From: Corallococcus soli
Lineage (GTDB): Bacteria > Myxococcota > Myxococcia > Myxococcales > Myxococcaceae
Direction: 5' to 3'
Length of the DNA stretch: 64,000 bases
NCBI RefSeq assembly: GCF_014930455.1
Contig: NZ_JAAIYO010000002.1
Coordinates: forward strand, 372,001 to 436,000
A program made the position numbers and the translations under genes. A model generated the notes under the pieces. The model did no database searches. It was not told the DNA's origin and worked only from the letters and a program-made list of their open reading frames with translations. Shown here piece after piece: positions 1-64,000 of the stretch; within the stretch, counting starts at the first letter, position 1, and each line of letters opens with the position of its first letter.

Positions 1-1978
1 CGCGCGCCATCATGCAGATCTCCACCACCTTGGGGCCGAAGCGCTCCCAGCGGCTCTCCCCGGTGCCCTTCACCGCGAGGAAGGACTCCCGGTCCACCGG
101 CAGCGCGGAGGCGATGCCCAGCAGCGTCGCGTCGTTGAAGATGATGAAGGGCGCGATGCCCAGGTCCTTCGCCAGGTCCTTGCGCCAGCGGCGCAGCTCC
201 GTGGACGCAAGCTCGCTGTAGACCATCACGGGCGCGCCGGCCCCCGCGGATGAGGAGCGCGAGGAGGACCCGGACGGCTTGGGCATCATGCTGCCCGCGC
301 ACCGGTCGCACGTCCCGCACACGGCCGCTGCGTCCGCCTGCCCGAAGTAGCTGAGGATGAACGCGCGCCGGCACTTCGGCGTGTACGCGTAGTCCGTCAT
401 CCGCTTGAGCATCAGCAGGTTGTGTCGCTCCTGCGTGCGAACGCGGCTCAAGTCCACGCTCAGGCCGCGGAACGGCACGCGCTCCAGCGCGCGGATGGAG
501 CGCCCCGCGAAGGGCTTGCGCACCCGCACCACGCCCGCCTTCTCCAGGAGGCCCAGCGCGTGCCGGACCTCGTCCTCCGACAGCGCCGTGCGCCGGGCGA
601 GGATGGGCAGCTCCGTGGTGGTCTGCCGCCCCACGGGGAACGTCTCCAGCAGCGAGCGCAAAAGCCGCTGGGTCTCTGGCGCGTGCGGTTGGGCGGAGGC
701 CGCCTTGTCCGTCAACGTCAGGCCGTACTCGCCCTCGCCGCGCCCGCCGCGCTCCAGCTTGCCCTCGCGCTCGAAGATGCGCAGCGCGGCGGAGACCTCG
801 AACTCGCTGGCCCCCACCATGCCCGCCAGCGCGTGCACGCCCCGGTCGAACTCCTCCACGCCCTGGAGCGCGGTCCACACGTCGGACAGCACGGCTTCGG
901 ACGGGTGGCTGCTCTCGATGAGGCGCTCCTGCGTGTACACGTCCGCGTGGTTGAACAGCAGCACCGCCGTGGCGGGGTTGCCGTCCCGGCCCGCGCGGCC
1001 AATCTCCTGGTAGTACGCCTCCACCGCCCGGGGGATGTTGGCGTGCGCGACGAAGCGGATGTCCGGCTTGTCGATGCCCATCCCGAAGGCGTTGGTGGCC
1101 ACCGCCACCGCGTCCTTCGCGGACATGAAGTCCTCCTGCGCGCGGCGGCGGGCGTCGTCCTCCATGCCCGCGTGGTAGAGCACCGCGCGCACCTTGCGCG
1201 TCACGAGCGCGGAGTGCATCCCTTCCGCGGCCTTGCGCGTGGAGCAGTAGATGATGCCGCTGCCCCCCTTCGCCGCCAGCTGCGTGCAGGCCTCCCGGCG
1301 CTCTTCGTCCCCGTTGACGTTCACCACGTCGAGGAAGAGGTTCGGCCGATCAAAGCCCTGGGCGAACACCCGGGGCTCCTTCATCAGCAGCACGCGGACG
1401 ATGTCGTCGCGCACCTCCGGCGTCGCCGTGGCGGTCAGGGCCACCGTGCGCGGGGGGCGCAGCCGCTTGCGCACCTGGCCCAGCAGCGCGTAGTCCGGCC
1501 GGAAGTCATGGCCCCACTGGGAGATGCAGTGCGCCTCGTCCACGGCGAACAGCTCCACGCCCAGCTCCGCGACCAGCTCCAGGAAGCTCCCGCTGCGGAA
1601 GCGCTCCGGCGCGACGTAGAGCAGCTTGTACTCGCGGGCGCGCAGCTTGCGCAGGCGCTCCGCCCGCTCCAGGTCCGACAGCGACGAGTTGATGAAGGTG
1701 GCCGGGATACCCTTCGCGGTGAGCTGCTCCACCTGGTCCTTCATCAGCGCGATGAGCGGCGACACCACCAGCGTGATGCCCGGCAGCAGCAGCGCCGGGA
1801 GCTGGTAGCACAGGCTTTTGCCCGCGCCCGTGGGCATCACCACCACGGTGTTGCGGCCGCTGAGCACCGAGTTGATGACGGAGGCCTGGCCGGGACGGAA
1901 CTCCGACAGGCCGAAGTACCGCACCAGTCCCCGCTGGGCATCTTCGAGGAAGGGCAGGGACTCCAGCATCGCGCGCAT
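1..1978 (-). CDS. recQ: ATP-dependent DNA helicase RecQ (3' end cut by window edge)
   Basis: Superfamily 2 3'-5' DNA helicase of recombination and fork repair. About 659 codons are present and the end lies beyond base 1. From the N-terminus I read a Q-motif region (EFRPGQ), Walker A MPTGAGKS, the DEAH box VDEAHC, motif III TATAT, the helicase C domain with EIGRAGRDG, the RecQ zinc site (Cys, then CGTCDRC), a winged-helix region, a Ser-rich linker, and the start of an HRDC domain (SELRRW-like) at the window edge. In-frame ATGs lie at 1987, 1984 and 1978. I take 1978 because the only purine-rich AGG sits 9 bases upstream of it. It is the last gene of a leftward radC-DUF3006-recQ unit. The family is certain; the C-terminal extent is not visible. 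Confidence 0.95.
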   Translation of the reverse strand, partial: MRAMLESLPFLEDAQRGLVRYFGLSEFRPGQASVINSVLSGRNTVVVMPTGAGKSLCYQLPALLLPGITLVVSPLIALMKDQVEQLTAKGIPATFINSSLSDLERAERLRKLRAREYKLLYVAPERFRSGSFLELVAELGVELFAVDEAHCISQWGHDFRPDYALLGQVRKRLRPPRTVALTATATPEVRDDIVRVLLMKEPRVFAQGFDRPNLFLDVVNVNGDEERREACTQLAAKGGSGIIYCSTRKAAEGMHSALVTRKVRAVLYHAGMEDDARRRAQEDFMSAKDAVAVATNAFGMGIDKPDIRFVAHANIPRAVEAYYQEIGRAGRDGNPATAVLLFNHADVYTQERLIESSHPSEAVLSDVWTALQGVEEFDRGVHALAGMVGASEFEVSAALRIFEREGKLERGGRGEGEYGLTLTDKAASAQPHAPETQRLLRSLLETFPVGRQTTTELPILARRTALSEDEVRHALGLLEKAGVVRVRKPFAGRSIRALERVPFRGLSVDLSRVRTQERHNLLMLKRMTDYAYTPKCRRAFILSYFGQADAAAVCGTCDRCAGSMMPKPSGSSSRSSSAGAGAPVMVYSELASTELRRWRKDLAKDLGIAPFIIFNDATLLGIASALPVDRESFLAVKGTGESRWERFGPKVVEICMMAR

Positions 1979-2039
1979 GTTCATCATCCTGGGTCGGCCG
2001 TCAACGCCTATCCCCGTCCGTGGGCACCGGCGCCCCACC

Positions 2040-2300
2040 TCACAAGTCGAGCCCCGGAGGAAGTGGAACCGCCAACGCGGCCCGTTTCCGCGCCACCTCG
2101 CGCCGCAGGTGCTCCGTCCGCTCCGGGTCCAGGCGACCGTCCACGAGGACGTCCCCTTCGCGTGTGCCCGGTGGCAGCCTCCAGCGCTCCACCGTGCACG
2201 CCTGCCCGCTCCCAGTCGTGATCACCCGGGCCCGCGTGCCCTCCAGCAGCTCCACCCGCACGGGGCTTGTGCCCACCCCCAGCAGCACCCCCGCCGCCAT
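2040..2300 (-). CDS. Small DUF3006-like protein
   Basis: 86 residues. The pattern is a short beta-rich head (VRVELLEG), a GTREGDVLVDG segment, then an Arg-rich helix with the TEHLRREVARKR pattern. This matches my memory of the DUF3006 family, whose function is unknown. The ATG at 2300 shares its A with the TGA of radC (TGATG), so translational coupling is likely and I prefer it to the upstream ATG at 2327, which would overlap radC by 28 bases. The first 12 residues are hydrophobic (MAAGVLLGVG) but too short for a convincing signal peptide. It lies between radC and recQ on the same strand. Confidence 0.6.
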   Translation of the reverse strand: MAAGVLLGVGTSPVRVELLEGTRARVITTGSGQACTVERWRLPPGTREGDVLVDGRLDPERTEHLRREVARKRAALAVPLPPGLDL

Positions 2301-3073
2301 CACCAGCCTCCACCCGGCGTGCCACACTTGCGTCGCCCCTCCCGCTCGCTGTCTGGCAGCAGGCCGCGCTCCAGCATCGAAACATAGGCGCCGTCCCCCA
2401 CGACGACATGGTCCAGCAGCTTCACGCCCAGCAGGCCCGCCGCCCGCGCCAGGTGTTCGGTGAGCCCCACGTCCTGGACGCTGGGCTCGGGGTCACCCGA
2501 GGGATGGTTGTGCGCGAGCACGATGGCGGTGGCCCTCGCGGACAGCGTCGCGGCGAACACCTCGCGCGGGTCGACCGGGCACGCGCTCAGCGTCCCTTCG
2601 GCCACCCGGGCGTCGTGCACCAGCACGTTGCGCGGGTTGAAGCACAGCACGTGGAAGACCTCGCGCCGGAGCCCGCCCAACGTGGGCGCCAGGTACGCGT
2701 GGATGTCCTTCGGCGTGCGCAGCCGGGGCCGGCGCTCCGGTGAGCGCTGCGCGCGCCGCCCCAGCTCCAGCGCCGCCAGCAGCCGCGACGTCCGGGCGGG
2801 GCCCACGCCCCGCCGCGCGCAGAGGGTGCGCGGATCCTCCTGCACCAGCGCCTTGAGCCCGCCCCGCGTCAGTCCCCCTTCCGCCACGTCCTTCAGGCCC
2901 GCGCCTCGCGGCCCCTCCGTCCACAGCAGGCCCAGCAACTCCAGGTCGGTGAGGGCCTCCGCGCCCAACCGGAAGAGGCGCTCGCGCGCGTCCTCCGTGC
3001 GGGCCCTCACCGACCCTCCGCCCGTGGATCCCCCTTCGCCCGACCCCGCCCACGCCTCGCCACCCTGTTCCAT
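2300..3073 (-). CDS. radC: RadC family JAB/MPN-domain protein
   Basis: 257 residues, normal for RadC. The N-terminal part has a helix-hairpin-helix-like segment (RRGVGPARTSRLLAALELGRR). The C-terminal MPN/JAB domain carries the metal-site signature AHNHPSGDPEPS followed by the conserved Asp, so the JAMM ligands are intact. The cellular role of RadC is not settled; the old DNA-repair assignment is disputed. The ATG at 3073 follows a strong purine-rich ribosome site (GGAGGGAGGCGGG). A Gly/Ser-rich stretch of about 25 residues precedes the folded part. Next genes on the strand are a DUF3006 protein and recQ. Confidence 0.92.
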   Translation of the reverse strand: MEQGGEAWAGSGEGGSTGGGSVRARTEDARERLFRLGAEALTDLELLGLLWTEGPRGAGLKDVAEGGLTRGGLKALVQEDPRTLCARRGVGPARTSRLLAALELGRRAQRSPERRPRLRTPKDIHAYLAPTLGGLRREVFHVLCFNPRNVLVHDARVAEGTLSACPVDPREVFAATLSARATAIVLAHNHPSGDPEPSVQDVGLTEHLARAAGLLGVKLLDHVVVGDGAYVSMLERGLLPDSEREGRRKCGTPGGGW

Positions 3074-3212
3074 CCCGCCTCCCTCCACGCGACGGAGACA
3101 GAGCAAGGCATGTGCCCTGACCTCCCACTCCTGGAGACATGAAGGCCCTCCGTCCAGACCCGCGCGAAGGGGCCGGGCCGTGGGACGGACAGCGGTGCTC
3201 CAGTGGGCTCTC

Positions 3213-3237
3213 GGCGCGCGAAAAGCGGGGGCGCGCC
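3213..3237 (-). terminator. Possible stem-loop downstream of the cNMP-binding gene
   Basis: GGCGCGC at 3213-3219 can pair with GCGCGCC at 3231-3237. It lies 7 bases beyond the stop of the leftward gene at 3244. There is no clear T tract, so it may only stabilise the 3' end. Confidence 0.3.
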
Positions 3238-3243
3238 GGGCCG

Positions 3244-3702
3244 CTAGAAGCGGGAGATGGCGAAGAAGCCCTTGATCTTGTCGTTCGTCTCGCGGAGCCG
3301 CTCGCTCAGCGTGCGGACGAACGTCCAGAGGAGCACGTAGGCCAGGTCCTTGTCCGTGAACATGAGCTGGTCCAGCTTCTCCCGCTCGATGACCCACACC
3401 GTGCAGCCACTGTGGGCGATGGCGTCCGCGGAGCGGGGTGAATCCTCGATGACCGCCATCTCCCCGAAATACTGGCCCGGTTCGAGGATGGCGAGCGCCT
3501 CCTCCCCGATGCCCGGCACGGATTTGGAAATGCGCACCTTGCCGTCGGTGAGGATGAACATGTCCTGCCCGGTGTCGCCCTCGCGGAAGACGAAGTCGCC
3601 GGCCGGGTAGGTCCGGGATTGGGCAATCCGGGCGACCTTGGCGAGCTGGCCCTGGGTCAATCCCTCGAAGAGCGCAACCTTCTTGAGGACAGCGGCATCC
3701 AT
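3244..3702 (-). CDS. Cyclic nucleotide-binding domain protein without output domain
   Basis: 152 residues. A single CAP-type cNMP-binding domain fills residues 5-120: FREGDTGQDMFIL in the beta-roll, then the phosphate-binding cassette FGEMAVIEDSPRSADAIA with the Glu and Arg that usually contact the cyclic nucleotide. The rest is a helical tail (LLWTFVRTLSERLRETNDKI) with no DNA-binding helix-turn-helix. It is therefore a stand-alone sensor or adaptor, not a Crp/Fnr regulator. The ligand (cAMP, cGMP or other) cannot be told from the sequence. It diverges from trxB with about 80 bases between the start codons. Confidence 0.88.
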   Translation of the reverse strand: MDAAVLKKVALFEGLTQGQLAKVARIAQSRTYPAGDFVFREGDTGQDMFILTDGKVRISKSVPGIGEEALAILEPGQYFGEMAVIEDSPRSADAIAHSGCTVWVIEREKLDQLMFTDKDLAYVLLWTFVRTLSERLRETNDKIKGFFAISRF

Positions 3703-3783
3703 GGGGTCCAGGTACGTATCATGGCCTGGAGTACGGCGTCTGGTACCGTCCGGGCCCGAAAACGCATCAGCGCAGGAGGCGCC

Positions 3784-4749
3784 GTGTCGCAGGACAAGAT
3801 TCAGAAGGTCACCATCATCGGTTCAGGGCCCGCGGGCTACACGGCCGCCATCTACGCGGCGCGCGCGAACCTGGAGCCCGTGGTGTTCGCCGGTGGCCCC
3901 ACCCTGGAGCACCCCCAGCGCGTGCCGGGCGGCCAGCTCATGGTCACCACCGACGTGGAGAACTACCCCGGCTTCGCGGAGCCCATCACCGGCCCGGAGC
4001 TGATGGAGCGCTTCCAGAAGCAGGCGGAGCGCTTCGGCACCGCGCTGCACATGGAGAACATCACCAAGGTGGACTTCTCCCAGCGGCCCTTCCTGCTGGA
4101 GAGCGAGAGCGGCATGCAGGTGCGCTCGGAGACGGTCATCATCTCCACGGGCGCCACCGCCAAGTGGCTGAACGTGAAGGGCGAGGACACCTACAAGAAC
4201 CGGGGCGTGTCCGCGTGCGCCACCTGTGACGGTGCCTTCTTCAAGAAGCAGGACGTGCTGGTGGTGGGCGGCGGCGACACGGCCATGGAAGAGGCCACGT
4301 ACCTGGCGAAGATCGTCAACCACGTCACGCTCATCCACCGCCGTGACTCCCTGCGCGCCTCCAAGGTGATGCAGGATCGCGCGCTCAACAACCCGAAGAT
4401 CTCCTTCCTGTGGAACTCCGCCGTGGAGGAGGTGGTGGGCAACAACAAGGGGATGACGGGCGCCGTGGTGCGCAACCTGAAGACGAACGACAGCCAGCTG
4501 CTCACCGCCACCGGCCTGTTCGTCGCCATCGGCCACACGCCGAATACGGAGCTGTTCCAGGGCATCCTGGAGACGCACCAGGGCGGCTACCTGAAGACCG
4601 TTCCCGGCAGCACGCGCACCAACATCCCCGGCGTCTTCGCCTGCGGTGACGTGCAGGACAGCTACTACCGTCAGGCCATCACCGCCGCGGGCACCGGCTG
4701 CATGGCCGCCATCGACGCGGAGCGCTGGCTCATCGAACACGGCGAGTAG
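3784..4749 (+). CDS. trxB: Thioredoxin-disulfide reductase
   Basis: 321 residues, the normal length for low-molecular-weight TrxB, which passes electrons from NADPH through FAD to thioredoxin in the cytoplasm. The N-terminal FAD fingerprint is IIGSGPAGYTAAIYAAR. The redox pair is C145-A-T-C148 in CATCDG. The NADPH fold is VVGGGDTAMEEA, and the C-terminal FAD site is VFACGDVQD with YRQAITAAGTGC. The start is the GTG at 3784, 5 bases after AGGAGG; an in-frame extension upstream has no such site. A trans-sulfuration enzyme follows after 35 bases and then moaC, probably one transcript. Confidence 0.96.
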   Translation: MSQDKIQKVTIIGSGPAGYTAAIYAARANLEPVVFAGGPTLEHPQRVPGGQLMVTTDVENYPGFAEPITGPELMERFQKQAERFGTALHMENITKVDFSQRPFLLESESGMQVRSETVIISTGATAKWLNVKGEDTYKNRGVSACATCDGAFFKKQDVLVVGGGDTAMEEATYLAKIVNHVTLIHRRDSLRASKVMQDRALNNPKISFLWNSAVEEVVGNNKGMTGAVVRNLKTNDSQLLTATGLFVAIGHTPNTELFQGILETHQGGYLKTVPGSTRTNIPGVFACGDVQDSYYRQAITAAGTGCMAAIDAERWLIEHGE

Positions 4750-4784
4750 CAGCCCCTCCCGCCTTCCAGCGAGATGACACGTCC

Positions 4785-5972
4785 ATGAGCACGAAGCAGA
4801 AGACGGTGGCGGTGCACGCGGGCTCCCGGCTCACCGGGAGCAAGGCCGTGCCCGTCATGCCGCCCATCTTCCCGGCGGCGGTGAACTGGTTCGACAGCAG
4901 CGACGACCTGTCGGACGCGCTGGACGGCAAGGACTACGCCTACGGCCGCATCAGCGCGCCCAACGCGGCGCTGCTGGAGGAGGCGGTGGCGGCGCTGGAG
5001 GGCGCGGAGGCGTGCGTCGCGTACGCCAGCGGCATGGCCGCGCTGCGCTCGCTCTTCGACGCGCAGCCGTGGAAGGCCGGGGACGTGCTGGTGATGCCGA
5101 CGGATGGATACGGCGTCACGCGCTTCCTCTACAAGAACCTGTGTGCCCGCTGGGGCGTGGAGCTGCGGCCCCTGAATCAGACGGACCCGGAGGCGCCTTC
5201 GCGCATCCGGGAGTGGCGCCCGCGCATGGTGCTGGCGGAGAGCATCTCCAACCCGCTGCTGCGCGTGCCGGACATCCGCGCGCTCGCTCAGGCGAGCCGC
5301 GACGCGGGGGCGGTGTTCGCGGTGGACGCGACGTTCCCATCCCCCTTCGGCCAGCGCGCGCTGGAGCTGGGCGCGGACTACGCGGTGCAGTCCACCAGCA
5401 AGTGGCTCAACGGCCACAGCGACGCGCTGGGCGGCACGGTGAGCGGCACGAAGGCGCGGATGGATCCGCTGCGTTCGGCGCGCGTGCTGTCGGGGGACGT
5501 GCTGGGCCCCTTCGAGGCGTGGCTCACCCTGCGCGGCTTGAGGACGCTGCCCGTCCGCATGAAGGCCCACAACGAGCACGCGGCGCACGTCGCGAAGCGG
5601 CTGTCGGATTCGCCGCTGCTGGAGCGGGTCATCTACCCGGGCCTCGCGTCCCATCCGGACCACGCGGTGGCGGGCCGGGTGCTGGAGGGGGGCTTCGGGC
5701 CCATGGTGGCGTTTGAGATCCGGGGCGCGGGCCAGAAGGAGGGTGACCGGTTCCTGGAGGCGCTGCGGGTGTGCAAGCCCGGGCCGTCGCTGGGGGACGT
5801 GGGCACGCTGGTGATGCACGCGGCCAGCGCCAGCGCTCGCAGGATGACGCCCGAGGAGCGGGCCCACGCGGGCATCCGTGACAGCCTCATCCGCGTGTCC
5901 GTGGGGTTGGAAGACCCGGACGACGTGGCGGACGACCTGCTCGCCGCGGTGGCGAAGGGGGCCGGCCGATGA
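4785..5972 (+). CDS. Cys/Met metabolism PLP-dependent enzyme (cystathionine gamma-synthase/lyase family)
   Basis: 395 residues, normal for this fold-type I PLP family. The PLP lysine is K206 in [11 protein letters not shown]. Other family features are YGRISAPN near the N-terminus, the [12 protein letters not shown] loop, the [10 protein letters not shown] strand with the PLP-binding Asp, and the C-terminal [13 protein letters not shown] and [17 protein letters not shown] motifs. The family includes cystathionine gamma-synthase, cystathionine beta- and gamma-lyases, methionine gamma-lyase and O-acetylhomoserine sulfhydrylase, and I cannot choose from sequence alone. It lies 35 bases after trxB and overlaps moaC by 4 bases (ATGA). 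Confidence 0.9.
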
Positions 5973-6478
5973 AGATGGTGGACGTCGGCGACAAGCCGAA
6001 GACGGAGCGCGTGGCGGTGGCCACGGCGCGCCTGCGGATGCTGCCCGCGACGCGCGAGCGCATCCTCGCGGGCAAGGTGGAGAAGGGGGACGTGCTGGCG
6101 GCGGCGCGGCTCGCGGGCATCATGGCCGCCAAGCGCACGCCGGACTTCGTGCCCCTGTGCCACCCCATCGCGCTCGCGGGCGTGGAGGTGACGCTCACGC
6201 CCGTGGCGGAGGGGCTGGACGTGCGCGTGCGGGTGAAGACGGTGGACCGCACGGGCGTGGAGATGGAGGCGCTCACGGCCGCGTGCGCGGCGGCGCTCAC
6301 CGTCTATGATATGTGCAAGAGCGTGGACCGCGGCATGGTCATCGAGGCCGTGCAGCTGGACCACAAGTCCGGGGGCCGCTCGGGCACGTGGGAGCGCGAG
6401 GCGGAAGCCGCGCAGGTGGAGAAGCCCGTCCCCACGAAGTCCCGTCGCAAGACGTCCAGGCCTCGCTCCGCGCGCTGA
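5969..6478 (+). CDS. moaC: Cyclic pyranopterin monophosphate synthase MoaC
   Basis: 169 residues. MoaC makes cyclic pyranopterin monophosphate, the first stable intermediate of molybdenum cofactor synthesis, from the MoaA product. Conserved segments include [25 protein letters not shown], the [10 protein letters not shown] region, and KSVDRGM with the catalytic Lys and Asp. A basic tail of about 15 residues ([14 protein letters not shown]) extends past the usual end. The start ATG overlaps the preceding stop as ATGA. No other mo- gene is in the window. Confidence 0.95.
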
Positions 6479-6542
6479 TGTCGGGCCTGCCTGGGGGAGG
6501 ACGCGTGACGCCGTGCCCCCGCGCGGCGGCGGCTCCAGCGTT

Positions 6543-6604
6543 GACTGCTACCGCCAGCCTTCCCTGCGCGGAGGCTCCGGTTGGACTGCTACCGCCGGCC
6601 TTCC
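6543..6604. repeat. Two-copy 21-bp direct repeat at the 3' end of the Nudix gene
   Basis: A 21-base core starting GACTGCTACCGCC occurs at 6543-6563 and 6584-6604 with one mismatch. The flanks also match partly (GCGCGG, then GGCTCC), giving an imperfect tandem unit of about 41 bases. The second copy contains the Nudix stop codon (6589-6591); the first lies just beyond it. The simplest reading is a local duplication of the gene end. Confidence 0.75.
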
Positions 6605-7167
6605 GCGCGCAGCCGCTCCAGGAAGAACGCCACCACCACCAGCGAGTGCGTGATGTGCCCTTCCAGGATGAGCCGGGGCACGTCCGCGCGCGGGTGCAGC
6701 TCCACGGCGATGTCCTCGCCATCATCCGGGTGCCCGTCGCTCACGCGCTCGCAGTCGAGCGCCAGGAACGTGTGACACCGGTTGGGCTGGAAGGCCGGGT
6801 TGGGGTGCACCGCGCCCAGTGACTCCAACCGCCCGGCGCGATAGCCCGTCTCCTCTTCCAGCTCGCGCGCGGCGGCGACCGCCGGGTCCTCGCCTTCGTC
6901 GATGCAGCCTCCGGGCACCTCCAGCGTCGGCGCGTCGATGCCGAAGCGGAACTGGCGCACCATCACCAGCTCGTCCTGCTTCGTCACGGCGATGACGTTC
7001 ACCCAGTCCGCGCACTCCATCCGCACGCGCGGGTGCTCCTGCTGCGTGCGCGGATCCACCACCCGGTCCTCGCGCACCTTCACCACGCCGAAGTCGTGCT
7101 CCAGCCCCCGGCGCAGGCGCAACCAGGGCTTCAGACTCGGCGCTTTCGGTTCGGAGGCGGACGACAT
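6589..7167 (-). CDS. Nudix hydrolase, ADP-ribose pyrophosphatase type
   Basis: 192 residues. The complete Nudix box begins GGCIDEGEDPAVAAAREL and ends EEETGY, giving the GX5EX7REUXEEXGU pattern with all metal-binding Glu. The N-terminal part (VVKVREDRV, DWVNVIAVTKQDELVMVRQFRFG) is typical of ADP-ribose or GDP-mannose pyrophosphatases of the NudF/NudK branch. The conserved Pro after the box (HPNPAFQPNRCH) suits an ADP-ribose-type enzyme, but the substrate is an inference. Its ATG follows GGAAGGAA by about 9 bases. It is the last gene of a leftward unit. Confidence 0.92.
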   Translation of the reverse strand: MSSASEPKAPSLKPWLRLRRGLEHDFGVVKVREDRVVDPRTQQEHPRVRMECADWVNVIAVTKQDELVMVRQFRFGIDAPTLEVPGGCIDEGEDPAVAAARELEEETGYRAGRLESLGAVHPNPAFQPNRCHTFLALDCERVSDGHPDDGEDIAVELHPRADVPRLILEGHITHSLVVVAFFLERLRAEGRR

Positions 7168-7224
7168 CGTGTGGCGTTCCTTCCAGCGGCTCCAGGGCCA
7201 GGGGTGCTGCGTTCACGGCGTGCT

Positions 7225-8088
7225 TCAGTTGAGCAGGGCCGCCCGTTCGCGCAATTCGCGCGCGGACATCTCCAGCCGCTCCCGGTCCGGCGCGTCCGGG
7301 GACAGCTCCAGGCAGCGCTCCACGTCCTTGAGCGCCGCGCGGAAGGCCCCCATCGTCGTGAGCAGCGCGGCCCGCGTGCGCAGCTCCCCCGGGTGGTCCG
7401 GCGCCAGCAGCAGCAGCAGGTCCACCACCGCCAGCCCGTGCTCGCTGTCCTCGCGCCCCAGGTACACGCGGCGCAGGTTGGACAGCATCCGGTAGGCGAT
7501 GAGCTCCACGGGCGCGGGCGCCAGCATCGAGCGGTCGAACTTGAGCTGCGGCGCCACGCGCTTGAGCAGCTCCTCGCAGCCGTGCTCCGTGAGGATGTCG
7601 CCGTGGTGGAACGGATCCATCACCAGCTTGTGGTCGCCCGCGTCGCACGCCACCAGGAAGTGGCCGGGGAAGGGGACGCCGTACAGCGGGATGCCCGCGC
7701 GGCGCGCGACCTCCAGGTAGAGCACCGACAGGGTTATCGGCAGCCCCACCTTCCGCTCCAGCACCCGGTCCAGGAAGCTGTTGTCCGGGGCGTGGTAGTC
7801 GTCCTCGTTGCCCCGGAAGCCCTCGATGTCCGCCAGGACGTGGCGCAGGGCGCGCAGGGAGGCCAGGGCCTCGCCCTTCTCGCTGAGCCGCTCTGCCTCC
7901 ACCTGCACCCGGCACGCGAGCGCGTCCAGCGTGTGCAGACACGCCGGGGCATCCAGGTCCACCCGCCCCAGCGTGGCGATGGCCAGGGCCGCCAGGTCCA
8001 GCCGCGGGGGATCCGCGGCCAGGGAAGACACCAGCCGCTCGCGTGCCAGCGGCGGGCCGAATCCAGAGGGAAAGCTCACGGTGCGCAC
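7225..8088 (-). CDS. SirB1-type transglutaminase-like protein with C-terminal TPR segment
   Basis: 287 residues. Residues 60-200 match the SirB1 N-terminal / transglutaminase-like domain: LADIEGFRGNEDDYHAPDNSFLDRVLERKVGLPITLSVLYLEVARRAG is split here by its blocks FRGNEDDY, NSFLDRVLE and GLPITLSVLY, followed by GVPFPGHFLV and VMDPFHHG. The C-terminal third is a TPR-like helical repeat (DSEHGLAVVDLLLLL, AFRAALKDVERCLELSPD). There is no active-site Cys at the usual transglutaminase position, as is common in SirB1 proteins, so catalysis is doubtful. The likely start is the GTG at 8088; a second GTG lies three codons further in. It sits 45 bases after a small conserved gene and 57 before the Nudix gene. 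Confidence 0.85.
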   Translation of the reverse strand: MRTVSFPSGFGPPLARERLVSSLAADPPRLDLAALAIATLGRVDLDAPACLHTLDALACRVQVEAERLSEKGEALASLRALRHVLADIEGFRGNEDDYHAPDNSFLDRVLERKVGLPITLSVLYLEVARRAGIPLYGVPFPGHFLVACDAGDHKLVMDPFHHGDILTEHGCEELLKRVAPQLKFDRSMLAPAPVELIAYRMLSNLRRVYLGREDSEHGLAVVDLLLLLAPDHPGELRTRAALLTTMGAFRAALKDVERCLELSPDAPDRERLEMSARELRERAALLN

Positions 8089-8133
8089 CAGTAACCCACG
8101 GAAGGTCCTACGGCAAAGGCAGGCAGCCGAGAG

Positions 8134-8409
8134 TCAGGCAACCGGGGGCCTGGCAGGCAGGCGTCCTTTGATCTCCGCCCGCAGCGCCATCTGCGCCGAA
8201 ATCAGTCCGGCCAGGATTCCATCCTCGAACTCGAAGGAGGGGTGCTCCTTCAACTGGGGGAAGTCATGCGGGTTGCGCATCTCCTCCGGCCCGATGTTGG
8301 GCACCGCCTCGCGCGCCAGGCGCAGCACCTTCGCCTGCTGCTGGGCGATCATCCGCTCATAGAGGGCGTTGGCCAGCTCCAGCAGCTGGTTCGCCGTGTC
8401 TTCCGTCAT
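8134..8409 (-). CDS. Small conserved hypothetical protein
   Basis: 91 residues, mostly helical and with no family I recognise. An N-terminal amphipathic helix (TANQLLELANALYERMIAQQQ) is followed by an acidic segment and a second helix (GILAGLISAQMALRAEIKGRL). There is no signal peptide or Cys. Its ribosome site (AGGAG) lies in the last codons of the YiiX-like gene 7 bases upstream, so the two are probably translated together. Confidence 0.7.
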   Translation of the reverse strand: MTEDTANQLLELANALYERMIAQQQAKVLRLAREAVPNIGPEEMRNPHDFPQLKEHPSFEFEDGILAGLISAQMALRAEIKGRLPARPPVA

Positions 8410-8416
8410 GGTGTGC

Positions 8417-10021
8417 CTACTCCTGGGCGATGTCCCACTTCATGCGACGGTAGGTGTAACGGAAGGACTCGGCGTTCGCTTCGATGGCGTCGCCCTGGGC
8501 CTCCCGACCGTCCAGGAAGGCGACGAAGTCGAACTGGCGGGTGGGGGTGCCGTACTCGGCGTCGAAGACGCGGACAATCTCGTTCGCCGGCAGGGTGCGC
8601 CGTCCGGCCACGCTCACCAGGGGGATGTCCAACCCCTTCATGTCCTTCGCGGGCGCATACGCCTTCCAGACGAGCTCCGTGCACACCAGCGTCTGGTCGG
8701 AGAAGAAGTCGAAGTTGAAGTCGTACGGGCGGCCCTGGAAGGTGAAGGCGCGCAGGATGGCGCGGGCCTTGTCCAGCGGGGACACGCGCGGGCGCAGCAC
8801 GCCCAGGTAGTCCACGCGCATGCCGTGCTCCACGCCGGTGAAGCTCACGCCCTCGCTGATGGACTCAATGATGCGCAGCGGATCCCCGTGGGCGTCCTTG
8901 CCGGTGTACTCGGCCCACTTGGCGGGGAAGGTCCGGGCCAGGTGCCCGGTGAACGTCTGGGGCTGGCCGGGCAGGGTGGCCACCCACGCCTTCACCTGCG
9001 GATCCGCGTCGAACGCCAGGGCCAGGTCCTCCGGCGTGCCCACGTAGAGCTCCGCGTGCGGCCAGAAGCCCGGCAGGCCGATGTTGGAGAGGAACCAGTT
9101 CTGCCGCGCCACCAGGACGTCCCCCGGCGCCATCTTCTCCAGCAGCTTCAGCGCCTGCTCACGCGCGATGAGGGGCTTGCCCGCGCGGCGCACGCGCGTG
9201 TCGCCCATCCACTCGGCCACCGTCTTCTGCACCGGGAACACGGCCCTCGCGGTGGTGTCCTGGGTGAGGTCCGCCACGGCCCGGGCGAACATCACCGGGC
9301 CGCGCTTGAGCAGCCGGGAGCGCGCGGCCTGGCTGTCCGCGCGCATCGCCTGGTAGAGCGCGGGGACGCCCGGCTCGTCCAGCACGCCGGCCTTCGCGAG
9401 CACGGGGTGCAGCGTCGCGCGGTAGCCGTCCCCGGTGAACAGCTGCGTGGACGTGCCCACGTGCAGGACCTTCTCCTTGAAGCGGGCGAAGGCGCGCGGG
9501 GGCAGGCCGTACTCGGGGACGGACTCGTCCAGCAGCACCTCCAGCTGCGCCTGCCCTCCGGCGAGGTCCGCGTACTGCAACCCCTGCGACAGCTCCGCGG
9601 CGAGCGCTCCGTGGGTCAGCAGGAAGCCCCAGGCGTGCTTCTTCGGCTGGGTGAGGGACGGCACCTTGAGGAAGTCCCAGTAGCGCTGGCGGACCACCTC
9701 CGCGGACACGAAGCAGTCGAAGAAGGCGGCCCAGGTGGACACCAGCAGCTGCTTCTCGTCCGGGGTGTACGGCACGCTCTGCTTCCTGCGGTACAGCTCG
9801 CGCGAGCGCAGGGCCTCGGCGCGCAGGCGGCGCAGGCCGTCGGTGGCGTGGCGCAGCGTCTCCAGGTCGCGCCGCGCCTGGGCGACGAACGCGGCGTCGT
9901 CCAGCGCGTAGACGTCGCGGGGGGCCTGGGGCGCGGCGGTGGGGACAGGGGCGGCGGACGGCGGGTCGGCCGGGGGGCTGGCGAGCGTGAGCCAGACGAA
10001 GAGCAGGGGGGCGGCGGACAT
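8417..10021 (-). CDS. YiiX/YaeF-like permuted papain-fold (NlpC/P60 superfamily) protein
   Basis: 534 residues. A weak signal sequence (APLLFVWLTLAS) leads into a Pro/Ala linker, a helical region of about 270 residues, and a C-terminal permuted papain-like domain. Candidate catalytic residues are H322 in FWPHAELYVG and C447 in TLVCTELVWKAY, the two signature blocks of the YiiX family (formerly DUF830). These proteins are predicted amidases or hydrolases of lipids or peptidoglycan peptides, with few characterised members. I use the ATG at 10021 because the signal-like segment begins there. It is the first gene of a leftward four-gene unit, followed 7 bases later by the small gene at 8409. Confidence 0.75.
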   Translation of the reverse strand: MSAAPLLFVWLTLASPPADPPSAAPVPTAAPQAPRDVYALDDAAFVAQARRDLETLRHATDGLRRLRAEALRSRELYRRKQSVPYTPDEKQLLVSTWAAFFDCFVSAEVVRQRYWDFLKVPSLTQPKKHAWGFLLTHGALAAELSQGLQYADLAGGQAQLEVLLDESVPEYGLPPRAFARFKEKVLHVGTSTQLFTGDGYRATLHPVLAKAGVLDEPGVPALYQAMRADSQAARSRLLKRGPVMFARAVADLTQDTTARAVFPVQKTVAEWMGDTRVRRAGKPLIAREQALKLLEKMAPGDVLVARQNWFLSNIGLPGFWPHAELYVGTPEDLALAFDADPQVKAWVATLPGQPQTFTGHLARTFPAKWAEYTGKDAHGDPLRIIESISEGVSFTGVEHGMRVDYLGVLRPRVSPLDKARAILRAFTFQGRPYDFNFDFFSDQTLVCTELVWKAYAPAKDMKGLDIPLVSVAGRRTLPANEIVRVFDAEYGTPTRQFDFVAFLDGREAQGDAIEANAESFRYTYRRMKWDIAQE

Positions 10022-10183
10022 CTGGAGGGGTTCACTCCGGCGGGCGTTGGCGCGGACGGACTCTACCCCGAAGCGGTCCCGGGCAAGACGGCCGCTCCCT
10101 GGCCCTCCCGGCGTCGGAGGAGGTGTCGGCCCCAAGGGTGGCCCGGCGCTGGCGCCATCCCCACCTTGTTCCCTGGACGTCGT

Positions 10184-10201
10184 CCGGGCCCGAAGGCCCG
10201 G
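10184..10201 (+). promoter_or_regulatory. 5'-UTR hairpin before the DUF2795 gene
   Basis: CCGGGCC (10184-10190) and GGCCCGG (10195-10201) form a perfect 7-bp stem with a CGAA loop, ending 22 bases before the ATG at 10224. There is no T tract, so it looks like a leader structure rather than a terminator. Its role is unknown. Confidence 0.4.
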
Positions 10202-10223
10202 GCAGAGAAAGGTGGAAGGCACG

Positions 10224-10541
10224 ATGGCTTACGGACAGGCGGAGGATCCGGCGCGCTCCATCACCCCGCATCTGGACTCCGTGGATTATCCGGCGACGCG
10301 AGAGGATCTCGTCGAGGCGGCGGAGGACAGTGGCGCCCCGGTCGACATCATCAACGTCTTCAAGTCCCTGCCGCAGAAGGAGTACATGCTGCGCGAGCAC
10401 GTGCTGCGCGACCTGGCGGAAGCGGAGCGTCGCTTCGCCATGGGTGGGCTGAAGGACGACGACGGCGTGAACCGGGACCGGAGCAACATCGGGCGCGACC
10501 GCGTGGAAGGGGCACCGGAGGGACAGACGCGTCACCCGTAG
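10224..10541 (+). CDS. DUF2795 domain protein
   Basis: 105 residues. The segment VDYPATREDLVEAAEDSGA followed by INVFKSLPQKEYMLREHVLRDL matches the DUF2795 pattern (YPAT.eeLi..A...gA, L..LP..ey.s..dV), a small helical domain of unknown function found in actinobacteria and myxobacteria. A charged disordered tail (GLKDDDGVNRDRSNIGRD) follows. The ATG at 10224 is preceded by GGTGGAAGG. The protein is soluble and has no Cys. Confidence 0.8.
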   Translation: MAYGQAEDPARSITPHLDSVDYPATREDLVEAAEDSGAPVDIINVFKSLPQKEYMLREHVLRDLAEAERRFAMGGLKDDDGVNRDRSNIGRDRVEGAPEGQTRHP

Positions 10542-10637
10542 CAGTGTCCGGCAGCCCTGCTTCCCCGCGACACACGCTCCTGGGACGGCGCAAGACGCTC
10601 GCGGGCGCCCTGGCTTTCTGCCAGCGTTCGCGAGCGC

Positions 10638-11540
10638 ATGCGTCCTGGTCCCCTGTGGTGCTGTTTCGTGCTGATGCTTGGCGCCGGGTGCTCGTCCCGG
10701 TATCCGCCGCTCAACCCCGCGCCGGGGCTGCCGCCCCCGGTGCGCCTGGACTTCAAGCCCCCCGTGGATCGCCTCCTCACCGAGTCCGTGCGCGCCACCC
10801 GCACCCTCCAGCGCGAGGGCGTGCCGGAGGTCCGGGACCTGGCCGAGTTCACCACCCTGACGCGCTTCACCCCGGCCGACGGCGGGTGGCGCGTGGCCCA
10901 GGGGGGCCGCACGCCCCGCTTCGTGCACGACGGCCAGGACGTGGAGTCGCTGCCCGGCGCGGTGCTGGAGCGCTTCACCCTGCGCCTGCAACTGGCGGCG
11001 GACGGCACCTTCGTGAAGCTCGTGGGCGCGGAGGCCGCGCAGGAGGCGCTGCGGCAGGTGGCGCCGGAGGGTTCGGGGCTGCCGGAGCTGGAGCGCTTCT
11101 TCACGCCGGACGCGCTGGAGGCGCGCGCGCGCCGAGAGTGGGAGGCCAAGTACGGCGGGCTGCTGCAGCGCAACCTGGTGGAGGGCCAGCGCACCTGGGC
11201 CGTGGACGTCATCGACGTGGGCGGCGTGGAGCGGGCCTACCTGCTGGAGCGAACGGTGCGGGGCACGCGGCCCACGACGTTCGGTGACGCGGTGGTGCTG
11301 TCGCTCCGGTGCCTGGACGCGCTGCCGGACGACGCGCCCGCGGAGCTGCGGTCCACCTGGGAGGAGGCCGGGTCGCCCGCGCTGACGAAGGGCGTGACGT
11401 GTGAAGGAGAGCAGGTGGTCGCATGGGGCCGGTTCGTGCCGGTGCGCCGCCTGTTGAAGGTCCACGCGGTGGTGGATGGCGCGAGCGTGACGCTCACCAC
11501 CGAATCACAAGCGGAGACGCTCCAGGAGCAGGGAACATGA
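10638..11540 (+). CDS. Putative lipoprotein of unknown function
   Basis: 300 residues. A signal peptide (LWCCFVLMLGAG) ends at the lipobox-like Cys in GAGCSS, so export and lipid anchoring are likely. The mature part has alternating strands and helices and no motif I recognise; it may be a paralogous myxobacterial outer-membrane-associated protein. Its stop overlaps the next start (ATGA), which couples it to the CoA-binding protein gene. Confidence 0.72.
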   Translation: MRPGPLWCCFVLMLGAGCSSRYPPLNPAPGLPPPVRLDFKPPVDRLLTESVRATRTLQREGVPEVRDLAEFTTLTRFTPADGGWRVAQGGRTPRFVHDGQDVESLPGAVLERFTLRLQLAADGTFVKLVGAEAAQEALRQVAPEGSGLPELERFFTPDALEARARREWEAKYGGLLQRNLVEGQRTWAVDVIDVGGVERAYLLERTVRGTRPTTFGDAVVLSLRCLDALPDDAPAELRSTWEEAGSPALTKGVTCEGEQVVAWGRFVPVRRLLKVHAVVDGASVTLTTESQAETLQEQGT

Positions 11541-11980
11541 GCCACGGGGACAACCTCATCGAGGACGAGGCGGGCGTGAAGCGCGTGGTGCAGGACGCGC
11601 TGCGGGTGGCGGTGCTGGGCATCAAGACGGAGGACCACTCCGGGCAGCCCGCGTTCTACGTGCCGGAGTACCTGGCCAAGGCGGGCGTGGACGTGGTGCC
11701 GGTGCCCGTCTACTACCCGGACGTGAAGCAGATACTGGGCAAGCCGGTGTACCGGCGGCTCGTGGACATCCCGGGCGACATCGACCTCGTGGACGTGTTC
11801 CGCCGGCCGGGCGACATCGACCAGCACGTGGACGACATCCTCGCGAAGAAGCCCAAGGCGGTGTGGTTCCAGTCCGGCATCCGCAACGACGAGGCGGCGA
11901 AGAAGCTGGCCGCGGCGGGCATCCGCGTGGTGCAGGACCGCTGCCTGATGGTGGATCACCGCCGCTACAGCGGGCGCTGA
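11537..11980 (+). CDS. CoA-binding domain protein (YccU-like)
   Basis: 147 residues. A Rossmann-type CoA-binding domain fills the protein: VAVLGIKTEDHSGQPAFYVPEYL at the nucleotide loop is represented by its blocks VAVLGI and GQPAFYVPEYL, then VPVPVYYPDV, DLVDVFRRP and AVWFQSGIRN. The C-terminal QDRCLMVDHRR corresponds to the conserved D-R/K-C-x-x-x-x-H end of the YccU family. The ligand is probably CoA or an acyl-CoA; the physiological role is not established. It starts inside the stop of the lipoprotein gene (ATGA). Confidence 0.88.
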   Translation: MSHGDNLIEDEAGVKRVVQDALRVAVLGIKTEDHSGQPAFYVPEYLAKAGVDVVPVPVYYPDVKQILGKPVYRRLVDIPGDIDLVDVFRRPGDIDQHVDDILAKKPKAVWFQSGIRNDEAAKKLAAAGIRVVQDRCLMVDHRRYSGR

Positions 11981-12001
11981 GCCGCCGGACGTCCCCTGGA
12001 C

Positions 12002-12059
12002 GGACGAAGGCCCCCGCACCCGAAGGTCCGGAGGGCCCGTCCGCGCCGAAGGGGCGCGG
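12002..12059. terminator. Convergent-gene stem-loops
   Basis: Two hairpins lie between the converging genes ending at 11980 and 12064. The first pairs GGAC and GGCCC (12002-12013) with GGGCC and GTCC (12033-12042). The second pairs CCGCGCC (12041-12047) with GGCGCGG (12053-12059). Neither has a strong T tract; a bidirectional terminator is likely from position. Confidence 0.4.
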
Positions 12060-12063
12060 TGCC

Positions 12064-13668
12064 TCAGTAGCTGCCGGAGATGACCTTGGGCAGCATCTTG
12101 CGCAGGTCCGGCAGCGGGCCAATCTGGCGCGTGTCGGTGGCCTGGGCGGTGCCGTTGTTGCGCAGCAGGCCGCGCATCTGCACGGACGTCAGCAGCCGGC
12201 CGTTGGCGCGCGCCACGCCCTGCGCGCTGATGGCGGCGCCCACGACGATGGGCGACGCGCTGGAGGTGCCGCTGAACGTGGACGTGTAGTACTGGTCCTC
12301 GCCGTAGGCGCCGCCGAAGCGGTCACCGTAGCCGGTGGTGACGACGGACTCGCCCCAGGCGTGCACGTTCACGCGCGCGCCGAAGTTCGTCCAGCACATG
12401 GGCTTGCGGGTGGTGGCCGTGCTCGCGCCCACCAGGATGGCGCCCGAGTCACGCGTGGCCGGGTTGAAGCGCCCGCCGTACGCCGCCGCGTCCAGGTTCG
12501 CGCTGCCGTTGCCCGCGGCCTCGATGACGATGACGCCGTTGGCGGTCGCGTTGCGGACGGCGTCGTACTCGCCCTGCCAGTACTCCATGGCGATGTAGTT
12601 GCACTGGCCCGCGTTGCACGTGCACGCCGTGCCGTCCGCGGGGCCCTGCGCGTGCAGCTCCACCAGGACGACGCCGCCCGCGCCCACCGCGGCCGCCGCG
12701 TTGGTGATGGCGCTCGCGGCGCTCTGCGCGCCAATGGCCTCCACGCCCGGCGTCGCCGCGCTGGCGATGCCCGTCACGCCGTAGCCGTTGTTCGCGCCGA
12801 TGATTTCACCCATCACCGCGGTGCCGTGGTTGCGCCAGCCCAGGTCGTTGAACTGCGTGCCGCCCACGCGGAAGAACGTGGGGAAGTCCTCGTGCGTGGT
12901 GCGCCAGCCGCCTTCAATGTCCACGAACTTCACGTTGTTGCCCCGGCCGCCGGTCTGCGTCCACGCGTACGTCGCGTTGATGCCGGAGGGCGCCGCGTTC
13001 AGGTAGCCCTGGTTGGTCTGGTACAGCGGCGTCGTGGGCGCGATGTCCGCCGCGGCCAGGAGCGTGCGCAGCCCCTCCTCCATGCCGAAGTTCACCATCG
13101 CGGGCTCCGCGGGCGGCTGCGCGTACGCGGCCTCCACGCTGGGGACGCGGTTGAGCGCCTCCACCAGCTCCGCCACGTTCTCCGCCGTCGTGCCCGGCAG
13201 CAGGGGAACTTCGAAGTACAGGTTGAGGTCCGCCAGCTGCTGACCGCTGCGCGCCTCACCGGACAGCTTGCTCGCGTCCAGCGACGCCTCCTCGCCCTGG
13301 AACAGGCGCGACAGCGCACCGATGCGCGGCGCGCGCTCCAGCAGCGCCGCCACCTCCGCCACGTCCGCCTCCACCCGCGCGTCCTCCAGGCGCAGGCCGG
13401 ACAGCAGCTCGCGCTCGGCGGCGTCCCGTTCAGAGGCCAGGGCGCGCAGCGCGTCGTCGCGCAGGCGCACGTGGCTGCCCTCGTGGAACTTCACCACCAC
13501 GCGCTCCACGAAGGTCCGCGCGGGCAGCTCACGCCCCGTCGGCTTGGGGGCCAGCGCGCGCGGCGCCAGCTTCGGCGCGGCACCCGCGACGGGGGCCAAC
13601 GCCAGCAGGGACACAGCCATGACCGCGCCACGCAGGGGGCGCAGGGACAGCGTCGACTTCAGCAGCAT
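12064..13668 (-). CDS. Secreted subtilisin-like (S8) serine protease
   Basis: 534 residues. A signal peptide with basic start and hydrophobic core (AVMAVSLLALAPVAGA) is followed by a propeptide-like region of about 180 residues and then the S8 domain. The triad is D250 in KFVDIEGG, H281 in NHGTAVMGE and S469 in SGTSSASP, with the oxyanion Asn N387 in AAGNG. An insert with several Cys (GTACTCNAGQCN) may form disulfides. It probably degrades extracellular protein, in keeping with predatory myxobacteria. The ATG at 13668 follows GGAGGAAG. The patatin gene lies upstream on the same strand, 125 bases away across an AT-rich gap. Confidence 0.92.
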   Translation of the reverse strand: MLLKSTLSLRPLRGAVMAVSLLALAPVAGAAPKLAPRALAPKPTGRELPARTFVERVVVKFHEGSHVRLRDDALRALASERDAAERELLSGLRLEDARVEADVAEVAALLERAPRIGALSRLFQGEEASLDASKLSGEARSGQQLADLNLYFEVPLLPGTTAENVAELVEALNRVPSVEAAYAQPPAEPAMVNFGMEEGLRTLLAAADIAPTTPLYQTNQGYLNAAPSGINATYAWTQTGGRGNNVKFVDIEGGWRTTHEDFPTFFRVGGTQFNDLGWRNHGTAVMGEIIGANNGYGVTGIASAATPGVEAIGAQSAASAITNAAAAVGAGGVVLVELHAQGPADGTACTCNAGQCNYIAMEYWQGEYDAVRNATANGVIVIEAAGNGSANLDAAAYGGRFNPATRDSGAILVGASTATTRKPMCWTNFGARVNVHAWGESVVTTGYGDRFGGAYGEDQYYTSTFSGTSSASPIVVGAAISAQGVARANGRLLTSVQMRGLLRNNGTAQATDTRQIGPLPDLRKMLPKVISGSY

Positions 13669-13729
13669 GGACTTCCTCCGGGATGGACAGCGCCCCGAAC
13701 ATCGCATGCCGGTCTGTCATTCAAGTCGT

Positions 13730-13785
13730 GTTATTCAGATTTTACTTTTCTGGTGTTTTATTCGCGTCCCGTTGAACCCGTGGGG
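13730..13785 (-). promoter_or_regulatory. AT-rich candidate promoter of the subtilisin gene
   Basis: This stretch is strikingly AT-rich for the window (tttacttttctggtgtttta on the plus strand). On the minus strand it offers -10-like hexamers TAAAAT and GAATAA upstream of the subtilisin start. A matching -35 is not clear, so the exact elements are uncertain. Confidence 0.4.
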
Positions 13786-13793
13786 GATGTGTT

Positions 13794-14672
13794 TCAGGTG
13801 CTCTGCTCGAAGGGCACGGGGGGCCGGGCCAGGGCGCGCTCGGCGGACAGCCGGGCCTGGTCCAGCGCGTCGAAGCCGCGCTCCAGCGTGGCGGGCGTGA
13901 CGGGGGGCAGGTTGGAGACGACGACGTAGACGGGCACGTCGCGCTGCTGGAGCACGGTGAGCTGGAGGCGGAAGTGGTCGCGCCTCAGCGCGGCGGACCC
14001 GGCGGCGAGCCCCTGCGGATAGGCCATGGGACCGCCCACCACCTTGCGCGTCTTGCTGGGCAGGAAGTGCACGAGGATGGCGTCCAGGTCCTTGCCAATG
14101 GCGCTCTCGTGCAGCGACAGCGCCGGCGCCTTGTCCACCAGGCCGCCGTCCCAGAACAGGTTGCCGTCCAGGGGCACGGCGCGGAACAGGCCCGGATAGG
14201 CGCAGGTGGCGTGGACGCGCGGCGCCAGCTCCCCGGTGGTGAAGACCTGGTGCGTGCCGTGGGTGAGGTTCGCGGCGGTGAGCAGCAGGGGGTGCGGCGT
14301 CTCCTCGAAGGAGCGCACCGGCAGCGTGTCCTCCAGGAGCCGCCGGAAGCGCTCGCCCTTGAGCAGGCCCGTGAAGCCGTGCCCCGCGGACGCCACGTTG
14401 AGCACCGCGCCAATGGGGTCCGGGTCCCAGAAGTTGGCGCGCGTCTGGCGCAGCACCAGCTCCTCCAACTGGTGCATGGGCATGCCGGCCGCCGCGTAGG
14501 CCGCCACCATGCCGCCCGCGGACGTGCCCGCGTACGCGTGGGGCTTCAGCCCGGCGCCGTGCAGGCCCTTGAGGAAGCCCGTGTGGCCGTAGAAGCCGAA
14601 GTAGCCCGCGGAGAGGACCATCCCGAAGCGCTTGCCTTCGAGGAGGGAGTGGAGCGTGGAGGAGGGCGCCAT
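13794..14672 (-). CDS. Patatin-like phospholipase
   Basis: 292 residues. The Ser-Asp dyad of patatins is present: S51 in the nucleophile elbow AGTSAGGM and D175 in WDGGLVDK. The N-terminal oxyanion loop is SAGYFGFYGHTG rather than a plain GGGxxG, but the following FLKGL helix fits. There is no signal peptide or C-terminal membrane segment, so it is probably cytosolic or exported by another route. It likely hydrolyses lipid acyl esters; the physiological substrate is unknown. It diverges from the SahR-like regulator. Confidence 0.9.
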   Translation of the reverse strand: MAPSSTLHSLLEGKRFGMVLSAGYFGFYGHTGFLKGLHGAGLKPHAYAGTSAGGMVAAYAAAGMPMHQLEELVLRQTRANFWDPDPIGAVLNVASAGHGFTGLLKGERFRRLLEDTLPVRSFEETPHPLLLTAANLTHGTHQVFTTGELAPRVHATCAYPGLFRAVPLDGNLFWDGGLVDKAPALSLHESAIGKDLDAILVHFLPSKTRKVVGGPMAYPQGLAAGSAALRRDHFRLQLTVLQQRDVPVYVVVSNLPPVTPATLERGFDALDQARLSAERALARPPVPFEQST

Positions 14673-14745
14673 GTCGGATTTTTACGGGATGGCTGTGACC
14701 AAGGCAACGCATTGCGTCGCCGGGGGATGGTGCGAAGGTCTGAGT

Positions 14746-14761
14746 ATCGATATATGTTGAT
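14746..14761 (+). promoter_or_regulatory. Operator-like imperfect palindrome before the SahR-like gene
   Basis: ATCGATATATGTTGAT is palindromic at 12 of 16 positions and ends 8 bases before the start codon at 14770. It is an AT-rich island in a GC-rich region. SahR regulators described in Proteobacteria bind AT-rich ATC...GAT palindromes, so autoregulation here is a reasonable inference. No SAM riboswitch fold is apparent in the region. Confidence 0.55.
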
Positions 14762-14769
14762 GCGGCGAT

Positions 14770-15666
14770 ATGGACGTTCTCTCCCAATCCTTCCGTGTCC
14801 TGGGGGACACGACGCGGCTGCGCATCCTCCGGCTGGTGGCCCAGGCGCCATTGAACGTGACGGAGCTGGTGTCGCTGGTGGGGGTGGCGCAGTCGTCGGT
14901 GTCGCATCACCTGTCGAAGCTCAAGGGCCTGGGGCTCATCCGGGAGGAGCGGCAGGCGGGCTTCACGTACTACTCGCTGGCGCTGGAGGCGGAGGACACG
15001 CGCTGGCCGCTGGTGCGCCTGGCGCGCGAGGCGGAGGACGCGGCGGGGGACTCCGCCCGGCTCAACGACCTGCTGCGCGCCCGGGAGGACCGGCAGGCGC
15101 TCAACGAGCGGCTGCTGGAGCCCGGCCAGTCGTGGTTCCTGTGGGCGGGGGCGCTGGCGTCGCTGCTGCCGCCGCTGGACGTGGCGGACTTCGGCTGCGG
15201 CACGGGCGTGTTCAGCCGCGCGCTGGCGCGGTGGGCGAAGCACGTCTGGGCCATTGATCAGAGCGAGGACGCGCTCACGCAGGCCCGGGCGCACGCCGCC
15301 CGCGAGTCGCTCACCAACATCACCTTCCTGCGCGAGGACCTGCACCGGCTGTCGCTTTCGGGCGGGCGGATGGACCTGGTGGTGATTTCGCAGAGCCTGC
15401 ACCACGTGGAGTCGCCGGCGGCGGTGGTGTCGGAGGCCGCGCGGCTGCTCAAGCCCGGCGGCCGGCTGGTGGTGCTGGAGTTGTTGCCCCATGAAGAGAA
15501 GTGGGTGCTGGAGCGGCTGGGACACCGGCACCTGGGCTTCGCGCCCGAAACCCTGGAAGCGGCCCTTCGCGAGGCCGGCTTCACGTCGTTCACCCGCGAG
15601 ACGCACGCGCGCGACGGGGCCAGTCCCTTCCGCGTCTTCCTGCTCACCGGAGTCAAACCGTCATGA
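14770..15666 (+). CDS. ArsR-family regulator fused to SAM-methyltransferase fold (SahR-like)
   Basis: 298 residues. Residues 1-85 form an ArsR winged helix (LGDTTRLRILRLV, SVSHHLSKLKGLGLI, AGFTYYSL). Residues 125-298 form a class I methyltransferase fold with glycine loop ADFGCGTGVFS, AIDQS in motif II and a LLKPGGRLVVLELLPHE core. In the SahR family this domain senses S-adenosylhomocysteine and controls methionine-cycle genes. The position directly before metH, overlapping it by ATGA, supports that role here. The start lies 8 bases after the palindrome with no clear ribosome site, so a very short or leaderless transcript is possible. Confidence 0.85.
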   Translation: MDVLSQSFRVLGDTTRLRILRLVAQAPLNVTELVSLVGVAQSSVSHHLSKLKGLGLIREERQAGFTYYSLALEAEDTRWPLVRLAREAEDAAGDSARLNDLLRAREDRQALNERLLEPGQSWFLWAGALASLLPPLDVADFGCGTGVFSRALARWAKHVWAIDQSEDALTQARAHAARESLTNITFLREDLHRLSLSGGRMDLVVISQSLHHVESPAAVVSEAARLLKPGGRLVVLELLPHEEKWVLERLGHRHLGFAPETLEAALREAGFTSFTRETHARDGASPFRVFLLTGVKPS

Positions 15667-18600
15667 CGAGCCATCCTGCCCACCCCCTGCCGCTGCCTCC
15701 CGGGGACCACGGCCTGCGCGTGGAGGCCCTGAAGGCCGCGATGCGCGAGCGCATCCTGGTGCTGGATGGCGCCATGGGCACGCTGCTGCAGAACCACACC
15801 CTGGTGGCGGCGGACTTCGGCGGCCCGGAGTACGAGGGCTGCAACGAGAACCTGGTCCTCACGCGCCCGGACGTCATCGAAGGCATCCACGCGAAGTACT
15901 TCGCCGCGGGCGCGGACGTGACGGAGACGGACAGCTTCGGCGGCACGCCGGTGGTGCTGGCGGAGTTCGACCTGGGGCACAAGGCGATGGAGATCAACGT
16001 CGCCGCGTCGCGCCTGGCGCTGAAGGCGGCGAAGGCCGCGGAGGCGAAGGACGGCCGGATGCGCTGGGTGGCGGGCTCCATCGGCCCCACCACGAAGGCC
16101 ATCAGCGTCACGGGCGGCATCACCTTCGAGGAGCTGGTGGACAACTTCGCCCTCCAGGCCGAAGGGCTCGCGCTGGGCGGCTCCGACTACCTGCTGGTGG
16201 AGACGGCGCAGGACACGCGCAACGTGAAGGCGGCGCTCATCGGCATCGACCGGGCGTTCCACAAGCTGGGCTGGGCCATCCCGGTGGCGGTGTCGGGCAC
16301 CATCGAACCCATGGGCACGATGCTCGCGGGCCAGTCCGTGGAGAGCCTGGCCACGTCGCTGGAGCACACGGAATTGCTCTACCTGGGGCTCAACTGCGCC
16401 ACGGGCCCCGACTTCATGACGGACCACATCCGCACGCTGTCCGCGATGTGCGGCTTCCCGGTGTCGTGCGTGCCCAACGCGGGCCTGCCGGACGAGAACG
16501 GCCAGTACCTGGAGTCGCCGGAGATGATTGCCCGGTCGCTCAAGCGCTTCTGTGACAACGGCTGGCTCAACGTGGTGGGCGGCTGTTGTGGCACGCACGC
16601 GGGCCACATTGAAGCGCTGGCCGCGATGGTGAAGGGGCTGAAGCCGCGCTCGCAGGTGCCCAAGCCGCGCTCGTCGCTGTCCGGCGTGGACTACCTGGAG
16701 GTGACGGACGAGCAGCGCCCCATCATCGTGGGCGAGCGCACCAACGTCATCGGCAGCAAGAAGTTCAAGGAACTCATCGTCGCGGGCCAGTTCGACGACG
16801 CGTCCGAGATCGCCCGCGCCCAGGTGCGCCGGGCCGCGCAGGTCATCGACATCTGCCTGGCGAACCCGGACCGGGACGAGCTGGACGACATGCGCCAGTT
16901 CCTGGACGTCGTCGTGAAGAAGGTCCGCGTGCCGCTGATGATCGACTCGACGGACGAGAAGGTCATCGCCATGGCGCTCACGTACTGCCAGGGCAAGGCC
17001 ATCATCAACTCCGTCAACCTGGAGGACGGCGAGGAGCGCTTCGAGAAGGTCGTCCCGCTGGCGAGGGCGTTCGGCGCGGCGCTGGTGGTGGGCTGCATCG
17101 ACGAGGTGGGCATGGCCGTCACCGCCGAGCGCAAGCTGGCGGTGGCCGAGCGCAGCTTCGAGCTGCTCACGAAGAAGTACGGCATGCGCGCGGAGGACCT
17201 GTACTTCGACCCGCTCGTGTTCCCGTGCGCCTCCGGCGACGCGCAGTACACCGGCAGCGGCGTGCAGACCATTGAAGGTGTGCGACTCATCAAGCAGCGC
17301 TTCCCGCAGTGCCGCACGGTGCTGGGCATCAGCAACGTGTCCTTCGGCCTGCCCACCGCGGGCCGCGAGGTGCTCAACTCCGTGTTCCTGTACCACTGCG
17401 TGCAGGCGGGCCTGGACATGGCGCTCGTCAACTCGGAGAAGCTGGAGCGGTACCCGTCCCTGCCGGAGGAGGAGCGCAAGCTGTCGGAGGACCTCATCTA
17501 CAACCGGGGCGCGGACCCCGTGACGCCCTTCGCGGCGCACTTCCGCGAGCGCAAGCCCGCGCGCGCGCAGGTGAGCAGCCTGCCGCTGAATGAACGGCTC
17601 CAGCGCTACATCGTGGAGGGTACGCGCGACGGCCTCTTCGCGGACCTGGACCTGGCCATGAAGGAGATGCCGCCCCTGGAGATCATCAACGGGCCGCTGA
17701 TGAAGGGCATGGACGAGGTGGGCCGCCTCTTCGGGGCCAACGAACTCATCGTCGCGGAGGTGCTCCAGAGCGCGGAGTCGATGAAGGCCGCGGTGAGCCA
17801 CCTGGAGCCGCACATGAGCAAGACCCAGGCGGCGTCGCGCGGGAAGATCGTCCTCGCCACGGTGAAGGGGGACGTGCACGACATCGGCAAGAACCTGGTG
17901 GAGATCATCCTCGCCAACAACGGCTTCCAGGTGGTGAACCTGGGCATCAAGGTCCCGCCCGAGCAGCTGGTGAAGGCGGTGAAGGAGCACCAGCCGGACA
18001 TCCTCGGGCTGTCGGGCCTGCTGGTGAAGAGCGCGCACCAGATGGTGGCGACGGCGGAGGACCTGAAGCGCGCGGGCGTGGAGGTGCCCATCCTGGTGGG
18101 CGGCGCCGCGCTCAGCCGCAACTTCGTGGACCGCAACATCGCCCCGGCCTACGGCGGCGGCACGGTGGCCTACGCCCAGGACGCGATGAACGGCCTGGAG
18201 CTGGCGAAGCAGATCGTGGAGCCCGGGGCGCACTCGAAGCTGCGCGACGACCTGGCCGCCCGCCGCCTCAAGCTCGCGCAGGAGGTGAAGGAGCGCCCCG
18301 CGCCCGCCGCCCCGGTGCGCCGCCCGCGCAGCACGGAGGTGCCGGTGCTGGCCACGGTGCCGCCCGCGCCGGACTTCGCGCGGCACGTGCTGACCAACAC
18401 GCCGTTGGACCACATCTGGAAGTTCATCAACCCGGTGATGCTGTACGGCCGCCACCTGGGCCTGCGCACGTCGTCGCGCGCGCTGGGCACCCCGGCGGAG
18501 GCGGAGCTCGCGAAGACGGAGGAAGGGCGCAAGGCGCTGGCGCTGAAGGAGGCGGTGGAGGAGCTGAAGGCGCTGCTGCGGGGCGGCGTGATGCACGCGC

Positions 18601-19178
18601 GCTCCGTGTTCCAGTTCTACAAGGCCGCGAGCGAAGGCGACCGCGTGCTCCTCTTCGACGGCACCACGGGCGAGCCCGTCACGACCTTCGACTTCCCCCG
18701 TCAGGACAAGGACAATGGCCTGTGCCTGTCCGACTACGTGAAGCCGCTGGAGAACGGCAAGCCGGTGGACGCGGTGGCCATGTTCGTCACCACCGCGGGC
18801 TCGGGCATCCGCGAGCTGGCGGACGGCTTCAAGGCGAAGGGTGAGTTCCTCAAGATGCACGCGGTGCAGGCCCTGGCGCTGGAGACGGCGGAGGGCTACG
18901 CGGAGCTGCTGCACACGCAGCTGCGCAGCATGTGGGGCTTCCCGGACCGGGCGGAGATGACGATGCTGGAGCGCTTCCGCGCGGAGTACACCGGCAAGCG
19001 CTACTCGTTCGGCTACCCGGCGTGCCCCCGTCTGGAGGACCAGACGAAGCTGTTCGCGGCGCTCAAGCCGGAGGAGATCGGCGTGCAGCTCACCGACGGC
19101 TGCATGATGGAGCCGGAGGCGAGCGTGTCCGCCATCGTCTTCCACCATCCGGGCGCCACGTACTTCTCCGTGACTTGA
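15663..19178 (+). CDS. metH: Cobalamin-dependent methionine synthase
   Basis: 1171 residues. It transfers the methyl group of 5-methyltetrahydrofolate to homocysteine through cobalamin. Modules in order: homocysteine-binding barrel (about 15-330; zinc Cys in GLNCATGP and GGCCGTHAGH), pterin-binding barrel (345-600; VGERTNVIGSKKF), cap (630-720), B12-binding Rossmann domain (720-860; cobalt-ligand His in DVHDIGKN near 738), a Pro/Ala linker, and the SAM-binding activation domain (905-1171; YPACPRLEDQTK). All five modules are present, so it should be self-sufficient and reactivated by SAM and a flavodoxin-type donor. The ATG at 15663 overlaps the regulator's stop. A MetE-like gene follows after 65 bases. 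Confidence 0.97.
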   Translation: MTSHPAHPLPLPPGDHGLRVEALKAAMRERILVLDGAMGTLLQNHTLVAADFGGPEYEGCNENLVLTRPDVIEGIHAKYFAAGADVTETDSFGGTPVVLAEFDLGHKAMEINVAASRLALKAAKAAEAKDGRMRWVAGSIGPTTKAISVTGGITFEELVDNFALQAEGLALGGSDYLLVETAQDTRNVKAALIGIDRAFHKLGWAIPVAVSGTIEPMGTMLAGQSVESLATSLEHTELLYLGLNCATGPDFMTDHIRTLSAMCGFPVSCVPNAGLPDENGQYLESPEMIARSLKRFCDNGWLNVVGGCCGTHAGHIEALAAMVKGLKPRSQVPKPRSSLSGVDYLEVTDEQRPIIVGERTNVIGSKKFKELIVAGQFDDASEIARAQVRRAAQVIDICLANPDRDELDDMRQFLDVVVKKVRVPLMIDSTDEKVIAMALTYCQGKAIINSVNLEDGEERFEKVVPLARAFGAALVVGCIDEVGMAVTAERKLAVAERSFELLTKKYGMRAEDLYFDPLVFPCASGDAQYTGSGVQTIEGVRLIKQRFPQCRTVLGISNVSFGLPTAGREVLNSVFLYHCVQAGLDMALVNSEKLERYPSLPEEERKLSEDLIYNRGADPVTPFAAHFRERKPARAQVSSLPLNERLQRYIVEGTRDGLFADLDLAMKEMPPLEIINGPLMKGMDEVGRLFGANELIVAEVLQSAESMKAAVSHLEPHMSKTQAASRGKIVLATVKGDVHDIGKNLVEIILANNGFQVVNLGIKVPPEQLVKAVKEHQPDILGLSGLLVKSAHQMVATAEDLKRAGVEVPILVGGAALSRNFVDRNIAPAYGGGTVAYAQDAMNGLELAKQIVEPGAHSKLRDDLAARRLKLAQEVKERPAPAAPVRRPRSTEVPVLATVPPAPDFARHVLTNTPLDHIWKFINPVMLYGRHLGLRTSSRALGTPAEAELAKTEEGRKALALKEAVEELKALLRGGVMHARSVFQFYKAASEGDRVLLFDGTTGEPVTTFDFPRQDKDNGLCLSDYVKPLENGKPVDAVAMFVTTAGSGIRELADGFKAKGEFLKMHAVQALALETAEGYAELLHTQLRSMWGFPDRAEMTMLERFRAEYTGKRYSFGYPACPRLEDQTKLFAALKPEEIGVQLTDGCMMEPEASVSAIVFHHPGATYFSVT

Positions 19179-19243
19179 TGCGTCGGGCCCGGGGGGATGG
19201 AGAAGCCCGGGCCCTGCTTGACGGGAAGGGTTAGATTGCCCCC

Positions 19244-20338
19244 ATGCCTTCGCCCACCATCCGTCGCGCCGTCCAGCTCCTGCCCGCGTGTGCCACCACG
19301 GGCATCGGCAGCCTGCCGCACACCCAGGTGGAACTGGGACTGCAGGCCGCGCTCGCCATGGACATCCCGTTCCTGCCGCAGCTGCCCGTGGGGCACCCCG
19401 GGGAGCTGATGATCCCCGCGGCGCTGGAGGGCCTGCCGGGCCTGCGCTTCGACGAGGACGGCGTCTGCACGGTGGACGTGGCGGACTGGAGCGCCGGGCG
19501 CGCGGCCTTCGAGGCGAAGCTGGAGCAGGCGCTGGCGTCCGGGAACCTGGAGGCCTTCGAGCCCACCCCGGAGGCGTGCCGCGCCTGGAAGCCCTTCCTG
19601 TGGGAGGTGGAGCACCGCAAGCTCGCCTTCGCCAAGGCGCAGCTGTCCGGCCCCTTCACGGTCCGCTCGGTGGTGCGCACGACGACGGGGGAGCCGGTGC
19701 TGAGCGTGCCGGGCCTGGACGAAGCGTTCTACCGGCTGGTGATGGTGCGCGCGCTCGCGATGGTGCGCGCCCTGAAGCGCACCGGCACCACGCCCCTGTT
19801 CTACCTGGACGAGCCGGGCCTCTACGCCTACGTGAAGATGAACCCGCAGCACCTGCTGGCGCAGCAGGAACTGCGCCTGCTGGTGGTGGCCCTGCAGCGC
19901 GAGGGCGCGCTCGTGGGCGTCCACTGCTGCGGCAACACGGACTGGGGCGTGCTCCTGGACGCGCAGGCGGACCTGGTGTCCCTGGACGTGCGGCTGTCGC
20001 TGGACGCGATGCTGGAGGAGCGCGAGGCCCTGGAGCGCTTCCTCGCGTCCGGGGCGACGTTCAGCCTGGGCGTCATCCCCACGGACCTGGCGTCCACGTA
20101 TTCGGTGGAGGAGCTGGCGGACTCCGTGGAGGCGTCGCTGAAGGCGGCGCTGCCCCAGGGCATCGGCTTCGCGCAGGCGGTGTCCACGGTGCTGCTGACG
20201 CCCGCCTGCGGGCTCGCCATGCGCACGGTGGTGGACGCGGAGCGCATCCTGGAGGAGCTGAAGCAGTCACAGCGCCGGCTGAAGCGGGCGCTCGAGTTCG
20301 AGCGCCCCGCCCACCAGGACCCGACGCACGCGCACTGA
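19244..20338 (+). CDS. Short MetE-like (UROD/MetE superfamily) zinc methyltransferase
   Basis: 364 residues, about half of full MetE, covering only the C-terminal catalytic barrel. The zinc site is visible: H227-x-C229 in GVHCCGNTDW and C322 in TPACGLAMRT, the counterparts of the HxC and DCGL-Cys of MetE. YLDEPGL and TGIGSLPHT are also family blocks. Without the N-terminal MetE half it cannot bind polyglutamyl folate as MetE does. Related short forms take methyl groups from corrinoid proteins or other donors. Placement right after metH suggests a methionine or methyl-transfer role, but the donor and acceptor are unknown. Confidence 0.8.
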   Translation: MPSPTIRRAVQLLPACATTGIGSLPHTQVELGLQAALAMDIPFLPQLPVGHPGELMIPAALEGLPGLRFDEDGVCTVDVADWSAGRAAFEAKLEQALASGNLEAFEPTPEACRAWKPFLWEVEHRKLAFAKAQLSGPFTVRSVVRTTTGEPVLSVPGLDEAFYRLVMVRALAMVRALKRTGTTPLFYLDEPGLYAYVKMNPQHLLAQQELRLLVVALQREGALVGVHCCGNTDWGVLLDAQADLVSLDVRLSLDAMLEEREALERFLASGATFSLGVIPTDLASTYSVEELADSVEASLKAALPQGIGFAQAVSTVLLTPACGLAMRTVVDAERILEELKQSQRRLKRALEFERPAHQDPTHAH

Positions 20339-20359
20339 AGCGCGGCGGCCGGTGACGGC

Positions 20360-20590
20360 CTACTGACGGCCGAGCTTCAGCTCGCGCTCGGCCTGGAACC
20401 AGTCCTGTTCGGAGCTGCCGTGGGTGCCGCCCCGGGCCTGGTAGATTTCAAAGGCCCGCCGGGCGATCTGCTCGTTCGTGGGAGCGCTCGGAGCCGCGCT
20501 CCTGCTCGCGGCCGGCTTGTCCTGGGTCCGCTCCGGCGTGGACTTCGGGGCCGGGGTCTGCGGCGTCTTCTGCGAATTCTGACGGGCCAT
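20360..20590 (-). CDS. DUF2934 family small protein
   Basis: 76 residues. A Pro/Lys/Ala-rich disordered N-terminus precedes the DUF2934 motif: IARRAFEIYQARGG, then SSEQDWFQAERELK. The family is widespread in proteobacteria and of unknown function. I start at the ATG at 20590, 6 bases after AGGAGGA; a GTG two codons upstream is less well placed. It converges on the MetE-like gene. Confidence 0.82.
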   Translation of the reverse strand: MARQNSQKTPQTPAPKSTPERTQDKPAASRSAAPSAPTNEQIARRAFEIYQARGGTHGSSEQDWFQAERELKLGRQ

Positions 20591-20788
20591 GGGCACTCCT
20601 CCTGGGTGGGGCGGCCCGAAGCTTCAGGCGGCCCCCCATGACACGGAAGTGACTCCGCGCGTCGGAGGTTGTCGGCGCGACACCGCGCGTCGCCCTTTGT
20701 TGGGGGATGGACGCCCTCCGACGCGGGGCAGCTCCAGGCGCGAAGCGCATCCGCACCGCCCGTCCGGGCCTGGGGGATGCCGGCCGAC

Positions 20789-21985
20789 TCAGCCCTCCTT
20801 CACCTTCCTGCGGGGGCGTCCCGGGGCCTGCTTCTTCGCGGCCGCCACGGTCGCGGCGTCCTCCCGCGCGCCATGGCCCGGCACCGCGTCGAGCGCGCGC
20901 TGCATGGCGGTGCTCATGCCCAGCGCTTCCGCCTCCTGGGGCGTGCACCAGCGCAGCTCCTGGAACGCGGGGGACTTCGTGGGGCGGGGGCCGCCGGACA
21001 CGCGCAGCAGGCGCAGCGTGAGGTCGCGGTGGGTGAGCTGCCGGCGCACGCTGCCCAGCGAGCCCTCCAGCGTGAGCGCCGCGCCCAGCGTCGTGGACAG
21101 GCGCTGGAGGGCCTCCGCCTCCGACGTCGCCTCCTCCACCTCCACGGCGGGCAGCTCCCACAGGCCGCCGAAGAGCCCCTTGTCCGCGCGCCGCGCGAAG
21201 AGGAGGGTGCCCGCGTGCGGCCACACGGCCAGCGCCAGGAACAGCTTGCGGGGCGCGGCGCGCACCTTGGCCGGGGGCAGCTCATGCACGCGGCCCTTGC
21301 GGTACGCGAGGCACCCGTCGCGCACGGGGCACAGCAGGCACAGCGGGGACTCCGGCCGGCACGTCGCGGCGCCGTGCTCCATCATCGCCTGGTTGAAGTC
21401 CCCGGGCCGCTCCCCTGCCGCCAGCGCGGCGGCCAGCGTCCACAGCGTGGCTTCACGGTCGCGGTCCCCGGGCAGGCCCTCCACCTCGAACAGGCGCGAC
21501 AGCACGCGGGCGACGTTGCCATCCACGATGGGGGCGGGCTCCCCGAACGCGATGGAGGCCACGGCCCCGGCGGTGTAGCGGCCGAAGCCGGGCAGGGTGA
21601 TGAGCTGCTCCGCCGTGGGGGGGAACTTCCCGCCGAAGCGCTCCACCACCTCCTGGGCGGCGCGGTGCAGGTTGCGCGCGCGCGTGTAGTAGCCCAGGCC
21701 CTTCCAGCCGGAGAGCACGTCGTCCAGGGGCGCCGCGGCCAGGGCCTTCACCGTGGGAAAGCGCGCGAGGAACCGCTCCCAGTACGGGATGACCGTGGAC
21801 ACCTGGGTCTGCTGGAGCATGACCTCGCTGAGCCAGATGGCGTACGGGTCGCGGGTGCGGCGCCAGGGCAGGTCGCGCTTGTTGCGGTCGTACCAGGAGA
21901 GCAGCGGGCCGCGCAGGGAGGCGAGTCGCTCAGGGGAGACAGGAGGGGGAATTGCCCCGGTGGCGGTGCGCTTGCGAGGGCTCAT
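20789..21985 (-). CDS. mutY: Adenine DNA glycosylase MutY
   Basis: 398 residues from the ATG at 21985 (a GTG four codons upstream is possible). MutY removes adenine mispaired with 8-oxoguanine. Visible are the catalytic Glu region WLSEVMLQQTQV, the helix-hairpin-helix LPGFGRYTAGAV, the catalytic Asp in IVDGNVARV, and the 4Fe-4S ligands CRPESPLCLLCPVRDGC (C-x6-C-x2-C-x5-C). A Nudix-like C-terminal domain recognises 8-oxoG (GGLWELP). The tail is basic (GRPRRKVKEG). It diverges from the PD-(D/E)XK nuclease gene. Confidence 0.95.
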   Translation of the reverse strand: MSPRKRTATGAIPPPVSPERLASLRGPLLSWYDRNKRDLPWRRTRDPYAIWLSEVMLQQTQVSTVIPYWERFLARFPTVKALAAAPLDDVLSGWKGLGYYTRARNLHRAAQEVVERFGGKFPPTAEQLITLPGFGRYTAGAVASIAFGEPAPIVDGNVARVLSRLFEVEGLPGDRDREATLWTLAAALAAGERPGDFNQAMMEHGAATCRPESPLCLLCPVRDGCLAYRKGRVHELPPAKVRAAPRKLFLALAVWPHAGTLLFARRADKGLFGGLWELPAVEVEEATSEAEALQRLSTTLGAALTLEGSLGSVRRQLTHRDLTLRLLRVSGGPRPTKSPAFQELRWCTPQEAEALGMSTAMQRALDAVPGHGAREDAATVAAAKKQAPGRPRRKVKEG

Positions 21986-22125
21986 GGGAGGGGTCACGGT
22001 GGCTGGCGGACACCATACCCGTACGGTCGGGTGCGCCCGGGGTGTTTCCGCGTTCCAGGGGGTTGGCTCCCCGCTCGTCGCCCTTCTGGCGGAGCGGGCG
22101 ATCGTCTATAGGATGCGCCGAGTCC

Positions 22126-23091
22126 ATGGCCCGCCCTCCCCTCCACAACGACTTCTCCTGGTCCAAGAGCCGCCACGAGAAGTTCTCCGAGTGCCTCCGG
22201 GCCTACTACCTCTACTACTACCGCTCCTGGGGCGGCTGGGAGGCGGACGCCGCGCGCGACGTGCGCGAGCTGTACGTGCTCAAGAAGCTGTCCAACCGCT
22301 ACACCTGGGCGGGCAGCATCGTGCACGAGGCGCTCAAGGACGTGCTGCTGGACTGGCGCGCCGGCCGCGACGTGGACCCCAAGGCGGTGGAGGCCCGCGC
22401 GCACAAGCTGATGCAGGACGACTTCCGGCACTCGCGCTCCAAGGGCTACTGGACGCAGAAGTACCGCAAGCCCTTCACTGGCCTGGCGGAGCACGAGTAC
22501 GCGGAGGAGGTGCCCAACGAGGCCTGGAAGCAGAACTTCGAGACGGTGCGCTCGGCGCTCGCGTGGTTCTTCCAGTCGCGCTGGCCCGGCATCGCCAGGG
22601 GACTCAAGCAGCCGCAGTGGCTGGAGGTGGACGCGGGCTTCGACTTCGCGCACTTCACCCACGAGGGCGTGAAGGTCTTCGCCATCCCCGACTTCGCCTA
22701 CGTGGACGACGCCGGCTCCGTCGTGGTGGTGGACTGGAAGACGGGCCGCTCGCGCGAGGGCTACGACGAGCAGGTGCTGGGCTACGCGCTCTACATCTCC
22801 CAGCGCTACCGCTACCCGCTGGAGAAGGTGCGCGCGTCGCTGGTGTACCTGAACGAGGGCCTGGAGCACGACGTGGCGGTGGACCCCTCCGCCATGGAGA
22901 CGTTCCACCAGCACTTCGCGAAGAGCGTGGCGGGGATGCGCGCGCTGCTCGCGGATCCGGCCGCCAACACGCCGAAGGGGGCGGAGGCCTTCCCCCAGAC
23001 GGACAACCTCAACGCCTGCGCGCGCTGCGTCTTCCGCCGCCCGTGTGGCCGCGAGGCGGCGGTGGCGGAAGTCCGCCCCCGCGTGGCCTGA
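22126..23091 (+). CDS. PD-(D/E)XK superfamily nuclease with Cas4/AddB-like four-Cys cluster
   Basis: 321 residues. The nuclease core has the metal-binding Asp in AIPDFAYV and the D-x-K motif VVVDWKTGR followed by a Q-containing helix (YDEQVLGYALY). One Cys near the N-terminus (C23 in FSECLRAYYL) and three near the C-terminus (C298, C301, C307 in CARCVFRRPC) reproduce the 4Fe-4S ligand spacing of Cas4 and AddB nucleases. There is no helicase domain and no cas gene nearby. A role in DNA end processing or repair is likely but unproven. The ATG at 22126 begins the conserved SWSKSRHEKF block. Confidence 0.85.
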   Translation: MARPPLHNDFSWSKSRHEKFSECLRAYYLYYYRSWGGWEADAARDVRELYVLKKLSNRYTWAGSIVHEALKDVLLDWRAGRDVDPKAVEARAHKLMQDDFRHSRSKGYWTQKYRKPFTGLAEHEYAEEVPNEAWKQNFETVRSALAWFFQSRWPGIARGLKQPQWLEVDAGFDFAHFTHEGVKVFAIPDFAYVDDAGSVVVVDWKTGRSREGYDEQVLGYALYISQRYRYPLEKVRASLVYLNEGLEHDVAVDPSAMETFHQHFAKSVAGMRALLADPAANTPKGAEAFPQTDNLNACARCVFRRPCGREAAVAEVRPRVA

Positions 23092-23097
23092 GGCCGA

Positions 23098-23997
23098 CTA
23101 CCGCGTCGCCGCCAGCCGGCGCACCACCACGCCCGCGGCGTTCATGCCGAACGCGGAGGTGACGAACGCCACGCTGCCGTCAATCTGCGTGCGGTGGTCG
23201 CAGGTGTGGAACTCGTTGTCCTGCGGGCAGACGCACAGGAAGCCGTCCGTGGCGTCGTCGTAGTTGAGGGCCACGGGCTGGCGCCGCGTCTCAATGGAGT
23301 ACACGGCGGTGATGCCGGTGTGGCGCTCCGTCTCCACGCCGTACTTGCGCTTGAGCAGCTTGCGGATGTCCTTGGCGAAGGGGTCCATGTGCGTCTCGCA
23401 CAGGTCCTCCACGCGGATGGCCGTGGGGTCCAGGCGGCCCGCCGCGCCCATGGAGCTGACCACCGGCACGCCCAGCGTCACGCACCGGTGCAACAGGTGC
23501 AGCTTCGCCTTCACGTTGTCGATGGCGTCCACCACGAAGTCGTAGCGGCCCGCGGGCAGCAGCGTCTCCGCCAGCTCCTCGCGGTAGAACTCGCGCAGGG
23601 CCTCCACCTTCGCCTGCGGGTTGATCTCCTGGCAGCGCTGCGCCATCAGCTCCGCCTTGGACTTGCCCACCGCCTTCACCGTCGCGTGCAGCTGGCGGTT
23701 GGTGTTGGTGACGCAGACGTCGTCGTGGTCCACCAGCGTCAGCCGGCCCACGCCGCTGCGCACCAGGCCCTCCGCGGTGAAGCTGCCCACGCCGCCCAGG
23801 CCGAACACCACGACGTGCGCGTTGGCCAGCCGCTCCATGGCGCTGTCGCCCAAGAGGCGCGCCGTCCGGTCGAAGCGCCGCGACAGCTTGAAGGGCTTCG
23901 CGAGCGACGGCTCGGCGACGGCGTTCGGGGCGGCCGTGGGGGCGGCGGGGAGCGCCTCGGCTTCGGCGGCGGCGGTGGGGACGGGCTGCGGGTTCAT
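23098..23997 (-). CDS. tcdA: tRNA threonylcarbamoyladenosine dehydratase (TcdA/CsdL, E1-like)
   Basis: 299 residues. It uses ATP to convert t6A37 in tRNA to the cyclic form. After an Ala/Pro-rich N-terminal tail of about 35 residues comes RRFDRTARLLG, the nucleotide loop VVFGLGGVGSF, the E1-family NRQLHAT, AIDNVKAK, and SMGAAGRLDPT. It lacks the adenylation Cys arrangement of ThiF/MoeB partners with sulfur carriers, and no sulfur-carrier gene is near. The stop is 4 bases from the converging nuclease gene. tatD lies upstream on the same strand. Confidence 0.92.
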   Translation of the reverse strand: MNPQPVPTAAAEAEALPAAPTAAPNAVAEPSLAKPFKLSRRFDRTARLLGDSAMERLANAHVVVFGLGGVGSFTAEGLVRSGVGRLTLVDHDDVCVTNTNRQLHATVKAVGKSKAELMAQRCQEINPQAKVEALREFYREELAETLLPAGRYDFVVDAIDNVKAKLHLLHRCVTLGVPVVSSMGAAGRLDPTAIRVEDLCETHMDPFAKDIRKLLKRKYGVETERHTGITAVYSIETRRQPVALNYDDATDGFLCVCPQDNEFHTCDHRTQIDGSVAFVTSAFGMNAAGVVVRRLAATR

Positions 23998-24025
23998 GAA
24001 GGCTCCTCTATCACGCGACGCTCGC

Positions 24026-24823
24026 CTACAGCGAAGGGGGCGGGAAAGCTTCCCGGAACAGGCGCCGGGCGTTCTCGGTCGTCCGCTGGGCGAGCACGTC
24101 CACGGGCTCCCCCAGGACGTGGGCCATGCCCGCGAGGACGTGGGGCAGGTAGCCCGGCTCGGAGCGCTGGCCGCGAAAGGGCGTGGGGGCCTGGTCCGGC
24201 GCGTCCGTCTCCGCCACCAGCCGCTCCGGGGGAATCACGCGCAGGGCATCCAGCGGCTTGCGCGCCTCCGCCCAGGTGACGGGGCCGGCGAAGGAGAAGT
24301 GGCAGCCCTTCTGGATGTAGAAGCGCGCCAGCTCCGCGCCGCCGCTGTAGCTGTGCATGAGGATGCCCGCCTCCGGCCAGGCCTCCGTCTTCAGCAGGTC
24401 GATGAGCGCGGGGTGCAGCCGGTGGCAGTGCATCAGCACCGGCAGCCCGTGCTTGCGCGCCAGGGCCAGGTGTCCGCGCAGCACGGCCACCTGGCGCTCC
24501 AGCGGGGCCCCGGTGACGGAGGGGCCGTCCAGGCCGCACTCGCCCACCGCCACCGCGCCGCCCCGCGCGAGCAGCGCGTCCAGCCGCTCCAGGTGCATGC
24601 CGTCGTCCTCCGGCGGCAGGTCTGGCAGGAACTGGGGGTGGATGCCCAGGCCCACCTGGATGCGCGCGTCCTGCCGGGGAAGTTCGAGCAGGGGCTCCCA
24701 GGTCTCCGGTCCCACGGCGGGGATGAGGATGCCGTGCAGGCCCGCGGCCCAGGCCCGCGCGACGACGTCCGGGCGGTCCGGATTGAAGCGAGCTGCGTCC
24801 AGATGGCAGTGCGTGTCGATCAT
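24026..24823 (-). CDS. tatD: TatD family metal-dependent hydrolase
   Basis: 265 residues. This amidohydrolase-fold DNase has the metal ligands THCHLD at the N-terminus, the Glu of VGECGLDG, HCHRL, HSYSG and the Asp of AETDAPDQAPTP. TatD enzymes act as 3'-5' exonucleases or related hydrolases and have been linked to DNA repair and quality control. The ATG at 24823 follows GAGAAGGG; an upstream in-frame extension lacks such a site. It precedes tcdA by 28 bases. Confidence 0.93.
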   Translation of the reverse strand: MIDTHCHLDAARFNPDRPDVVARAWAAGLHGILIPAVGPETWEPLLELPRQDARIQVGLGIHPQFLPDLPPEDDGMHLERLDALLARGGAVAVGECGLDGPSVTGAPLERQVAVLRGHLALARKHGLPVLMHCHRLHPALIDLLKTEAWPEAGILMHSYSGGAELARFYIQKGCHFSFAGPVTWAEARKPLDALRVIPPERLVAETDAPDQAPTPFRGQRSEPGYLPHVLAGMAHVLGEPVDVLAQRTTENARRLFREAFPPPSL

Positions 24824-24945
24824 TGAGCACCCTTCTCCCAATCCCCGTTCAATCACGGACAGCCCTGGATGACGTGCCCTTCAAGGCGTCCCGCCACCCG
24901 CAAACGGGAAGCTATGACGCCCCCCCTGACTTTGGAGGCATGAGC

Positions 24946-26418
24946 ATGACCAAGCGAGTGGTGTGGGGCGCGCTTTTCGGAGCGCTGACGATGTTGGCCA
25001 CGGGTTGCGGTGACGAGTGCGTCGACCAGTTCGACTGCCGCGACAAGGGGACTCCCCCCGAGGGACAGGTGTACATCTGCAACGCGGACAACAAGTGCGA
25101 GCTGCGCACGCTGACCCCCGAGCCCGAAGTGGACGCGGGCACGGAGGAGGATGCCGGCACGGAGGTGGATGCCGGTACGGACGCGGGCACGGAGGTCGAC
25201 GCCGGTACGGACGCGGGCACGGAGGTCGACGCCGGCACCGACGCGGGCATGGGCATGACGGTGGCCAAGGGCGGCGCGTGCACCGCGACCACCGAGTGCA
25301 TGGCGGGCCTGTTCTGCGAGGCCGCCACCTGCCAGGCGCTGCACGTCGCCATGACGGGCGCGGACGGCGGCACCCGGGCCATCGTGGCCCGCTTCGACAC
25401 GCCGGGGATGACGTCCCTCAGCGAGGACGCCGTGGACAGCGCCTACCCGCGCTTCGGCCCGGGCGGCACGCAGGTGGCCTTCGTGCAGGGCGCCGTCACC
25501 GCCGCCGCCGGTGAGCTCGCGGTGCGCGCCTTGCCGCTCGCGGCCGGGGCGCCCACCGTGCTGACGACGGGCGCGGCCGCTGGCAACGCGCGCATCCGCT
25601 ACATGGAGTGGGAGCCCGGCAACGCGATTGCCTGGGTGCGCGGCTCGTCCGGCATCTCCACCATCACCACCGCCCAGGGCGCCGCGCCCACGCAGGCCAC
25701 GGCGAACGGCACCTTCCCGGACTTCGGCCCGAACGGCGTCGACTACGCGTACAGCGCCGCGGGCGCGGGCATCTCCGTCTCCACCAACAACGCCCCGCCG
25801 GCCCCGCTGGCCGGGTCGCCCACGTCCGCGGAGCAGCCGCACTACAACCGCGTCACCTCGCAGCTGCTGTTCCTGGCCAACCCGGACGGCAAGACGGTGA
25901 ACTTCGGCGCGGAGGCCACCCCCATCCTCAAGCTGTACTCGCTGCCCGTGACGGGCGGCGGCACCCTGCAGACGCTGGCGGACGCCACCAGCGAGCCCGT
26001 CACCGGCGGAACCCTGGAGTCCTACATCGCGAACCCGAACTGGGCGCCGGACGGCAGCTGGGTGGCGTACGTGCGCGCCTACTACCAGCTCATCGGCACC
26101 GCGGCCACGCTCTGCGGCAACGTGTCCGCGACGGAGTGCGGGACCACCCCGGGCAACGTCCTCTTCCTCCAGCGCGTGAACACCACCACGGGCGCGCCGG
26201 AGGGCGCGGCGGTGTCCTTCGAGAACGAGGCCACGCTGCCGTCGTTCTCTCCGGACGGTCAGTACCTGGCCTACGTGAAGGGCGGCCAGCTCACGGTGCA
26301 GAAGCTGGATCCCGTCGCGGGCACGAAGGTCGACCCGGCCATCGTCCACCCGAAGGACACGTACACGGTGCTGACGAACGAGGGCGACGACCACCGCCCG
26401 CGCTGGCAGCCCCGGTAG
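24946..26418 (+). CDS. TolB-like beta-propeller lipoprotein with Asp-Ala-Gly repeat linker
   Basis: 490 residues. A signal peptide ends in the lipobox LATGC. A Cys-containing head (ECVDQFDC) is followed by an acidic VDAGTDAGTE linker, a second Cys cluster (CTATTECMAGLFC) and a propeller-like part with TolB-type blades (YPRFGPGGTQVAFV, NPNWAPDGSWVAYV, LPSFSPDGQYLAYV). It is probably exposed in the periplasm or on the surface; its partner is unknown. The ATG at 24946 is 7 bases after GGAGG; another ATG two codons earlier is too close. A hairpin follows the stop. Confidence 0.82.
   Translation: MTKRVVWGALFGALTMLATGCGDECVDQFDCRDKGTPPEGQVYICNADNKCELRTLTPEPEVDAGTEEDAGTEVDAGTDAGTEVDAGTDAGTEVDAGTDAGMGMTVAKGGACTATTECMAGLFCEAATCQALHVAMTGADGGTRAIVARFDTPGMTSLSEDAVDSAYPRFGPGGTQVAFVQGAVTAAAGELAVRALPLAAGAPTVLTTGAAAGNARIRYMEWEPGNAIAWVRGSSGISTITTAQGAAPTQATANGTFPDFGPNGVDYAYSAAGAGISVSTNNAPPAPLAGSPTSAEQPHYNRVTSQLLFLANPDGKTVNFGAEATPILKLYSLPVTGGGTLQTLADATSEPVTGGTLESYIANPNWAPDGSWVAYVRAYYQLIGTAATLCGNVSATECGTTPGNVLFLQRVNTTTGAPEGAAVSFENEATLPSFSPDGQYLAYVKGGQLTVQKLDPVAGTKVDPAIVHPKDTYTVLTNEGDDHRPRWQPR
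25168..25248 (+). repeat. 30-bp coding tandem repeat (Asp-Ala-Gly linker)
   Basis: Two nearly identical 30-base units (25168-25197, 25198-25227) and a partial third code for DAGTDAGTEV. Such linkers vary in copy number between strains and typically tether lipoprotein heads. Confidence 0.85.
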
Positions 26419-26435
26419 TCACCTCTCGGAGTTGA

Positions 26436-26456
26436 AAGCCCCGGCAACCGGGGCTT
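26436..26456 (+). terminator. Rho-independent-like hairpin after the TolB-like gene
   Basis: AAGCCCCGG and CCGGGGCTT form a 9-bp perfect stem around a CAA loop, 18 bases after the stop. The T tract is short (TT). Confidence 0.7.
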
Positions 26457-26852
26457 CCCGGCCCGCGTTTCCCGTTTCTACGGGGAGCGCGGGCCGTCGT
26501 GTCTCCGGGTGCGAAGCGCCGGGCCCACCGGTGCGAAGTGACGAACGCGGTCAGTCGGTGTCGCGGCGAACCCGCTCGCGGGGCGCCAGCGGCGGTCCCT
26601 GGGGGTCCAGGTTCCGGGACGAAGGCAGCCTCCGGAGGGCTCTCGGAAGGGGGCTCGCGGAGGTGTCCTCGGCGGATCCAGGGGACGTCCTCCGCGTCGG
26701 GTCCGGACGCACGGCGGTGGCGCCGCGACGCGCGCGTGCACGCACCTTGCGTGGGTTCAACCCGTTGAAGGAGGACGGGGACTCCACCCGCGCTCGCGCG
26801 AAGCGGCGCCGGGTGGCTTGAGGCTGACAGCCGTGTCGCGACAGTCCTTCAC
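26457..26852. other. Gene-free stretch
   Basis: Open frames here on both strands are Arg/Pro/Gly-rich with no start-site support or family match, and I reject them. I see no tRNA or clear repeat. The region is GC-rich without AT-rich promoter islands. It could hold a small RNA, but nothing in the sequence proves one. Confidence 0.5.
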
Positions 26853-26876
26853 GCGCGCCTCGTTTTCCGAGGCGCG
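26853..26876 (-). terminator. Hairpin downstream of the small basic protein gene
   Basis: CGCGCCTCG and CGAGGCGCG form a perfect stem with a short T-rich loop, about 25 bases after the stop of the leftward gene at 26901. Confidence 0.6.
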
Positions 26877-26900
26877 GCAGAGGGGACCGGGACGGCTTCC

Positions 26901-27152
26901 TCAGCCCTCGACGACGATGCGGCGACCCAGCGCGCGGGTCATCTGCGGCGACGTCACCAGCTCCAGCACGCCGCTCATCTCACCGCCGGCGGTGTCGAAC
27001 GCCGCGGCGATGACCTCTCCCAGCGTGAGCTGGGCCTTCTGGGCCACCACCCGCGCCCGCTTCGCCGTGCGCCGCAGCGTGGGCATCACCCGCCGACCCT
27101 GCCGCCGCACCGTCGCGCCACCACTCGTCTTGCCTGCGGTCCGCTTCGCCAT
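26901..27152 (-). CDS. Small basic protein of unknown function
   Basis: 83 residues with a very basic N-terminal half (MAKRTAGKTSGGATVRRQGR) and a more hydrophobic C-terminal half (LTLGEVIAAAFDTAGGEM, VLELVTSPQM). The ATG at 27152 follows GGGAGGAACC, a strong site, which supports a real gene. The composition suggests nucleic-acid binding but there is no recognised motif. It stands alone with its own hairpin. Confidence 0.65.
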   Translation of the reverse strand: MAKRTAGKTSGGATVRRQGRRVMPTLRRTAKRARVVAQKAQLTLGEVIAAAFDTAGGEMSGVLELVTSPQMTRALGRRIVVEG

Positions 27153-27550
27153 GGTTCCTCCCGCCACTCCTGACTGCGCGGGTGAGTACACCGTGGGTCT
27201 GACACCATGCAGGCAGGGTGCCAGGGCTCAGCCCCCCTGGCGGGTCCCAGAATCCAGGGGTTTTCCTGTCAAATAGCGGGTTTCCGGGGGGTGGAAAGGC
27301 CCACCTTTTTTCAGCCCTTCAGGGTCATTCCTCGTTCTGTCGAGTTTTTCGTTCAGCCCGCACGGTGATTTCCACAGGACGTTCAAGGGCGCGCCTCTGG
27401 GGGAGGGCGGGTGCACACCAGGGAGCGGGTCCGTGTCACCCCTGGGCCACAGCCCCGTGGCCTGGAAGCCACGGTGCCTGGAGGGCAGGGGAGGCAGCGT
27501 CCAGGGGGACGCAGCGGGGCCGGGGGATTTGGGGTACAGGGCGTCCCGCC
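27153..27550. other. Divergent intergenic region with candidate control elements
   Basis: No gene is supported. On the minus strand TTGACA (27267-27272) could be a -35 for the small basic protein, but no good -10 is seen at 17 bases. A T-rich stretch occurs near 27306-27350. On the plus side, CGTGGC (27456-27461) and GCCACG (27468-27473) form a stem upstream of the DHH gene. Confidence 0.45.
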
Positions 27551-28513
27551 ATGCGAGTCCAGGTCCTCTTCCACGACAACTGTTTCGACGGTGCGGCCAG
27601 CGCCGCGGTCTTCACCCGCTTCTACCGGGAGCGCGTGCGCGCGGACGCCACGTTCAGCTACCGGGGGCTGTCCCACAAGCCGGGCGCGGAGGGCATCGAC
27701 CCGGCCGTCTTCACCGGCGACGAGAACGTCATCGTCGACTTCCGCTACAGCCAGGACGCGCGGCTCACCTGGTGGTTTGATCACCACGCCTCCGCCTTCC
27801 AGCAGCCGGGCGACGAGTCCCACTTCCAGCGCGACACCAGCGGGAAGAAGTTCCACGACGCGCACCGCAAGAGCTGCACGCTGTACCTGGCGGACGTGGC
27901 GCGCGAGCGCTTCGGCTGGGACGCATCCGCGCTGTCGGACCTGCTGCACTGGGCGGAGCTCATCGACGGCGCGCAGTTCCCCAGCCCCCAGATGGCGGTG
28001 GCGCTGGAGGAGCCCGCGCTGCGCATCATGACGGTGCTGGAGTCCACGAAGGATGAGACGCTCATCCCGGAGGTCATCCGCCGCATGCAGTCGGAGTCGC
28101 TGGCGGACATCGCCACCTCGCCCCTCATCTCCGCCCCGCTGGCGCCGCTGCTCTTCAAGCACCAGCGCAACATCGACCTGGTGCGCGAGAAGGCCCGCTA
28201 CGAGAACGGCGTCGTCTTCTTCGACCTGGTGGACGAGGGCGTGGACAGCCTCAACAAGTTCATCGCCTACGCGCTCTACCCGGACGCGCGCTACACGCTG
28301 TGGGTGGGCCGGGGCGCGTCGCGCGCCAAGGTGTCGCTGGGCTCCAACCCGTGGCGGCCCCACACGCGCAAGCACGACCTGGCCGCCATCGCCGGGCGCT
28401 ACGGCGGGGGCGGGCACCCGGTGGTGTCCGCGGTGAGCTTCAAGGCGGACCAGTCCGACAAGGCCCGCGCCGCGTACCAGGAGATCCTCGCGGAGCTGTC
28501 CAGCGCGACCTGA
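27551..28513 (+). CDS. DHH-family phosphoesterase
   Basis: 320 residues. Motif I is HDNCFDGAASAAVF instead of the usual HxDxDGxxSA. The next motifs are VDFRYS, and WWFDHHAS, the DHH signature itself. The C-terminal DHHA1-like domain ends in YGGGGHPVVSA, the substrate-binding GGGH. The family includes oligoribonucleases (NrnA), RecJ and cyclic-dinucleotide phosphodiesterases, and the changed motif I prevents a closer choice. The ribosome site before the ATG at 27551 is weak. It converges on maf. Confidence 0.85.
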   Translation: MRVQVLFHDNCFDGAASAAVFTRFYRERVRADATFSYRGLSHKPGAEGIDPAVFTGDENVIVDFRYSQDARLTWWFDHHASAFQQPGDESHFQRDTSGKKFHDAHRKSCTLYLADVARERFGWDASALSDLLHWAELIDGAQFPSPQMAVALEEPALRIMTVLESTKDETLIPEVIRRMQSESLADIATSPLISAPLAPLLFKHQRNIDLVREKARYENGVVFFDLVDEGVDSLNKFIAYALYPDARYTLWVGRGASRAKVSLGSNPWRPHTRKHDLAAIAGRYGGGGHPVVSAVSFKADQSDKARAAYQEILAELSSAT

Positions 28514-28526
28514 TGGGGGCCGGGCC

Positions 28527-29126
28527 CTACGGGCGGGTGAAGAACACGAAGCCCGCCCGCCGCAACAGCCGCACCACCGACAGCATGGGCAGCCCCTGCA
28601 CGTTGGTGCGGTCCCCCTCCAGCTTCTCGAGCAGCGCCTGCCCCTGGCCCTCCACGCGGTAGCTGCCCGCGCAGCCCTCCCACTCGCCGGTGTCCAGGTA
28701 GCGCTCCAGCTCCTCGGCGGGCAGGGGGAAGAACGTGAGGCGCGTGCTCTCCACCGCCTCCGCCACATGCCCCCCCGGGCCCACCAGGCACACGCCGGTG
28801 TGGATGGCGTGGGTGTGGCCCAGCAGGCCCTGGAGCTGCGTGCGCGCGGCGTCCCGGTCCCGGGGCTTGCCCAGCGTCCGGCCCTCCACCTCCACGAGCT
28901 GATCCGCCCCCAGGACCCAGGCGTCCGGGTGGCGCTCCTGCACCGCGCGGGCCTTGCGCGCCGCGAGCATCGCCACGGCCTCCAGGGCGGACAGGTGGGC
29001 GGGGACGTGCTCATCCACGCCCGGGGCCTCGGTGCGGTAGGGCAGGCCCAGCCCGTCCATCAGCGCCTTGCGCGCGCTGGAGGTGGACGCCAGGTAGAGG
29101 TCGCCAGGGGGGCCAGGGTTTTTCAT
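28527..29126 (-). CDS. maf: Maf family nucleotide pyrophosphatase
   Basis: 199 residues. Maf enzymes hydrolyse non-canonical or modified nucleoside triphosphates to monophosphates. Signatures are [16 protein letters not shown] at the N-terminus, GVDEHVP, the catalytic Asp in [19 protein letters not shown], and the C-terminal [14 protein letters not shown]. The ATG at 29126 has no good ribosome site (the preceding bases are pyrimidine-rich), so the start is uncertain, but it begins close to the first conserved block. Confidence 0.92.
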
Positions 29127-29231
29127 GAGGTGGGGGAAGGGTAGTGCAGCCGGGGTGGGGAAGGGACCCTTCGAGCGGACAGGCACGTCCCCGCTTCCGG
29201 TGGATGGGGCGGATGCCATAGCCTCCCGCCC

Positions 29232-30497
29232 ATGTCGCGGCGCGGTCTGCTCGCTGTCTGTCTCCTGCTCGCCTCCTGCAAACGTCCCTCTCCGGCCGCC
29301 GCCGACGCGGGCACGGATGCGGGTGCGCACGTCTCCGTGAGCGCCGACGCGGGGCCGCTCGCGGCGGGAGGCGTGGACGCGGGCGCGGCGGGCGACTCCG
29401 GCCTTGAGGCCTCCGTGACGCCGCCGGACGACGGCGAGGCGGAGGTGCACCCGCTGGCGGTGTGCGACGCGCGGGGCGATGCCCCCCTGGACGCGGCCCG
29501 CCGCTACTACGACGCGTCCCGCTACGCGGAGGCGCTCTCCTGCGCCGCGCAGGCCGCCGCGCTGGAGCCGGACCTGGCCGCCGCCCACGCCGAGCGCGGC
29601 GCCGCGCTGGCCTCCCTCCACCGCGAGCCGGAGGCGCAGCTCGCCTTCGCCCGCGCGCTGGCAATCGACCCGGGGGACCCGGACGCGCTCCTGGGTGCCG
29701 CGCACCTGTACGCCGTGCAGCTGCCCTCCTCGCGTGAGCGGGACGAACTGGGCGCCCTCTACGCCGAGCGCGGCCTGTCCCAGCCCTCCACCCCCCCGGA
29801 GCTCGTCCCGTCCCTGGCCCTGGTGGCGGCCATGGCCTTCAACGACCTGGGGCAGGCGGACCAGGCGCTGGAGCGCGCGGCCATCGTGCTGGCGCGCGAG
29901 CCGGGCAACGTGGAGGCGAAGTACGAGAAGGCCCTGGCCCTCTTCGAGCTGTGCCGCTTCCGCGAGGCGAAGACGGCCTTCGCGTCGCTCCTGGCGGACA
30001 AGGCGCGCGCCGCGTACGTGCACCAGCACCTGGGGCTGCTCCTGGAGCGCGAGGGGCGCTGGAAGCAGGCGCAGGAGCACTTCGACCGGGCCCGCACGCT
30101 GGATCCCCAGGACTTCCCCCCGCCGCCCCTGCCGACGCCGGAGGAGTTCCGGGCCCAGGTGACGCGCGCGCTGGCGGACCTGCCGGAGGACATGCGCAAG
30201 GACCTGGAGGGCGTGCCGGTGGCCACCGAGGAGATTCCCTCGGAGGACGACCTGCTGGCCAACCAGCCGCCCCTGTCGCCCACCATCCTGGGCCTGTTCC
30301 GGGGGCCCTCCCTGGGCGAGCCCTGCGACGGAACGGAGACGCCGTGCCGCTCCGTGGCCCTCTACCGGCGCAACCTGGCCCGGGCGGTGCGCACTCCCGA
30401 GGAGCTGCGCGAACAGATTCGCGTGACACTGCTGCATGAAATCGGGCATCTGCGAGGGGAGGACGACGAGGAACTGGCCGCACGCGGCCTGGAGTGA
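29232..30497 (+). CDS. TPR lipoprotein with C-terminal minimal zincin domain
   Basis: 421 residues. The signal peptide ends in LLASCKR (lipobox). An Ala/Asp/Gly-rich linker of about 60 residues precedes TPR units (residues 90-310; [36 protein letters not shown] and later copies). The last 90 residues match the zincin-like family PF06262: [31 protein letters not shown], and the metal motif H402-E-I-G-H406-LRGEDD412. The zinc ligands look intact, so it may be a cell-envelope peptidase with a TPR substrate or partner arm. Its stop overlaps an in-frame GTG of rlmI. Confidence 0.82.
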
Positions 30498-30505
30498 GCC
30501 CCCAC

Positions 30506-31684
30506 ATGCCTTCCCTTCCCACTGCCCGTGTCAGCCTGAAGGGCGCCAAGACGCTGCGTCGAGGCTCCCCCTGGCTGTACCGCACGGAGCTGATGGAGCC
30601 CCCCGTCACCGACACGCCGGGCGCGGTGGTCGCGGTGGTGGACCCCCAGGGCAACCCCATCGGGCAGGCGCTCTACGCCCGCCGCTCCCCGCTGGCCATC
30701 CGCCTGCTCACGCGCAAGAGCCCCGCGGAGGAGAAGGTGGACGACGCCTTCTTCATCCGCCGCGTGGAGGCCGCCCTGGCCCGCCGGGGCGTGCTCCCCG
30801 GCCGTGACGGCCTGCGGCTCGTGCATGGTGAAGCGGACCTGCTGCCCGGCTTCTTCGTGGACCGCTACGGCCCGGGCCTCACGATTCAAACGCTCTCCGA
30901 GGGCATGGACGCGCGCAAGGAGATGCTCGCCCGCGCGCTGGTGAAGCTGACGGGCGCCACCCACGTGGTGTGCCGCGACGACGCCTCCGGCCGCGACTTC
31001 GAGAGCCTGCCGCGCGAGGTGCGCCTGCTGCACGGCGAGGGCGACGCGCGCTTCGGCTACCACGAGGGCGACAACCGCTTCGAGGTCGACCTGACGGGCG
31101 ACATGAAGACGGGCGCGTTCCTGGACCAGGTGGACAACCACCTGCGCGCGGGCGAGCTGGGCCGGGGGGACGCGCTGGACTGCTTCAGCTACCACGGCGG
31201 GTTCGCGCTCGCGCTCGCGAAGCACTGCACGTCGGTGCTCGCGGTGGAGCAGGACGCCAAGGCCGCGGCCCGCGCCCAGGCGAACGCGGAGGCCAACGGA
31301 CGGGCCAACGTGAAGGTGGAGAACGGCAACGCCTTCGACGTGCTGCGCCGCTTCGACCAGGAGGGCCGCCGCTTCGACACCATCGTCCTGGACCCGCCGG
31401 GGCTCGCCAAGCGCCGCGAGGGCCTGGCCACCGCGCTGCGCGCCTACCACGAGCTCAACCTGCGCGCCCTGCGCTGCCTCAAGCCGGACGGCCTCCTGGT
31501 GACGTGCTCGTGCTCGGGGAAGCTGGACCGCGAGGGCTTCGAGTCCATGGTGCTGGACGCCGCCGCGGACGCGAAGCGGCCGGTGCAGATTCTGGAGCGC
31601 CGGGGCGCCGGGCTGGATCACCCGGTGCTCGCGGGCCTCGCGGAGACGGAGTACCTCAAGGCCCTCTACGTGCGCGCCTTGTAG
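30506..31684 (+). CDS. rlmI: Class I SAM-dependent rRNA methyltransferase (RlmI type)
   Basis: 392 residues. RlmI methylates C1962 of 23S rRNA. An N-terminal PUA domain ([15 protein letters not shown]) leads to a connector ([18 protein letters not shown]) and a Rossmann methyltransferase domain with [15 protein letters not shown], the LDPPGLAKR motif IV and the Cys pair VTCSCSG at the catalytic loop. The ATG at 30506 follows GGAG by 11 bases; the GTG at 30494 would overlap the previous stop and is the alternative. Confidence 0.92.
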
Positions 31685-31711
31685 GGCGAAAGCGCAAAGG
31701 CGCGCGAGGGG

Positions 31712-32215
31712 CTACGGGATGGCCAGCTCCTTGCGCAGCCTGCCCACGACCTTGAAGTACTCGGTGCGGGAGAAGCCCACGTTGAGGATGTGGAAGTCCT
31801 TCTTGGACAGGCCCACGCAGCCGAAGCAGTAGTTGCAGTCCTGCAGGTTCTTGCTCAGCACCACGTACGCGCTGTTGGAGCAGTTCTCGCTCTGCACGCA
31901 GTACGCGCACGCGTGGCAGTTCTTGCACTCCACGCAGTGCGAACAGCTGGTGCACAGCTCGCAGCGCGTGCAGTGCGTGCACTGGTGGCAGCTGTCGCAG
32001 TCCTTGCAGAACATGCAGTTGGCGCAGCGCTGGCAGCCCTCGCACGCATAGGAGCCGGGGTTGCCCGGATCGACCGCGTAGCTCTTGGACAGCTTCTGGA
32101 ACTGGTCCAGGAACTCACGCTTGCCCAGGGACGAAACGCCCAGGCGCGCCAGCTTCTCCTGCTCCAACAACTCCTGGGCCGTCTGGGGCCGGGACCCCTT
32201 CTCCTTCACCGCCAC
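31712..32215 (-). CDS. Cysteine-array protein with Cys at every third residue
   Basis: 167 residues. Seventeen Cys run from residue 58 to 106 at exact spacing of three (CxxCxxC...). Four more (112, 127, 130, 133) keep the same phase, so all 21 Cys fall in one register modulo three. Before the array is a helical segment of about 55 residues. After it come NLQDCNYCFGCVGLSKKDF, HILNVGFSRTEYFKVVG, which resemble a CFGCxGL...EY block I recall from uncharacterised proteins of other phyla. A beta-helix-like fold or a metal-loaded array is plausible; neither is shown. The GTG at 32215 is 5 bases after AAGGAG. A lipoprotein gene ends 20 bases upstream. Confidence 0.8.
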   Translation of the reverse strand: MAVKEKGSRPQTAQELLEQEKLARLGVSSLGKREFLDQFQKLSKSYAVDPGNPGSYACEGCQRCANCMFCKDCDSCHQCTHCTRCELCTSCSHCVECKNCHACAYCVQSENCSNSAYVVLSKNLQDCNYCFGCVGLSKKDFHILNVGFSRTEYFKVVGRLRKELAIP

Positions 32216-32235
32216 GGACGCTCCTTGAACTGGAA

Positions 32236-32796
32236 TCACTGCAGCCGGGCGAGCCCGGCCAGATCGATGCCGCGCGCCACCCGTCGCACCTCCACGGTGC
32301 TGGGGAAGCCACGGCTGGTGACGGCCACCACGAAGCGCTCACCCACCAGGAGGTTCGCCTCCGCCATGCCCTCGTCCGCGTCATAGCGCACGAAGCCCAC
32401 GGCTTCCTTCCACTGGATGGGCGCCGTCGGGTCGCTCGCCGCCCGGCCCCGCGCCTTCTGCGCCGCCTCGCGGATGGCCTGCCCCAGCTTCAGCCCCAGC
32501 GTGGTGTCCACGATGCGCACCTTCACCTCCCGGCCCTCGCCGCGGGTGTAGGTGCGCTCCGCCTCCGACACGGACACGTCGCCGTACTTGCCGGTGGAGC
32601 CCCCGGTGGCGCCCACCGTGAAGCCCTCCAGCGACTCCGGCAGGAAGGGCGCCAGGTCCTTGAAGTACACGCACGGCGCGGCGGTGGTCACCACGTCGCG
32701 CGGGGTGGGAGAAGTCGTGCGTTCGTCGTCAAGACATCCGCCGCCCACGCACAGCGCGAGCATCGCGGTGGCCAGCCGTAGGAAATAGTCGCGCAC
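32236..32796 (-). CDS. Putative lipoprotein of unknown function
   Basis: 186 residues. A short signal peptide (FLRLATAMLALCVGG) ends at the lipobox-like Cys in GGGCLDD. The mature protein is beta-rich (GFTVGATGGSTG, REVKVRIVDTTLG, GERFVVAVTSRG) and has a second Cys near residue 45. No family is recognised. The GTG at 32796 is the only start that leaves the signal intact with a basic N-terminus. It precedes the cysteine-array gene by 20 bases on the same strand and the two probably form an operon. Confidence 0.7.
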   Translation of the reverse strand: MRDYFLRLATAMLALCVGGGCLDDERTTSPTPRDVVTTAAPCVYFKDLAPFLPESLEGFTVGATGGSTGKYGDVSVSEAERTYTRGEGREVKVRIVDTTLGLKLGQAIREAAQKARGRAASDPTAPIQWKEAVGFVRYDADEGMAEANLLVGERFVVAVTSRGFPSTVEVRRVARGIDLAGLARLQ

Positions 32797-32830
32797 GAAC
32801 GAATCAAAGGGTATCCCCGGCCTGCGCGCA

Positions 32831-34897
32831 ATGGACCTTTCGAAGCTCAATCCTCCACAGCGTGAGGCCGTGCTGACGACCGAGGGTCCCCTGCTCGTCC
32901 TGGCGGGAGCCGGCAGCGGCAAGACGCGGGTCATCACCCACCGCATCGTCCACCTGCTCAACGAGCGGCCGGGCCACCTGCTGGCCCGCAACATCCTGGC
33001 CGTCACCTTCACCAACAAGGCCGCCACGGAGATGAAGGAGCGGCTGGTCCACATGGCCGGCCCGCGCGCCCAGGGCGTCCTCGTCTGCACCTTCCACGCG
33101 TTCGGCGCGGAGGTGCTGCGCGAGGACATCCACCGGCTGGGGTGGCCCCGGAAGTTCGCCATCGCGGACATGGGCGACCAGCTGGCCATCATCCGCCGCG
33201 CCATGCGCGAGAAGCGCATCGACGACCGCGCCTTCGACGTGCGCAAGGTCCTCACCCTCATCTCCAAGGCGAAGAACTCCGGAGAGGTGCCGCAGCCCAA
33301 GGGCGAGGGGATGGGGGACGACTACGACCTCATCACCGCCATGGTGTTCGCGGACTACCAGCTCGCGCTCAAGGCGCAGGGCTCCGTGGACTTCGACGAC
33401 CTGCTGGTGCTGCCCGCGCGGCTCCTGCGCGAGCACCCGGACCTGCACCGCAAGTACACGCAGCGCTTCCGCTACCTGCTGGTGGACGAGTTCCAGGACA
33501 CCAACCACGCCCAGCTGGATCTGCTCAAGCTGCTCGCGGGCGAGTCGCGCAACGTGTGCGCGGTGGGTGACGACGACCAGTGCATCTACTCCTGGAGAGG
33601 CGCGGAGGTGCGCAACATCCTGGACTTCGAGCGGCACTTCCCGGGCGGCAAGGAGGTGCGGCTGGAGCAGAACTACCGCTCGTCACAGCGGGTGCTGGAC
33701 GCCGCCAACGCCGTCATCGCGAAGAACCCCGAGCGCAAGGACAAGCGCATGTGGACCGACCGCCGGGGCGGCGAGCTGGTCAAGGTGGTGGCCTGTCCGA
33801 ACGACGAGGAGGAGGCCCGCTTCGTCGCGCACGAAATCCAGAAGCACATCTCCCAGGGCATCCCCGCGGACGACATCGCGGTGCTCTACCGCACCAACGG
33901 CCAGTCGCGCCCGGTGGAGGAGATGCTGCGTGAGAAGAACATCCCCTACGAAGTGGTGGGCGGCAGCGAGTTCTTCGACCGCAGCGAGGTGAAGGACGTC
34001 ATCGCGTACTTCAAGGTGCTGGCCAACCGGCTGGATGAGATCAGCCTCATGCGCATCGTCAACGTGCCGGCGCGAGGCATCGGCGACGTGACCATGGAGC
34101 GGCTGCACGCGCACTCGCGCGCGGAGGGCGTGACGCTCTGGACGTCCATGCGCCGCGCGGACACCTACGAGGACCTGCCGGCCGGCGCGGGCGGCAAAGT
34201 GCTGGAGTTCGTGGAGATGGTGGAGCGCTACCGCGACGCCTTCTCCCAGGCCCCGCGCCTGTCGGAGGCGACGCAGAAGCTCCTGGAGGAGATCGGCTTC
34301 CGGGAGGCCACCCGGGCGAAGGCCGTCTCCGGCACCGCCGCGGACAAGAAGCTCAAGAGCGTGGACCACGTGCTCGCGTCGCTGGAGAAGTTCGAGAAGC
34401 GCGAGGGCCCCAAGGCCAGCCTCCTCACGTACCTGAACCGCCTCAGCCTGGACACGCGCCAGGAGGAGGAGGAGATCCCCGGCCAGAACCGCCGCGTGAC
34501 GCTCATGTCCCTGCACGCCTCCAAGGGCCTGGAGTACCGGCTCGTCTTCTTCCTGGGCATGGAGGAGGACCTGATGCCCCACGGCGGCATGCAGGGCGAG
34601 GCGCAGAACCTGGAGGAGGAGCGCCGCCTCTGCTACGTGGGCATCACCCGCGCCAAGGAGCTGCTGTACCTCACGCGCTCCACGGTCCGCGTGAAGCGCG
34701 GCAAGGAGGTGCCCCGCACGCCCTCGCGCTTCCTGGAGGATCTGCCCCCGGACGCCTTCGAGAACGTCGACATGGACGCGCCGCGTCAGGGCCCTCCGGA
34801 CGAGAAGGAGAAGAACTTCTTCGCCAACCTGAAGGAGCGGTTCAAGAAGCCCACGCCTGGCGGGCCCGGCCCGGGGACGCCCGGCCGGGCGCCCTAG
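32831..34897 (+). CDS. UvrD/Rep-family superfamily 1 DNA helicase (Rep-like)
   Basis: 688 residues. Motif I LAGAGSGKTRV, Ia VTFTNKAATEM, II LVDEFQDTN, III VGDDDQCIYSWRGA, IV LEQNYRSS, V LMSLHASKGLEY and VI LCYVGITRAKE are all present, so it is an active 3'-5' helicase. Domain detail (DMGDQLAIIRR, SVDFDDLLVLPARLL, EFFDRSEVKDVIAYF) is closer to Rep than to UvrD/PcrA as I remember them, and suggests fork-associated protein displacement. The C-terminus is a charged, Gly/Pro-rich tail, not a UvrD Tudor domain. It diverges from the lipoprotein gene with 34 bases between start codons. Confidence 0.92.
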   Translation: MDLSKLNPPQREAVLTTEGPLLVLAGAGSGKTRVITHRIVHLLNERPGHLLARNILAVTFTNKAATEMKERLVHMAGPRAQGVLVCTFHAFGAEVLREDIHRLGWPRKFAIADMGDQLAIIRRAMREKRIDDRAFDVRKVLTLISKAKNSGEVPQPKGEGMGDDYDLITAMVFADYQLALKAQGSVDFDDLLVLPARLLREHPDLHRKYTQRFRYLLVDEFQDTNHAQLDLLKLLAGESRNVCAVGDDDQCIYSWRGAEVRNILDFERHFPGGKEVRLEQNYRSSQRVLDAANAVIAKNPERKDKRMWTDRRGGELVKVVACPNDEEEARFVAHEIQKHISQGIPADDIAVLYRTNGQSRPVEEMLREKNIPYEVVGGSEFFDRSEVKDVIAYFKVLANRLDEISLMRIVNVPARGIGDVTMERLHAHSRAEGVTLWTSMRRADTYEDLPAGAGGKVLEFVEMVERYRDAFSQAPRLSEATQKLLEEIGFREATRAKAVSGTAADKKLKSVDHVLASLEKFEKREGPKASLLTYLNRLSLDTRQEEEEIPGQNRRVTLMSLHASKGLEYRLVFFLGMEEDLMPHGGMQGEAQNLEEERRLCYVGITRAKELLYLTRSTVRVKRGKEVPRTPSRFLEDLPPDAFENVDMDAPRQGPPDEKEKNFFANLKERFKKPTPGGPGPGTPGRAP

Positions 34898-34930
34898 GCG
34901 GCCGGATTTCCAGGCCCCGTGCGCCCGACC

Positions 34931-34959
34931 TTGACTTGATCCCAGGGTCCCGCTAGGAG
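34931..34959 (+). promoter_or_regulatory. Sigma-70-type promoter of rplM-rpsI
   Basis: TTGACT (34931-34936), 17-bp spacer, TAGGAG (34954-34959). The -35 is near-consensus. It lies about 115 bases before rplM, leaving a leader long enough for a regulatory structure, which I cannot define. Confidence 0.6.
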
Positions 34960-35076
34960 GTTCGGCCTTTCCGGGCTTCTGTCGGAGTTTTGGCGGAGGA
35001 CCCGCGGTTGGTTTCGCACGAGCACGCGGCCCCTGGCATGCACCTGGGTGCCGCGCCGAAGTTTGGAGTGCACGAA

Positions 35077-35523
35077 ATGTCGCAGAAGACCTACAGCGCC
35101 AAGGCCGCGGACATCAAGCGCCAGTGGCACGTCATCGACGTGTCCGACAAGGTGCTTGGCCGCGCCGCCAGTCAGATTGCTACCCTGCTGAAGGGCAAGC
35201 ACAAGCCGACGTACACCCCGTCCATCGACACGGGCGACCACGTGATCGTCATCAACGCCGACAAGGTGAAGGTGACGGGCACGAAGGAGACCGACAAGCT
35301 CTACTACCGGCACCCGTACGCCGGTTTCCCGGGCGCCCTGAAGATCACCAACCTGCAGAAGCTCCGCGCCAAGCACCCCGAGGACGTGATCCTCAATGCG
35401 GTGCGTCGCATGCTTCCGCGCAGCGCCCTGGGCCGTCAGATGATGACCAAGCTCAAGGTGTATGCCGGTGATACCCATCCGCACACCGCCCAGAAGCCGG
35501 TGGCGTACAAGGTCGAGGCGTAA
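35077..35523 (+). CDS. rplM: 50S ribosomal protein L13
   Basis: 148 residues. It binds 23S rRNA early in 50S assembly. The sequence carries QWHVIDVSDKVLGRAASQIA, LLKGKHKPTYTPSIDTGDHV and AVRRMLPRSALGRQMMTKLKVY in the normal order. The ATG at 35077 is preceded by GGAG; in-frame ATGs upstream would add a leader not found in L13. rpsI follows after 9 bases, the widely conserved L13-S9 operon. Confidence 0.98.
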   Translation: MSQKTYSAKAADIKRQWHVIDVSDKVLGRAASQIATLLKGKHKPTYTPSIDTGDHVIVINADKVKVTGTKETDKLYYRHPYAGFPGALKITNLQKLRAKHPEDVILNAVRRMLPRSALGRQMMTKLKVYAGDTHPHTAQKPVAYKVEA

Positions 35524-35532
35524 GGAACAGCC

Positions 35533-35934
35533 ATGGCGATCAATCCCGAACTCGGTTTCTACGCCACCGGCCGCCGCAAGGAGGCCACCGCTCGAGTGTG
35601 GCTGCGTCCTGGCAATGGCCTCGTGGTCATCAACGGCCGCGACATCAATGAGTACTTCGGCCGTGAGACGTCGAAGATGGTGCTCAACCAGCCGCTGGAG
35701 ATCCTGGAGCAGAAGGGCAAGCTCGACGTCACGGTCAACGTGCGCGGCGGCGGCCTCTCTGGTCAGGCCGGTGCCATCCGTCACGGCATCGCGCGCGCGC
35801 TGTGCGCCTTCAACCCGGAGTTCCGTCCGGCGCTGAAGAAGGCCGGCTTCCTCACCCGCGATGCTCGCGCGGTCGAGCGCAAGAAGTACGGCCAGCCCGG
35901 CGCCCGTCGTCGGTTCCAGTTCTCCAAGCGCTAG
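35533..35934 (+). CDS. rpsI: 30S ribosomal protein S9
   Basis: 133 residues. [46 protein letters not shown] and the basic C-terminal tail [10 protein letters not shown], which reaches the P-site tRNA, are all typical. The tail ends in the conserved SKR. It follows rplM closely, and a clear hairpin lies downstream. Confidence 0.98.
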
Positions 35935-35964
35935 TCCGCTTGCCGGCTCGCTGGAGCCGCTCCA

Positions 35965-36003
35965 CGGCGGGGGTCCTCTTCGGGACCTCCGCCGTTGTGC
36001 TTT
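35965..36003 (+). terminator. Rho-independent terminator of rplM-rpsI
   Basis: A 12-bp stem, CGGCGGGGGTCC (35965-35976) with GGACCTCCGCCG (35983-35994, one G-T pair), closes a TCTTCG loop and is followed by TTGTGCTTT. Confidence 0.8.
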
Positions 36004-36065
36004 GCGGGGTGCTCCACGCCCCGTCGCGGTCCGCGCGGGCGTTCTGCTAGCATCCGGGCCCTCCC

Positions 36066-37475
36066 ATGGAACTCAACGAAATCCTGCAGATCGCCCTGCG
36101 CGGCGGTGCCTCCGACATCCACTTGAAGGCGGGCCTGCCGCCCATGTTCCGCGTGGACGGTTCGTTGGTGCCGCTCAAGGACGGCCGCCGCCTGCCCCCG
36201 GAGGAGGTGGCGCGCATGGCGTTCGGCATCATGAACGAGTTCCAGAAGGAGAAGTTCAAGGTCAGCAACGAGGTGGACCTGGCGTACGGAGTCCCCGGCC
36301 TGGGCCGCTTCCGCGTGAACGTCTTCCAGCAGCGCGGCACGGTGGGCGCCGTGCTCCGCGTCATCCCCTTCAAGGTGATGACGATGAAGGACCTGCTGCT
36401 GCCCCCGGTGCTGGAGAAGGTGTGCGGCGAGGAGCGCGGCCTGGTGCTGGTGACGGGCACCACGGGCTCCGGCAAGTCCACGACGTTGGCGGCGATGATC
36501 GACTTCATCAACTCCAATGAGACGAACCACATCATGACCATCGAGGACCCCATCGAGTTCCTCATCCGCGACAAGCGCTCCATCGTGAACCAGCGCGAAG
36601 TGGGTGTGGACACGATGAGCTTCTCGCAGGCCCTCAAGAGCGCGCTGCGCCAGGACCCGGACGTCATCCTGGTGGGCGAAATGCGCGACCACGAGACCAT
36701 CGAAACCGCGCTCCACGCCGCGGAGACGGGCCACCTCGTGATGTCCACGCTGCACACGCTGGACGCGACGGAGACCGTCAACCGCATCGTGTCCGCCTTC
36801 CCCCCGCACCAGCAGAAGCAGGTGCGCCTGCAGCTCTCCAGCGTGCTGCGCGGCGTGGTGAGCCAGCGGCTCGTCCCGCGCGCGGACGGCAAGGGCCGCG
36901 TGGCGGCGGTGGAGGTGCTGCGCGTCACCACGCGCGTGCGGGAGCTCATCGAGGACAAGGACCGCACCAAGGAGATCCACGACGCCATCGCGCAGGGCAC
37001 GGACTCCTACGGCATGCAGACCTTCGACCAGTCGTTGATGGGGCTCGTGCGCAACGGGCTCGTCACCTACGACGAAGCCCACCGCCAAGCGAGCAACCCG
37101 GACGACTTCGCGCTGCGCTTCTCCGGTATCAGCGGCACGTCCGACTCGAAGTGGGACAACTTCGACGCCAAGGCCGGCGAGGAGCGTCCCATCCCGGGCT
37201 CGGCGTCCTTCGCCCAGAAGGGCGCGCCCGCCCAGGCCCAGGCCCCCGCGGCGCCGCCCGCCCAGGCCCAGCGTCCCGGGGCGCCCATGGCCGGCCGGCC
37301 CATGACGCCGCCGCCCGGCGTGGCGGCCCCGCGTCCTCCGGGGACGCCTCCGCCCGGCGTGGTCCAGGGCCGGCCCATGCCTCCGCAGGCCGCCCGTCCT
37401 CCCGCGCCCGCCCCGGTGCCCGCGCCCGCTCCGGCGGCCGGGGGCGACGACGACTTCCAGATTGAACGCTTCTGA
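36066..37475 (+). CDS. PilT-family ATPase with Pro/Ala-rich C-terminal tail
   Basis: 469 residues; PilT is usually about 345-375. Residues 1-350 have the PAS-like N-domain and the RecA-like core: GASDIHLKAGLPP, Walker A GTTGSGKST (near 131), the Asp box TIEDPIEFL, Walker B DPDVILVGEMRD and the His box STLHTLDA. The AIRNLIRE motif needed for retraction in characterised PilT is replaced by RVRELIED. Residues 365-460 are low-complexity Ala/Pro/Gln/Gly, ending in an acidic patch and DFQIERF. No pilin or assembly gene is near, so this is a paralogue outside the pil cluster, with a possibly different cargo. Confidence 0.88.
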   Translation: MELNEILQIALRGGASDIHLKAGLPPMFRVDGSLVPLKDGRRLPPEEVARMAFGIMNEFQKEKFKVSNEVDLAYGVPGLGRFRVNVFQQRGTVGAVLRVIPFKVMTMKDLLLPPVLEKVCGEERGLVLVTGTTGSGKSTTLAAMIDFINSNETNHIMTIEDPIEFLIRDKRSIVNQREVGVDTMSFSQALKSALRQDPDVILVGEMRDHETIETALHAAETGHLVMSTLHTLDATETVNRIVSAFPPHQQKQVRLQLSSVLRGVVSQRLVPRADGKGRVAAVEVLRVTTRVRELIEDKDRTKEIHDAIAQGTDSYGMQTFDQSLMGLVRNGLVTYDEAHRQASNPDDFALRFSGISGTSDSKWDNFDAKAGEERPIPGSASFAQKGAPAQAQAPAAPPAQAQRPGAPMAGRPMTPPPGVAAPRPPGTPPPGVVQGRPMPPQAARPPAPAPVPAPAPAAGGDDDFQIERF

Positions 37476-37494
37476 CGCGCCCGTCGGCGGCCCG

Positions 37495-37519
37495 CCTCCT
37501 CCCGGAAGGGGAGGGGAGG
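37495..37519 (+). terminator. Hairpin between the PilT paralogue and a converging gene
   Basis: CCTCCTCCC (37495-37503) can pair with GGGGAGGGGAGG (37508-37519) with one bulge. No T tract. Confidence 0.45.
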
Positions 37520-37568
37520 GCTGCCCGGCAGGCGTCGTCACCCCGCTTCAGCGCGGCGGGAGCCCGGC

Positions 37569-38306
37569 TCAGGCGTCGTCATCGCCCAGCTGCGCGCGCA
37601 GCCGGGTGAGGCGCAGCGGGCCCACCAGTCCCTGGTGCGCCAGGGTCTGCAACAGCGACACGGTGGCGCGCACGCGCGCGTCCTGCTCCTCGTCGGACGC
37701 CTGCACGACCTCGTTGTCGAGCAGCGTCTCCAGGTGCTCCGGGTTGATGGACGTGGGGCCCTCGGACCACGCGATTTCAAACAGGGCCCGGGCGATGTGC
37801 TCGCGCGCCTTGCGGTCCGCGTCGTTCTCCGACGCCTTGATGAACGCGAGGAACAGCGCGTCCACGGACTCCTTGGACAGCGCGGCCAGCGCCGGCACCT
37901 CGCCCAGCGACTCCTTCACGTAGTCGGCGTCGAAGGTGTCCACCTCCTGCTCGTACCCGAACGCCTCCTCCAGGAGGATGGATGCGACGAAGGCGTCTGT
38001 CTCCTCGTCGCTCGCGCCCTCCTCCTTCAGGGCCTCGCGCGCCTTCTGGGTGGCGGAGGTGAGGGCCGGGTCCTCCGCCAGGGCGCGCGCGGCGGCGTGC
38101 GCGGCCAGCAGCACCAGCGAGGCCTGGGCGTCGGAGGACAGCGCGCGGCCGCTCACGCCCTGCAGCATCGCGCGCTGCTTGGGGTTCGCGTCGGCGGCGG
38201 CCGCGAAGTGCTGCTCCTCGGGAGTCAGCGGTTCACCCGCCTTCTCCTTGCGAAGCGTCTCCTTGGCGGCATCGGCGGTGAGGAAGCGGGCGAGGACGGG
38301 GTGCAT
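37569..38306 (-). CDS. Acidic helical protein of unknown function
   Basis: 245 residues, rich in Glu, Asp and Ala, almost all helix, with no Cys, signal peptide or membrane segment. Segments such as MHPVLARFLTADAAKETLRK and DEETDAFVASILLEEAFGYEQE suggest a soluble scaffold or adaptor. No family is recognised. The ATG at 38306 precedes the first hydrophobic helix. It diverges from recX by 35 bases. Confidence 0.7.
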   Translation of the reverse strand: MHPVLARFLTADAAKETLRKEKAGEPLTPEEQHFAAAADANPKQRAMLQGVSGRALSSDAQASLVLLAAHAAARALAEDPALTSATQKAREALKEEGASDEETDAFVASILLEEAFGYEQEVDTFDADYVKESLGEVPALAALSKESVDALFLAFIKASENDADRKAREHIARALFEIAWSEGPTSINPEHLETLLDNEVVQASDEEQDARVRATVSLLQTLAHQGLVGPLRLTRLRAQLGDDDA

Positions 38307-38341
38307 GGCGGGGCCTGTTACCACATGGTAGGGACTCCGCG

Positions 38342-38848
38342 ATGGTTGAGGAGCCCGAAGGTCCGGAGGCTGTCCAGCGCGCCACCGACGCCTGTCTGCG
38401 CCTGCTCTCGGTGCGCGCCCGGAGCCGCCACGAACTGACGCTCGCCCTGGAGCGCAAGGGCTACCCCGGCCCCGTGCGCGACCAGGTGCTCGCCCGGCTC
38501 TCCGAATGGGGCTACCTGGACGACGCGAAGTTCGCCCGCGACCGCGCCACGTCCCTGCTGGGCAAGGGGAAGCTGGGGCCGCGCGCCGTCCTCCAGCGGC
38601 TCCAGGCGCACGGCCTGGAGGGCGCCGTGGCCCGGCAGGCGCTGGCGTCCGCGAAGGACGCGGTGGGCTTCGACGCGCTGGAGGCCGCCCGGCAGGTGCT
38701 GGAGAAGCGGCGCCTGGCGGGCCGCCCGCTGGACGCGAAGGAGCAGGCGCGCGCGGGGCGGCTCCTGCTCAGCCGGGGTTTCGCGCCCGACATCGTGACC
38801 CGTCTGGTGGGTGAACCTTCGCTGGACCCCTCCGGGCAGGACGAATAG
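38342..38848 (+). CDS. recX: Recombination regulator RecX
   Basis: 168 residues. RecX modulates RecA filaments. The three-helix repeats are visible: SRHELTLALERKGYPGPVRDQVL, WGYLDDAKFARDRA (the conserved G-Y/L-D-D-x-x-F/Y-A) and GPRAVLQRLQAHGL, then the third repeat with LLLSRGFAPDIVTRLV. recA is not in the window. bamD follows after 12 bases. Confidence 0.9.
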   Translation: MVEEPEGPEAVQRATDACLRLLSVRARSRHELTLALERKGYPGPVRDQVLARLSEWGYLDDAKFARDRATSLLGKGKLGPRAVLQRLQAHGLEGAVARQALASAKDAVGFDALEAARQVLEKRRLAGRPLDAKEQARAGRLLLSRGFAPDIVTRLVGEPSLDPSGQDE

Positions 38849-38860
38849 TTTGGGGGCGTG

Positions 38861-39631
38861 ATGCGCTCTGTCGTCCTGTGTGTGACCGTCCTCTTGCTCT
38901 CCGGCTGCGCGGCCCTGTCCCAGGGGCCCGCCGGCGAGCCCAACTACGCCGGCCAGGCCATGGAGAACCTGGCGCTGGGCGATGCCGCGATGGAGGACAA
39001 GGACTTCCTCAAGGCGGAGAAGTACTTCGACCACGTCCGCGCCAAGTACCCCTACCTGGAGGCGGCCCGTGAAGCGGAGCTGAAGCTGGGGGACCTGGAC
39101 TTCGCCCGGGAGATGTACCCGGAGGCGCGGGAGAAGTTCGACTCCTTCATCAAGCTGCACCCCACGCACCCCAAGGTGGACTACGCCGCCTACCGCGCGG
39201 CCCTGTCCTACGTGGAGGAGTTCCCCTCGGAGTTCTTCGCCCTGCCGCCTTCGTACGAGAAGGAGCAGAAGCCCATGTACGACGCGCTCCGGGCGATGAA
39301 CGCCTTCCTGCGCCAGTACCCGCAGTCGCAGTACGCCACGGACGCGAAGGTGCACGCGGACGACGCCCGCTTCCGGCTGGCCCGGCACGAGCTGTACGTC
39401 GCGTCCTTCTACGCCCGGCGCGAGCGCTGGAAGGCCGTGGCCCAGCGCCTGGAGGGGCTGCTCAAGGACTACCCGGGCACGACGCTGGAAGAGGAGGCCC
39501 TCTTCAAGCTGCACGAGGCCTACGGGAAGCTCAACGACCCGCAGCGCGCCCAGGACACGCTGCGCCAGGTCATCAAGCGCCTGCCGGGCACCCCCGCCGC
39601 CGAGCGCGCCCAGAAGATGCTGGGGTCGTGA
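38861..39631 (+). CDS. bamD: Outer membrane assembly lipoprotein BamD
   Basis: 256 residues, normal for BamD. The signal peptide ends at LLSGCAA (lipobox). Five TPR-like units follow: AMEDKDFLKAEKYFDHVRAKYP, AELKLGDLDFAREMYPEARE, FDSFIKLHPTHPKVDYAAYR, the long unit around FLRQYPQSQYA, and RLEGLLKDYPGTTLEEEA. BamD is the essential lipoprotein partner of BamA. A GTG one codon upstream (38858) is the alternative start. The next gene overlaps its stop as GTGA. Confidence 0.92.
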   Translation: MRSVVLCVTVLLLSGCAALSQGPAGEPNYAGQAMENLALGDAAMEDKDFLKAEKYFDHVRAKYPYLEAAREAELKLGDLDFAREMYPEAREKFDSFIKLHPTHPKVDYAAYRAALSYVEEFPSEFFALPPSYEKEQKPMYDALRAMNAFLRQYPQSQYATDAKVHADDARFRLARHELYVASFYARRERWKAVAQRLEGLLKDYPGTTLEEEALFKLHEAYGKLNDPQRAQDTLRQVIKRLPGTPAAERAQKMLGS

Positions 39632-40332
39632 GGCGGCTGGAGGACTGGGGGCGGCTGGGCGGCATCGTCATCGCCCTGCTCGCTGGGGTTGCCGCCGTGG
39701 CGTTCCTGGGGCCGCGCCTCCTGGGCATCGCGGCGGGACCCGAGGCGGAGGTCGTCACCTCGCTCAAGGAGTCCGAACACGACGGCGTGTCGCTGTCCGT
39801 GCCCGGCTCCGCGCTCCCGCTCGTCTCCCAGAAGCTCCAGTACGCCCGCATCTCCGTGTCGGTGGCGCCGGACGGCCGCCGGGCGGAGGCCGCCGCGACG
39901 CTGGACTTCGAGGGGACGCTGGGCACCACCGTCGTCAGCACCGCCGGGGTGGAGCTCGTGCCCTTCTCGCGCGAATCCGGGCGCTGGAAGCCCACGCCCT
40001 CGGAGGCGCCCCGGCTGGTGGCGGTGGTGGCGGCGCTGGAGGCGCGGCGGCGCGCCCTGGAGCTGGGAATGCCAGAGGCCCTGACGCGGCTGATGGCCCC
40101 GGGCGGCGACGGCAGGGTGGGCCGGGCGTGGGAGGAGATGGCCCCCTTGCGCAAGCGGCGCCTGCGGGTGGAGGCGTGGTACGTGCGGCTGGAGCGCGAC
40201 GAAGCCGTCGTCACCGAGCACTACCGGGTGGAGGGGGATCTCCCGTCTCGACCGGTGGACACCCGGGGGGAGCGCCAGCTTTTGCTTGTGCGGCAGGGCG
40301 ATCAATTCTTGTTTTCGCCCAGCCTCATGTAG
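39628..40332 (+). CDS. Membrane-anchored protein of unknown function
   Basis: 234 residues. One transmembrane segment near the N-terminus (GGIVIALLAGVAAVAFLG) places the rest outside the cytoplasm. The exported part is beta-rich (ARISVSVAPDGRRAEAAATLDF, LRVEAWYVRLERDEAVVTEHY) without a recognised family. The GTG start overlaps the bamD stop (GTGA), so the two are translationally coupled and may share an envelope role. Confidence 0.75.
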   Translation: MRRLEDWGRLGGIVIALLAGVAAVAFLGPRLLGIAAGPEAEVVTSLKESEHDGVSLSVPGSALPLVSQKLQYARISVSVAPDGRRAEAAATLDFEGTLGTTVVSTAGVELVPFSRESGRWKPTPSEAPRLVAVVAALEARRRALELGMPEALTRLMAPGGDGRVGRAWEEMAPLRKRRLRVEAWYVRLERDEAVVTEHYRVEGDLPSRPVDTRGERQLLLVRQGDQFLFSPSLM

Positions 40333-40370
40333 GCTACCCGCGGAGGAAGGGGCCCGCGCGGGGCCGAGTC

Positions 40371-41093
40371 ATGGAAGAAGCCCTCAAGCAGCTACTGACC
40401 CTCGGGCGCGGCTCCTTCGAGAAGAAGCAGTACGCCCAGGCCGAGCAGTACCTGACGAAGGTGGTCGAGCAGAACCCGACCTTCGCCGACGTCTACAACA
40501 TGCTCGGCATCATCTACCACGACCAGGGCCAGTTCGCCCGGGCGCAGCGCGCCTTTGAGTCCGCGCTGCGGCTCAACCCCGCGTACACAGAGGCCGCCCT
40601 CAACCTGGCGGTCATCTACAACGACATGGGGAAGTACGCGGAGGCGAAGGAGGTCTACCAGGCCGCCTTGTCCCGCCAGAAGGGCGCCCCCGGCGAGCTG
40701 GATCCGTACGTCATGAAGAAGGTGGCCAACATGTACGCCGACATCGGCGACGTGTTCGCCTCCAGCGGCGTGTGGGCCAAGGCGATTGAGGAGTACCGCC
40801 GCGCGCTGGCGCACTTCCCGGAGTTCGTGGACATCCGCCTCAAGCTGGGCAACGCCCTGCGGGATGCCGGGGACAACGCGGCCGCGCTCTCCGAGTACGA
40901 GCAGGTCATCGCGCAGAATCCGTCGTACATTCCTGGACGGATCAACTATGGAATCGCACTGTACTCGGCGGGACGCCGTGACGAGGCGGTGAAGGTCTGG
41001 GAAGACGTGCTCGTGCGCAGCCCCGGCAACAAGAGCGCGCAGATGTACCTGAACCTGGTGAAGGACCCGGGGAAGGCGGAAGTGACGGGTTGA
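40371..41093 (+). CDS. Tetratricopeptide repeat protein
   Basis: 240 residues, no signal peptide. TPR motifs occupy nearly all of it (GSFEKKQYAQAEQYLTKVVEQ, MLGIIYHDQGQFARAQRAF, AVIYNDMGKYAEAKEVYQAAL, DVFASSGVWAKAIEEYRRAL, YGIALYSAGRRDEAVKVWEDVL). It is a cytoplasmic interaction scaffold; partners are unknown, but the FHA-DUF4388 protein 37 bases downstream is a candidate. The ATG at 40371 has only a distant purine-rich site. Confidence 0.88.
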   Translation: MEEALKQLLTLGRGSFEKKQYAQAEQYLTKVVEQNPTFADVYNMLGIIYHDQGQFARAQRAFESALRLNPAYTEAALNLAVIYNDMGKYAEAKEVYQAALSRQKGAPGELDPYVMKKVANMYADIGDVFASSGVWAKAIEEYRRALAHFPEFVDIRLKLGNALRDAGDNAAALSEYEQVIAQNPSYIPGRINYGIALYSAGRRDEAVKVWEDVLVRSPGNKSAQMYLNLVKDPGKAEVTG

Positions 41094-41130
41094 GCACCAT
41101 GGCAACTTCCATCATCGAGGTCGCGGCACC

Positions 41131-42075
41131 GTGAGCACTCCGAGCGGTACGGCGCAGTCGTTTGCCCTCAAGTTCATCTCCGGGAAGTACCAGGGCGGTG
41201 AGTTCCCGCTGAAGGCCGACAAGCAGATCGTCGTCGGACGGTCGAGCGAGTTGGACATGGTGCTCGTGGAGGACATGGTCTCGCGCAAGCACGCGAAGAT
41301 CCTGTTCTCCGACGGGAAGATCACCATCGAGGACCTGGGCTCCACCAACGGCACCTTCGTCAACGGCGAGAAGGTGAAGCAGGCCCGGCTCAAGGAGGGG
41401 GACCGCATCCTCATCGGCACCTCCATCCTCAAGCTCGTGCACCAGGGCGCGGAGAGCGCCGCCGTGGACGAGAGCGTGGTGAAGCAGAAGCTGGAGGAGG
41501 CCGCCGCCGCCCAGGCCGCGCGGACCACCAAGGCCAGCTCCATGACGGGGAAGATTGAAGAGATCCCCCTCCCGGACCTGCTCCAGCTCTTCCACACGTC
41601 GAAGAAGAACGGCGTGCTCGTGGTGAACAACGCCCACGAGGGCCGCATCTACCTGCGCCAGGGCCGCGTGTACTACGCGGTCATCGACGACAACCACAAC
41701 CTGGGTCCGCAGAAGAGCTTCAACCGCATCGTCACCTGGGAAGAGGGTGACTTCGAACTGCGCGCCGCGGACAGCCAGGAGTTCATGGTGGAGCTGGACT
41801 CCTCCACCGAAGCGCTCCTCATGGACGCGCTCCGGCAACTGGACGAGTTCAAGCGCCTGCAGCCGCAGCTGCCGCCCATGGCGACGGCGTTGAGGCTCGC
41901 GCAGCCGCTGACGCCGCCCCTCAAGGAGCTGACGCCGGAGCTGCTGGACGTGCTCCAGCTGGTGCACAACCACGGCTCGCTGGGCGGTGTGCTGGACCAC
42001 TCGGACGGCGACGACGTGCTCACGGCCGAATCCGTGGTGCAGCTCATGAAGCGCGACTACGTGCGCGCGGAGTAG
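41131..42075 (+). CDS. FHA and DUF4388 domain protein
   Basis: 314 residues. The FHA phosphothreonine-binding domain (25-105) has VVGRSSELDMVL, the VSRKHAKIL SxxH core and LGSTNGTFVNGEKV. A linker of about 30 residues leads to a DUF4388 domain (about 135-235; LLQLFHTSKKNGVLVV, GRIYLRQGRVYYAV), found in myxobacterial signalling proteins. A C-terminal helical part follows. It probably links Ser/Thr kinase signals to another partner. GTG start. It lies between a TPR gene and selD, with 12 bases to the latter. Confidence 0.9.
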   Translation: MSTPSGTAQSFALKFISGKYQGGEFPLKADKQIVVGRSSELDMVLVEDMVSRKHAKILFSDGKITIEDLGSTNGTFVNGEKVKQARLKEGDRILIGTSILKLVHQGAESAAVDESVVKQKLEEAAAAQAARTTKASSMTGKIEEIPLPDLLQLFHTSKKNGVLVVNNAHEGRIYLRQGRVYYAVIDDNHNLGPQKSFNRIVTWEEGDFELRAADSQEFMVELDSSTEALLMDALRQLDEFKRLQPQLPPMATALRLAQPLTPPLKELTPELLDVLQLVHNHGSLGGVLDHSDGDDVLTAESVVQLMKRDYVRAE

Positions 42076-42087
42076 GGCGGGGACACG

Positions 42088-43146
42088 ATGGCGGGCAAGA
42101 AACCGGTGAAGGCCAGGCGCCTCACCGAGATGAGCCACTGCGCGGGCTGCGCGGCGAAGTTGAAGGCAGGGGACCTGGCGCGGGTGTTGGGCGGGCTGAA
42201 GACGGCCGCACCCCCGCAGGCCCTGGTAGGCTTCACCACCCACGACGACGCGGCGGTGTACCAGCTGGCGCCGGGCATGGCGGTGGTGGAGACGGTGGAC
42301 TTCTTCCCGCCGCTCGTGGACGACCCGTTCCAGTTCGGCGCCATCGCCGCGGCCAACGCGCTGTCGGACATCTGGGCCATGGGCGCCAGGCCCCTGTTCG
42401 CGCTGAACCTCGTCTGCTTCCCGGAGGAGCTGCCGCTCAAGGTGCTCCAGAAGATCCTCGCGGGCGGCCAGTCCAAGGCGGACGAGGCGGGCATCCCCAT
42501 CCTGGGCGGCCACAGCATCCGCGACCCGGAGCCCAAGTACGGCATGGCCGTCACGGGCGTGGTGCACCCGAAGAAGGTGCTCACCAACGCCGGGGCGAAG
42601 CCCGGGGACGTGCTCATCCTCACCAAGCCCGTGGGCACCGGCATCGCCACCACCGCCATCAAACGGGGCCTTGCGTCGAAGTCGCTCGTGAAGCGGGTGA
42701 CGGCGCAGATGACCACGCTCAACAAGGCCGCCGGTGAGGTGTTCGCCTCGGGCGCCTTCAAGGTGAACGCGCTCACGGACGTGACGGGCTTCGGGCTCCT
42801 GGGCCACCTCTTGGAGATGATGACCGGCTCCAAGGCCAGGGCGCTGCTGGACCTGGAGCGCATCCCGCTCATCGCGGAGGTGCCGGGGCTGGCGGAGGAC
42901 GGCGTGGTGCCGGGCGGCACGAAGACGAACCTGGCGCATGTGAAGCCGAAGGTGCGTTTCCCGGAGGGGCTGCCGGAGCACATCCAGTGGCTGCTGGCGG
43001 ATGCGCAGACCAACGGCGGCCTGCTGGCCAGCGTGCCCGCGCGCCATGCGCTCAAGGCGGTGCAGGCGCTGGAGAAGGCGGGCGTGGACGCGTCCCTCAT
43101 CGGCGAGGTCCAGGCGGGCCGGCCGGGCATCGACGTGGTGGGCTGA
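42088..43146 (+). CDS. selD: Selenide, water dikinase SelD
   Basis: 352 residues. It makes selenophosphate from selenide and ATP. The active-site loop is SHCAGCAAKLKAG: C21 aligns with the catalytic Cys17 and K24 with Lys20 of the E. coli enzyme, and no Sec codon is involved. AIAAANALSDIWAMGARPL and TDVTGFGLLGHLLEMM are ATP-site blocks of the AIRS-type fold. The selenium end use (Sec-tRNA, selenouridine) cannot be told, as no selA, selB or selU is in the window. Confidence 0.95.
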   Translation: MAGKKPVKARRLTEMSHCAGCAAKLKAGDLARVLGGLKTAAPPQALVGFTTHDDAAVYQLAPGMAVVETVDFFPPLVDDPFQFGAIAAANALSDIWAMGARPLFALNLVCFPEELPLKVLQKILAGGQSKADEAGIPILGGHSIRDPEPKYGMAVTGVVHPKKVLTNAGAKPGDVLILTKPVGTGIATTAIKRGLASKSLVKRVTAQMTTLNKAAGEVFASGAFKVNALTDVTGFGLLGHLLEMMTGSKARALLDLERIPLIAEVPGLAEDGVVPGGTKTNLAHVKPKVRFPEGLPEHIQWLLADAQTNGGLLASVPARHALKAVQALEKAGVDASLIGEVQAGRPGIDVVG

Positions 43147-43225
43147 GCCTGGACGCCGGAGTGTTGGAAGGCGAGGGGGCGGATTTCGCCTCCGGGCCGG
43201 GCCTCCGGTAGCATCCGGGGCGCGA

Positions 43226-44032
43226 ATGTCGCCGCGCCCCTTCCCCTTGAGTCTCCTCGCGCTGCTGTGCCTGCTCCCGGCCCTGTCCCAGGCGGGGGAG
43301 CGCGGTGCGCGCATCGTCATCGACCCGGGCCATGGCGGGGCGAAGGAGGGCGCGAAGGGGCCCGGGAACCTCTGGGAGAAGGACATCGCCCTCCAGATTG
43401 CCCAGCGCCTGCGCGACAAACTGGAGGCGGCGGGCAGCGAGGTGTTCCTCACCCGCGAGCAGGACACGCAGATGGCGCTGTCGGAGCGGGTGGACTTCTC
43501 CAACATCCAGCGGCCGGACCTCTTCCTCTCCATCCACGCCAACTCCATGCCCACGAAGCGGCTGCGCGAGCGCACCGAGGGCATCGAGACGTACTTCCTC
43601 TCCGCCAACGCCTCCGGTGAGGCCGCGCGCGCGGTGGCGGACCGCGAGAACGCGGAGGCACCCACGGCCCGCGCCGGGCGGGGACACTCCACGCTGGCCT
43701 TCATCCTGGATGACCTGGCGCGCACGGAGGCGCACTCGGATGCGTCCCGGCTGGCCTACGCCATCCACCCGCGCCTGGTGTCCAAGAGCGGCGCGGCGGA
43801 CCGGGGCGTGCAGCAGGCGCCGTTCTTCGTGCTCACGGGCGTGGAGGCGCCGGCGGTGCTCATCGAGGTGGGCTTCATCTCCCACCCGCAGGAGGGCGCC
43901 CGGCTGGGGAAGGCCGCGTACCAGGAGGCGCTGGCGGAGGCCATCTCGGACGGGGTGCAGGCGTTCCTCCGGGAGTCGCGCCGCAGGGACCACTCGCCCT
44001 CCGCGCCGGTGGCTGGATCCACCGGGCCCTGA
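43226..44032 (+). CDS. N-acetylmuramoyl-L-alanine amidase (Amidase_3)
   Basis: 268 residues. A cleavable signal peptide ([17 protein letters not shown]) is followed directly by the catalytic domain: zinc ligands [24 protein letters not shown] and the Glu of [11 protein letters not shown]. The inhibitory helix region between the second and third ligands is short-to-medium ([12 protein letters not shown]). No LysM or AMIN cell-wall domain is present. It cleaves peptidoglycan stems, probably in cell separation or remodelling. Confidence 0.94.
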
Positions 44033-44075
44033 TAAAGCGCGGGGTTCACGTCCCTTCGCGTCAGGAGCTTTCCTC

Positions 44076-44780
44076 GTGCGTTCCTTCCAACGTGGTGCGC
44101 TGGATCTCCGGCCGGTCACCCTCACGCCCAACGTCAACCGCTACGCGGAGGGCTCCGTGCAGGTGGAGTTCGGCCACACCAAGGTGCTCGTCACCTGCTC
44201 GGTGGAGGACCGCGTCCCGCCGCACCTGATGGGCAAGGGCTCCGGCTGGGTGACGGCCGAGTACGGCATGCTCCCGCGCGCCACGCACACCCGGAGCGCG
44301 CGCGAGGCCGCCAAGGGCAAGCAGACCGGGCGCACCATGGAGATCCAACGGCTCATCGGCCGGGCCCTGCGTGCCTCCGTGGACCTGCCCTCGCTGGGCG
44401 TCCGCACCTTCACGCTGGACTGCGACGTCCTCCAGGCGGACGGCGGCACGCGCACCGCGTCCATCACCGGCGCGTACGTGGCGCTGGTGCTGGCGATGCG
44501 CTCGCTCAACAAGCCGGGCATGTTGGCGAAGCTCACCCCGCTGGCCGCCGTGTCGGTGGGCGTGGTGAACGGCGAGGTGCGCGTGGACCTGGACTACGAC
44601 GAGGACTCCACCGCGGACGTGGACCTGAACCTCGTGGCCACGGCGGACGGGCGCATCGTGGAGGTGCAGGGCACCGCCGAGCACAAGCTCTTCGACCGCA
44701 AGGCGATGGACGCGATGCTGGACGGAGGGCTCGCCGCCATCCAGCAGCTCGCCGCCGCGCAGGCCAGGGTGCTGGGATGA
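44076..44780 (+). CDS. rph: Ribonuclease PH
   Basis: 234 residues. RNase PH trims tRNA 3' ends using phosphate. It carries the conserved [56 protein letters not shown] and [20 protein letters not shown] is represented by [11 protein letters not shown]. The GTG at 44076 follows AGGAG. rdgB starts inside its stop (ATGA), and the first tRNA gene lies about 0.65 kb downstream. Confidence 0.97.
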
Positions 44781-45364
44781 AGCCCCGGCTGCTCTTCGCC
44801 ACCGGCAACGCCGGCAAGCTGCGCGAATTGCGCATGCTGGTGGGGGACGCGGTGGAGGTGGTGTCCCTCAAGGACCTGCCCCCCGTGCCCGAACCCGTGG
44901 AGGACGGCGACACCTTCGAGGCGAACGCGGTGAAGAAGGCCCGCGAGTACGCGCTGGCCACCGGGCTGCCCACGCTCGCGGATGACTCGGGGCTGTGCGT
45001 GGACGCGCTGGGCGGACGCCCCGGAGTGCTCTCCGCGCGCTATGCGCCGGGGGATGACCGGGCCCGGTACGAGAAGCTGCTGGCGGAGCTGGCCGGCGTG
45101 CCGGACGAGAAGCGCACGGCGTCCTTCTGCTGCGCCCTGGCGCTGGTGGCGGGCCCGGGCGAGCCCCGGGTGGAGGTGGGCCGCTGCGAGGGCACCATCC
45201 TGCATGCGCCCAGAGGGACGCACGGCTTCGGCTACGACCCCGTGTTTCAGGTGGCGGGGCAGGGGGGGCGCGCCATGGCGGAGCTGACGCCGGAGGAGAA
45301 GTCGCGGGTGTCGCACCGGGCCAAGGCCTTCCAGCGGATGCGGGAGCACCTGTTGGCGCTCTGA
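44777..45364 (+). CDS. rdgB: XTP/dITP pyrophosphatase RdgB (Ham1 family)
   Basis: 195 residues. It removes non-canonical purine triphosphates (dITP, XTP) from the nucleotide pool. [14 protein letters not shown] at the N-terminus, [12 protein letters not shown], the [16 protein letters not shown] loop and HGFGYDPVF are the family motifs. The start overlaps rph (ATGA), the common rph-rdgB pairing. Confidence 0.96.
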
Positions 45365-45394
45365 CCGGACGGGCGGGCGTCAGGAACAGCAAGC

Positions 45395-45424
45395 TTGCGC
45401 GTCCGTCCGCGTTGGGCGAAGAAT
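45395..45424 (+). promoter_or_regulatory. Candidate promoter of the tRNA cluster
   Basis: TTGCGC (45395-45400), 18-bp spacer, AAGAAT (45419-45424), ending 11 bases before tRNA-Pro. The -10 is weak; position is the main support. Confidence 0.35.
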
Positions 45425-45435
45425 GCGGCACTTCT

Positions 45436-45509
<74 letters not shown>

Positions 45510-45554
45510 TTTGAAGTGCCGTCGTTGAGCAGTGCAGTGAGGGTTTCCCGGCAG

Positions 45555-45631
45555 GCTCCAGTAGCTCAGCTGGATAGAGCACCGACCTTCTAAGTCGGGG
45601 GTCGCAGGTTCGAGTCCTGCCTGGGGCGCCA
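45555..45631 (+). tRNA. tRNA-Arg (TCT), CCA encoded
   Basis: Acceptor GCTCCAG pairs with CTGGGGC (one G-T pair); anticodon loop CTTCTAA gives TCT; T loop TTCGAGT. The genome encodes the terminal CCA (45629-45631), unlike the neighbouring tRNAs. Confidence 0.97.
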
Positions 45632-45661
45632 ACCTGCTTGGAAGGGTTGTTGATTTGGACC

Positions 45662-45690
45662 TTGAACGGTCCCGGTTTCCACGGTAGGAG
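45662..45690 (+). promoter_or_regulatory. Promoter before tRNA-His
   Basis: TTGAAC (45662-45667), 17-bp spacer, TAGGAG (45685-45690), about 37 bases before the tRNA. The -10 hexamer and spacing equal those before rplM. Confidence 0.55.
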
Positions 45691-45726
45691 ACCGCCGCTT
45701 CAAAAGCCGTGATGTGGGTGAGTGAC

Positions 45727-45801
45727 GGCGGACATAGCTCAATTGGTTAGAGCGCCGGACTGTGACTCCGGAGGTTGCCGGTTCGATCCCGGTTGTCCGC
45801 C
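45727..45801 (+). tRNA. tRNA-His (GTG)
   Basis: Acceptor GCGGACA pairs with TGTCCGC; anticodon loop CTGTGAC gives GTG. The extra G at -1 (45727) faces C73 (45801), the identity pair of bacterial tRNA-His. CCA is not encoded. Confidence 0.97.
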
Positions 45802-45821
45802 CTTCTTCTTCGCTTCCCGCC

Positions 45822-45895
45822 GCGCCTATAGCTCAACTGGATAGAGCATCGGCCTTCGAAGCCGAGGGTTGGGGGTTCAAGTCCCTCTGGGCGCA
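45822..45895 (+). tRNA. tRNA-Arg (TCG)
   Basis: 74 bases. Acceptor GCGCCTA pairs with TGGGCGC; anticodon loop CTTCGAA gives TCG; T loop TTCAAGT. CCA is not encoded. The RecT/Bet-like gene on the other strand ends 165 bases downstream. Confidence 0.97.
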
Positions 45896-46059
45896 CTGTC
45901 TCAACCCCCTCGAAGCCGCGTTTGACGCTGGTTCCTTCCAGCTCCGCGCTCGTGGCTCCAGACCCCGCTTCAGCCTGTTTGCACTCCCGGACAGCGGAAC
46001 GCCCGCGCCCCCTTGAAGGAAGGGACGCGGGCGTCGTCATCTCCAGCGGGATGCGTGCC

Positions 46060-47154
46060 TCAGGCCTCCGGCGTCGCGCCGGCGCCGTCCTTGGCGGACG
46101 GCACCCGGCACCGCAGCTCCGTCTCCGCCTCCAGCGCGGTGAGGTTCTCCCGCATCGCCTTCGCCCAGCGGGCCCGGGGCTGCTCCATCAGCTTCTCGTG
46201 CGCCAGGTCGATGGTCTCGCTCAGCTCGTCGTCGGACAGCTCCGCCGTCGTCTTCCCCTTGTGCGGGCCGAACGCCACCACCACGGCGCTCGCCTTGGGG
46301 CGCTCGGGCGCCACGGGGACGGCGGCGGGGGCCACCGGCGCCAGCGGCACGTCGATGGAGAGCTGCTGCGTCTCCACCTCCGCCGGACGGGCCTCCGCCG
46401 GACGGGCTTCGGCCGGGGCGGGCGCCGGGGCCAGGGTGGGGAAGGACGCCTTCACCGGGCCCGGCTTGGAGCCCAGCACCTCGTAGCCGCCCGTCGGAGG
46501 CACGGGCTCCTCCGCCAGCGGCGCATGCGCGTGGGCGTCGAACTCCTCCGCCGGCATCTCCTCGCGCACGTACAGTCCGCCGAAGGCCTCCGGATACGCC
46601 TTGCGCAGCGCCGCCACGCGGGCGCACTTCTCGATCATCGTCGTCGGGATCTTCGCCCACAGCGGCGTCTGCTGGACGTAGCCGGCGAAGTCCAGCCACA
46701 CCACCACCGGCAGCTTCCCCTCGCGCACCACCCGCGACCAGGCGCCCACCAGCGCGCCCTTGCGCTTGGCCGGGTTGAAGCGGTGCACCACCTCGCCCTT
46801 GCCCTGGTCCACGACGATTTCATCCTCGGCGAACACCGCGCTCGCCTGGATGCCCTTGAAGTCCGGGAAGCGCTCGGCCCGGGCGAGCATGCCGGCCTCG
46901 GAGGGCTGGAACTCGTACTTCGTCACCCAGTTGGGCCGCTCGCGGTTGCCCACGTTCTGCCGGCGGGCCACGCAGAAGGCTTCCTTGAGGAGCGGATCCA
47001 ACCCGCTCCGCTTGCACTGCTCGATGAAGAGAGCGAACTCGTCCTCGCTGATTCCCCGAGGGCAGATGGTCCGCTTCACCAGGTCCACCCGCTCCCGGTT
47101 CCAGGCCGCGCCCTGCGGCGACGTCGCTCCGTCCGCCTTCACGTTGGCTTCCAT
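46060..47154 (-). CDS. RecT/Bet-family phage single-strand annealing protein with C-terminal extension
   Basis: 364 residues. Residues 10-190 match the Bet/RecT pattern: LVKRTICPRGISEDEFALFI, CKRSGLDPLLKEAFCVARRQ, KYEFQPSEAGMLARAERF, AWSRVVREGKLPVVVWLDF, and WAKIPTTMIEKCARVAALRK. These proteins anneal complementary DNA strands in phage recombination. A Pro/Ala linker with an EARPAEARPAE repeat leads to VAFGPHKGKTTAELSDDEL, like the small DUF3820-type domain fused to some nucleases. The ATG at 47154 is 9 bases after AGGAG; ATG 47163 abuts that site. No exonuclease partner or other phage gene is adjacent. It lies alone, opposite to the tRNAs. Confidence 0.85.
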   Translation of the reverse strand: MEANVKADGATSPQGAAWNRERVDLVKRTICPRGISEDEFALFIEQCKRSGLDPLLKEAFCVARRQNVGNRERPNWVTKYEFQPSEAGMLARAERFPDFKGIQASAVFAEDEIVVDQGKGEVVHRFNPAKRKGALVGAWSRVVREGKLPVVVWLDFAGYVQQTPLWAKIPTTMIEKCARVAALRKAYPEAFGGLYVREEMPAEEFDAHAHAPLAEEPVPPTGGYEVLGSKPGPVKASFPTLAPAPAPAEARPAEARPAEVETQQLSIDVPLAPVAPAAVPVAPERPKASAVVVAFGPHKGKTTAELSDDELSETIDLAHEKLMEQPRARWAKAMRENLTALEAETELRCRVPSAKDGAGATPEA

Positions 47155-47417
47155 CACTGTCATCTCCTGCATCCACTCCACGAAAAGGACGGGCGACCCT
47201 CGCCCGCCCACCTGGTTGCCGCCGCGACGCCGCAGCCCTCCCGTGCGGGCAGGGGCTCCCCCAGACGTGTGCTACAGGCCTGAAGCGCGGATCGCGGTGT
47301 GGATCAACATGCAGGCCGGCCCGTGCCTTCGCATCGTCGCGGCGATCCTGGAGCGGCCGGCCGCACGCCGGGCATCCGGTCATCACGCGAAGAATGAAAG
47401 AGGCGTGCAGAAACGTT

Positions 47418-47446
47418 TTGACAGCGCGGGCGGCGACCGGTATTCA
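47418..47446 (+). promoter_or_regulatory. Strong promoter of tRNA-Lys
   Basis: TTGACA (47418-47423, consensus -35), 17-bp spacer, TATTCA (47441-47446), 47 bases before the tRNA. It is the best sigma-70 match seen in the window. Confidence 0.75.
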
Positions 47447-47493
47447 CCGCCGCCATCGACGTCGCGCAGCCAACGCGTCGAGGCCAAGCAGTC

Positions 47494-47566
47494 GGGAGCG
47501 TAGCTCAATTGGCAGAGCAATGGACTCTTAATCCATAGGTTGTGGGTTCGATTCCCTCCGCTCTCA
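47494..47566 (+). tRNA. tRNA-Lys (CTT)
   Basis: 73 bases. Acceptor GGGAGCG pairs with CGCTCTC; anticodon loop CTCTTAA gives CTT; T loop TTCGATT. CCA is not encoded. A terminator follows at once. Confidence 0.97.
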
Positions 47567-47570
47567 CTCG

Positions 47571-47608
47571 CAGGGCCCCTTCAGGAATGAAGGGGCCCTG
47601 TTTCTTTT
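47571..47608 (+). terminator. Rho-independent terminator after tRNA-Lys
   Basis: AGGGCCCCTTCA and TGAAGGGGCCCT form a perfect 12-bp stem around GGAA, followed by GTTTCTTTT. Confidence 0.92.
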
Positions 47609-47681
47609 CCGGCGTCTCGCGCGCCGGAAGGGCCCCTGTCCCGCCCGGACGTTTCGCGGTAGGACAGTTGCCTGTCGCGCC

Positions 47682-47763
47682 GGGCGGGTGGCGAAACTGG
47701 TAGACGCGCCAGACTTAGGATCTGGTACCGCAAGGTGTGAGGGTTCGAGTCCCTCCTCGCCCA
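47682..47763 (+). tRNA. tRNA-Leu (TAG)
   Basis: 82 bases, class II with a long variable arm (TACCGCAAGGTGT). Acceptor GGGCGGG pairs with CTCGCCC; anticodon loop CTTAGGA gives TAG. CCA is not encoded. Position after a terminator implies its own promoter. Confidence 0.96.
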
Positions 47764-47770
47764 TTTCGCG

Positions 47771-47799
47771 TTGACCCGTTCGTGCCTATCCCCTAAAGC
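47771..47799 (+). promoter_or_regulatory. Promoter of tig
   Basis: TTGACC (47771-47776), 17-bp spacer, TAAAGC (47794-47799), 68 bases before the trigger factor start. Confidence 0.6.
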
Positions 47800-47867
47800 C
47801 GCACGTCCCACTTTCCGGTTGCCGCCCCGGGACGCGAAGGCCCATGGAGGCGGCGAGCGAGGCCCGC

Positions 47868-49145
47868 ATGAAGGTCCAGGTCGAAGAGCTTTCTCCCATC
47901 GAGAAGAAGCTCTCCATCGAGGTCGACAACGCCCGCGTGGCGGAGGAACTCAACCGCGCGTATGCCGCGCTCAGCGGTCAGGTGAAGCTGCCTGGTTTCC
48001 GTCAGGGCAAGGTTCCCCGCCGCATCCTCGAGCAGCGCTACCGCGAGCAGGTGGAGGACGACGTCATCCAGCGCGTGGTGCAGAAGGCCTACCTGGAGGC
48101 CGTGCGCGAGCACAAGGTGGAGGCCGTCGCTTCCCCCCAGGTGACCAACTCCGGCCTCAAGCCCAACGCCCCCTTCAGCTTCGAGGCCCGCGTGGAGGTG
48201 AAGCCGCGCGTGGAGGCCAAGGACTTCGAGGGCGTGGCGCTCACGAAGATCGACACCGCCATCTCCGATGAGACGGTGAACGAGCAGATTGAACGGATGC
48301 GCCAGAACCTGGGCCGCATCGAGCCCGTCACCGACCGCGACACCGCGGCCTCCGGCGATCAGGTCACCATCGACTTCGAGGCGAAGGTGGAGGGCAACCC
48401 GTTCCCCGGCAGCAAGGCGGACGGCATCGGCGTGCGCGTGCAGGCAGGCGAGCTCATCGAGGGCAACATCCCGCAGCTGGAGGGCGCGAAGGTCGGCGAG
48501 TCGAAGGACATCGACTACGTCTTCCCCCAGGACTACCAGGTGGAGGACATCCGCGGGAAGACCGCGACCTTCCACATCACCGTCAAGGAGCTGAAGAAGG
48601 CGGTGCTGCCGGAGCTCAACGACGACTTCGCCAAGCAGACCGGCGTCGCGCAGACGGTGGACGAGCTGCGCGCCAAGGTGCGCTCCGACCTGGAGAAGGC
48701 CAAGAAGAACCAGTCCCAGGTGGACGAGCGCGACGCGCTCATCAAGGCCCTGCTGGAGAAGAACGCGTTCGACGTGCCCCGCGCCATGGTGGAGCGCGCC
48801 ATCGACTCCATGATGGAGGGCGCCTTCCGCCAGATGCAGCGCCAGGGCATCGACCCGCGCCAGCTCAACCTGGACTTCAACCGGCTGCGCGAGGAGATGC
48901 GCGAGAAGGCCGTCCTGGAGGTGAAGGGCACGCTGCTGTTCGAGGCCATTGCCCAGCAGCAGAACATCCAGGCGTCCGACGAGGACGTGGAGAAGCGCAT
49001 CGAGGACCTCGCCATCGAGGCCAACCAGCCCGTCGCCCAGGTGAAGAAGTACTTCAAGGGCCCGGACGAGCGGTTGGGGTTGTCTCTCCGACTCCGCGAG
49101 GAAAAGACGATTGAATTCCTCAAGGGTCGGGCGAAGTATTCTTGA
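47868..49145 (+). CDS. tig: Trigger factor (ribosome-associated chaperone)
   Basis: 425 residues. The N-terminal ribosome-binding domain carries the signature loop GFRQGKVPR. The middle PPIase (FKBP-like) domain spans about 150-240 ([29 protein letters not shown]). The C-terminal helical substrate domain ends in [12 protein letters not shown] use the ATG at 47868 ([10 protein letters not shown]); an upstream in-frame ATG would add 8 residues not typical of the family. It heads the tig-clpP-clpX block. Confidence 0.97.
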
Positions 49146-49195
49146 GGCTTTTTTCCCAGTAAGGCTCAGGCGCTCCTTCTAGAGGTCCATCCGAC

Positions 49196-49816
49196 ATGCC
49201 CTTCATGCCCGTCCCCTACGTCATCGAGCAGACCCACCGGGGTGAGCGCTCGTACGACATCTACAGCCGGCTCCTGAAGGACCGCATCGTCATGCTGGGA
49301 ACGGAGATCGACGACGACGTGGCCAACGCCATCGTCGCCCAGCTCCTGTTCCTGGAGTCCGAGGACCCGGACAAGGACATCAACCTCTACATCAACTCGC
49401 CGGGTGGCTCCGTCACAGCGGGCCTCGCCATCTACGACACGATGCAGTACGTCAAGGCGCCGGTGTCCACCATCTGCGTGGGGCAGGCGGCCTCCATGGG
49501 CGCCGTGCTGCTGCTGGCCGGGGCGAAGGGCAAGCGCTACTCGCTGCCCTCCAGCCGCATCATGATCCACCAGCCCCTGGGCGGCGCCCGCGGGCAGGCG
49601 ACGGACATCGAAATCCAGGCCCGTGAAATCCTCCGGATGAAGGCGAAGCTCAACGAGCTCATCGTCAAGCACACCGGGCAGACGATCGAGCGTGTGGAGA
49701 AGGACACGGACCGCGACTACTTCATGAGCGCGGCCGAGGCGAAGGCCTACGGCATCCTGGATTCCATCCAGGACCCCCGCAAGGTCGCCGGCGTGAAGGC
49801 GGAAGAGAAGAAGTAG
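49196..49816 (+). CDS. clpP: ATP-dependent Clp protease proteolytic subunit
   Basis: 206 residues. The triad is S100 in GQAASMGA, H125 in MIHQPLGG and D174 in [28 protein letters not shown] is represented by [11 protein letters not shown], the oxyanion region, and the [10 protein letters not shown] handle is normal. ClpP forms the 14-mer chamber served by ClpX or ClpA. It lies 50 bases after tig; a terminator stands between it and clpX. Confidence 0.98.
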
Positions 49817-49851
49817 ACACCACGGACCGGGGTGACAGGGACTCGGCCGGC

Positions 49852-49899
49852 GGCCGGGGGTGCTGGGAATGCCTTCCCACGCCTCCGGCCTTCTTCTTT
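49852..49899 (+). terminator. Strong terminator between clpP and clpX
   Basis: A long nested stem pairs GGCCGG...GTG with CAC...CCGGCC, with TGGGAA/TTCCCA at the tip, followed by TTCTTCTTT. It implies that clpX also has its own promoter in 49900-50030. Confidence 0.8.
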
Positions 49900-50038
49900 C
49901 CGCGTCGCGGTCATTTTCTCCTTGTTAAGTACCCGGAAGGTGCGTGGACGTCCCTTATGGGGGCTGACTAGATTGGGCAGGGGCAGGGGACCGGACGCGG
50001 AAGTCGGTTGGGGCCTTTCAGGCGCAGCGAGGGATTTC

Positions 50039-51322
<1,284 letters not shown>

Positions 51323-51494
51323 GCCCGCGCGGCGGTTGAACGCCGCGGGGACATGACGGGGCGCGTCACGGAGCACCGCGGCAGGAGCACGGCCCGGGAC
51401 GCGCCCTTCGTCGTTTCCGGGGGACGCAGGCGGGAGGCCGAGCCCGCACTTTTTCCGGGCCGGGCGCGGGGCCTTCTTGTATCTGCTGTGCCCC

Positions 51495-53702
51495 ATGAGA
51501 AAGCTGCTCGTGCCCGCCCTGCTGTCGCTCGCGGCCTGTGCCTCCTCGAAGGAGGCCACGCGCGAAGAGGTCCCGCCCTCCGCGTCGTCCGCGGGTAACA
51601 GCGCTCCGGCCCAGGAGGGCCCCTCCCGCATGGCCTACCCGGCGACCCGTTCCGAAGCGGTGGTGGACACGCTGCACGGCCAGCAGGTGGCGGATCCGTA
51701 CCGCTGGCTGGAGGACGAGAAGTCCCCCGAGGTGCAGGCGTGGATGAAGGCGCAGGACGGCTTCGCGCGCGCCGCCATCGACACGATGCCCGGCCGTGAC
51801 GCGCTGACGAAGCGCTTCACGGAGCTGTTCTACGTGGACTCGGTGACGGCGCCCTTCCGCCGGGGCCAGCGCTACTTCTACATGCGCACCCACAAGGACA
51901 AGGAGAAGGCCATCGTCTACTGGAAGGACGGCGAGTCCGGCCAGGAGAAGGTGCTGCTGGATCCGAACGCCCTGAGCAAGGACGGCCAGCAGGTGTCCCT
52001 GGGCCGGTGGGTGCCGTCATGGGACGGCAAGCGCGTGGCCTTCCCGCTGCGGCCCAACGCCGCGGACGAGGCCATCCTGCACGTCATGGACGTGGCCACC
52101 GGGGAGTGGTCCAAGGTGGACGTGATTGAAGGCGCCAAGTACGCCAACCCCAGCTGGACGCCGGACGGCAAGGGCTTCTACTACGAGTGGCTGCCCACGG
52201 ACCCCTCCATCCCCGTGGACGCGCGGCCGGGCTACACCACGCTCAAGTTCCACGTCCTGGGCCAGGACCCGAAGAACGACGTGGTGGTGCACGAGCGCAC
52301 CGGCGACCCGACGACGTTCCTCCAGGGCGAGCTGTCGCGCGACGGCAAGTACCTCTTCGTCTCCATCCTGCGCGGCTGGAGCGAGAACGACGTCTACTGG
52401 AAGCACCCGGGTGAGAAGGACTGGCGGCTGCTCGTGAAGGGCAAGGGCGCCAAGTACAACGTCCTCACCTGGAAGGACCGCTTCTACGTCGTCACCGACG
52501 AGGGCGCCCCGCGCCAGCGCGTCTTCGGCGTGGACCCGAAGAAGCCCGAGCGCGCGAACTGGAAGGAGCTGGTGCCGGAGGACCCCAAGGCGGCGCTGGA
52601 GAGCGTGTCGCTGGTGGGGGGCCACCTGGCGCTGGCGTACCTGAAGGACGCGGCCACGGAGCTGCGCATCACCACGCTGGAGGGCAAGCCGGTGCGCACC
52701 GTGGCGCTGCCGGGCGTGGGCGCCGCCAGCAACCTGCTGGGCCTGGAGGACCAGGACGACGCCTACTTTGCCTACAGCTCCTTCACCACGCCCCGGCAGG
52801 TGTACCGGACGTCCATGAAGGGCGGGAAGGTGGACCTGTGGGCCAAGGTGGAGGTGCCCATGGATCCGGACGCGTACACCGCGGAGCAGGTCTTCTACCC
52901 GTCGAAGGACGGCACCCGCGTGCCCATGTTCCTCGTCTACAAGAAGGGGCTGAAGAAGGACGGCACCGCCCCCACGCTGCTGTACGGGTACGGCGGCTTC
53001 TTCGTCAGCATGCAGCCCACCTTCCGCGCGAGCATCCTGCCGTGGCTGGACGCGGGCGGCATCTACGCGGTGGCCAACCTGCGCGGCGGCGGCGAGTACG
53101 GCGCCGCGTGGCATGAGGCGGGCCGGGGCGCGAACAAGCAGAACGTGTTCGACGACTTCAACGGCGCGGCCGAGTTCCTGGCGAAGGAGAAGTACACGCA
53201 GGCGAAGAAGCTGGCCATCTACGGCGGCAGCAACGGCGGCCTGCTGGTGGGCGCGGCGATGACGCAGCGGCCGGAGCTGTACGGCGCGGTGGTGTGCGGC
53301 GTGCCGCTGCTGGACATGGTGCGCTACCACCTGTTCGGCAGCGGGCGGACGTGGGTGCCGGAGTACGGCTCCGCGGAGGACCCCGCCCAGTTCAAGACCC
53401 TGTACGCCTATTCGCCCTACCACCACGTGGCCCAGGACGTGAAGTACCCCGCGCTCCTGATGATGGCGTCGGACCACGACGACCGCGTGGACCCCATGCA
53501 CGCGCGCAAGTTCGTGGCGGCGGTGCAGAACGCGAAGGGCAATTCCTCGCCCACGCTGCTACGCATCGAAGCGAACGCGGGCCACGGAGGGGCGGACCAG
53601 GTGGCCAAGGCCATTGAGTCCAGCGCGGACATGTACGCCTTCCTCTTCCAGGTCCTGGGAGTGGCCCGCCCGGTGGGCGAGGTGGCGACCGAGGGCCGAT
53701 AA
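51495..53702 (+). CDS. Prolyl oligopeptidase (S9A) lipoprotein
   Basis: 735 residues. A lipobox signal (LLSLAACAS) and a Ser/Ala-rich spacer of about 35 residues precede the S9A enzyme: [26 protein letters not shown] is represented by [10 protein letters not shown], the beta-propeller (90-460) and an alpha/beta-hydrolase domain with S579 in YGGSNGGLL, the Asp of DHDDRVDP and the His of NAGHGG. It cleaves short peptides after proline, here probably in the periplasm or outer envelope. M. xanthus has well-studied relatives. It sits between clpX and lon. Confidence 0.94.
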
Positions 53703-53797
53703 TCCCCCGGGAGGACACACTGCAACCTCCCGCTGTTCCCTTGAAGGCAGGGTGCGGACCCCCAATCTTGTGACGGGAACGGGGGCCGCGACCGGCG

Positions 53798-53806
53798 TGT
53801 TATAGA
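53798..53806 (+). promoter_or_regulatory. Extended -10 element before lon
   Basis: TG, one base, then TATAGA (53801-53806). No good -35 is found 17 bases upstream, which fits an extended -10 promoter. It lies about 90 bases before the lon start. Confidence 0.45.
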
Positions 53807-53896
53807 GCGGTGTTTCACCCTGCATGCGCGCTCGGCGGGCATGTGGGCAACTCTTGAAGGGCCTGCCCGTCTGGCAGGCCAGCGGGTGGCGGATAC

Positions 53897-56356
<2,460 letters not shown>

Positions 56357-56488
56357 GGGCCGGGTGGCGTCCCCGGGCCCGTGAAGGGCTTGGGGGCGGG
56401 TGGTGCGAAGCCAGGATGCCGGCCGCCCCTGCGTCGGTGGGCTTCCTGGCTTCTCTTTTTGCGGGCAGGTCGGGGTACAACGCGGGCG

Positions 56489-58195
56489 GTGGCTCCTCGC
56501 GCTCGAATCGGTTGGTACTCCCTGGTGCTGGTCGTGGCCGCGGCCTGCGGGCCGTGCGGCTTCCAGCCCGAGCCGGGCGTGAAGGTGGTGGTGCCGGCCA
56601 TGCCCACCACGCTCGACTGGAGCCACTCGGATCCGATGAGCTGGGTGAACTACCCGGTGATGCTCGCCACGCAGAAGGGGCTCACCACGCTGGGGCCGGA
56701 CCACGCCGTGCGGCCCGGGCTGGCGGAGCGGTGGGAGCGCGCCATCGACGCGGGCGGGCATGAGGTCTACACCTTCCACCTGCGCGCGGACGTCACCTGG
56801 TCCGACGGCTCGCCGGTGACGGCGCGTGACTTCGTCTTCGGCTGGCACCGCGCGCTCGTGGGCCGCGAGCGCGGGGAGATGGCGGACCTGGAGGGCGCGG
56901 AGGCGGTGCTCGCGCTGCTGGAGCGCGGGGCCCCGCCAGCGCAAGTCCAGGCCGCGCTGTCGCGCGTGGGCGTGGAGGCCGTGGATGCGCGGACGCTGCG
57001 CGTGACGCTGGCGCGGCCCCGCAGCTACTTCCTGGCGCGCCTGGCGAACGTGTACCTGTTCTTCCCCGCGCCGTCGGTGGACCTGGAGGGCAAGTCGGAC
57101 GAGGCGGTGCGCGACTACTTCGACCGGCCCCGCGACGGGCGTCCGCTGGCGGTGGGGCCCTACCGCGTCGAGCGCTGGGACCGCGCCGGGGAGCGCGTGC
57201 GGCTCGTGTACAACCCCAGGAGCGCGTTCCCTCCGCCCATGGGCCCGGGGGAGACGCCGGCCCGGGTGCTGACGCTGCTGAAGTCGGAGATTGGCCCGGC
57301 CCTGTATGAACGCGGGCGCGTGGACTTCGTCTTCGTGGACAGCGCGGCGGCGCTGCGGGGGATGCGGCCCGCGGACTTGAAGCGCGAACCGCTCCTGTCC
57401 ACGTACTTCCTCGCCTTCAACACGGAGCGGCCCCCGTTGAACCGGCCCGAGGTGCGGCGGGCCCTGGCGCGGGCGCTGGACCGGGAGGCGCTGCTCGCCG
57501 GGCTGTTGCCGGCCGCGCGCGCGACGAACGTGCTGCTGCCGCCGGAGCTGCCGGACGCGGCCACGCCCGAGCAGGCCGCGCGCCTGCCGCGCTACGAGCC
57601 GGAGCGCGCGAAGGCGGAGCTGGCCGGGGTGGAGGGGCTGGACCGGCCGCTGCGGCTGGTGGTGAAGGCGGGGGATTCCTTCGTGCCGGAGGAGGCGCTG
57701 GCGGAGCGCATCGCGGCGCAGCTCGCGCGGGTGGGGGTGCGGGTGGTGGTGGATTCGCGCTCGGACTTCTCAGCGGAGGTGGCGCGGCGGACGCCGCAGG
57801 GGCCGCGTGCGTATGACCTGCACCTGCGCCGGCTGGGCGCGGACTACGCGCACTCGAACACGTTCTTCACGCTCTTCGAGCGGCAGGGCAACCACCAGAC
57901 GGGCTGGGAGACGCAGGGCGGCGGCGAACCGATGCGGCGCTTCGAGCAACTGCTGGAGTCTGCGGACGGCGACGCGGATGCCGCGCACGCGCGCGAGCTG
58001 TACGCGAAGGCCCAGGATGTGCTGGTGGGCGAGCAGGCCGTCATCGCGCCGCTGTACCACCCGGACCGCTACTTCCGGGCGCGGGCGCGGCTGCACGGGC
58101 TGGACGTGGATCCGTTCAACTTCCTGGCGCTGCGCGCCCTGCGGCTGGGCCCGGATGAGACGCCAGCGGCCCGCGCGGAAGGGCAGGGGCCCTAG
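56489..58195 (+). CDS. Oligopeptide ABC transporter substrate-binding lipoprotein (SBP family 5)
   Basis: 568 residues. The signal peptide ends at LVVAAACGPCG. The family-5 fold shows DWSHSDPMSWVNYPVMLATQKGL as the block around SDPMSWV, FHLRADVTWSDGSPVTARDFVF as its conserved WSDGSPVTARDF, LAVGPYRVERW, and STYFLAFNTERPPLN. It should capture peptides or other oligomers in the periplasm. The GTG at 56489 places the signal at the very start; the upstream in-frame ATG (56381) would bury it. Two permease genes follow, the first after 3 bases. Confidence 0.88.
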   Translation: MAPRARIGWYSLVLVVAAACGPCGFQPEPGVKVVVPAMPTTLDWSHSDPMSWVNYPVMLATQKGLTTLGPDHAVRPGLAERWERAIDAGGHEVYTFHLRADVTWSDGSPVTARDFVFGWHRALVGRERGEMADLEGAEAVLALLERGAPPAQVQAALSRVGVEAVDARTLRVTLARPRSYFLARLANVYLFFPAPSVDLEGKSDEAVRDYFDRPRDGRPLAVGPYRVERWDRAGERVRLVYNPRSAFPPPMGPGETPARVLTLLKSEIGPALYERGRVDFVFVDSAAALRGMRPADLKREPLLSTYFLAFNTERPPLNRPEVRRALARALDREALLAGLLPAARATNVLLPPELPDAATPEQAARLPRYEPERAKAELAGVEGLDRPLRLVVKAGDSFVPEEALAERIAAQLARVGVRVVVDSRSDFSAEVARRTPQGPRAYDLHLRRLGADYAHSNTFFTLFERQGNHQTGWETQGGGEPMRRFEQLLESADGDADAAHARELYAKAQDVLVGEQAVIAPLYHPDRYFRARARLHGLDVDPFNFLALRALRLGPDETPAARAEGQGP

Positions 58196-58198
58196 CGC

Positions 58199-59083
58199 AT
58201 GCGCCTCATCGCGACGCGCCTCGTGCGGCAGCTCGTGCTCGTGCCGGTGGTGGCGGTGGCCTCGTACTACCTCATGGCCGCGCTGCCGCTCACCACGGAG
58301 AGCGACACCAAGCGGCAGGTGTCCCCGGAGCTGGCCGCGTCGTACCAGCGCGACCTGGGCATCGGGGAGCCGCTCGGCTTCCTGCGGCCCTGGCAGAAGC
58401 TCTTCGCGGGGGAGCGGCTGGGCACCAGCGCGCAGGGCATCACCGGGGACGAGCTCCTCCAGAAGCTCTCCGGCAGCGTGGGCGTGGGCCTCGTCGCGCT
58501 GCCCCTGGCGCTCGCGTGGGCGCTGGCCTTCGCGCTCATGCGCACGCGGTGGCGGCGGGGACGGTGGGCGGTGCTGGGCGACGCGCTCCCCGCCATCGCC
58601 TTCGGCACCCCCGTGTTCATCCCCGCGCTGCTGCTCGCCCCCGCCGTGGTGGAGCGCGGACACCTGCTGCCGGAGTTGTGCGCGGCCGTCGTCATCGCCA
58701 TCTGGCCCGGCACCTTCCTGGGCACGCTCGTGGGCGACGCGCTGGAGACGGAGCTGTCGCGCGACTACGTGCGCACCGCGCTCAGCAAGGGGTTGGACCC
58801 TGGCACCGTGATGCGCCGCCATGTCCTCCCCAACGTGTGGCCGGCGCTCCTGGACGCGGTGACGCCCGTGGCCACCGCGCTGCTCGCGGGCTCGTTCGCC
58901 GCGGAGCGCGTCTTCGGCCTGCCGTACTTCGGCCAGCTCTACGTGCTCGCCGTCCTCAACAAGCAGGTGGCCGTCGTCGTCGTGTCCACCACCACCTTCG
59001 CCACCGTGCTCGTCGTCGTGAGCCTCACGGTGGAGCTGCTGCGCGTGCTCGTGGATCCCCGCGCCCGGGAGGCCCGCGCATGA
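58199..59083 (+). CDS. ABC transporter permease (OppB/DppB type)
   Basis: 294 residues with about six transmembrane segments (VLVPVVAVASYYLMAAL, VGVGLVALPLALAWALAF and others). The EAA loop that contacts the ATPase is DYVRTALSKGLDPGTVMRRH. It overlaps the second permease as ATGA. The periplasmic loop after the first helix is relatively long (about 60 residues). Confidence 0.9.
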   Translation: MRLIATRLVRQLVLVPVVAVASYYLMAALPLTTESDTKRQVSPELAASYQRDLGIGEPLGFLRPWQKLFAGERLGTSAQGITGDELLQKLSGSVGVGLVALPLALAWALAFALMRTRWRRGRWAVLGDALPAIAFGTPVFIPALLLAPAVVERGHLLPELCAAVVIAIWPGTFLGTLVGDALETELSRDYVRTALSKGLDPGTVMRRHVLPNVWPALLDAVTPVATALLAGSFAAERVFGLPYFGQLYVLAVLNKQVAVVVVSTTTFATVLVVVSLTVELLRVLVDPRAREARA

Positions 59084-59892
59084 GACGCGTTCCCCTGCGC
59101 GCCTGGGTGGGCCTCGTCCTCCTGGTAGGGCTGGGTGTCCTGAGCCTGGTGGCCGGCCGCCTGTTCCCCGAGTCCCTGGCCCAGACCTGTCCGCTGGGCT
59201 GGGACCTGAACCGCCCCGACCGCAGCGTGTGCGAGCTGGCCTTCGGCGGCCTGTGGGTGTCCCTGGCCGTGGGCCTGGCGGCGGGCGCGCTGTCCACCGT
59301 GCTGGGGCTGGGCGTCGCGGCGCTCGCGCGGCTGTCCGGAGGCGTCACCGAGCAGGTGCTCCTTCGCGCGGTCGACGCCGTGTTCGCGCTGCCGGACGTG
59401 CTGGTGGTGATGGTGCTCCAGCTCGCCGGGCAGTCGCTGATGGACGCAGGCCATGGCGTGGGCCTGGGGCCCTTTGGCTTGATGGTGGCGTCGCTGGCGC
59501 TGGTGGGCTGGGCGGGCCCCGCGCGCATGTTCCGGGACCGCCTGGCCACGCTGGAGGGCCAGGAGTACGTGGCCGCCGCGCGGGCCCTGGGCGGCGGCGG
59601 CGTCCACGTCCTGCGCGTGCACCTGTGGCCGCTGCTGCGGCCCTTCGTGCTGGCGGTGTTCCTGAGCCGCCTGCCGAGCGCCATCCTCACCGAGTCCACG
59701 GTGAGCTTCTTCGGCATCGCTCGCATGGAACCCATGTCCCTGGGCCGCTACCTGGGCACGTCCTACGCGGCGCTCATCTACGAGGGGGGCGGCCGCGTCG
59801 TGCTCCCCGCCTGGGGCCTGCTCGTCCTGCTGGTGCTTGGCGCCTCGCTCGCTTCCCAGGCGTTGGGCGGAGGTCCCCGTCGCCAAGTGTGA
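59080..59892 (+). CDS. ABC transporter permease (OppC/DppC type)
   Basis: 270 residues with six predicted transmembrane segments. The EAA-like loop is EYVAAARALGGGGVHVLRVH. The start overlaps the first permease (ATGA). No OppD/OppF ATPase gene follows; a receiver-domain gene comes next, so the ATPases must be encoded elsewhere. Confidence 0.9.
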   Translation: MRRVPLRAWVGLVLLVGLGVLSLVAGRLFPESLAQTCPLGWDLNRPDRSVCELAFGGLWVSLAVGLAAGALSTVLGLGVAALARLSGGVTEQVLLRAVDAVFALPDVLVVMVLQLAGQSLMDAGHGVGLGPFGLMVASLALVGWAGPARMFRDRLATLEGQEYVAAARALGGGGVHVLRVHLWPLLRPFVLAVFLSRLPSAILTESTVSFFGIARMEPMSLGRYLGTSYAALIYEGGGRVVLPAWGLLVLLVLGASLASQALGGGPRRQV

Positions 59893-59956
59893 GGAATGCC
59901 GCACATGGGTGCAAAGGTTCCCTTCGAACGGAACCCCTTTGCCCCCTGGTGAACAC

Positions 59957-60406
59957 ATGTCCCTCCCCACGGAAGAAATCCCCCTCTCCCCCGCCCGTGA
60001 CGAGCGTCCGAGGGATGACGGTTTGCGGAAGGAAGCCGTGCGTGGCGCGGTGCTGGTGGTGGAGGACGACGCCGCCCACCGGGAGCTGCTGGTGGAGATG
60101 GTGAGCCAGTGGGGCTACGACGCGATGCCCGTGGGCAGCGCGGAGGAGGCGGAGTTCGCCGTGCGCAACAAGCGCATGGACGCGGCCATCGTGGACGTGT
60201 TCCTGCCCGGCCGCAGCGGCACCACGCTCATGTCCAAGCTGCGCGAGCGCTTCCCGCAGGCGGTGCTCATCGGCGTGAGCGCGATGAGCGACTCGGCCAC
60301 CGCGCGCAAGTGCAAGAGCCTGGGGGCGGACCTCTTCATCGGCAAGCCGCTGAATCCGGAGAAGCTGGCCACGGCGCTCAAGTCCAAGCACCACAGCTGG
60401 CACTGA
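59957..60406 (+). CDS. Single-domain response regulator
   Basis: 149 residues. After a 30-residue acidic tail comes a CheY-like receiver: acidic pocket VVEDDAAH, phospho-acceptor Asp in AIVDVFLPGRSG, the Ser/Thr switch position in GVSAMSDS, and the conserved Lys in IGKPLNPEKL. No output domain is present, so it acts by protein contact. No histidine kinase is adjacent. Confidence 0.92.
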   Translation: MSLPTEEIPLSPARDERPRDDGLRKEAVRGAVLVVEDDAAHRELLVEMVSQWGYDAMPVGSAEEAEFAVRNKRMDAAIVDVFLPGRSGTTLMSKLRERFPQAVLIGVSAMSDSATARKCKSLGADLFIGKPLNPEKLATALKSKHHSWH

Positions 60407-60470
60407 CGCTGAAGCAGCGGGGGAGCGGGTTCCGGTTGCACGCCCTGCCGGGACGGTCGATGCTCCTCCT

Positions 60471-61016
60471 GTGAAGAACCTCGCTTCAGGCTTCCTGCTG
60501 GCCATGCCCCAGCTTGGAGACCCGAACTTCCACCGGTCGGTCATCCTGATGATCGAACACGGGGAGACGGGCTCCATGGGGCTCGTCGTGAACCGGGGAG
60601 CGCCCCTGACGCTCGGTGAGCTGGCGCGCGGTCAGTCGATGGAGATCTCGACCGACCGGGTGTCGCAATCCGTGTACGTGGGCGGCCCGGTGGAGCCCCA
60701 GCGAGGCTTCGTCCTGCACGACGACGCGTCCGTGACGGAGAAGCACGCCGTCATGCCCGGCCTCTTCCTCAGCGTCACCCTGGACGCGCTGGGCCCCCTC
60801 CTCCAACGGACCGAGCCGCGCGTGCGCTTCTGCCTGGGGTACGCGGGCTGGGGGCCCCGGCAGCTGGAGAACGAAATCGCGGCCGGGTCGTGGCTTTATG
60901 CCGACGCCACCGCGGACGCGGTATTGGGGACGGACCCGGCCCGGCTGTGGGATGCCACCCTGCGCGGCCTGGGCGTGGACCCGGCCATGCTGGTGATGGG
61001 AAAGGGAATGAACTGA
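60471..61016 (+). CDS. YqgE/AlgH family protein (UPF0301)
   Basis: 181 residues. LASGFLLAMPQLGDPNFHRSVI is represented by FLLAMPQLGDPNFHRSV, followed by GSMGLVVNRG, VYVGGPVEPQRGFVLH, and FCLGYAGWGPRQLENEI with the conserved aromatic GWGPGQ-type turn. The function of the family is unknown. The GTG at 60471 starts the first conserved block. bolA follows inside its stop (TGATG). Confidence 0.92.
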   Translation: MKNLASGFLLAMPQLGDPNFHRSVILMIEHGETGSMGLVVNRGAPLTLGELARGQSMEISTDRVSQSVYVGGPVEPQRGFVLHDDASVTEKHAVMPGLFLSVTLDALGPLLQRTEPRVRFCLGYAGWGPRQLENEIAAGSWLYADATADAVLGTDPARLWDATLRGLGVDPAMLVMGKGMN

Positions 61017-61273
61017 TGCTCGACGCCGAGACGCTTCGCGGTTACCTCCTCCAGGCCCTGCCGGGCTCCGAGGTGGAGTTGAACGACACGACCGGCACGG
61101 GGGACCACTTCGAGGCGCGCGTGGTCAGCCCTGCGTTCACGGGCAAGACGATGGTGGAGCAGCACCAGCTCGTGTACGCGCCGCTGCAGGCGTGGTTGAA
61201 GTCCGGCGAGCTGCACGCGCTCGCGCTCAAGACCTATTCGCCCGAGCAGTGGAAGAAGCTCGGGCCCCGCTGA
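61016..61273 (+). CDS. bolA: BolA family protein
   Basis: 85 residues. The class II KH-like BolA fold is shown by VELNDTTGTGDHFEARVVS, FTGKTMVEQHQLVYAPL and HALALKTYSPEQW. The conserved His (in DHFEARV and HALALKTYS) can bind a [2Fe-2S] cluster with a monothiol glutaredoxin. One is encoded 18 bases downstream, which supports that pairing. The start overlaps the YqgE stop as TGATG. Confidence 0.93.
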   Translation: MLDAETLRGYLLQALPGSEVELNDTTGTGDHFEARVVSPAFTGKTMVEQHQLVYAPLQAWLKSGELHALALKTYSPEQWKKLGPR

Positions 61274-61290
61274 AGAAGGAGCAACGTTCC

Positions 61291-61608
61291 ATGGATGAGA
61301 CGCTCAAGGCCCAGTTCGACCAGACGGTGAAGTCGCACCCCATCGTGCTCTTCATGAAGGGCAACGCGCTGTTCCCCCAGTGCGGCTTCTCCGCGCGGGC
61401 GCTCCAGCTGCTGCAGCCGCTGGGGCCGGTGCACACGGTGGACGTGCTGGCGGACCCCGCGGTGCGCCAGGGCATCAAGGACTACTCCAACTGGCCCACC
61501 ATTCCGCAGGTCTACATCCACGGGAAGTTCGTGGGCGGCTCGGACATCCTGACGGAGCTGGCGGAGCGGGACGAACTCCAGGCCCTGGTCGCCGCCGGCG
61601 GCAAGTAG
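61291..61608 (+). CDS. grxD: Monothiol glutaredoxin (Grx4/GrxD type)
   Basis: 105 residues. The CGFS active site is C31-G-F-S34 in FPQCGFSAR, as in cluster-carrying monothiol glutaredoxins. NWPTIPQVYIHGKFVGGSDIL is represented by WPTIPQVYI and GKFVGGSDI, which bind glutathione. With BolA it likely forms the [2Fe-2S] heterodimer used in iron-sulfur trafficking or iron sensing. A stem-loop follows. Confidence 0.95.
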   Translation: MDETLKAQFDQTVKSHPIVLFMKGNALFPQCGFSARALQLLQPLGPVHTVDVLADPAVRQGIKDYSNWPTIPQVYIHGKFVGGSDILTELAERDELQALVAAGGK

Positions 61609-61637
61609 TCACGGCACCCCGAAGCAGGGGGGCGTGC

Positions 61638-61660
61638 GGGCCCGGGGGAGACCCGGGCCC
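61638..61660 (+). terminator. Hairpin after grxD
   Basis: GGGCCCGGG and CCCGGGCCC form a perfect 9-bp stem around GGAGA, 30 bases after the grxD stop. There is no T tract. Confidence 0.55.
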
Positions 61661-61709
61661 CGTCCCCCGCTTAGGATGGGCGGTGGTCGCCTAGAGGGGT
61701 CCCGCCGCC

Positions 61710-63113
61710 TTGCTCACCGTCACACCACCTGAATCCAAGCCGCAGGACGAGTCCACCGAAGTGCCCGGGGTTCCGGTCGCGGGGGGCACGTCGCCGCCGG
61801 CCGCGAACGTCGCCGTCGCCACGCCGGCCGCCGTCGTGGACCCGGACGACCTCGTCAGCACGGAGAAGACGCCCACGCTGGTGGACCGCGTGCAGGCCTT
61901 CCGCGCGAAGTACGAGAAGCAGGAGATGGCCCTCTTCTTCTTCGCGGGCTTCCTCTACGACGTCCTCACGCTGAGCTCCATCGACGACAAGCAGACGATG
62001 GTGCAGAACTTCGCCTACTTGGCGCTGCTCGCGGGCCTGCTGATGCTGGAGCAGCGCTACACGGCGGACGCGGAGCCGCCGAAGCTGCTCGCGAAGGTCT
62101 GGCGCTTCCGCGAGGACGCGGTGCACTTCCTCCTGGGCAGCCTGCTCAGCGCCTTCACGCTCTTCCTGTTCAAGAGCTCGTCGGGCATCACGCCCCTGTT
62201 GTTCCTCGCGGTCATGTTCTCGCTGCTGGTGGCCAACGAGCTGCCGCGCTTCCGGCAGTTGGGGCCCGTCATCCGCGTGGCCCTCTTCAGCCTGTGCGTG
62301 ACGCTCTACTTCGCGTCGCTGCTGCCGGTGCTGCTGAGCCGGGTGGGGTGGTGGATCTTCACGCTGTCCGTGGCGCTGGGCTCCGGCAGCATCTACGGCA
62401 TGCTGCGGCTGCTCAAGCGCTGGCGTCCGGATGAGAAGGCGCTCCTGCGCACGGTGGCGGTGCCGGGCTTCGGCGCGCAGGCGGTGCTGCTCGGGTGCTA
62501 CTTCCTGGGCGTGATTCCGCCGGTGCCCCTGGCGGTGCAGTACAGCGGCATCTACCACCAGGTGAAGCGCGTCTCTCCGGGCGTGTACCACCTGACGTCG
62601 GAGCAGCGGCCGTGGTGGAAGGTCTGGACGCTGTGGCACCACGGCGACCAGGACTTCACCGTGCGGCCCGGCGAGCAGCCCGTGTACTTCTTTCGCATCT
62701 TCGCGCCCAAGGGCTTCGAGCGCTACCGCGTGCGCGTGCGCTGGTACCACGACCACCCGCAGAAGGGCTGGACGCAGCAGGGCAACGGCTTCCTCGCCAC
62801 GGTGAGCAGCAACGGCACGGAGGGCGGCTACCGCTACTACGCGCAGCCGGGCACCACGCCGAAGCCGGGGGACTGGCGCGTGGTGCTGGAGACGGAGGAC
62901 GGGCATGAGATCAACCGCCTGGGCTTCACCGTCACGCCCGACACGCGCACGGAGCCGCGCCCCACCACCGTGGACGTGTCCGCGCTGAAGGTCATCAAGC
63001 CCATTGCGCTGGCGGAGTGGGAGAAGAGCCACCCGCGCGCGGCGCCGGCCACCCCGGAGGCGCCGTCCGCCGAGCCCCAGGGCGTGGTGGAGCCGGGGCC
63101 TACGGCGCCTTGA
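61710..63113 (+). CDS. DUF2914 domain membrane protein
   Basis: 467 residues. An Ala/Pro-rich N-terminal region (about 70 residues) precedes about six transmembrane segments (MALFFFAGFLYDVLTL, YLALLAGLLMLE, LFLAVMFSLLVANE and others) and a C-terminal DUF2914 domain of about 130 residues (FRIFAPKGFERYRVRVRWYHD, QGNGFLATVSSNGTEGGYRYY as the block GTEGGYRYY). The start is TTG at 61710 after GAGGGG; no ATG or GTG in frame lies before the first membrane helix. The function is unknown; the domain is probably extracytoplasmic. Its 3' end overlaps rsmE by 14 bases. Confidence 0.85.
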   Translation: MLTVTPPESKPQDESTEVPGVPVAGGTSPPAANVAVATPAAVVDPDDLVSTEKTPTLVDRVQAFRAKYEKQEMALFFFAGFLYDVLTLSSIDDKQTMVQNFAYLALLAGLLMLEQRYTADAEPPKLLAKVWRFREDAVHFLLGSLLSAFTLFLFKSSSGITPLLFLAVMFSLLVANELPRFRQLGPVIRVALFSLCVTLYFASLLPVLLSRVGWWIFTLSVALGSGSIYGMLRLLKRWRPDEKALLRTVAVPGFGAQAVLLGCYFLGVIPPVPLAVQYSGIYHQVKRVSPGVYHLTSEQRPWWKVWTLWHHGDQDFTVRPGEQPVYFFRIFAPKGFERYRVRVRWYHDHPQKGWTQQGNGFLATVSSNGTEGGYRYYAQPGTTPKPGDWRVVLETEDGHEINRLGFTVTPDTRTEPRPTTVDVSALKVIKPIALAEWEKSHPRAAPATPEAPSAEPQGVVEPGPTAP

Positions 63114-63834
63114 GCAGCGTCACCTGACCCAGCAGCACTGGGACGGCGGTCTCCACGCGCAGGATGCGGGGGCCCAGGGAGAAGGGCTGGAAGCCGTGGG
63201 CCTCCAGCAGCTCCGCCTCGAAGGGCACCCAGCCCCCGTCCGGCCCGATGGCGAGCACCACCCGCCGCGCCTCGGCCACCCCCACCGCCTGCAACGGCTG
63301 CCTCGCCGGAGGGTGGGGGAGCAGGCGCAGCGCTCCGGTGCCGAAGACGGCGTCCAGCTCGTCCTCGACGAAGGGGCGGAAGCGCTCGCGGACCAGGACC
63401 TCCGGGGCGCGCGTGTCCCGGGCCTGCTCCAGGCCCTGGAGGAGCAATTCGCGCACGAAGGCCGCGTCCAGCACCTTGGAGTCGAAGTAGCTCTTCTCCA
63501 CGCGGGCCGCGTTCACCAGCACCACCCGGTCCACGCCCAGGGAGGCCACGGCGGGCAGCACCTTCTTGAGGGCCTTGGGGCGGGGGATGGCCAGCAGCAG
63601 GTCCACGCCCGCGCGGGGCGGTGGGGCGTCGGTGAGGGTGACGCGCAGGTGGAGCAGGCCGGGGGCGTTCTCCAGCACCTCGCCTGTGCCGGTGAGGCCG
63701 TCCAGGCGGCCCACGCGCAGGGATTCGCCGGCTTCGGCCTTGAGGACGTCGCGGGCGTGCTGGGCGCGGCGCCCGGTGAGCCGGGCGGTGCCATCCGGCT
63801 GGAAGTCCTCGTCCAGGAGCAGGAGCAGGTTCAC
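63100..63834 (-). CDS. rsmE: 16S rRNA (uracil-1498-N3)-methyltransferase
   Basis: 244 residues. A PUA-like N-terminal domain (NLLLLLDEDF, GRRAQHARDVLKAEAGE) precedes a SPOUT methyltransferase: LLLAIPRPKALKKVLPAVASLGVDRVV is represented by AIPRPKALKKVL, then IGPDGGWVPFEAELLEAHGF and LGPRILRVETA, the trefoil-knot SAM site. It methylates U1498 in helix 44 of 16S rRNA. The GTG at 63834 gives the usual N-terminus; the ATG four codons upstream is the alternative. Confidence 0.94.
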   Translation of the reverse strand: MNLLLLLDEDFQPDGTARLTGRRAQHARDVLKAEAGESLRVGRLDGLTGTGEVLENAPGLLHLRVTLTDAPPPRAGVDLLLAIPRPKALKKVLPAVASLGVDRVVLVNAARVEKSYFDSKVLDAAFVRELLLQGLEQARDTRAPEVLVRERFRPFVEDELDAVFGTGALRLLPHPPARQPLQAVGVAEARRVVLAIGPDGGWVPFEAELLEAHGFQPFSLGPRILRVETAVPVLLGQVTLLKAP

Positions 63835-63945
63835 GGTAGGCCCCATGTAGCCGTTCCCGGGCGGGCAGGGGAGGGGGCGTCCTGCCTGCCTGTGCCCGGG
63901 CCCTGGCCCCGGGCCGTCCGCGCGGGAGCGTGATAAAGGGCCGGC

Positions 63946-64000
63946 GTGCGTTCCTTCTGCGTCCGTTGCCTGCGTCCCGAGAGCGCGTGTTACTGCGCCC
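63946..64000 (+). CDS. DTW-domain protein, N-terminal fragment (cut by window edge)
   Basis: Only 18 codons are visible: GTG at 63946, 5 bases after AAGGG-type purines, then FCVRCLRPESACYCA. The CxxCxRPxxxCxC pattern is the N-terminal signature of DTW/TapT-like tRNA-uridine aminocarboxypropyltransferases, which modify uridine in tRNA with SAM. The rest lies outside the window. Confidence 0.7.
   Translation, partial: MRSFCVRCLRPESACYCA

What the first reader, a model, noticed from the sequence alone, without database searches (positions are those of the whole stretch)
31712..32215. Protein with 21 cysteines in a single every-third-residue register
Seventeen Cys sit at exact spacing of three from residue 58 to 106, and four later Cys keep the same phase. 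Cys runs this regular are not metallothionein-like (which cluster as CxC and CC) and are not a single zinc finger. A strand- or helix-per-triplet stack such as a beta-helix, or a metal or persulfide ladder, would explain the register. The tail carries a CFGCVGL...EYF block that I recall from uncharacterised proteins of distant phyla, so the array may be part of a wider undescribed family. An exported lipoprotein gene lies 20 bases upstream on the same strand.
Basis: partly seen in the sequence, partly recalled or inferred. Interest (0 to 1): 0.72.

Follow-up and report, generated by a model that had tools for sequence, protein, structure and literature searches.

The report
Cysteine-cored antifreeze-like bacterial beta-solenoid
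A small myxobacterial protein with a cysteine at every third position is predicted to coil into a tiny 12-residue-per-turn spring, the shape of a beetle antifreeze protein, with the cysteines packed inside and a conserved ladder of aromatic residues outside; what it does in the cell is not yet known.

Summary
It has 21 Cys, 17 at exact spacing three, all in one phase. The family is in 128 of 195 Myxococcota genomes, one by a short weak match only. In 92 distinct homologues no Cys leaves the register (0 of 5336 cells); register positions hold only C, S, L, V, M, A, I, T, G. Outward columns repeat every 12 residues (0 of 2000 permutations); every twelfth is aromatic or His (540 of 552), more conserved than the register columns. 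AlphaFold2 gives a 12-residue-coil beta-solenoid (pLDDT 91-97 over 71-130); nearest solved fold Tenebrio antifreeze protein 1ezg (Z 10.5).

Best reading: a cytosolic beta-solenoid with inward Cys core and an aromatic/His face that probably binds a partner. Fixed disulfide pairs or metal quads find no support in co-loss; metal content is untested. Not a heterocycloanthracin-type precursor. Phages carry similar Cys-x-x arrays, pooled without the 12-period. The fold is known; the family is unnamed in Pfam and NCBIfam. The distant-phyla claim could not be tested.

The parts
31712..32239 (-). Whole reading frame: 175 aa from GTG 32239; more likely start GTG 32215 (167 aa)
   Evidence: start supported by AAGGAG at 32221-32226 and by 14 of 19 relatives
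32221..32226 (-). Shine-Dalgarno-like AAGGAG, five bases before GTG 32215
   Evidence: AAGGAG before the gene in 14 of 19 relatives
32132..32179 (-). Predicted N-terminal helix, residues 21-36 (distant relatives appear to start after it)
   Evidence: homologue N-termini, read by eye
32072..32122 (-). Predicted capping helix, residues 40-56, with near-invariant F43 and invariant L50
31898..32044 (-). Cys array, residues 66-114: 17 Cys at exact spacing three
   Evidence: register kept in 92 distinct homologues
31829..32011 (-). Period-12 ladder F77 H89 H101 Y113 Y125 Y137 (one codon in twelve), on the predicted strands
31817..31882 (-). Later in-register cysteines C120, C135, C138, C141 with Ser/Leu/Val in register between them
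31715..31828 (-). Conserved tail, residues 138-175 (CFGCVGL..KDFHILN...EYF), last coil plus C-terminal segment of low model confidence
32236..32796 (-). Upstream lipoprotein-like gene (lipobox-like GGGC, by eye), 20 bases before GTG 32215; a two-gene unit in part of the phylum
   Evidence: only sub-cut-off Pfam matches

Best explanation
The gene encodes a small cytosolic beta-solenoid of about seven coils of 12 residues, the coil size and fold of the beetle (Tenebrio) antifreeze protein. Each coil has four inward positions, every third residue, and these are mostly Cys, interchangeable over evolution with Ser and Leu, so the 'every third Cys' is the solenoid core seen in one dimension. Each coil also puts one aromatic or His residue at the same place on its one regular strand, giving a stacked ladder F-H-H-Y-Y-Y; since that ladder is more conserved than the register columns, it is the likely working surface (binding a partner, a ligand, or the protein's own caps). 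A short helix caps the N-terminus and the CFGCVGL tail closes the C-terminus. Shown: register, its strictness, the 12-period, the ladder, the conservation. Predicted: the fold. Inferred: cytosolic location (no hydrophobic N-terminal stretch, by eye), thiols mostly reduced and serving as core, scaffold or binding role.
For: Register strict in 92 distinct homologues: 0 Cys in 5336 off-register cells, 0 charged of 2484 register cells, inward alphabet only C S L V M A I T G. Period 12 in outward columns: lag 12 scores 1.008 and lags 24, 48, 36 come next; 0 of 2000 permutations reach the lag 12/24/36 score (z 5.15); by coil length (500 permutations each) z is 5.35 for 12, 2.19 for 6 and below zero for 9, 15, 18, 21. 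Ladder 540 of 552 aromatic/His against 350 of 4048 elsewhere outward; mean column entropy 0.31 bits against 0.51-0.78 for the four register phases. AF2 pLDDT 91-97 over residues 71-130, strands at 77-79, 89-91, 101-103, 113-115, 125-127, 137-139. Best of 320 realigned PDB chains is 1ezg: Z 10.5, rmsd 2.6, 82 of 82; the next entry of another protein has Z 6.2. The family profile's top PDB sequence is also 1ezg, at a non-significant E of 0.1.
Against: Fold is a prediction, pTM only 0.57, caps uncertain (residues 141-175 pLDDT 51-65). AF2 is known to over-predict beta-solenoids for perfect repeats (PMC11795689, abstract and section 3.2.8 read), though the buried stacked charges it describes are absent here, and a 31-Cys viral array modelled with 8 sequences got no confident solenoid (pLDDT 54.5). 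Foldseek alone ranks 1ezg tenth in PDB at E 0.077 with no PDB match at E 0.001. A pure packing role does not explain why Cys rather than Ala/Val/Leu fills the core. No partner or ligand is known; neighbours differ between lineages.
Confidence: 0.5

Rival explanations
1. Metal or iron-sulfur protein: the same solenoid, with stacked CxxC pairs of neighbouring coils holding tetrathiolate metal (Zn, Cu, Fe) or Fe-S sites, for example {69,72,81,84}.
For: About 20 Cys per protein kept (mean 19.9, range 13-24 of 28 register positions). {69,72,81,84}, a CxxC-x8-CxxC stack, is intact in 86 of 92, and 69 and 81 are always lost together, but that is a single event on the tree.
Against: Co-change of Cys by separation is not above chance for any class tested (lag 12: 10 observed, 9.6 expected); no stacked quad is universal; 37 of 71 branches with a change carry a single Cys gain or loss.
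Confidence: 0.25
2. Redox or disulfide-stapled solenoid, as in the beetle antifreeze protein, with Cys pairs across each coil forming disulfides constitutively or on oxidation.
For: Same fold class; beetle antifreeze proteins pair C2 with C8 of each coil (PMC8038014, passages).
Against: Equivalent pairs are often half-lost: 66/72 in 20 of 92, 102/108 in 35 of 92; the counterpart of C138, position 144, is never Cys; lag-6 co-change 9 observed, 9.6 expected; no export signal seen in the sequence.
Confidence: 0.15
3. Precursor of a modified peptide (TOMM/heterocycloanthracin type) in which the Cys-Xaa-Xaa core is turned into thiazoles.
For: Cys-Xaa-Xaa cores are known in that class (PMC2674419, part 1 of 2 read); the own genome has three YcaO matches.
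Against: No NCBIfam hit in any of 55 members; no indels in the array where that class varies by Cys-Xaa-Xaa units; conserved outward residues and tail; the protein is present and YcaO not found in G016, G021, G114, G116, G152, G153 and G155, all at least 94% complete; register Cys often Leu.
Confidence: 0.03
4. Not a solenoid: the 3-register is an extended or 3-10/polyproline-like ladder and the AF2 model is the known bias for repeats.
For: AF2 bias is documented; the caps and part of the model are uncertain; Foldseek support is weak.
Against: The 12-period and ladder come from sequence alone; repeats are divergent; a more regular viral Cys array was not modelled confidently, with only 8 sequences.
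Confidence: 0.1

Closest known systems
Tenebrio molitor antifreeze protein (PDB 1ezg, 1l1i; Pfam PF02420)
   Same: 12-residue coil with inward residues at every third position; best structural match of the model over 82 of 82 residues; top, non-significant, profile hit.
   Different: Not TCTxSxNCxxAx: aromatic/His ladder instead of Thr ranks, most inward positions Cys, no PF02420 match at this gene, no export signal seen, capping segments added, no TmAFP-type Cys pairing pattern.
phrog_15341, phage Cys-x-x array proteins (Campylobacter phages CP220, CP21, WX1; Vibrio phage 1.238; IMG/VR contigs)
   Same: Long runs of Cys at every third residue (27 in CP220, 54 in CP21); all 11 A1 members match the profile (best E 2.9e-9), the window protein over its array.
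   Different: Other N-terminal caps (W.D.NNN.W type in many), variable array length, no pooled 12-lag signal in 26 arrays (one, in L187, has z 4.2), no confident solenoid by AF2. A match over a Cys array may be composition.
Pentapeptide repeat proteins
   Same: Right-handed quadrilateral solenoid with four repeats per coil (start of the abstract of PMC8145042); small residues inside (recalled).
   Different: Five-residue, not three-residue, sides; no Pfam pentapeptide match; Z 4.0-4.6 only.
Heterocycloanthracin-type bacteriocin precursors
   Same: Cys-Xaa-Xaa repetition.
   Different: Fixed length, conserved surface and tail, no dependence on YcaO, no family match.

Membership tests
Insect Cys-rich antifreeze (TmAFP) fold class | 12-residue coil with inward positions at every third residue | tested here: met
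   Period 12 from sequence; strands 12 apart in the predicted model
Insect Cys-rich antifreeze (TmAFP) fold class | Structural similarity to 1ezg | tested here: met
   Z 10.5, rmsd 2.6, 82 of 82, of a predicted model; Foldseek alone is weak, E 0.077
Insect antifreeze protein family PF02420 | Match to the TCTxSxNCxxAx repeat model | tested here: not met
   Own genome's only PF02420 match (E 0.83, under cut-off) is elsewhere; none among 55 members at E 0.1
Insect antifreeze protein family PF02420 | Thr ranks on the flat face | tested here: not met
   Position taken as equivalent to the first Thr is aromatic/His in 540 of 552 cells; the third-Thr position is mixed
Insect antifreeze protein family PF02420 | C2-C8 disulfides | tested here: inconclusive
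   Half-lost pairs common and no co-loss; oxidation state not measurable
Heterocycloanthracin/TOMM precursor | Maturation cyclodehydratase in the same genome | tested here: not met
   No YcaO found in at least seven well-covered genomes that carry the protein. Only PF02624 was searched, not a ThiF-like partner
Heterocycloanthracin/TOMM precursor | Family model match | tested here: not met
   No NCBIfam hit for any of 55 members at E 0.1
Metallothionein | CxC and CC clusters or family match | tested here: not met
   All 21 Cys in one phase of three; no Pfam match
Zinc ribbon / rubredoxin | Pfam-type domain match | tested here: not met
   No such family (E up to 1; E up to 0.1)
Metal- or Fe-S-binding protein | Bound metal | not testable with these tools
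   Needs purified protein
phrog_15341 phage Cys-x-x proteins | Profile match | tested here: met
   11 of 11 A1 members; for the window protein the match covers the array
phrog_15341 phage Cys-x-x proteins | W.D.NNN.W-type N-terminal cap | tested here: not met
   Window cap is KREFLDQFQKLSKSY; phage caps
Pentapeptide repeat proteins | Pfam pentapeptide match | tested here: not met
CFGCVGL-tail proteins of distant phyla (recalled) | Homologous tail outside Myxococcota | not tested
   No other-phylum genome could be used as a centre; viral scans empty

The most novel reading that the evidence does not exclude
The protein is a natural, genetically encoded thiol-lined tube: up to four Cys per 12-residue coil stacked over about seven coils inside an antifreeze-type solenoid that works in the cytosol as a one-dimensional metal-thiolate or Fe-S store or wire, with the aromatic/His ladder as a docking or electron-transfer face, and phage Cys-x-x arrays are its convergent counterparts.
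Probability: 0.15. Interest if true: 0.92.

Novelty: new variant of a known kind. Interest (0 to 1): 0.6.

Why it matters
The 12-residue TCT repeat that builds this coil was, in the passages I read, a beetle antifreeze feature not identified in bacterial antifreeze proteins (PMC8038014). A conserved bacterial, apparently cytosolic family with the same coil length and predicted fold, with Cys in most core positions, suggests that the fold has another use, offers an explanation for at least some puzzling 'Cys every third residue' proteins, and makes a sharp question testable: is a stack of about 20 buried cysteines a metal or redox device, or simply a core?

Tried and rejected
Pfam, NCBIfam and PDB sequence searches of the single protein gave nothing usable (best PDB E 0.22, a Cys-composition match). 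Among 55 members Pfam gave three families, each in one member at E 0.033-0.074 (RPN7, HIND, IntS14_C), taken as chance. Co-loss of cysteines as evidence for disulfide pairs or metal quads: raw correlations looked strong (69-81 r 1.0, 105-108 0.59, 96-99 0.56) but fell to chance once changes were placed on a tree, so I dropped fixed pairs. Constant Cys number by compensation: rejected, the total is over-dispersed (variance 4.6 against 2.7). A universal functional partner: rejected; the lipoprotein is found in 79 of 159 loci (the 159 hold redundant genomes and four unrelated loci), other lineages looked at (15 loci) have other neighbours, and the shared gene order (48 loci, clusters read by eye) looks like ordinary synteny. 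Phage arrays as the same 12-residue solenoid: not supported (26 arrays pooled, lag 12 identity 0.281 against 0.216-0.286 at other lags, although one L187 array has z 4.2 and one L222 array z 2.0; AF2 pLDDT 54.5). The match in Flavobacterium phage FL-1 is to a frame other than the annotated gene. Loci L026 and L027 are short low-score matches without the tail and were left out. Homologue counts: 155 rows, 92 distinct over 90 positions; the AF2 alignment held 55 rows, that is the window protein and 54 of the 55 other representatives (L060 was left out). Literature searches (5.39 million open papers; one search listed 20 of 268) showed no description of a bacterial Cys-every-third solenoid; subscription papers and preprints are not covered.

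Full report

Observation. The gene is on the minus strand. It has 21 Cys at 66-114 (17, each three apart), 120, 135, 138 and 141, all in one phase. Shuffling residues 61-145 100,000 times gave at most a run of 9. It is the only match in its own genome.

Family. Matches occur in 26 of 39 relatives (one, G033, unrelated on inspection) and in 128 of 195 Myxococcota genomes (one, G165, by a short weak match only). One scan of genome contigs found 158 pattern matches, 143 of them relatives, best 80 kept. In a 55-row alignment there is no gap in columns 58-150, and no Cys at a position that is not a multiple of three. In 92 distinct sequences (from 155 rows) the off-register count is 0 of 5336 cells. 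Register positions 66-144 hold 1818 C, 332 S, 281 L and a few V, M, A, I, T, G, and no charged residue in 2484 cells. Cys75 and Cys138 are present in all 92; 72, 84 and 120 in 91. The four poorest members have 13 to 15 Cys.

Coil length. If every third residue faces inward, the question is how many triplets make a coil. I compared only the outward columns of the 92-sequence profile at all lags up to 48, so the Cys could not drive the result. Lag 12 stands out (1.008), followed by its multiples 24, 48 and 36 (lag 3 scores 0.139). A permutation that keeps the triplet phase gave 0 of 2000 at or above the observed 12/24/36 value (z 5.15); tested by coil length, z is 5.35 for 12, 2.19 for 6 and below zero for 9, 15, 18 and 21. 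The signal is visible by eye: residues 77, 89, 101, 113, 125, 137 are F, H, H, Y, Y, Y, aromatic or His in 540 of 552 cells against 350 of 4048 in other outward cells; their mean entropy is 0.31 bits, lower than the four register phases (0.51 to 0.78).

Fold. AlphaFold2 on the 55-sequence alignment gave mean pLDDT 80 (five models 67.9 to 80.0) and pTM 0.57, with blocks of 91-97 across residues 71-130, and one three-residue strand per 12 residues (77-79, 89-91, 101-103, 113-115, 125-127, 137-139) centred on a register residue and starting on the ladder residue. Realigning 320 top Foldseek chains put Tenebrio antifreeze protein 1ezg first (Z 10.5, rmsd 2.6, all 82 residues; model 64-145), its NMR entry second (7.3), then other beta-helices at 6.2 and less. 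Foldseek's own ranking was weaker (E 0.077, rank 10, no PDB match at E 0.001). The family profile against PDB sequences also puts 1ezg first, at E 0.1, which alone would be nothing. In that protein each coil is TCTxSxNCxxAx and forms a regular right-handed beta-helix; C2-C8 disulfides are described for the class (PMC8038014, passages). Its residues C, S, C, A are also three apart, so the every-third register is the expected signature of this coil. Among predicted viral proteins four match at E 0.001 or better, with low TM-scores (0.16-0.41 by query): the best are a mimivirus protein (E 1.3e-8, 33% identity) and a Campylobacter phage protein named Caib/baif (E 8.3e-6).

Is the model an artefact? 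AF2 over-predicts beta-solenoids for perfect repeats and then buries stacked charges (PMC11795689: abstract, section 3.2.8). Here the repeats are divergent, no charge stands at a register position, and the period was found without a model. As a contrast, a viral array with 31 Cys in a row, modelled with seven relatives, reached only pLDDT 54.5 and no solenoid. The contrast is imperfect, because its alignment was shallower.

What the cysteines do. If Cys formed fixed disulfides or metal quads, partners should be lost together. Raw correlations suggested so, but with changes placed on a tree built from outward residues only, no separation class is enriched (3: 9 against 8.0; 6: 9 against 9.6; 12: 10 against 9.6), and 37 of 71 branches with a change carry a single gain or loss. 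The antifreeze-type partners are often half-lost, and position 144, the counterpart of C138, is never Cys (Leu in 90 of 92). No stacked quad is universal; {69,72,81,84} comes closest, 86 of 92. So the simplest reading is a core in which Cys, Ser and Leu are exchangeable. This does not exclude metal; it only says that no fixed site is required by the whole family. Why selection keeps about 20 Cys remains open.

Context. Twenty bases upstream lies a lipoprotein-like gene, found with it in 79 of 159 loci, down to 27-29% identity in L025 and L086; in L086 its stop overlaps the next start. Fifteen distant loci looked at have other neighbours. There is no common partner to assign a pathway. On the other side the 23S rRNA methyltransferase-like gene (30494-31684, plus strand, below NCBIfam's cut-off) is convergent.

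Rivals and wider arrays. The Cys-Xaa-Xaa bacteriocin precursors (PMC2674419, part 1 of 2 read) are unlikely: no model match, no indels in the array, and no YcaO found in seven well-covered genomes that have the protein. Phages and plasmids hold long Cys-x-x arrays: 27 in a row in CP220, 54 in CP21, an unannotated frame on Campylobacter fetus plasmid pCfviMP1, one annotated 'insect antifreeze protein' through InterPro IPR016133, and in-frame runs of ten or more in 97 of 120 fetched IMG/VR loci, the scan having stopped at 120; I read only the more diverse of those frames, and some of the rest may be simple DNA repeats. All ten phage, viral and plasmid proteins scanned match phrog_15341, as does the window protein over its array, but those I read have different caps, variable length and, pooled, no 12-lag. 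I regard them as resembling, not as members.

Verdict. The fold kind is known; the family, its Cys core and its aromatic ladder are not described in what I could search (searches listed under Tried and rejected). The odds given for the best reading and the rivals overlap, since the metal and disulfide rivals share the fold.

Noticed in passing
L160-L165, L187, L188, L233, L238 (phage and IMG/VR loci): Phages carry proteins with long Cys-x-x arrays of variable length, some contigs with several paralogues (L188, L233), with W.D.NNN.W-type caps and, in some (L207, L236, L266), separate C-terminal modules (phrog_31265, phrog_20532/7964).
   Followed up: partly
L138:2438-2845 (Campylobacter fetus plasmid pCfviMP1): Open frame without a gene in the PLSDB table, 28 Cys all in one phase of three, next to a DNA topoisomerase 3 gene.
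   Followed up: partly
window 32236-32796, minus: Lipoprotein-like gene without a Pfam family above cut-off forms a two-gene unit with the Cys gene in part of Myxococcota.
   Followed up: partly
L140, L141, L149: In the most divergent clade other genes sit beside the Cys gene: in L140 and L141 a TPR-like and a P-loop ATPase-like gene (names by eye, no family search).
   Followed up: no
L047 (record titled Comamonas sp. KCTC 72670): Contig carries a gene 84% identical to the Corallococcus protein, with the lipoprotein homologue upstream: probably a mislabelled or contaminated assembly.
   Followed up: no
BFVD A0A5B8IEK9 (Mimiviridae sp. ChoanoV1): Giant-virus protein with the best viral structural match to the model, 33% identity over 87 columns.
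   Followed up: no
L102, L104, L107, L092, L099, L105 and L140-L149: Divergent homologues with Ser-x-x-Leu replacing Cys-x-x-Cys at the same register places.
   Followed up: yes
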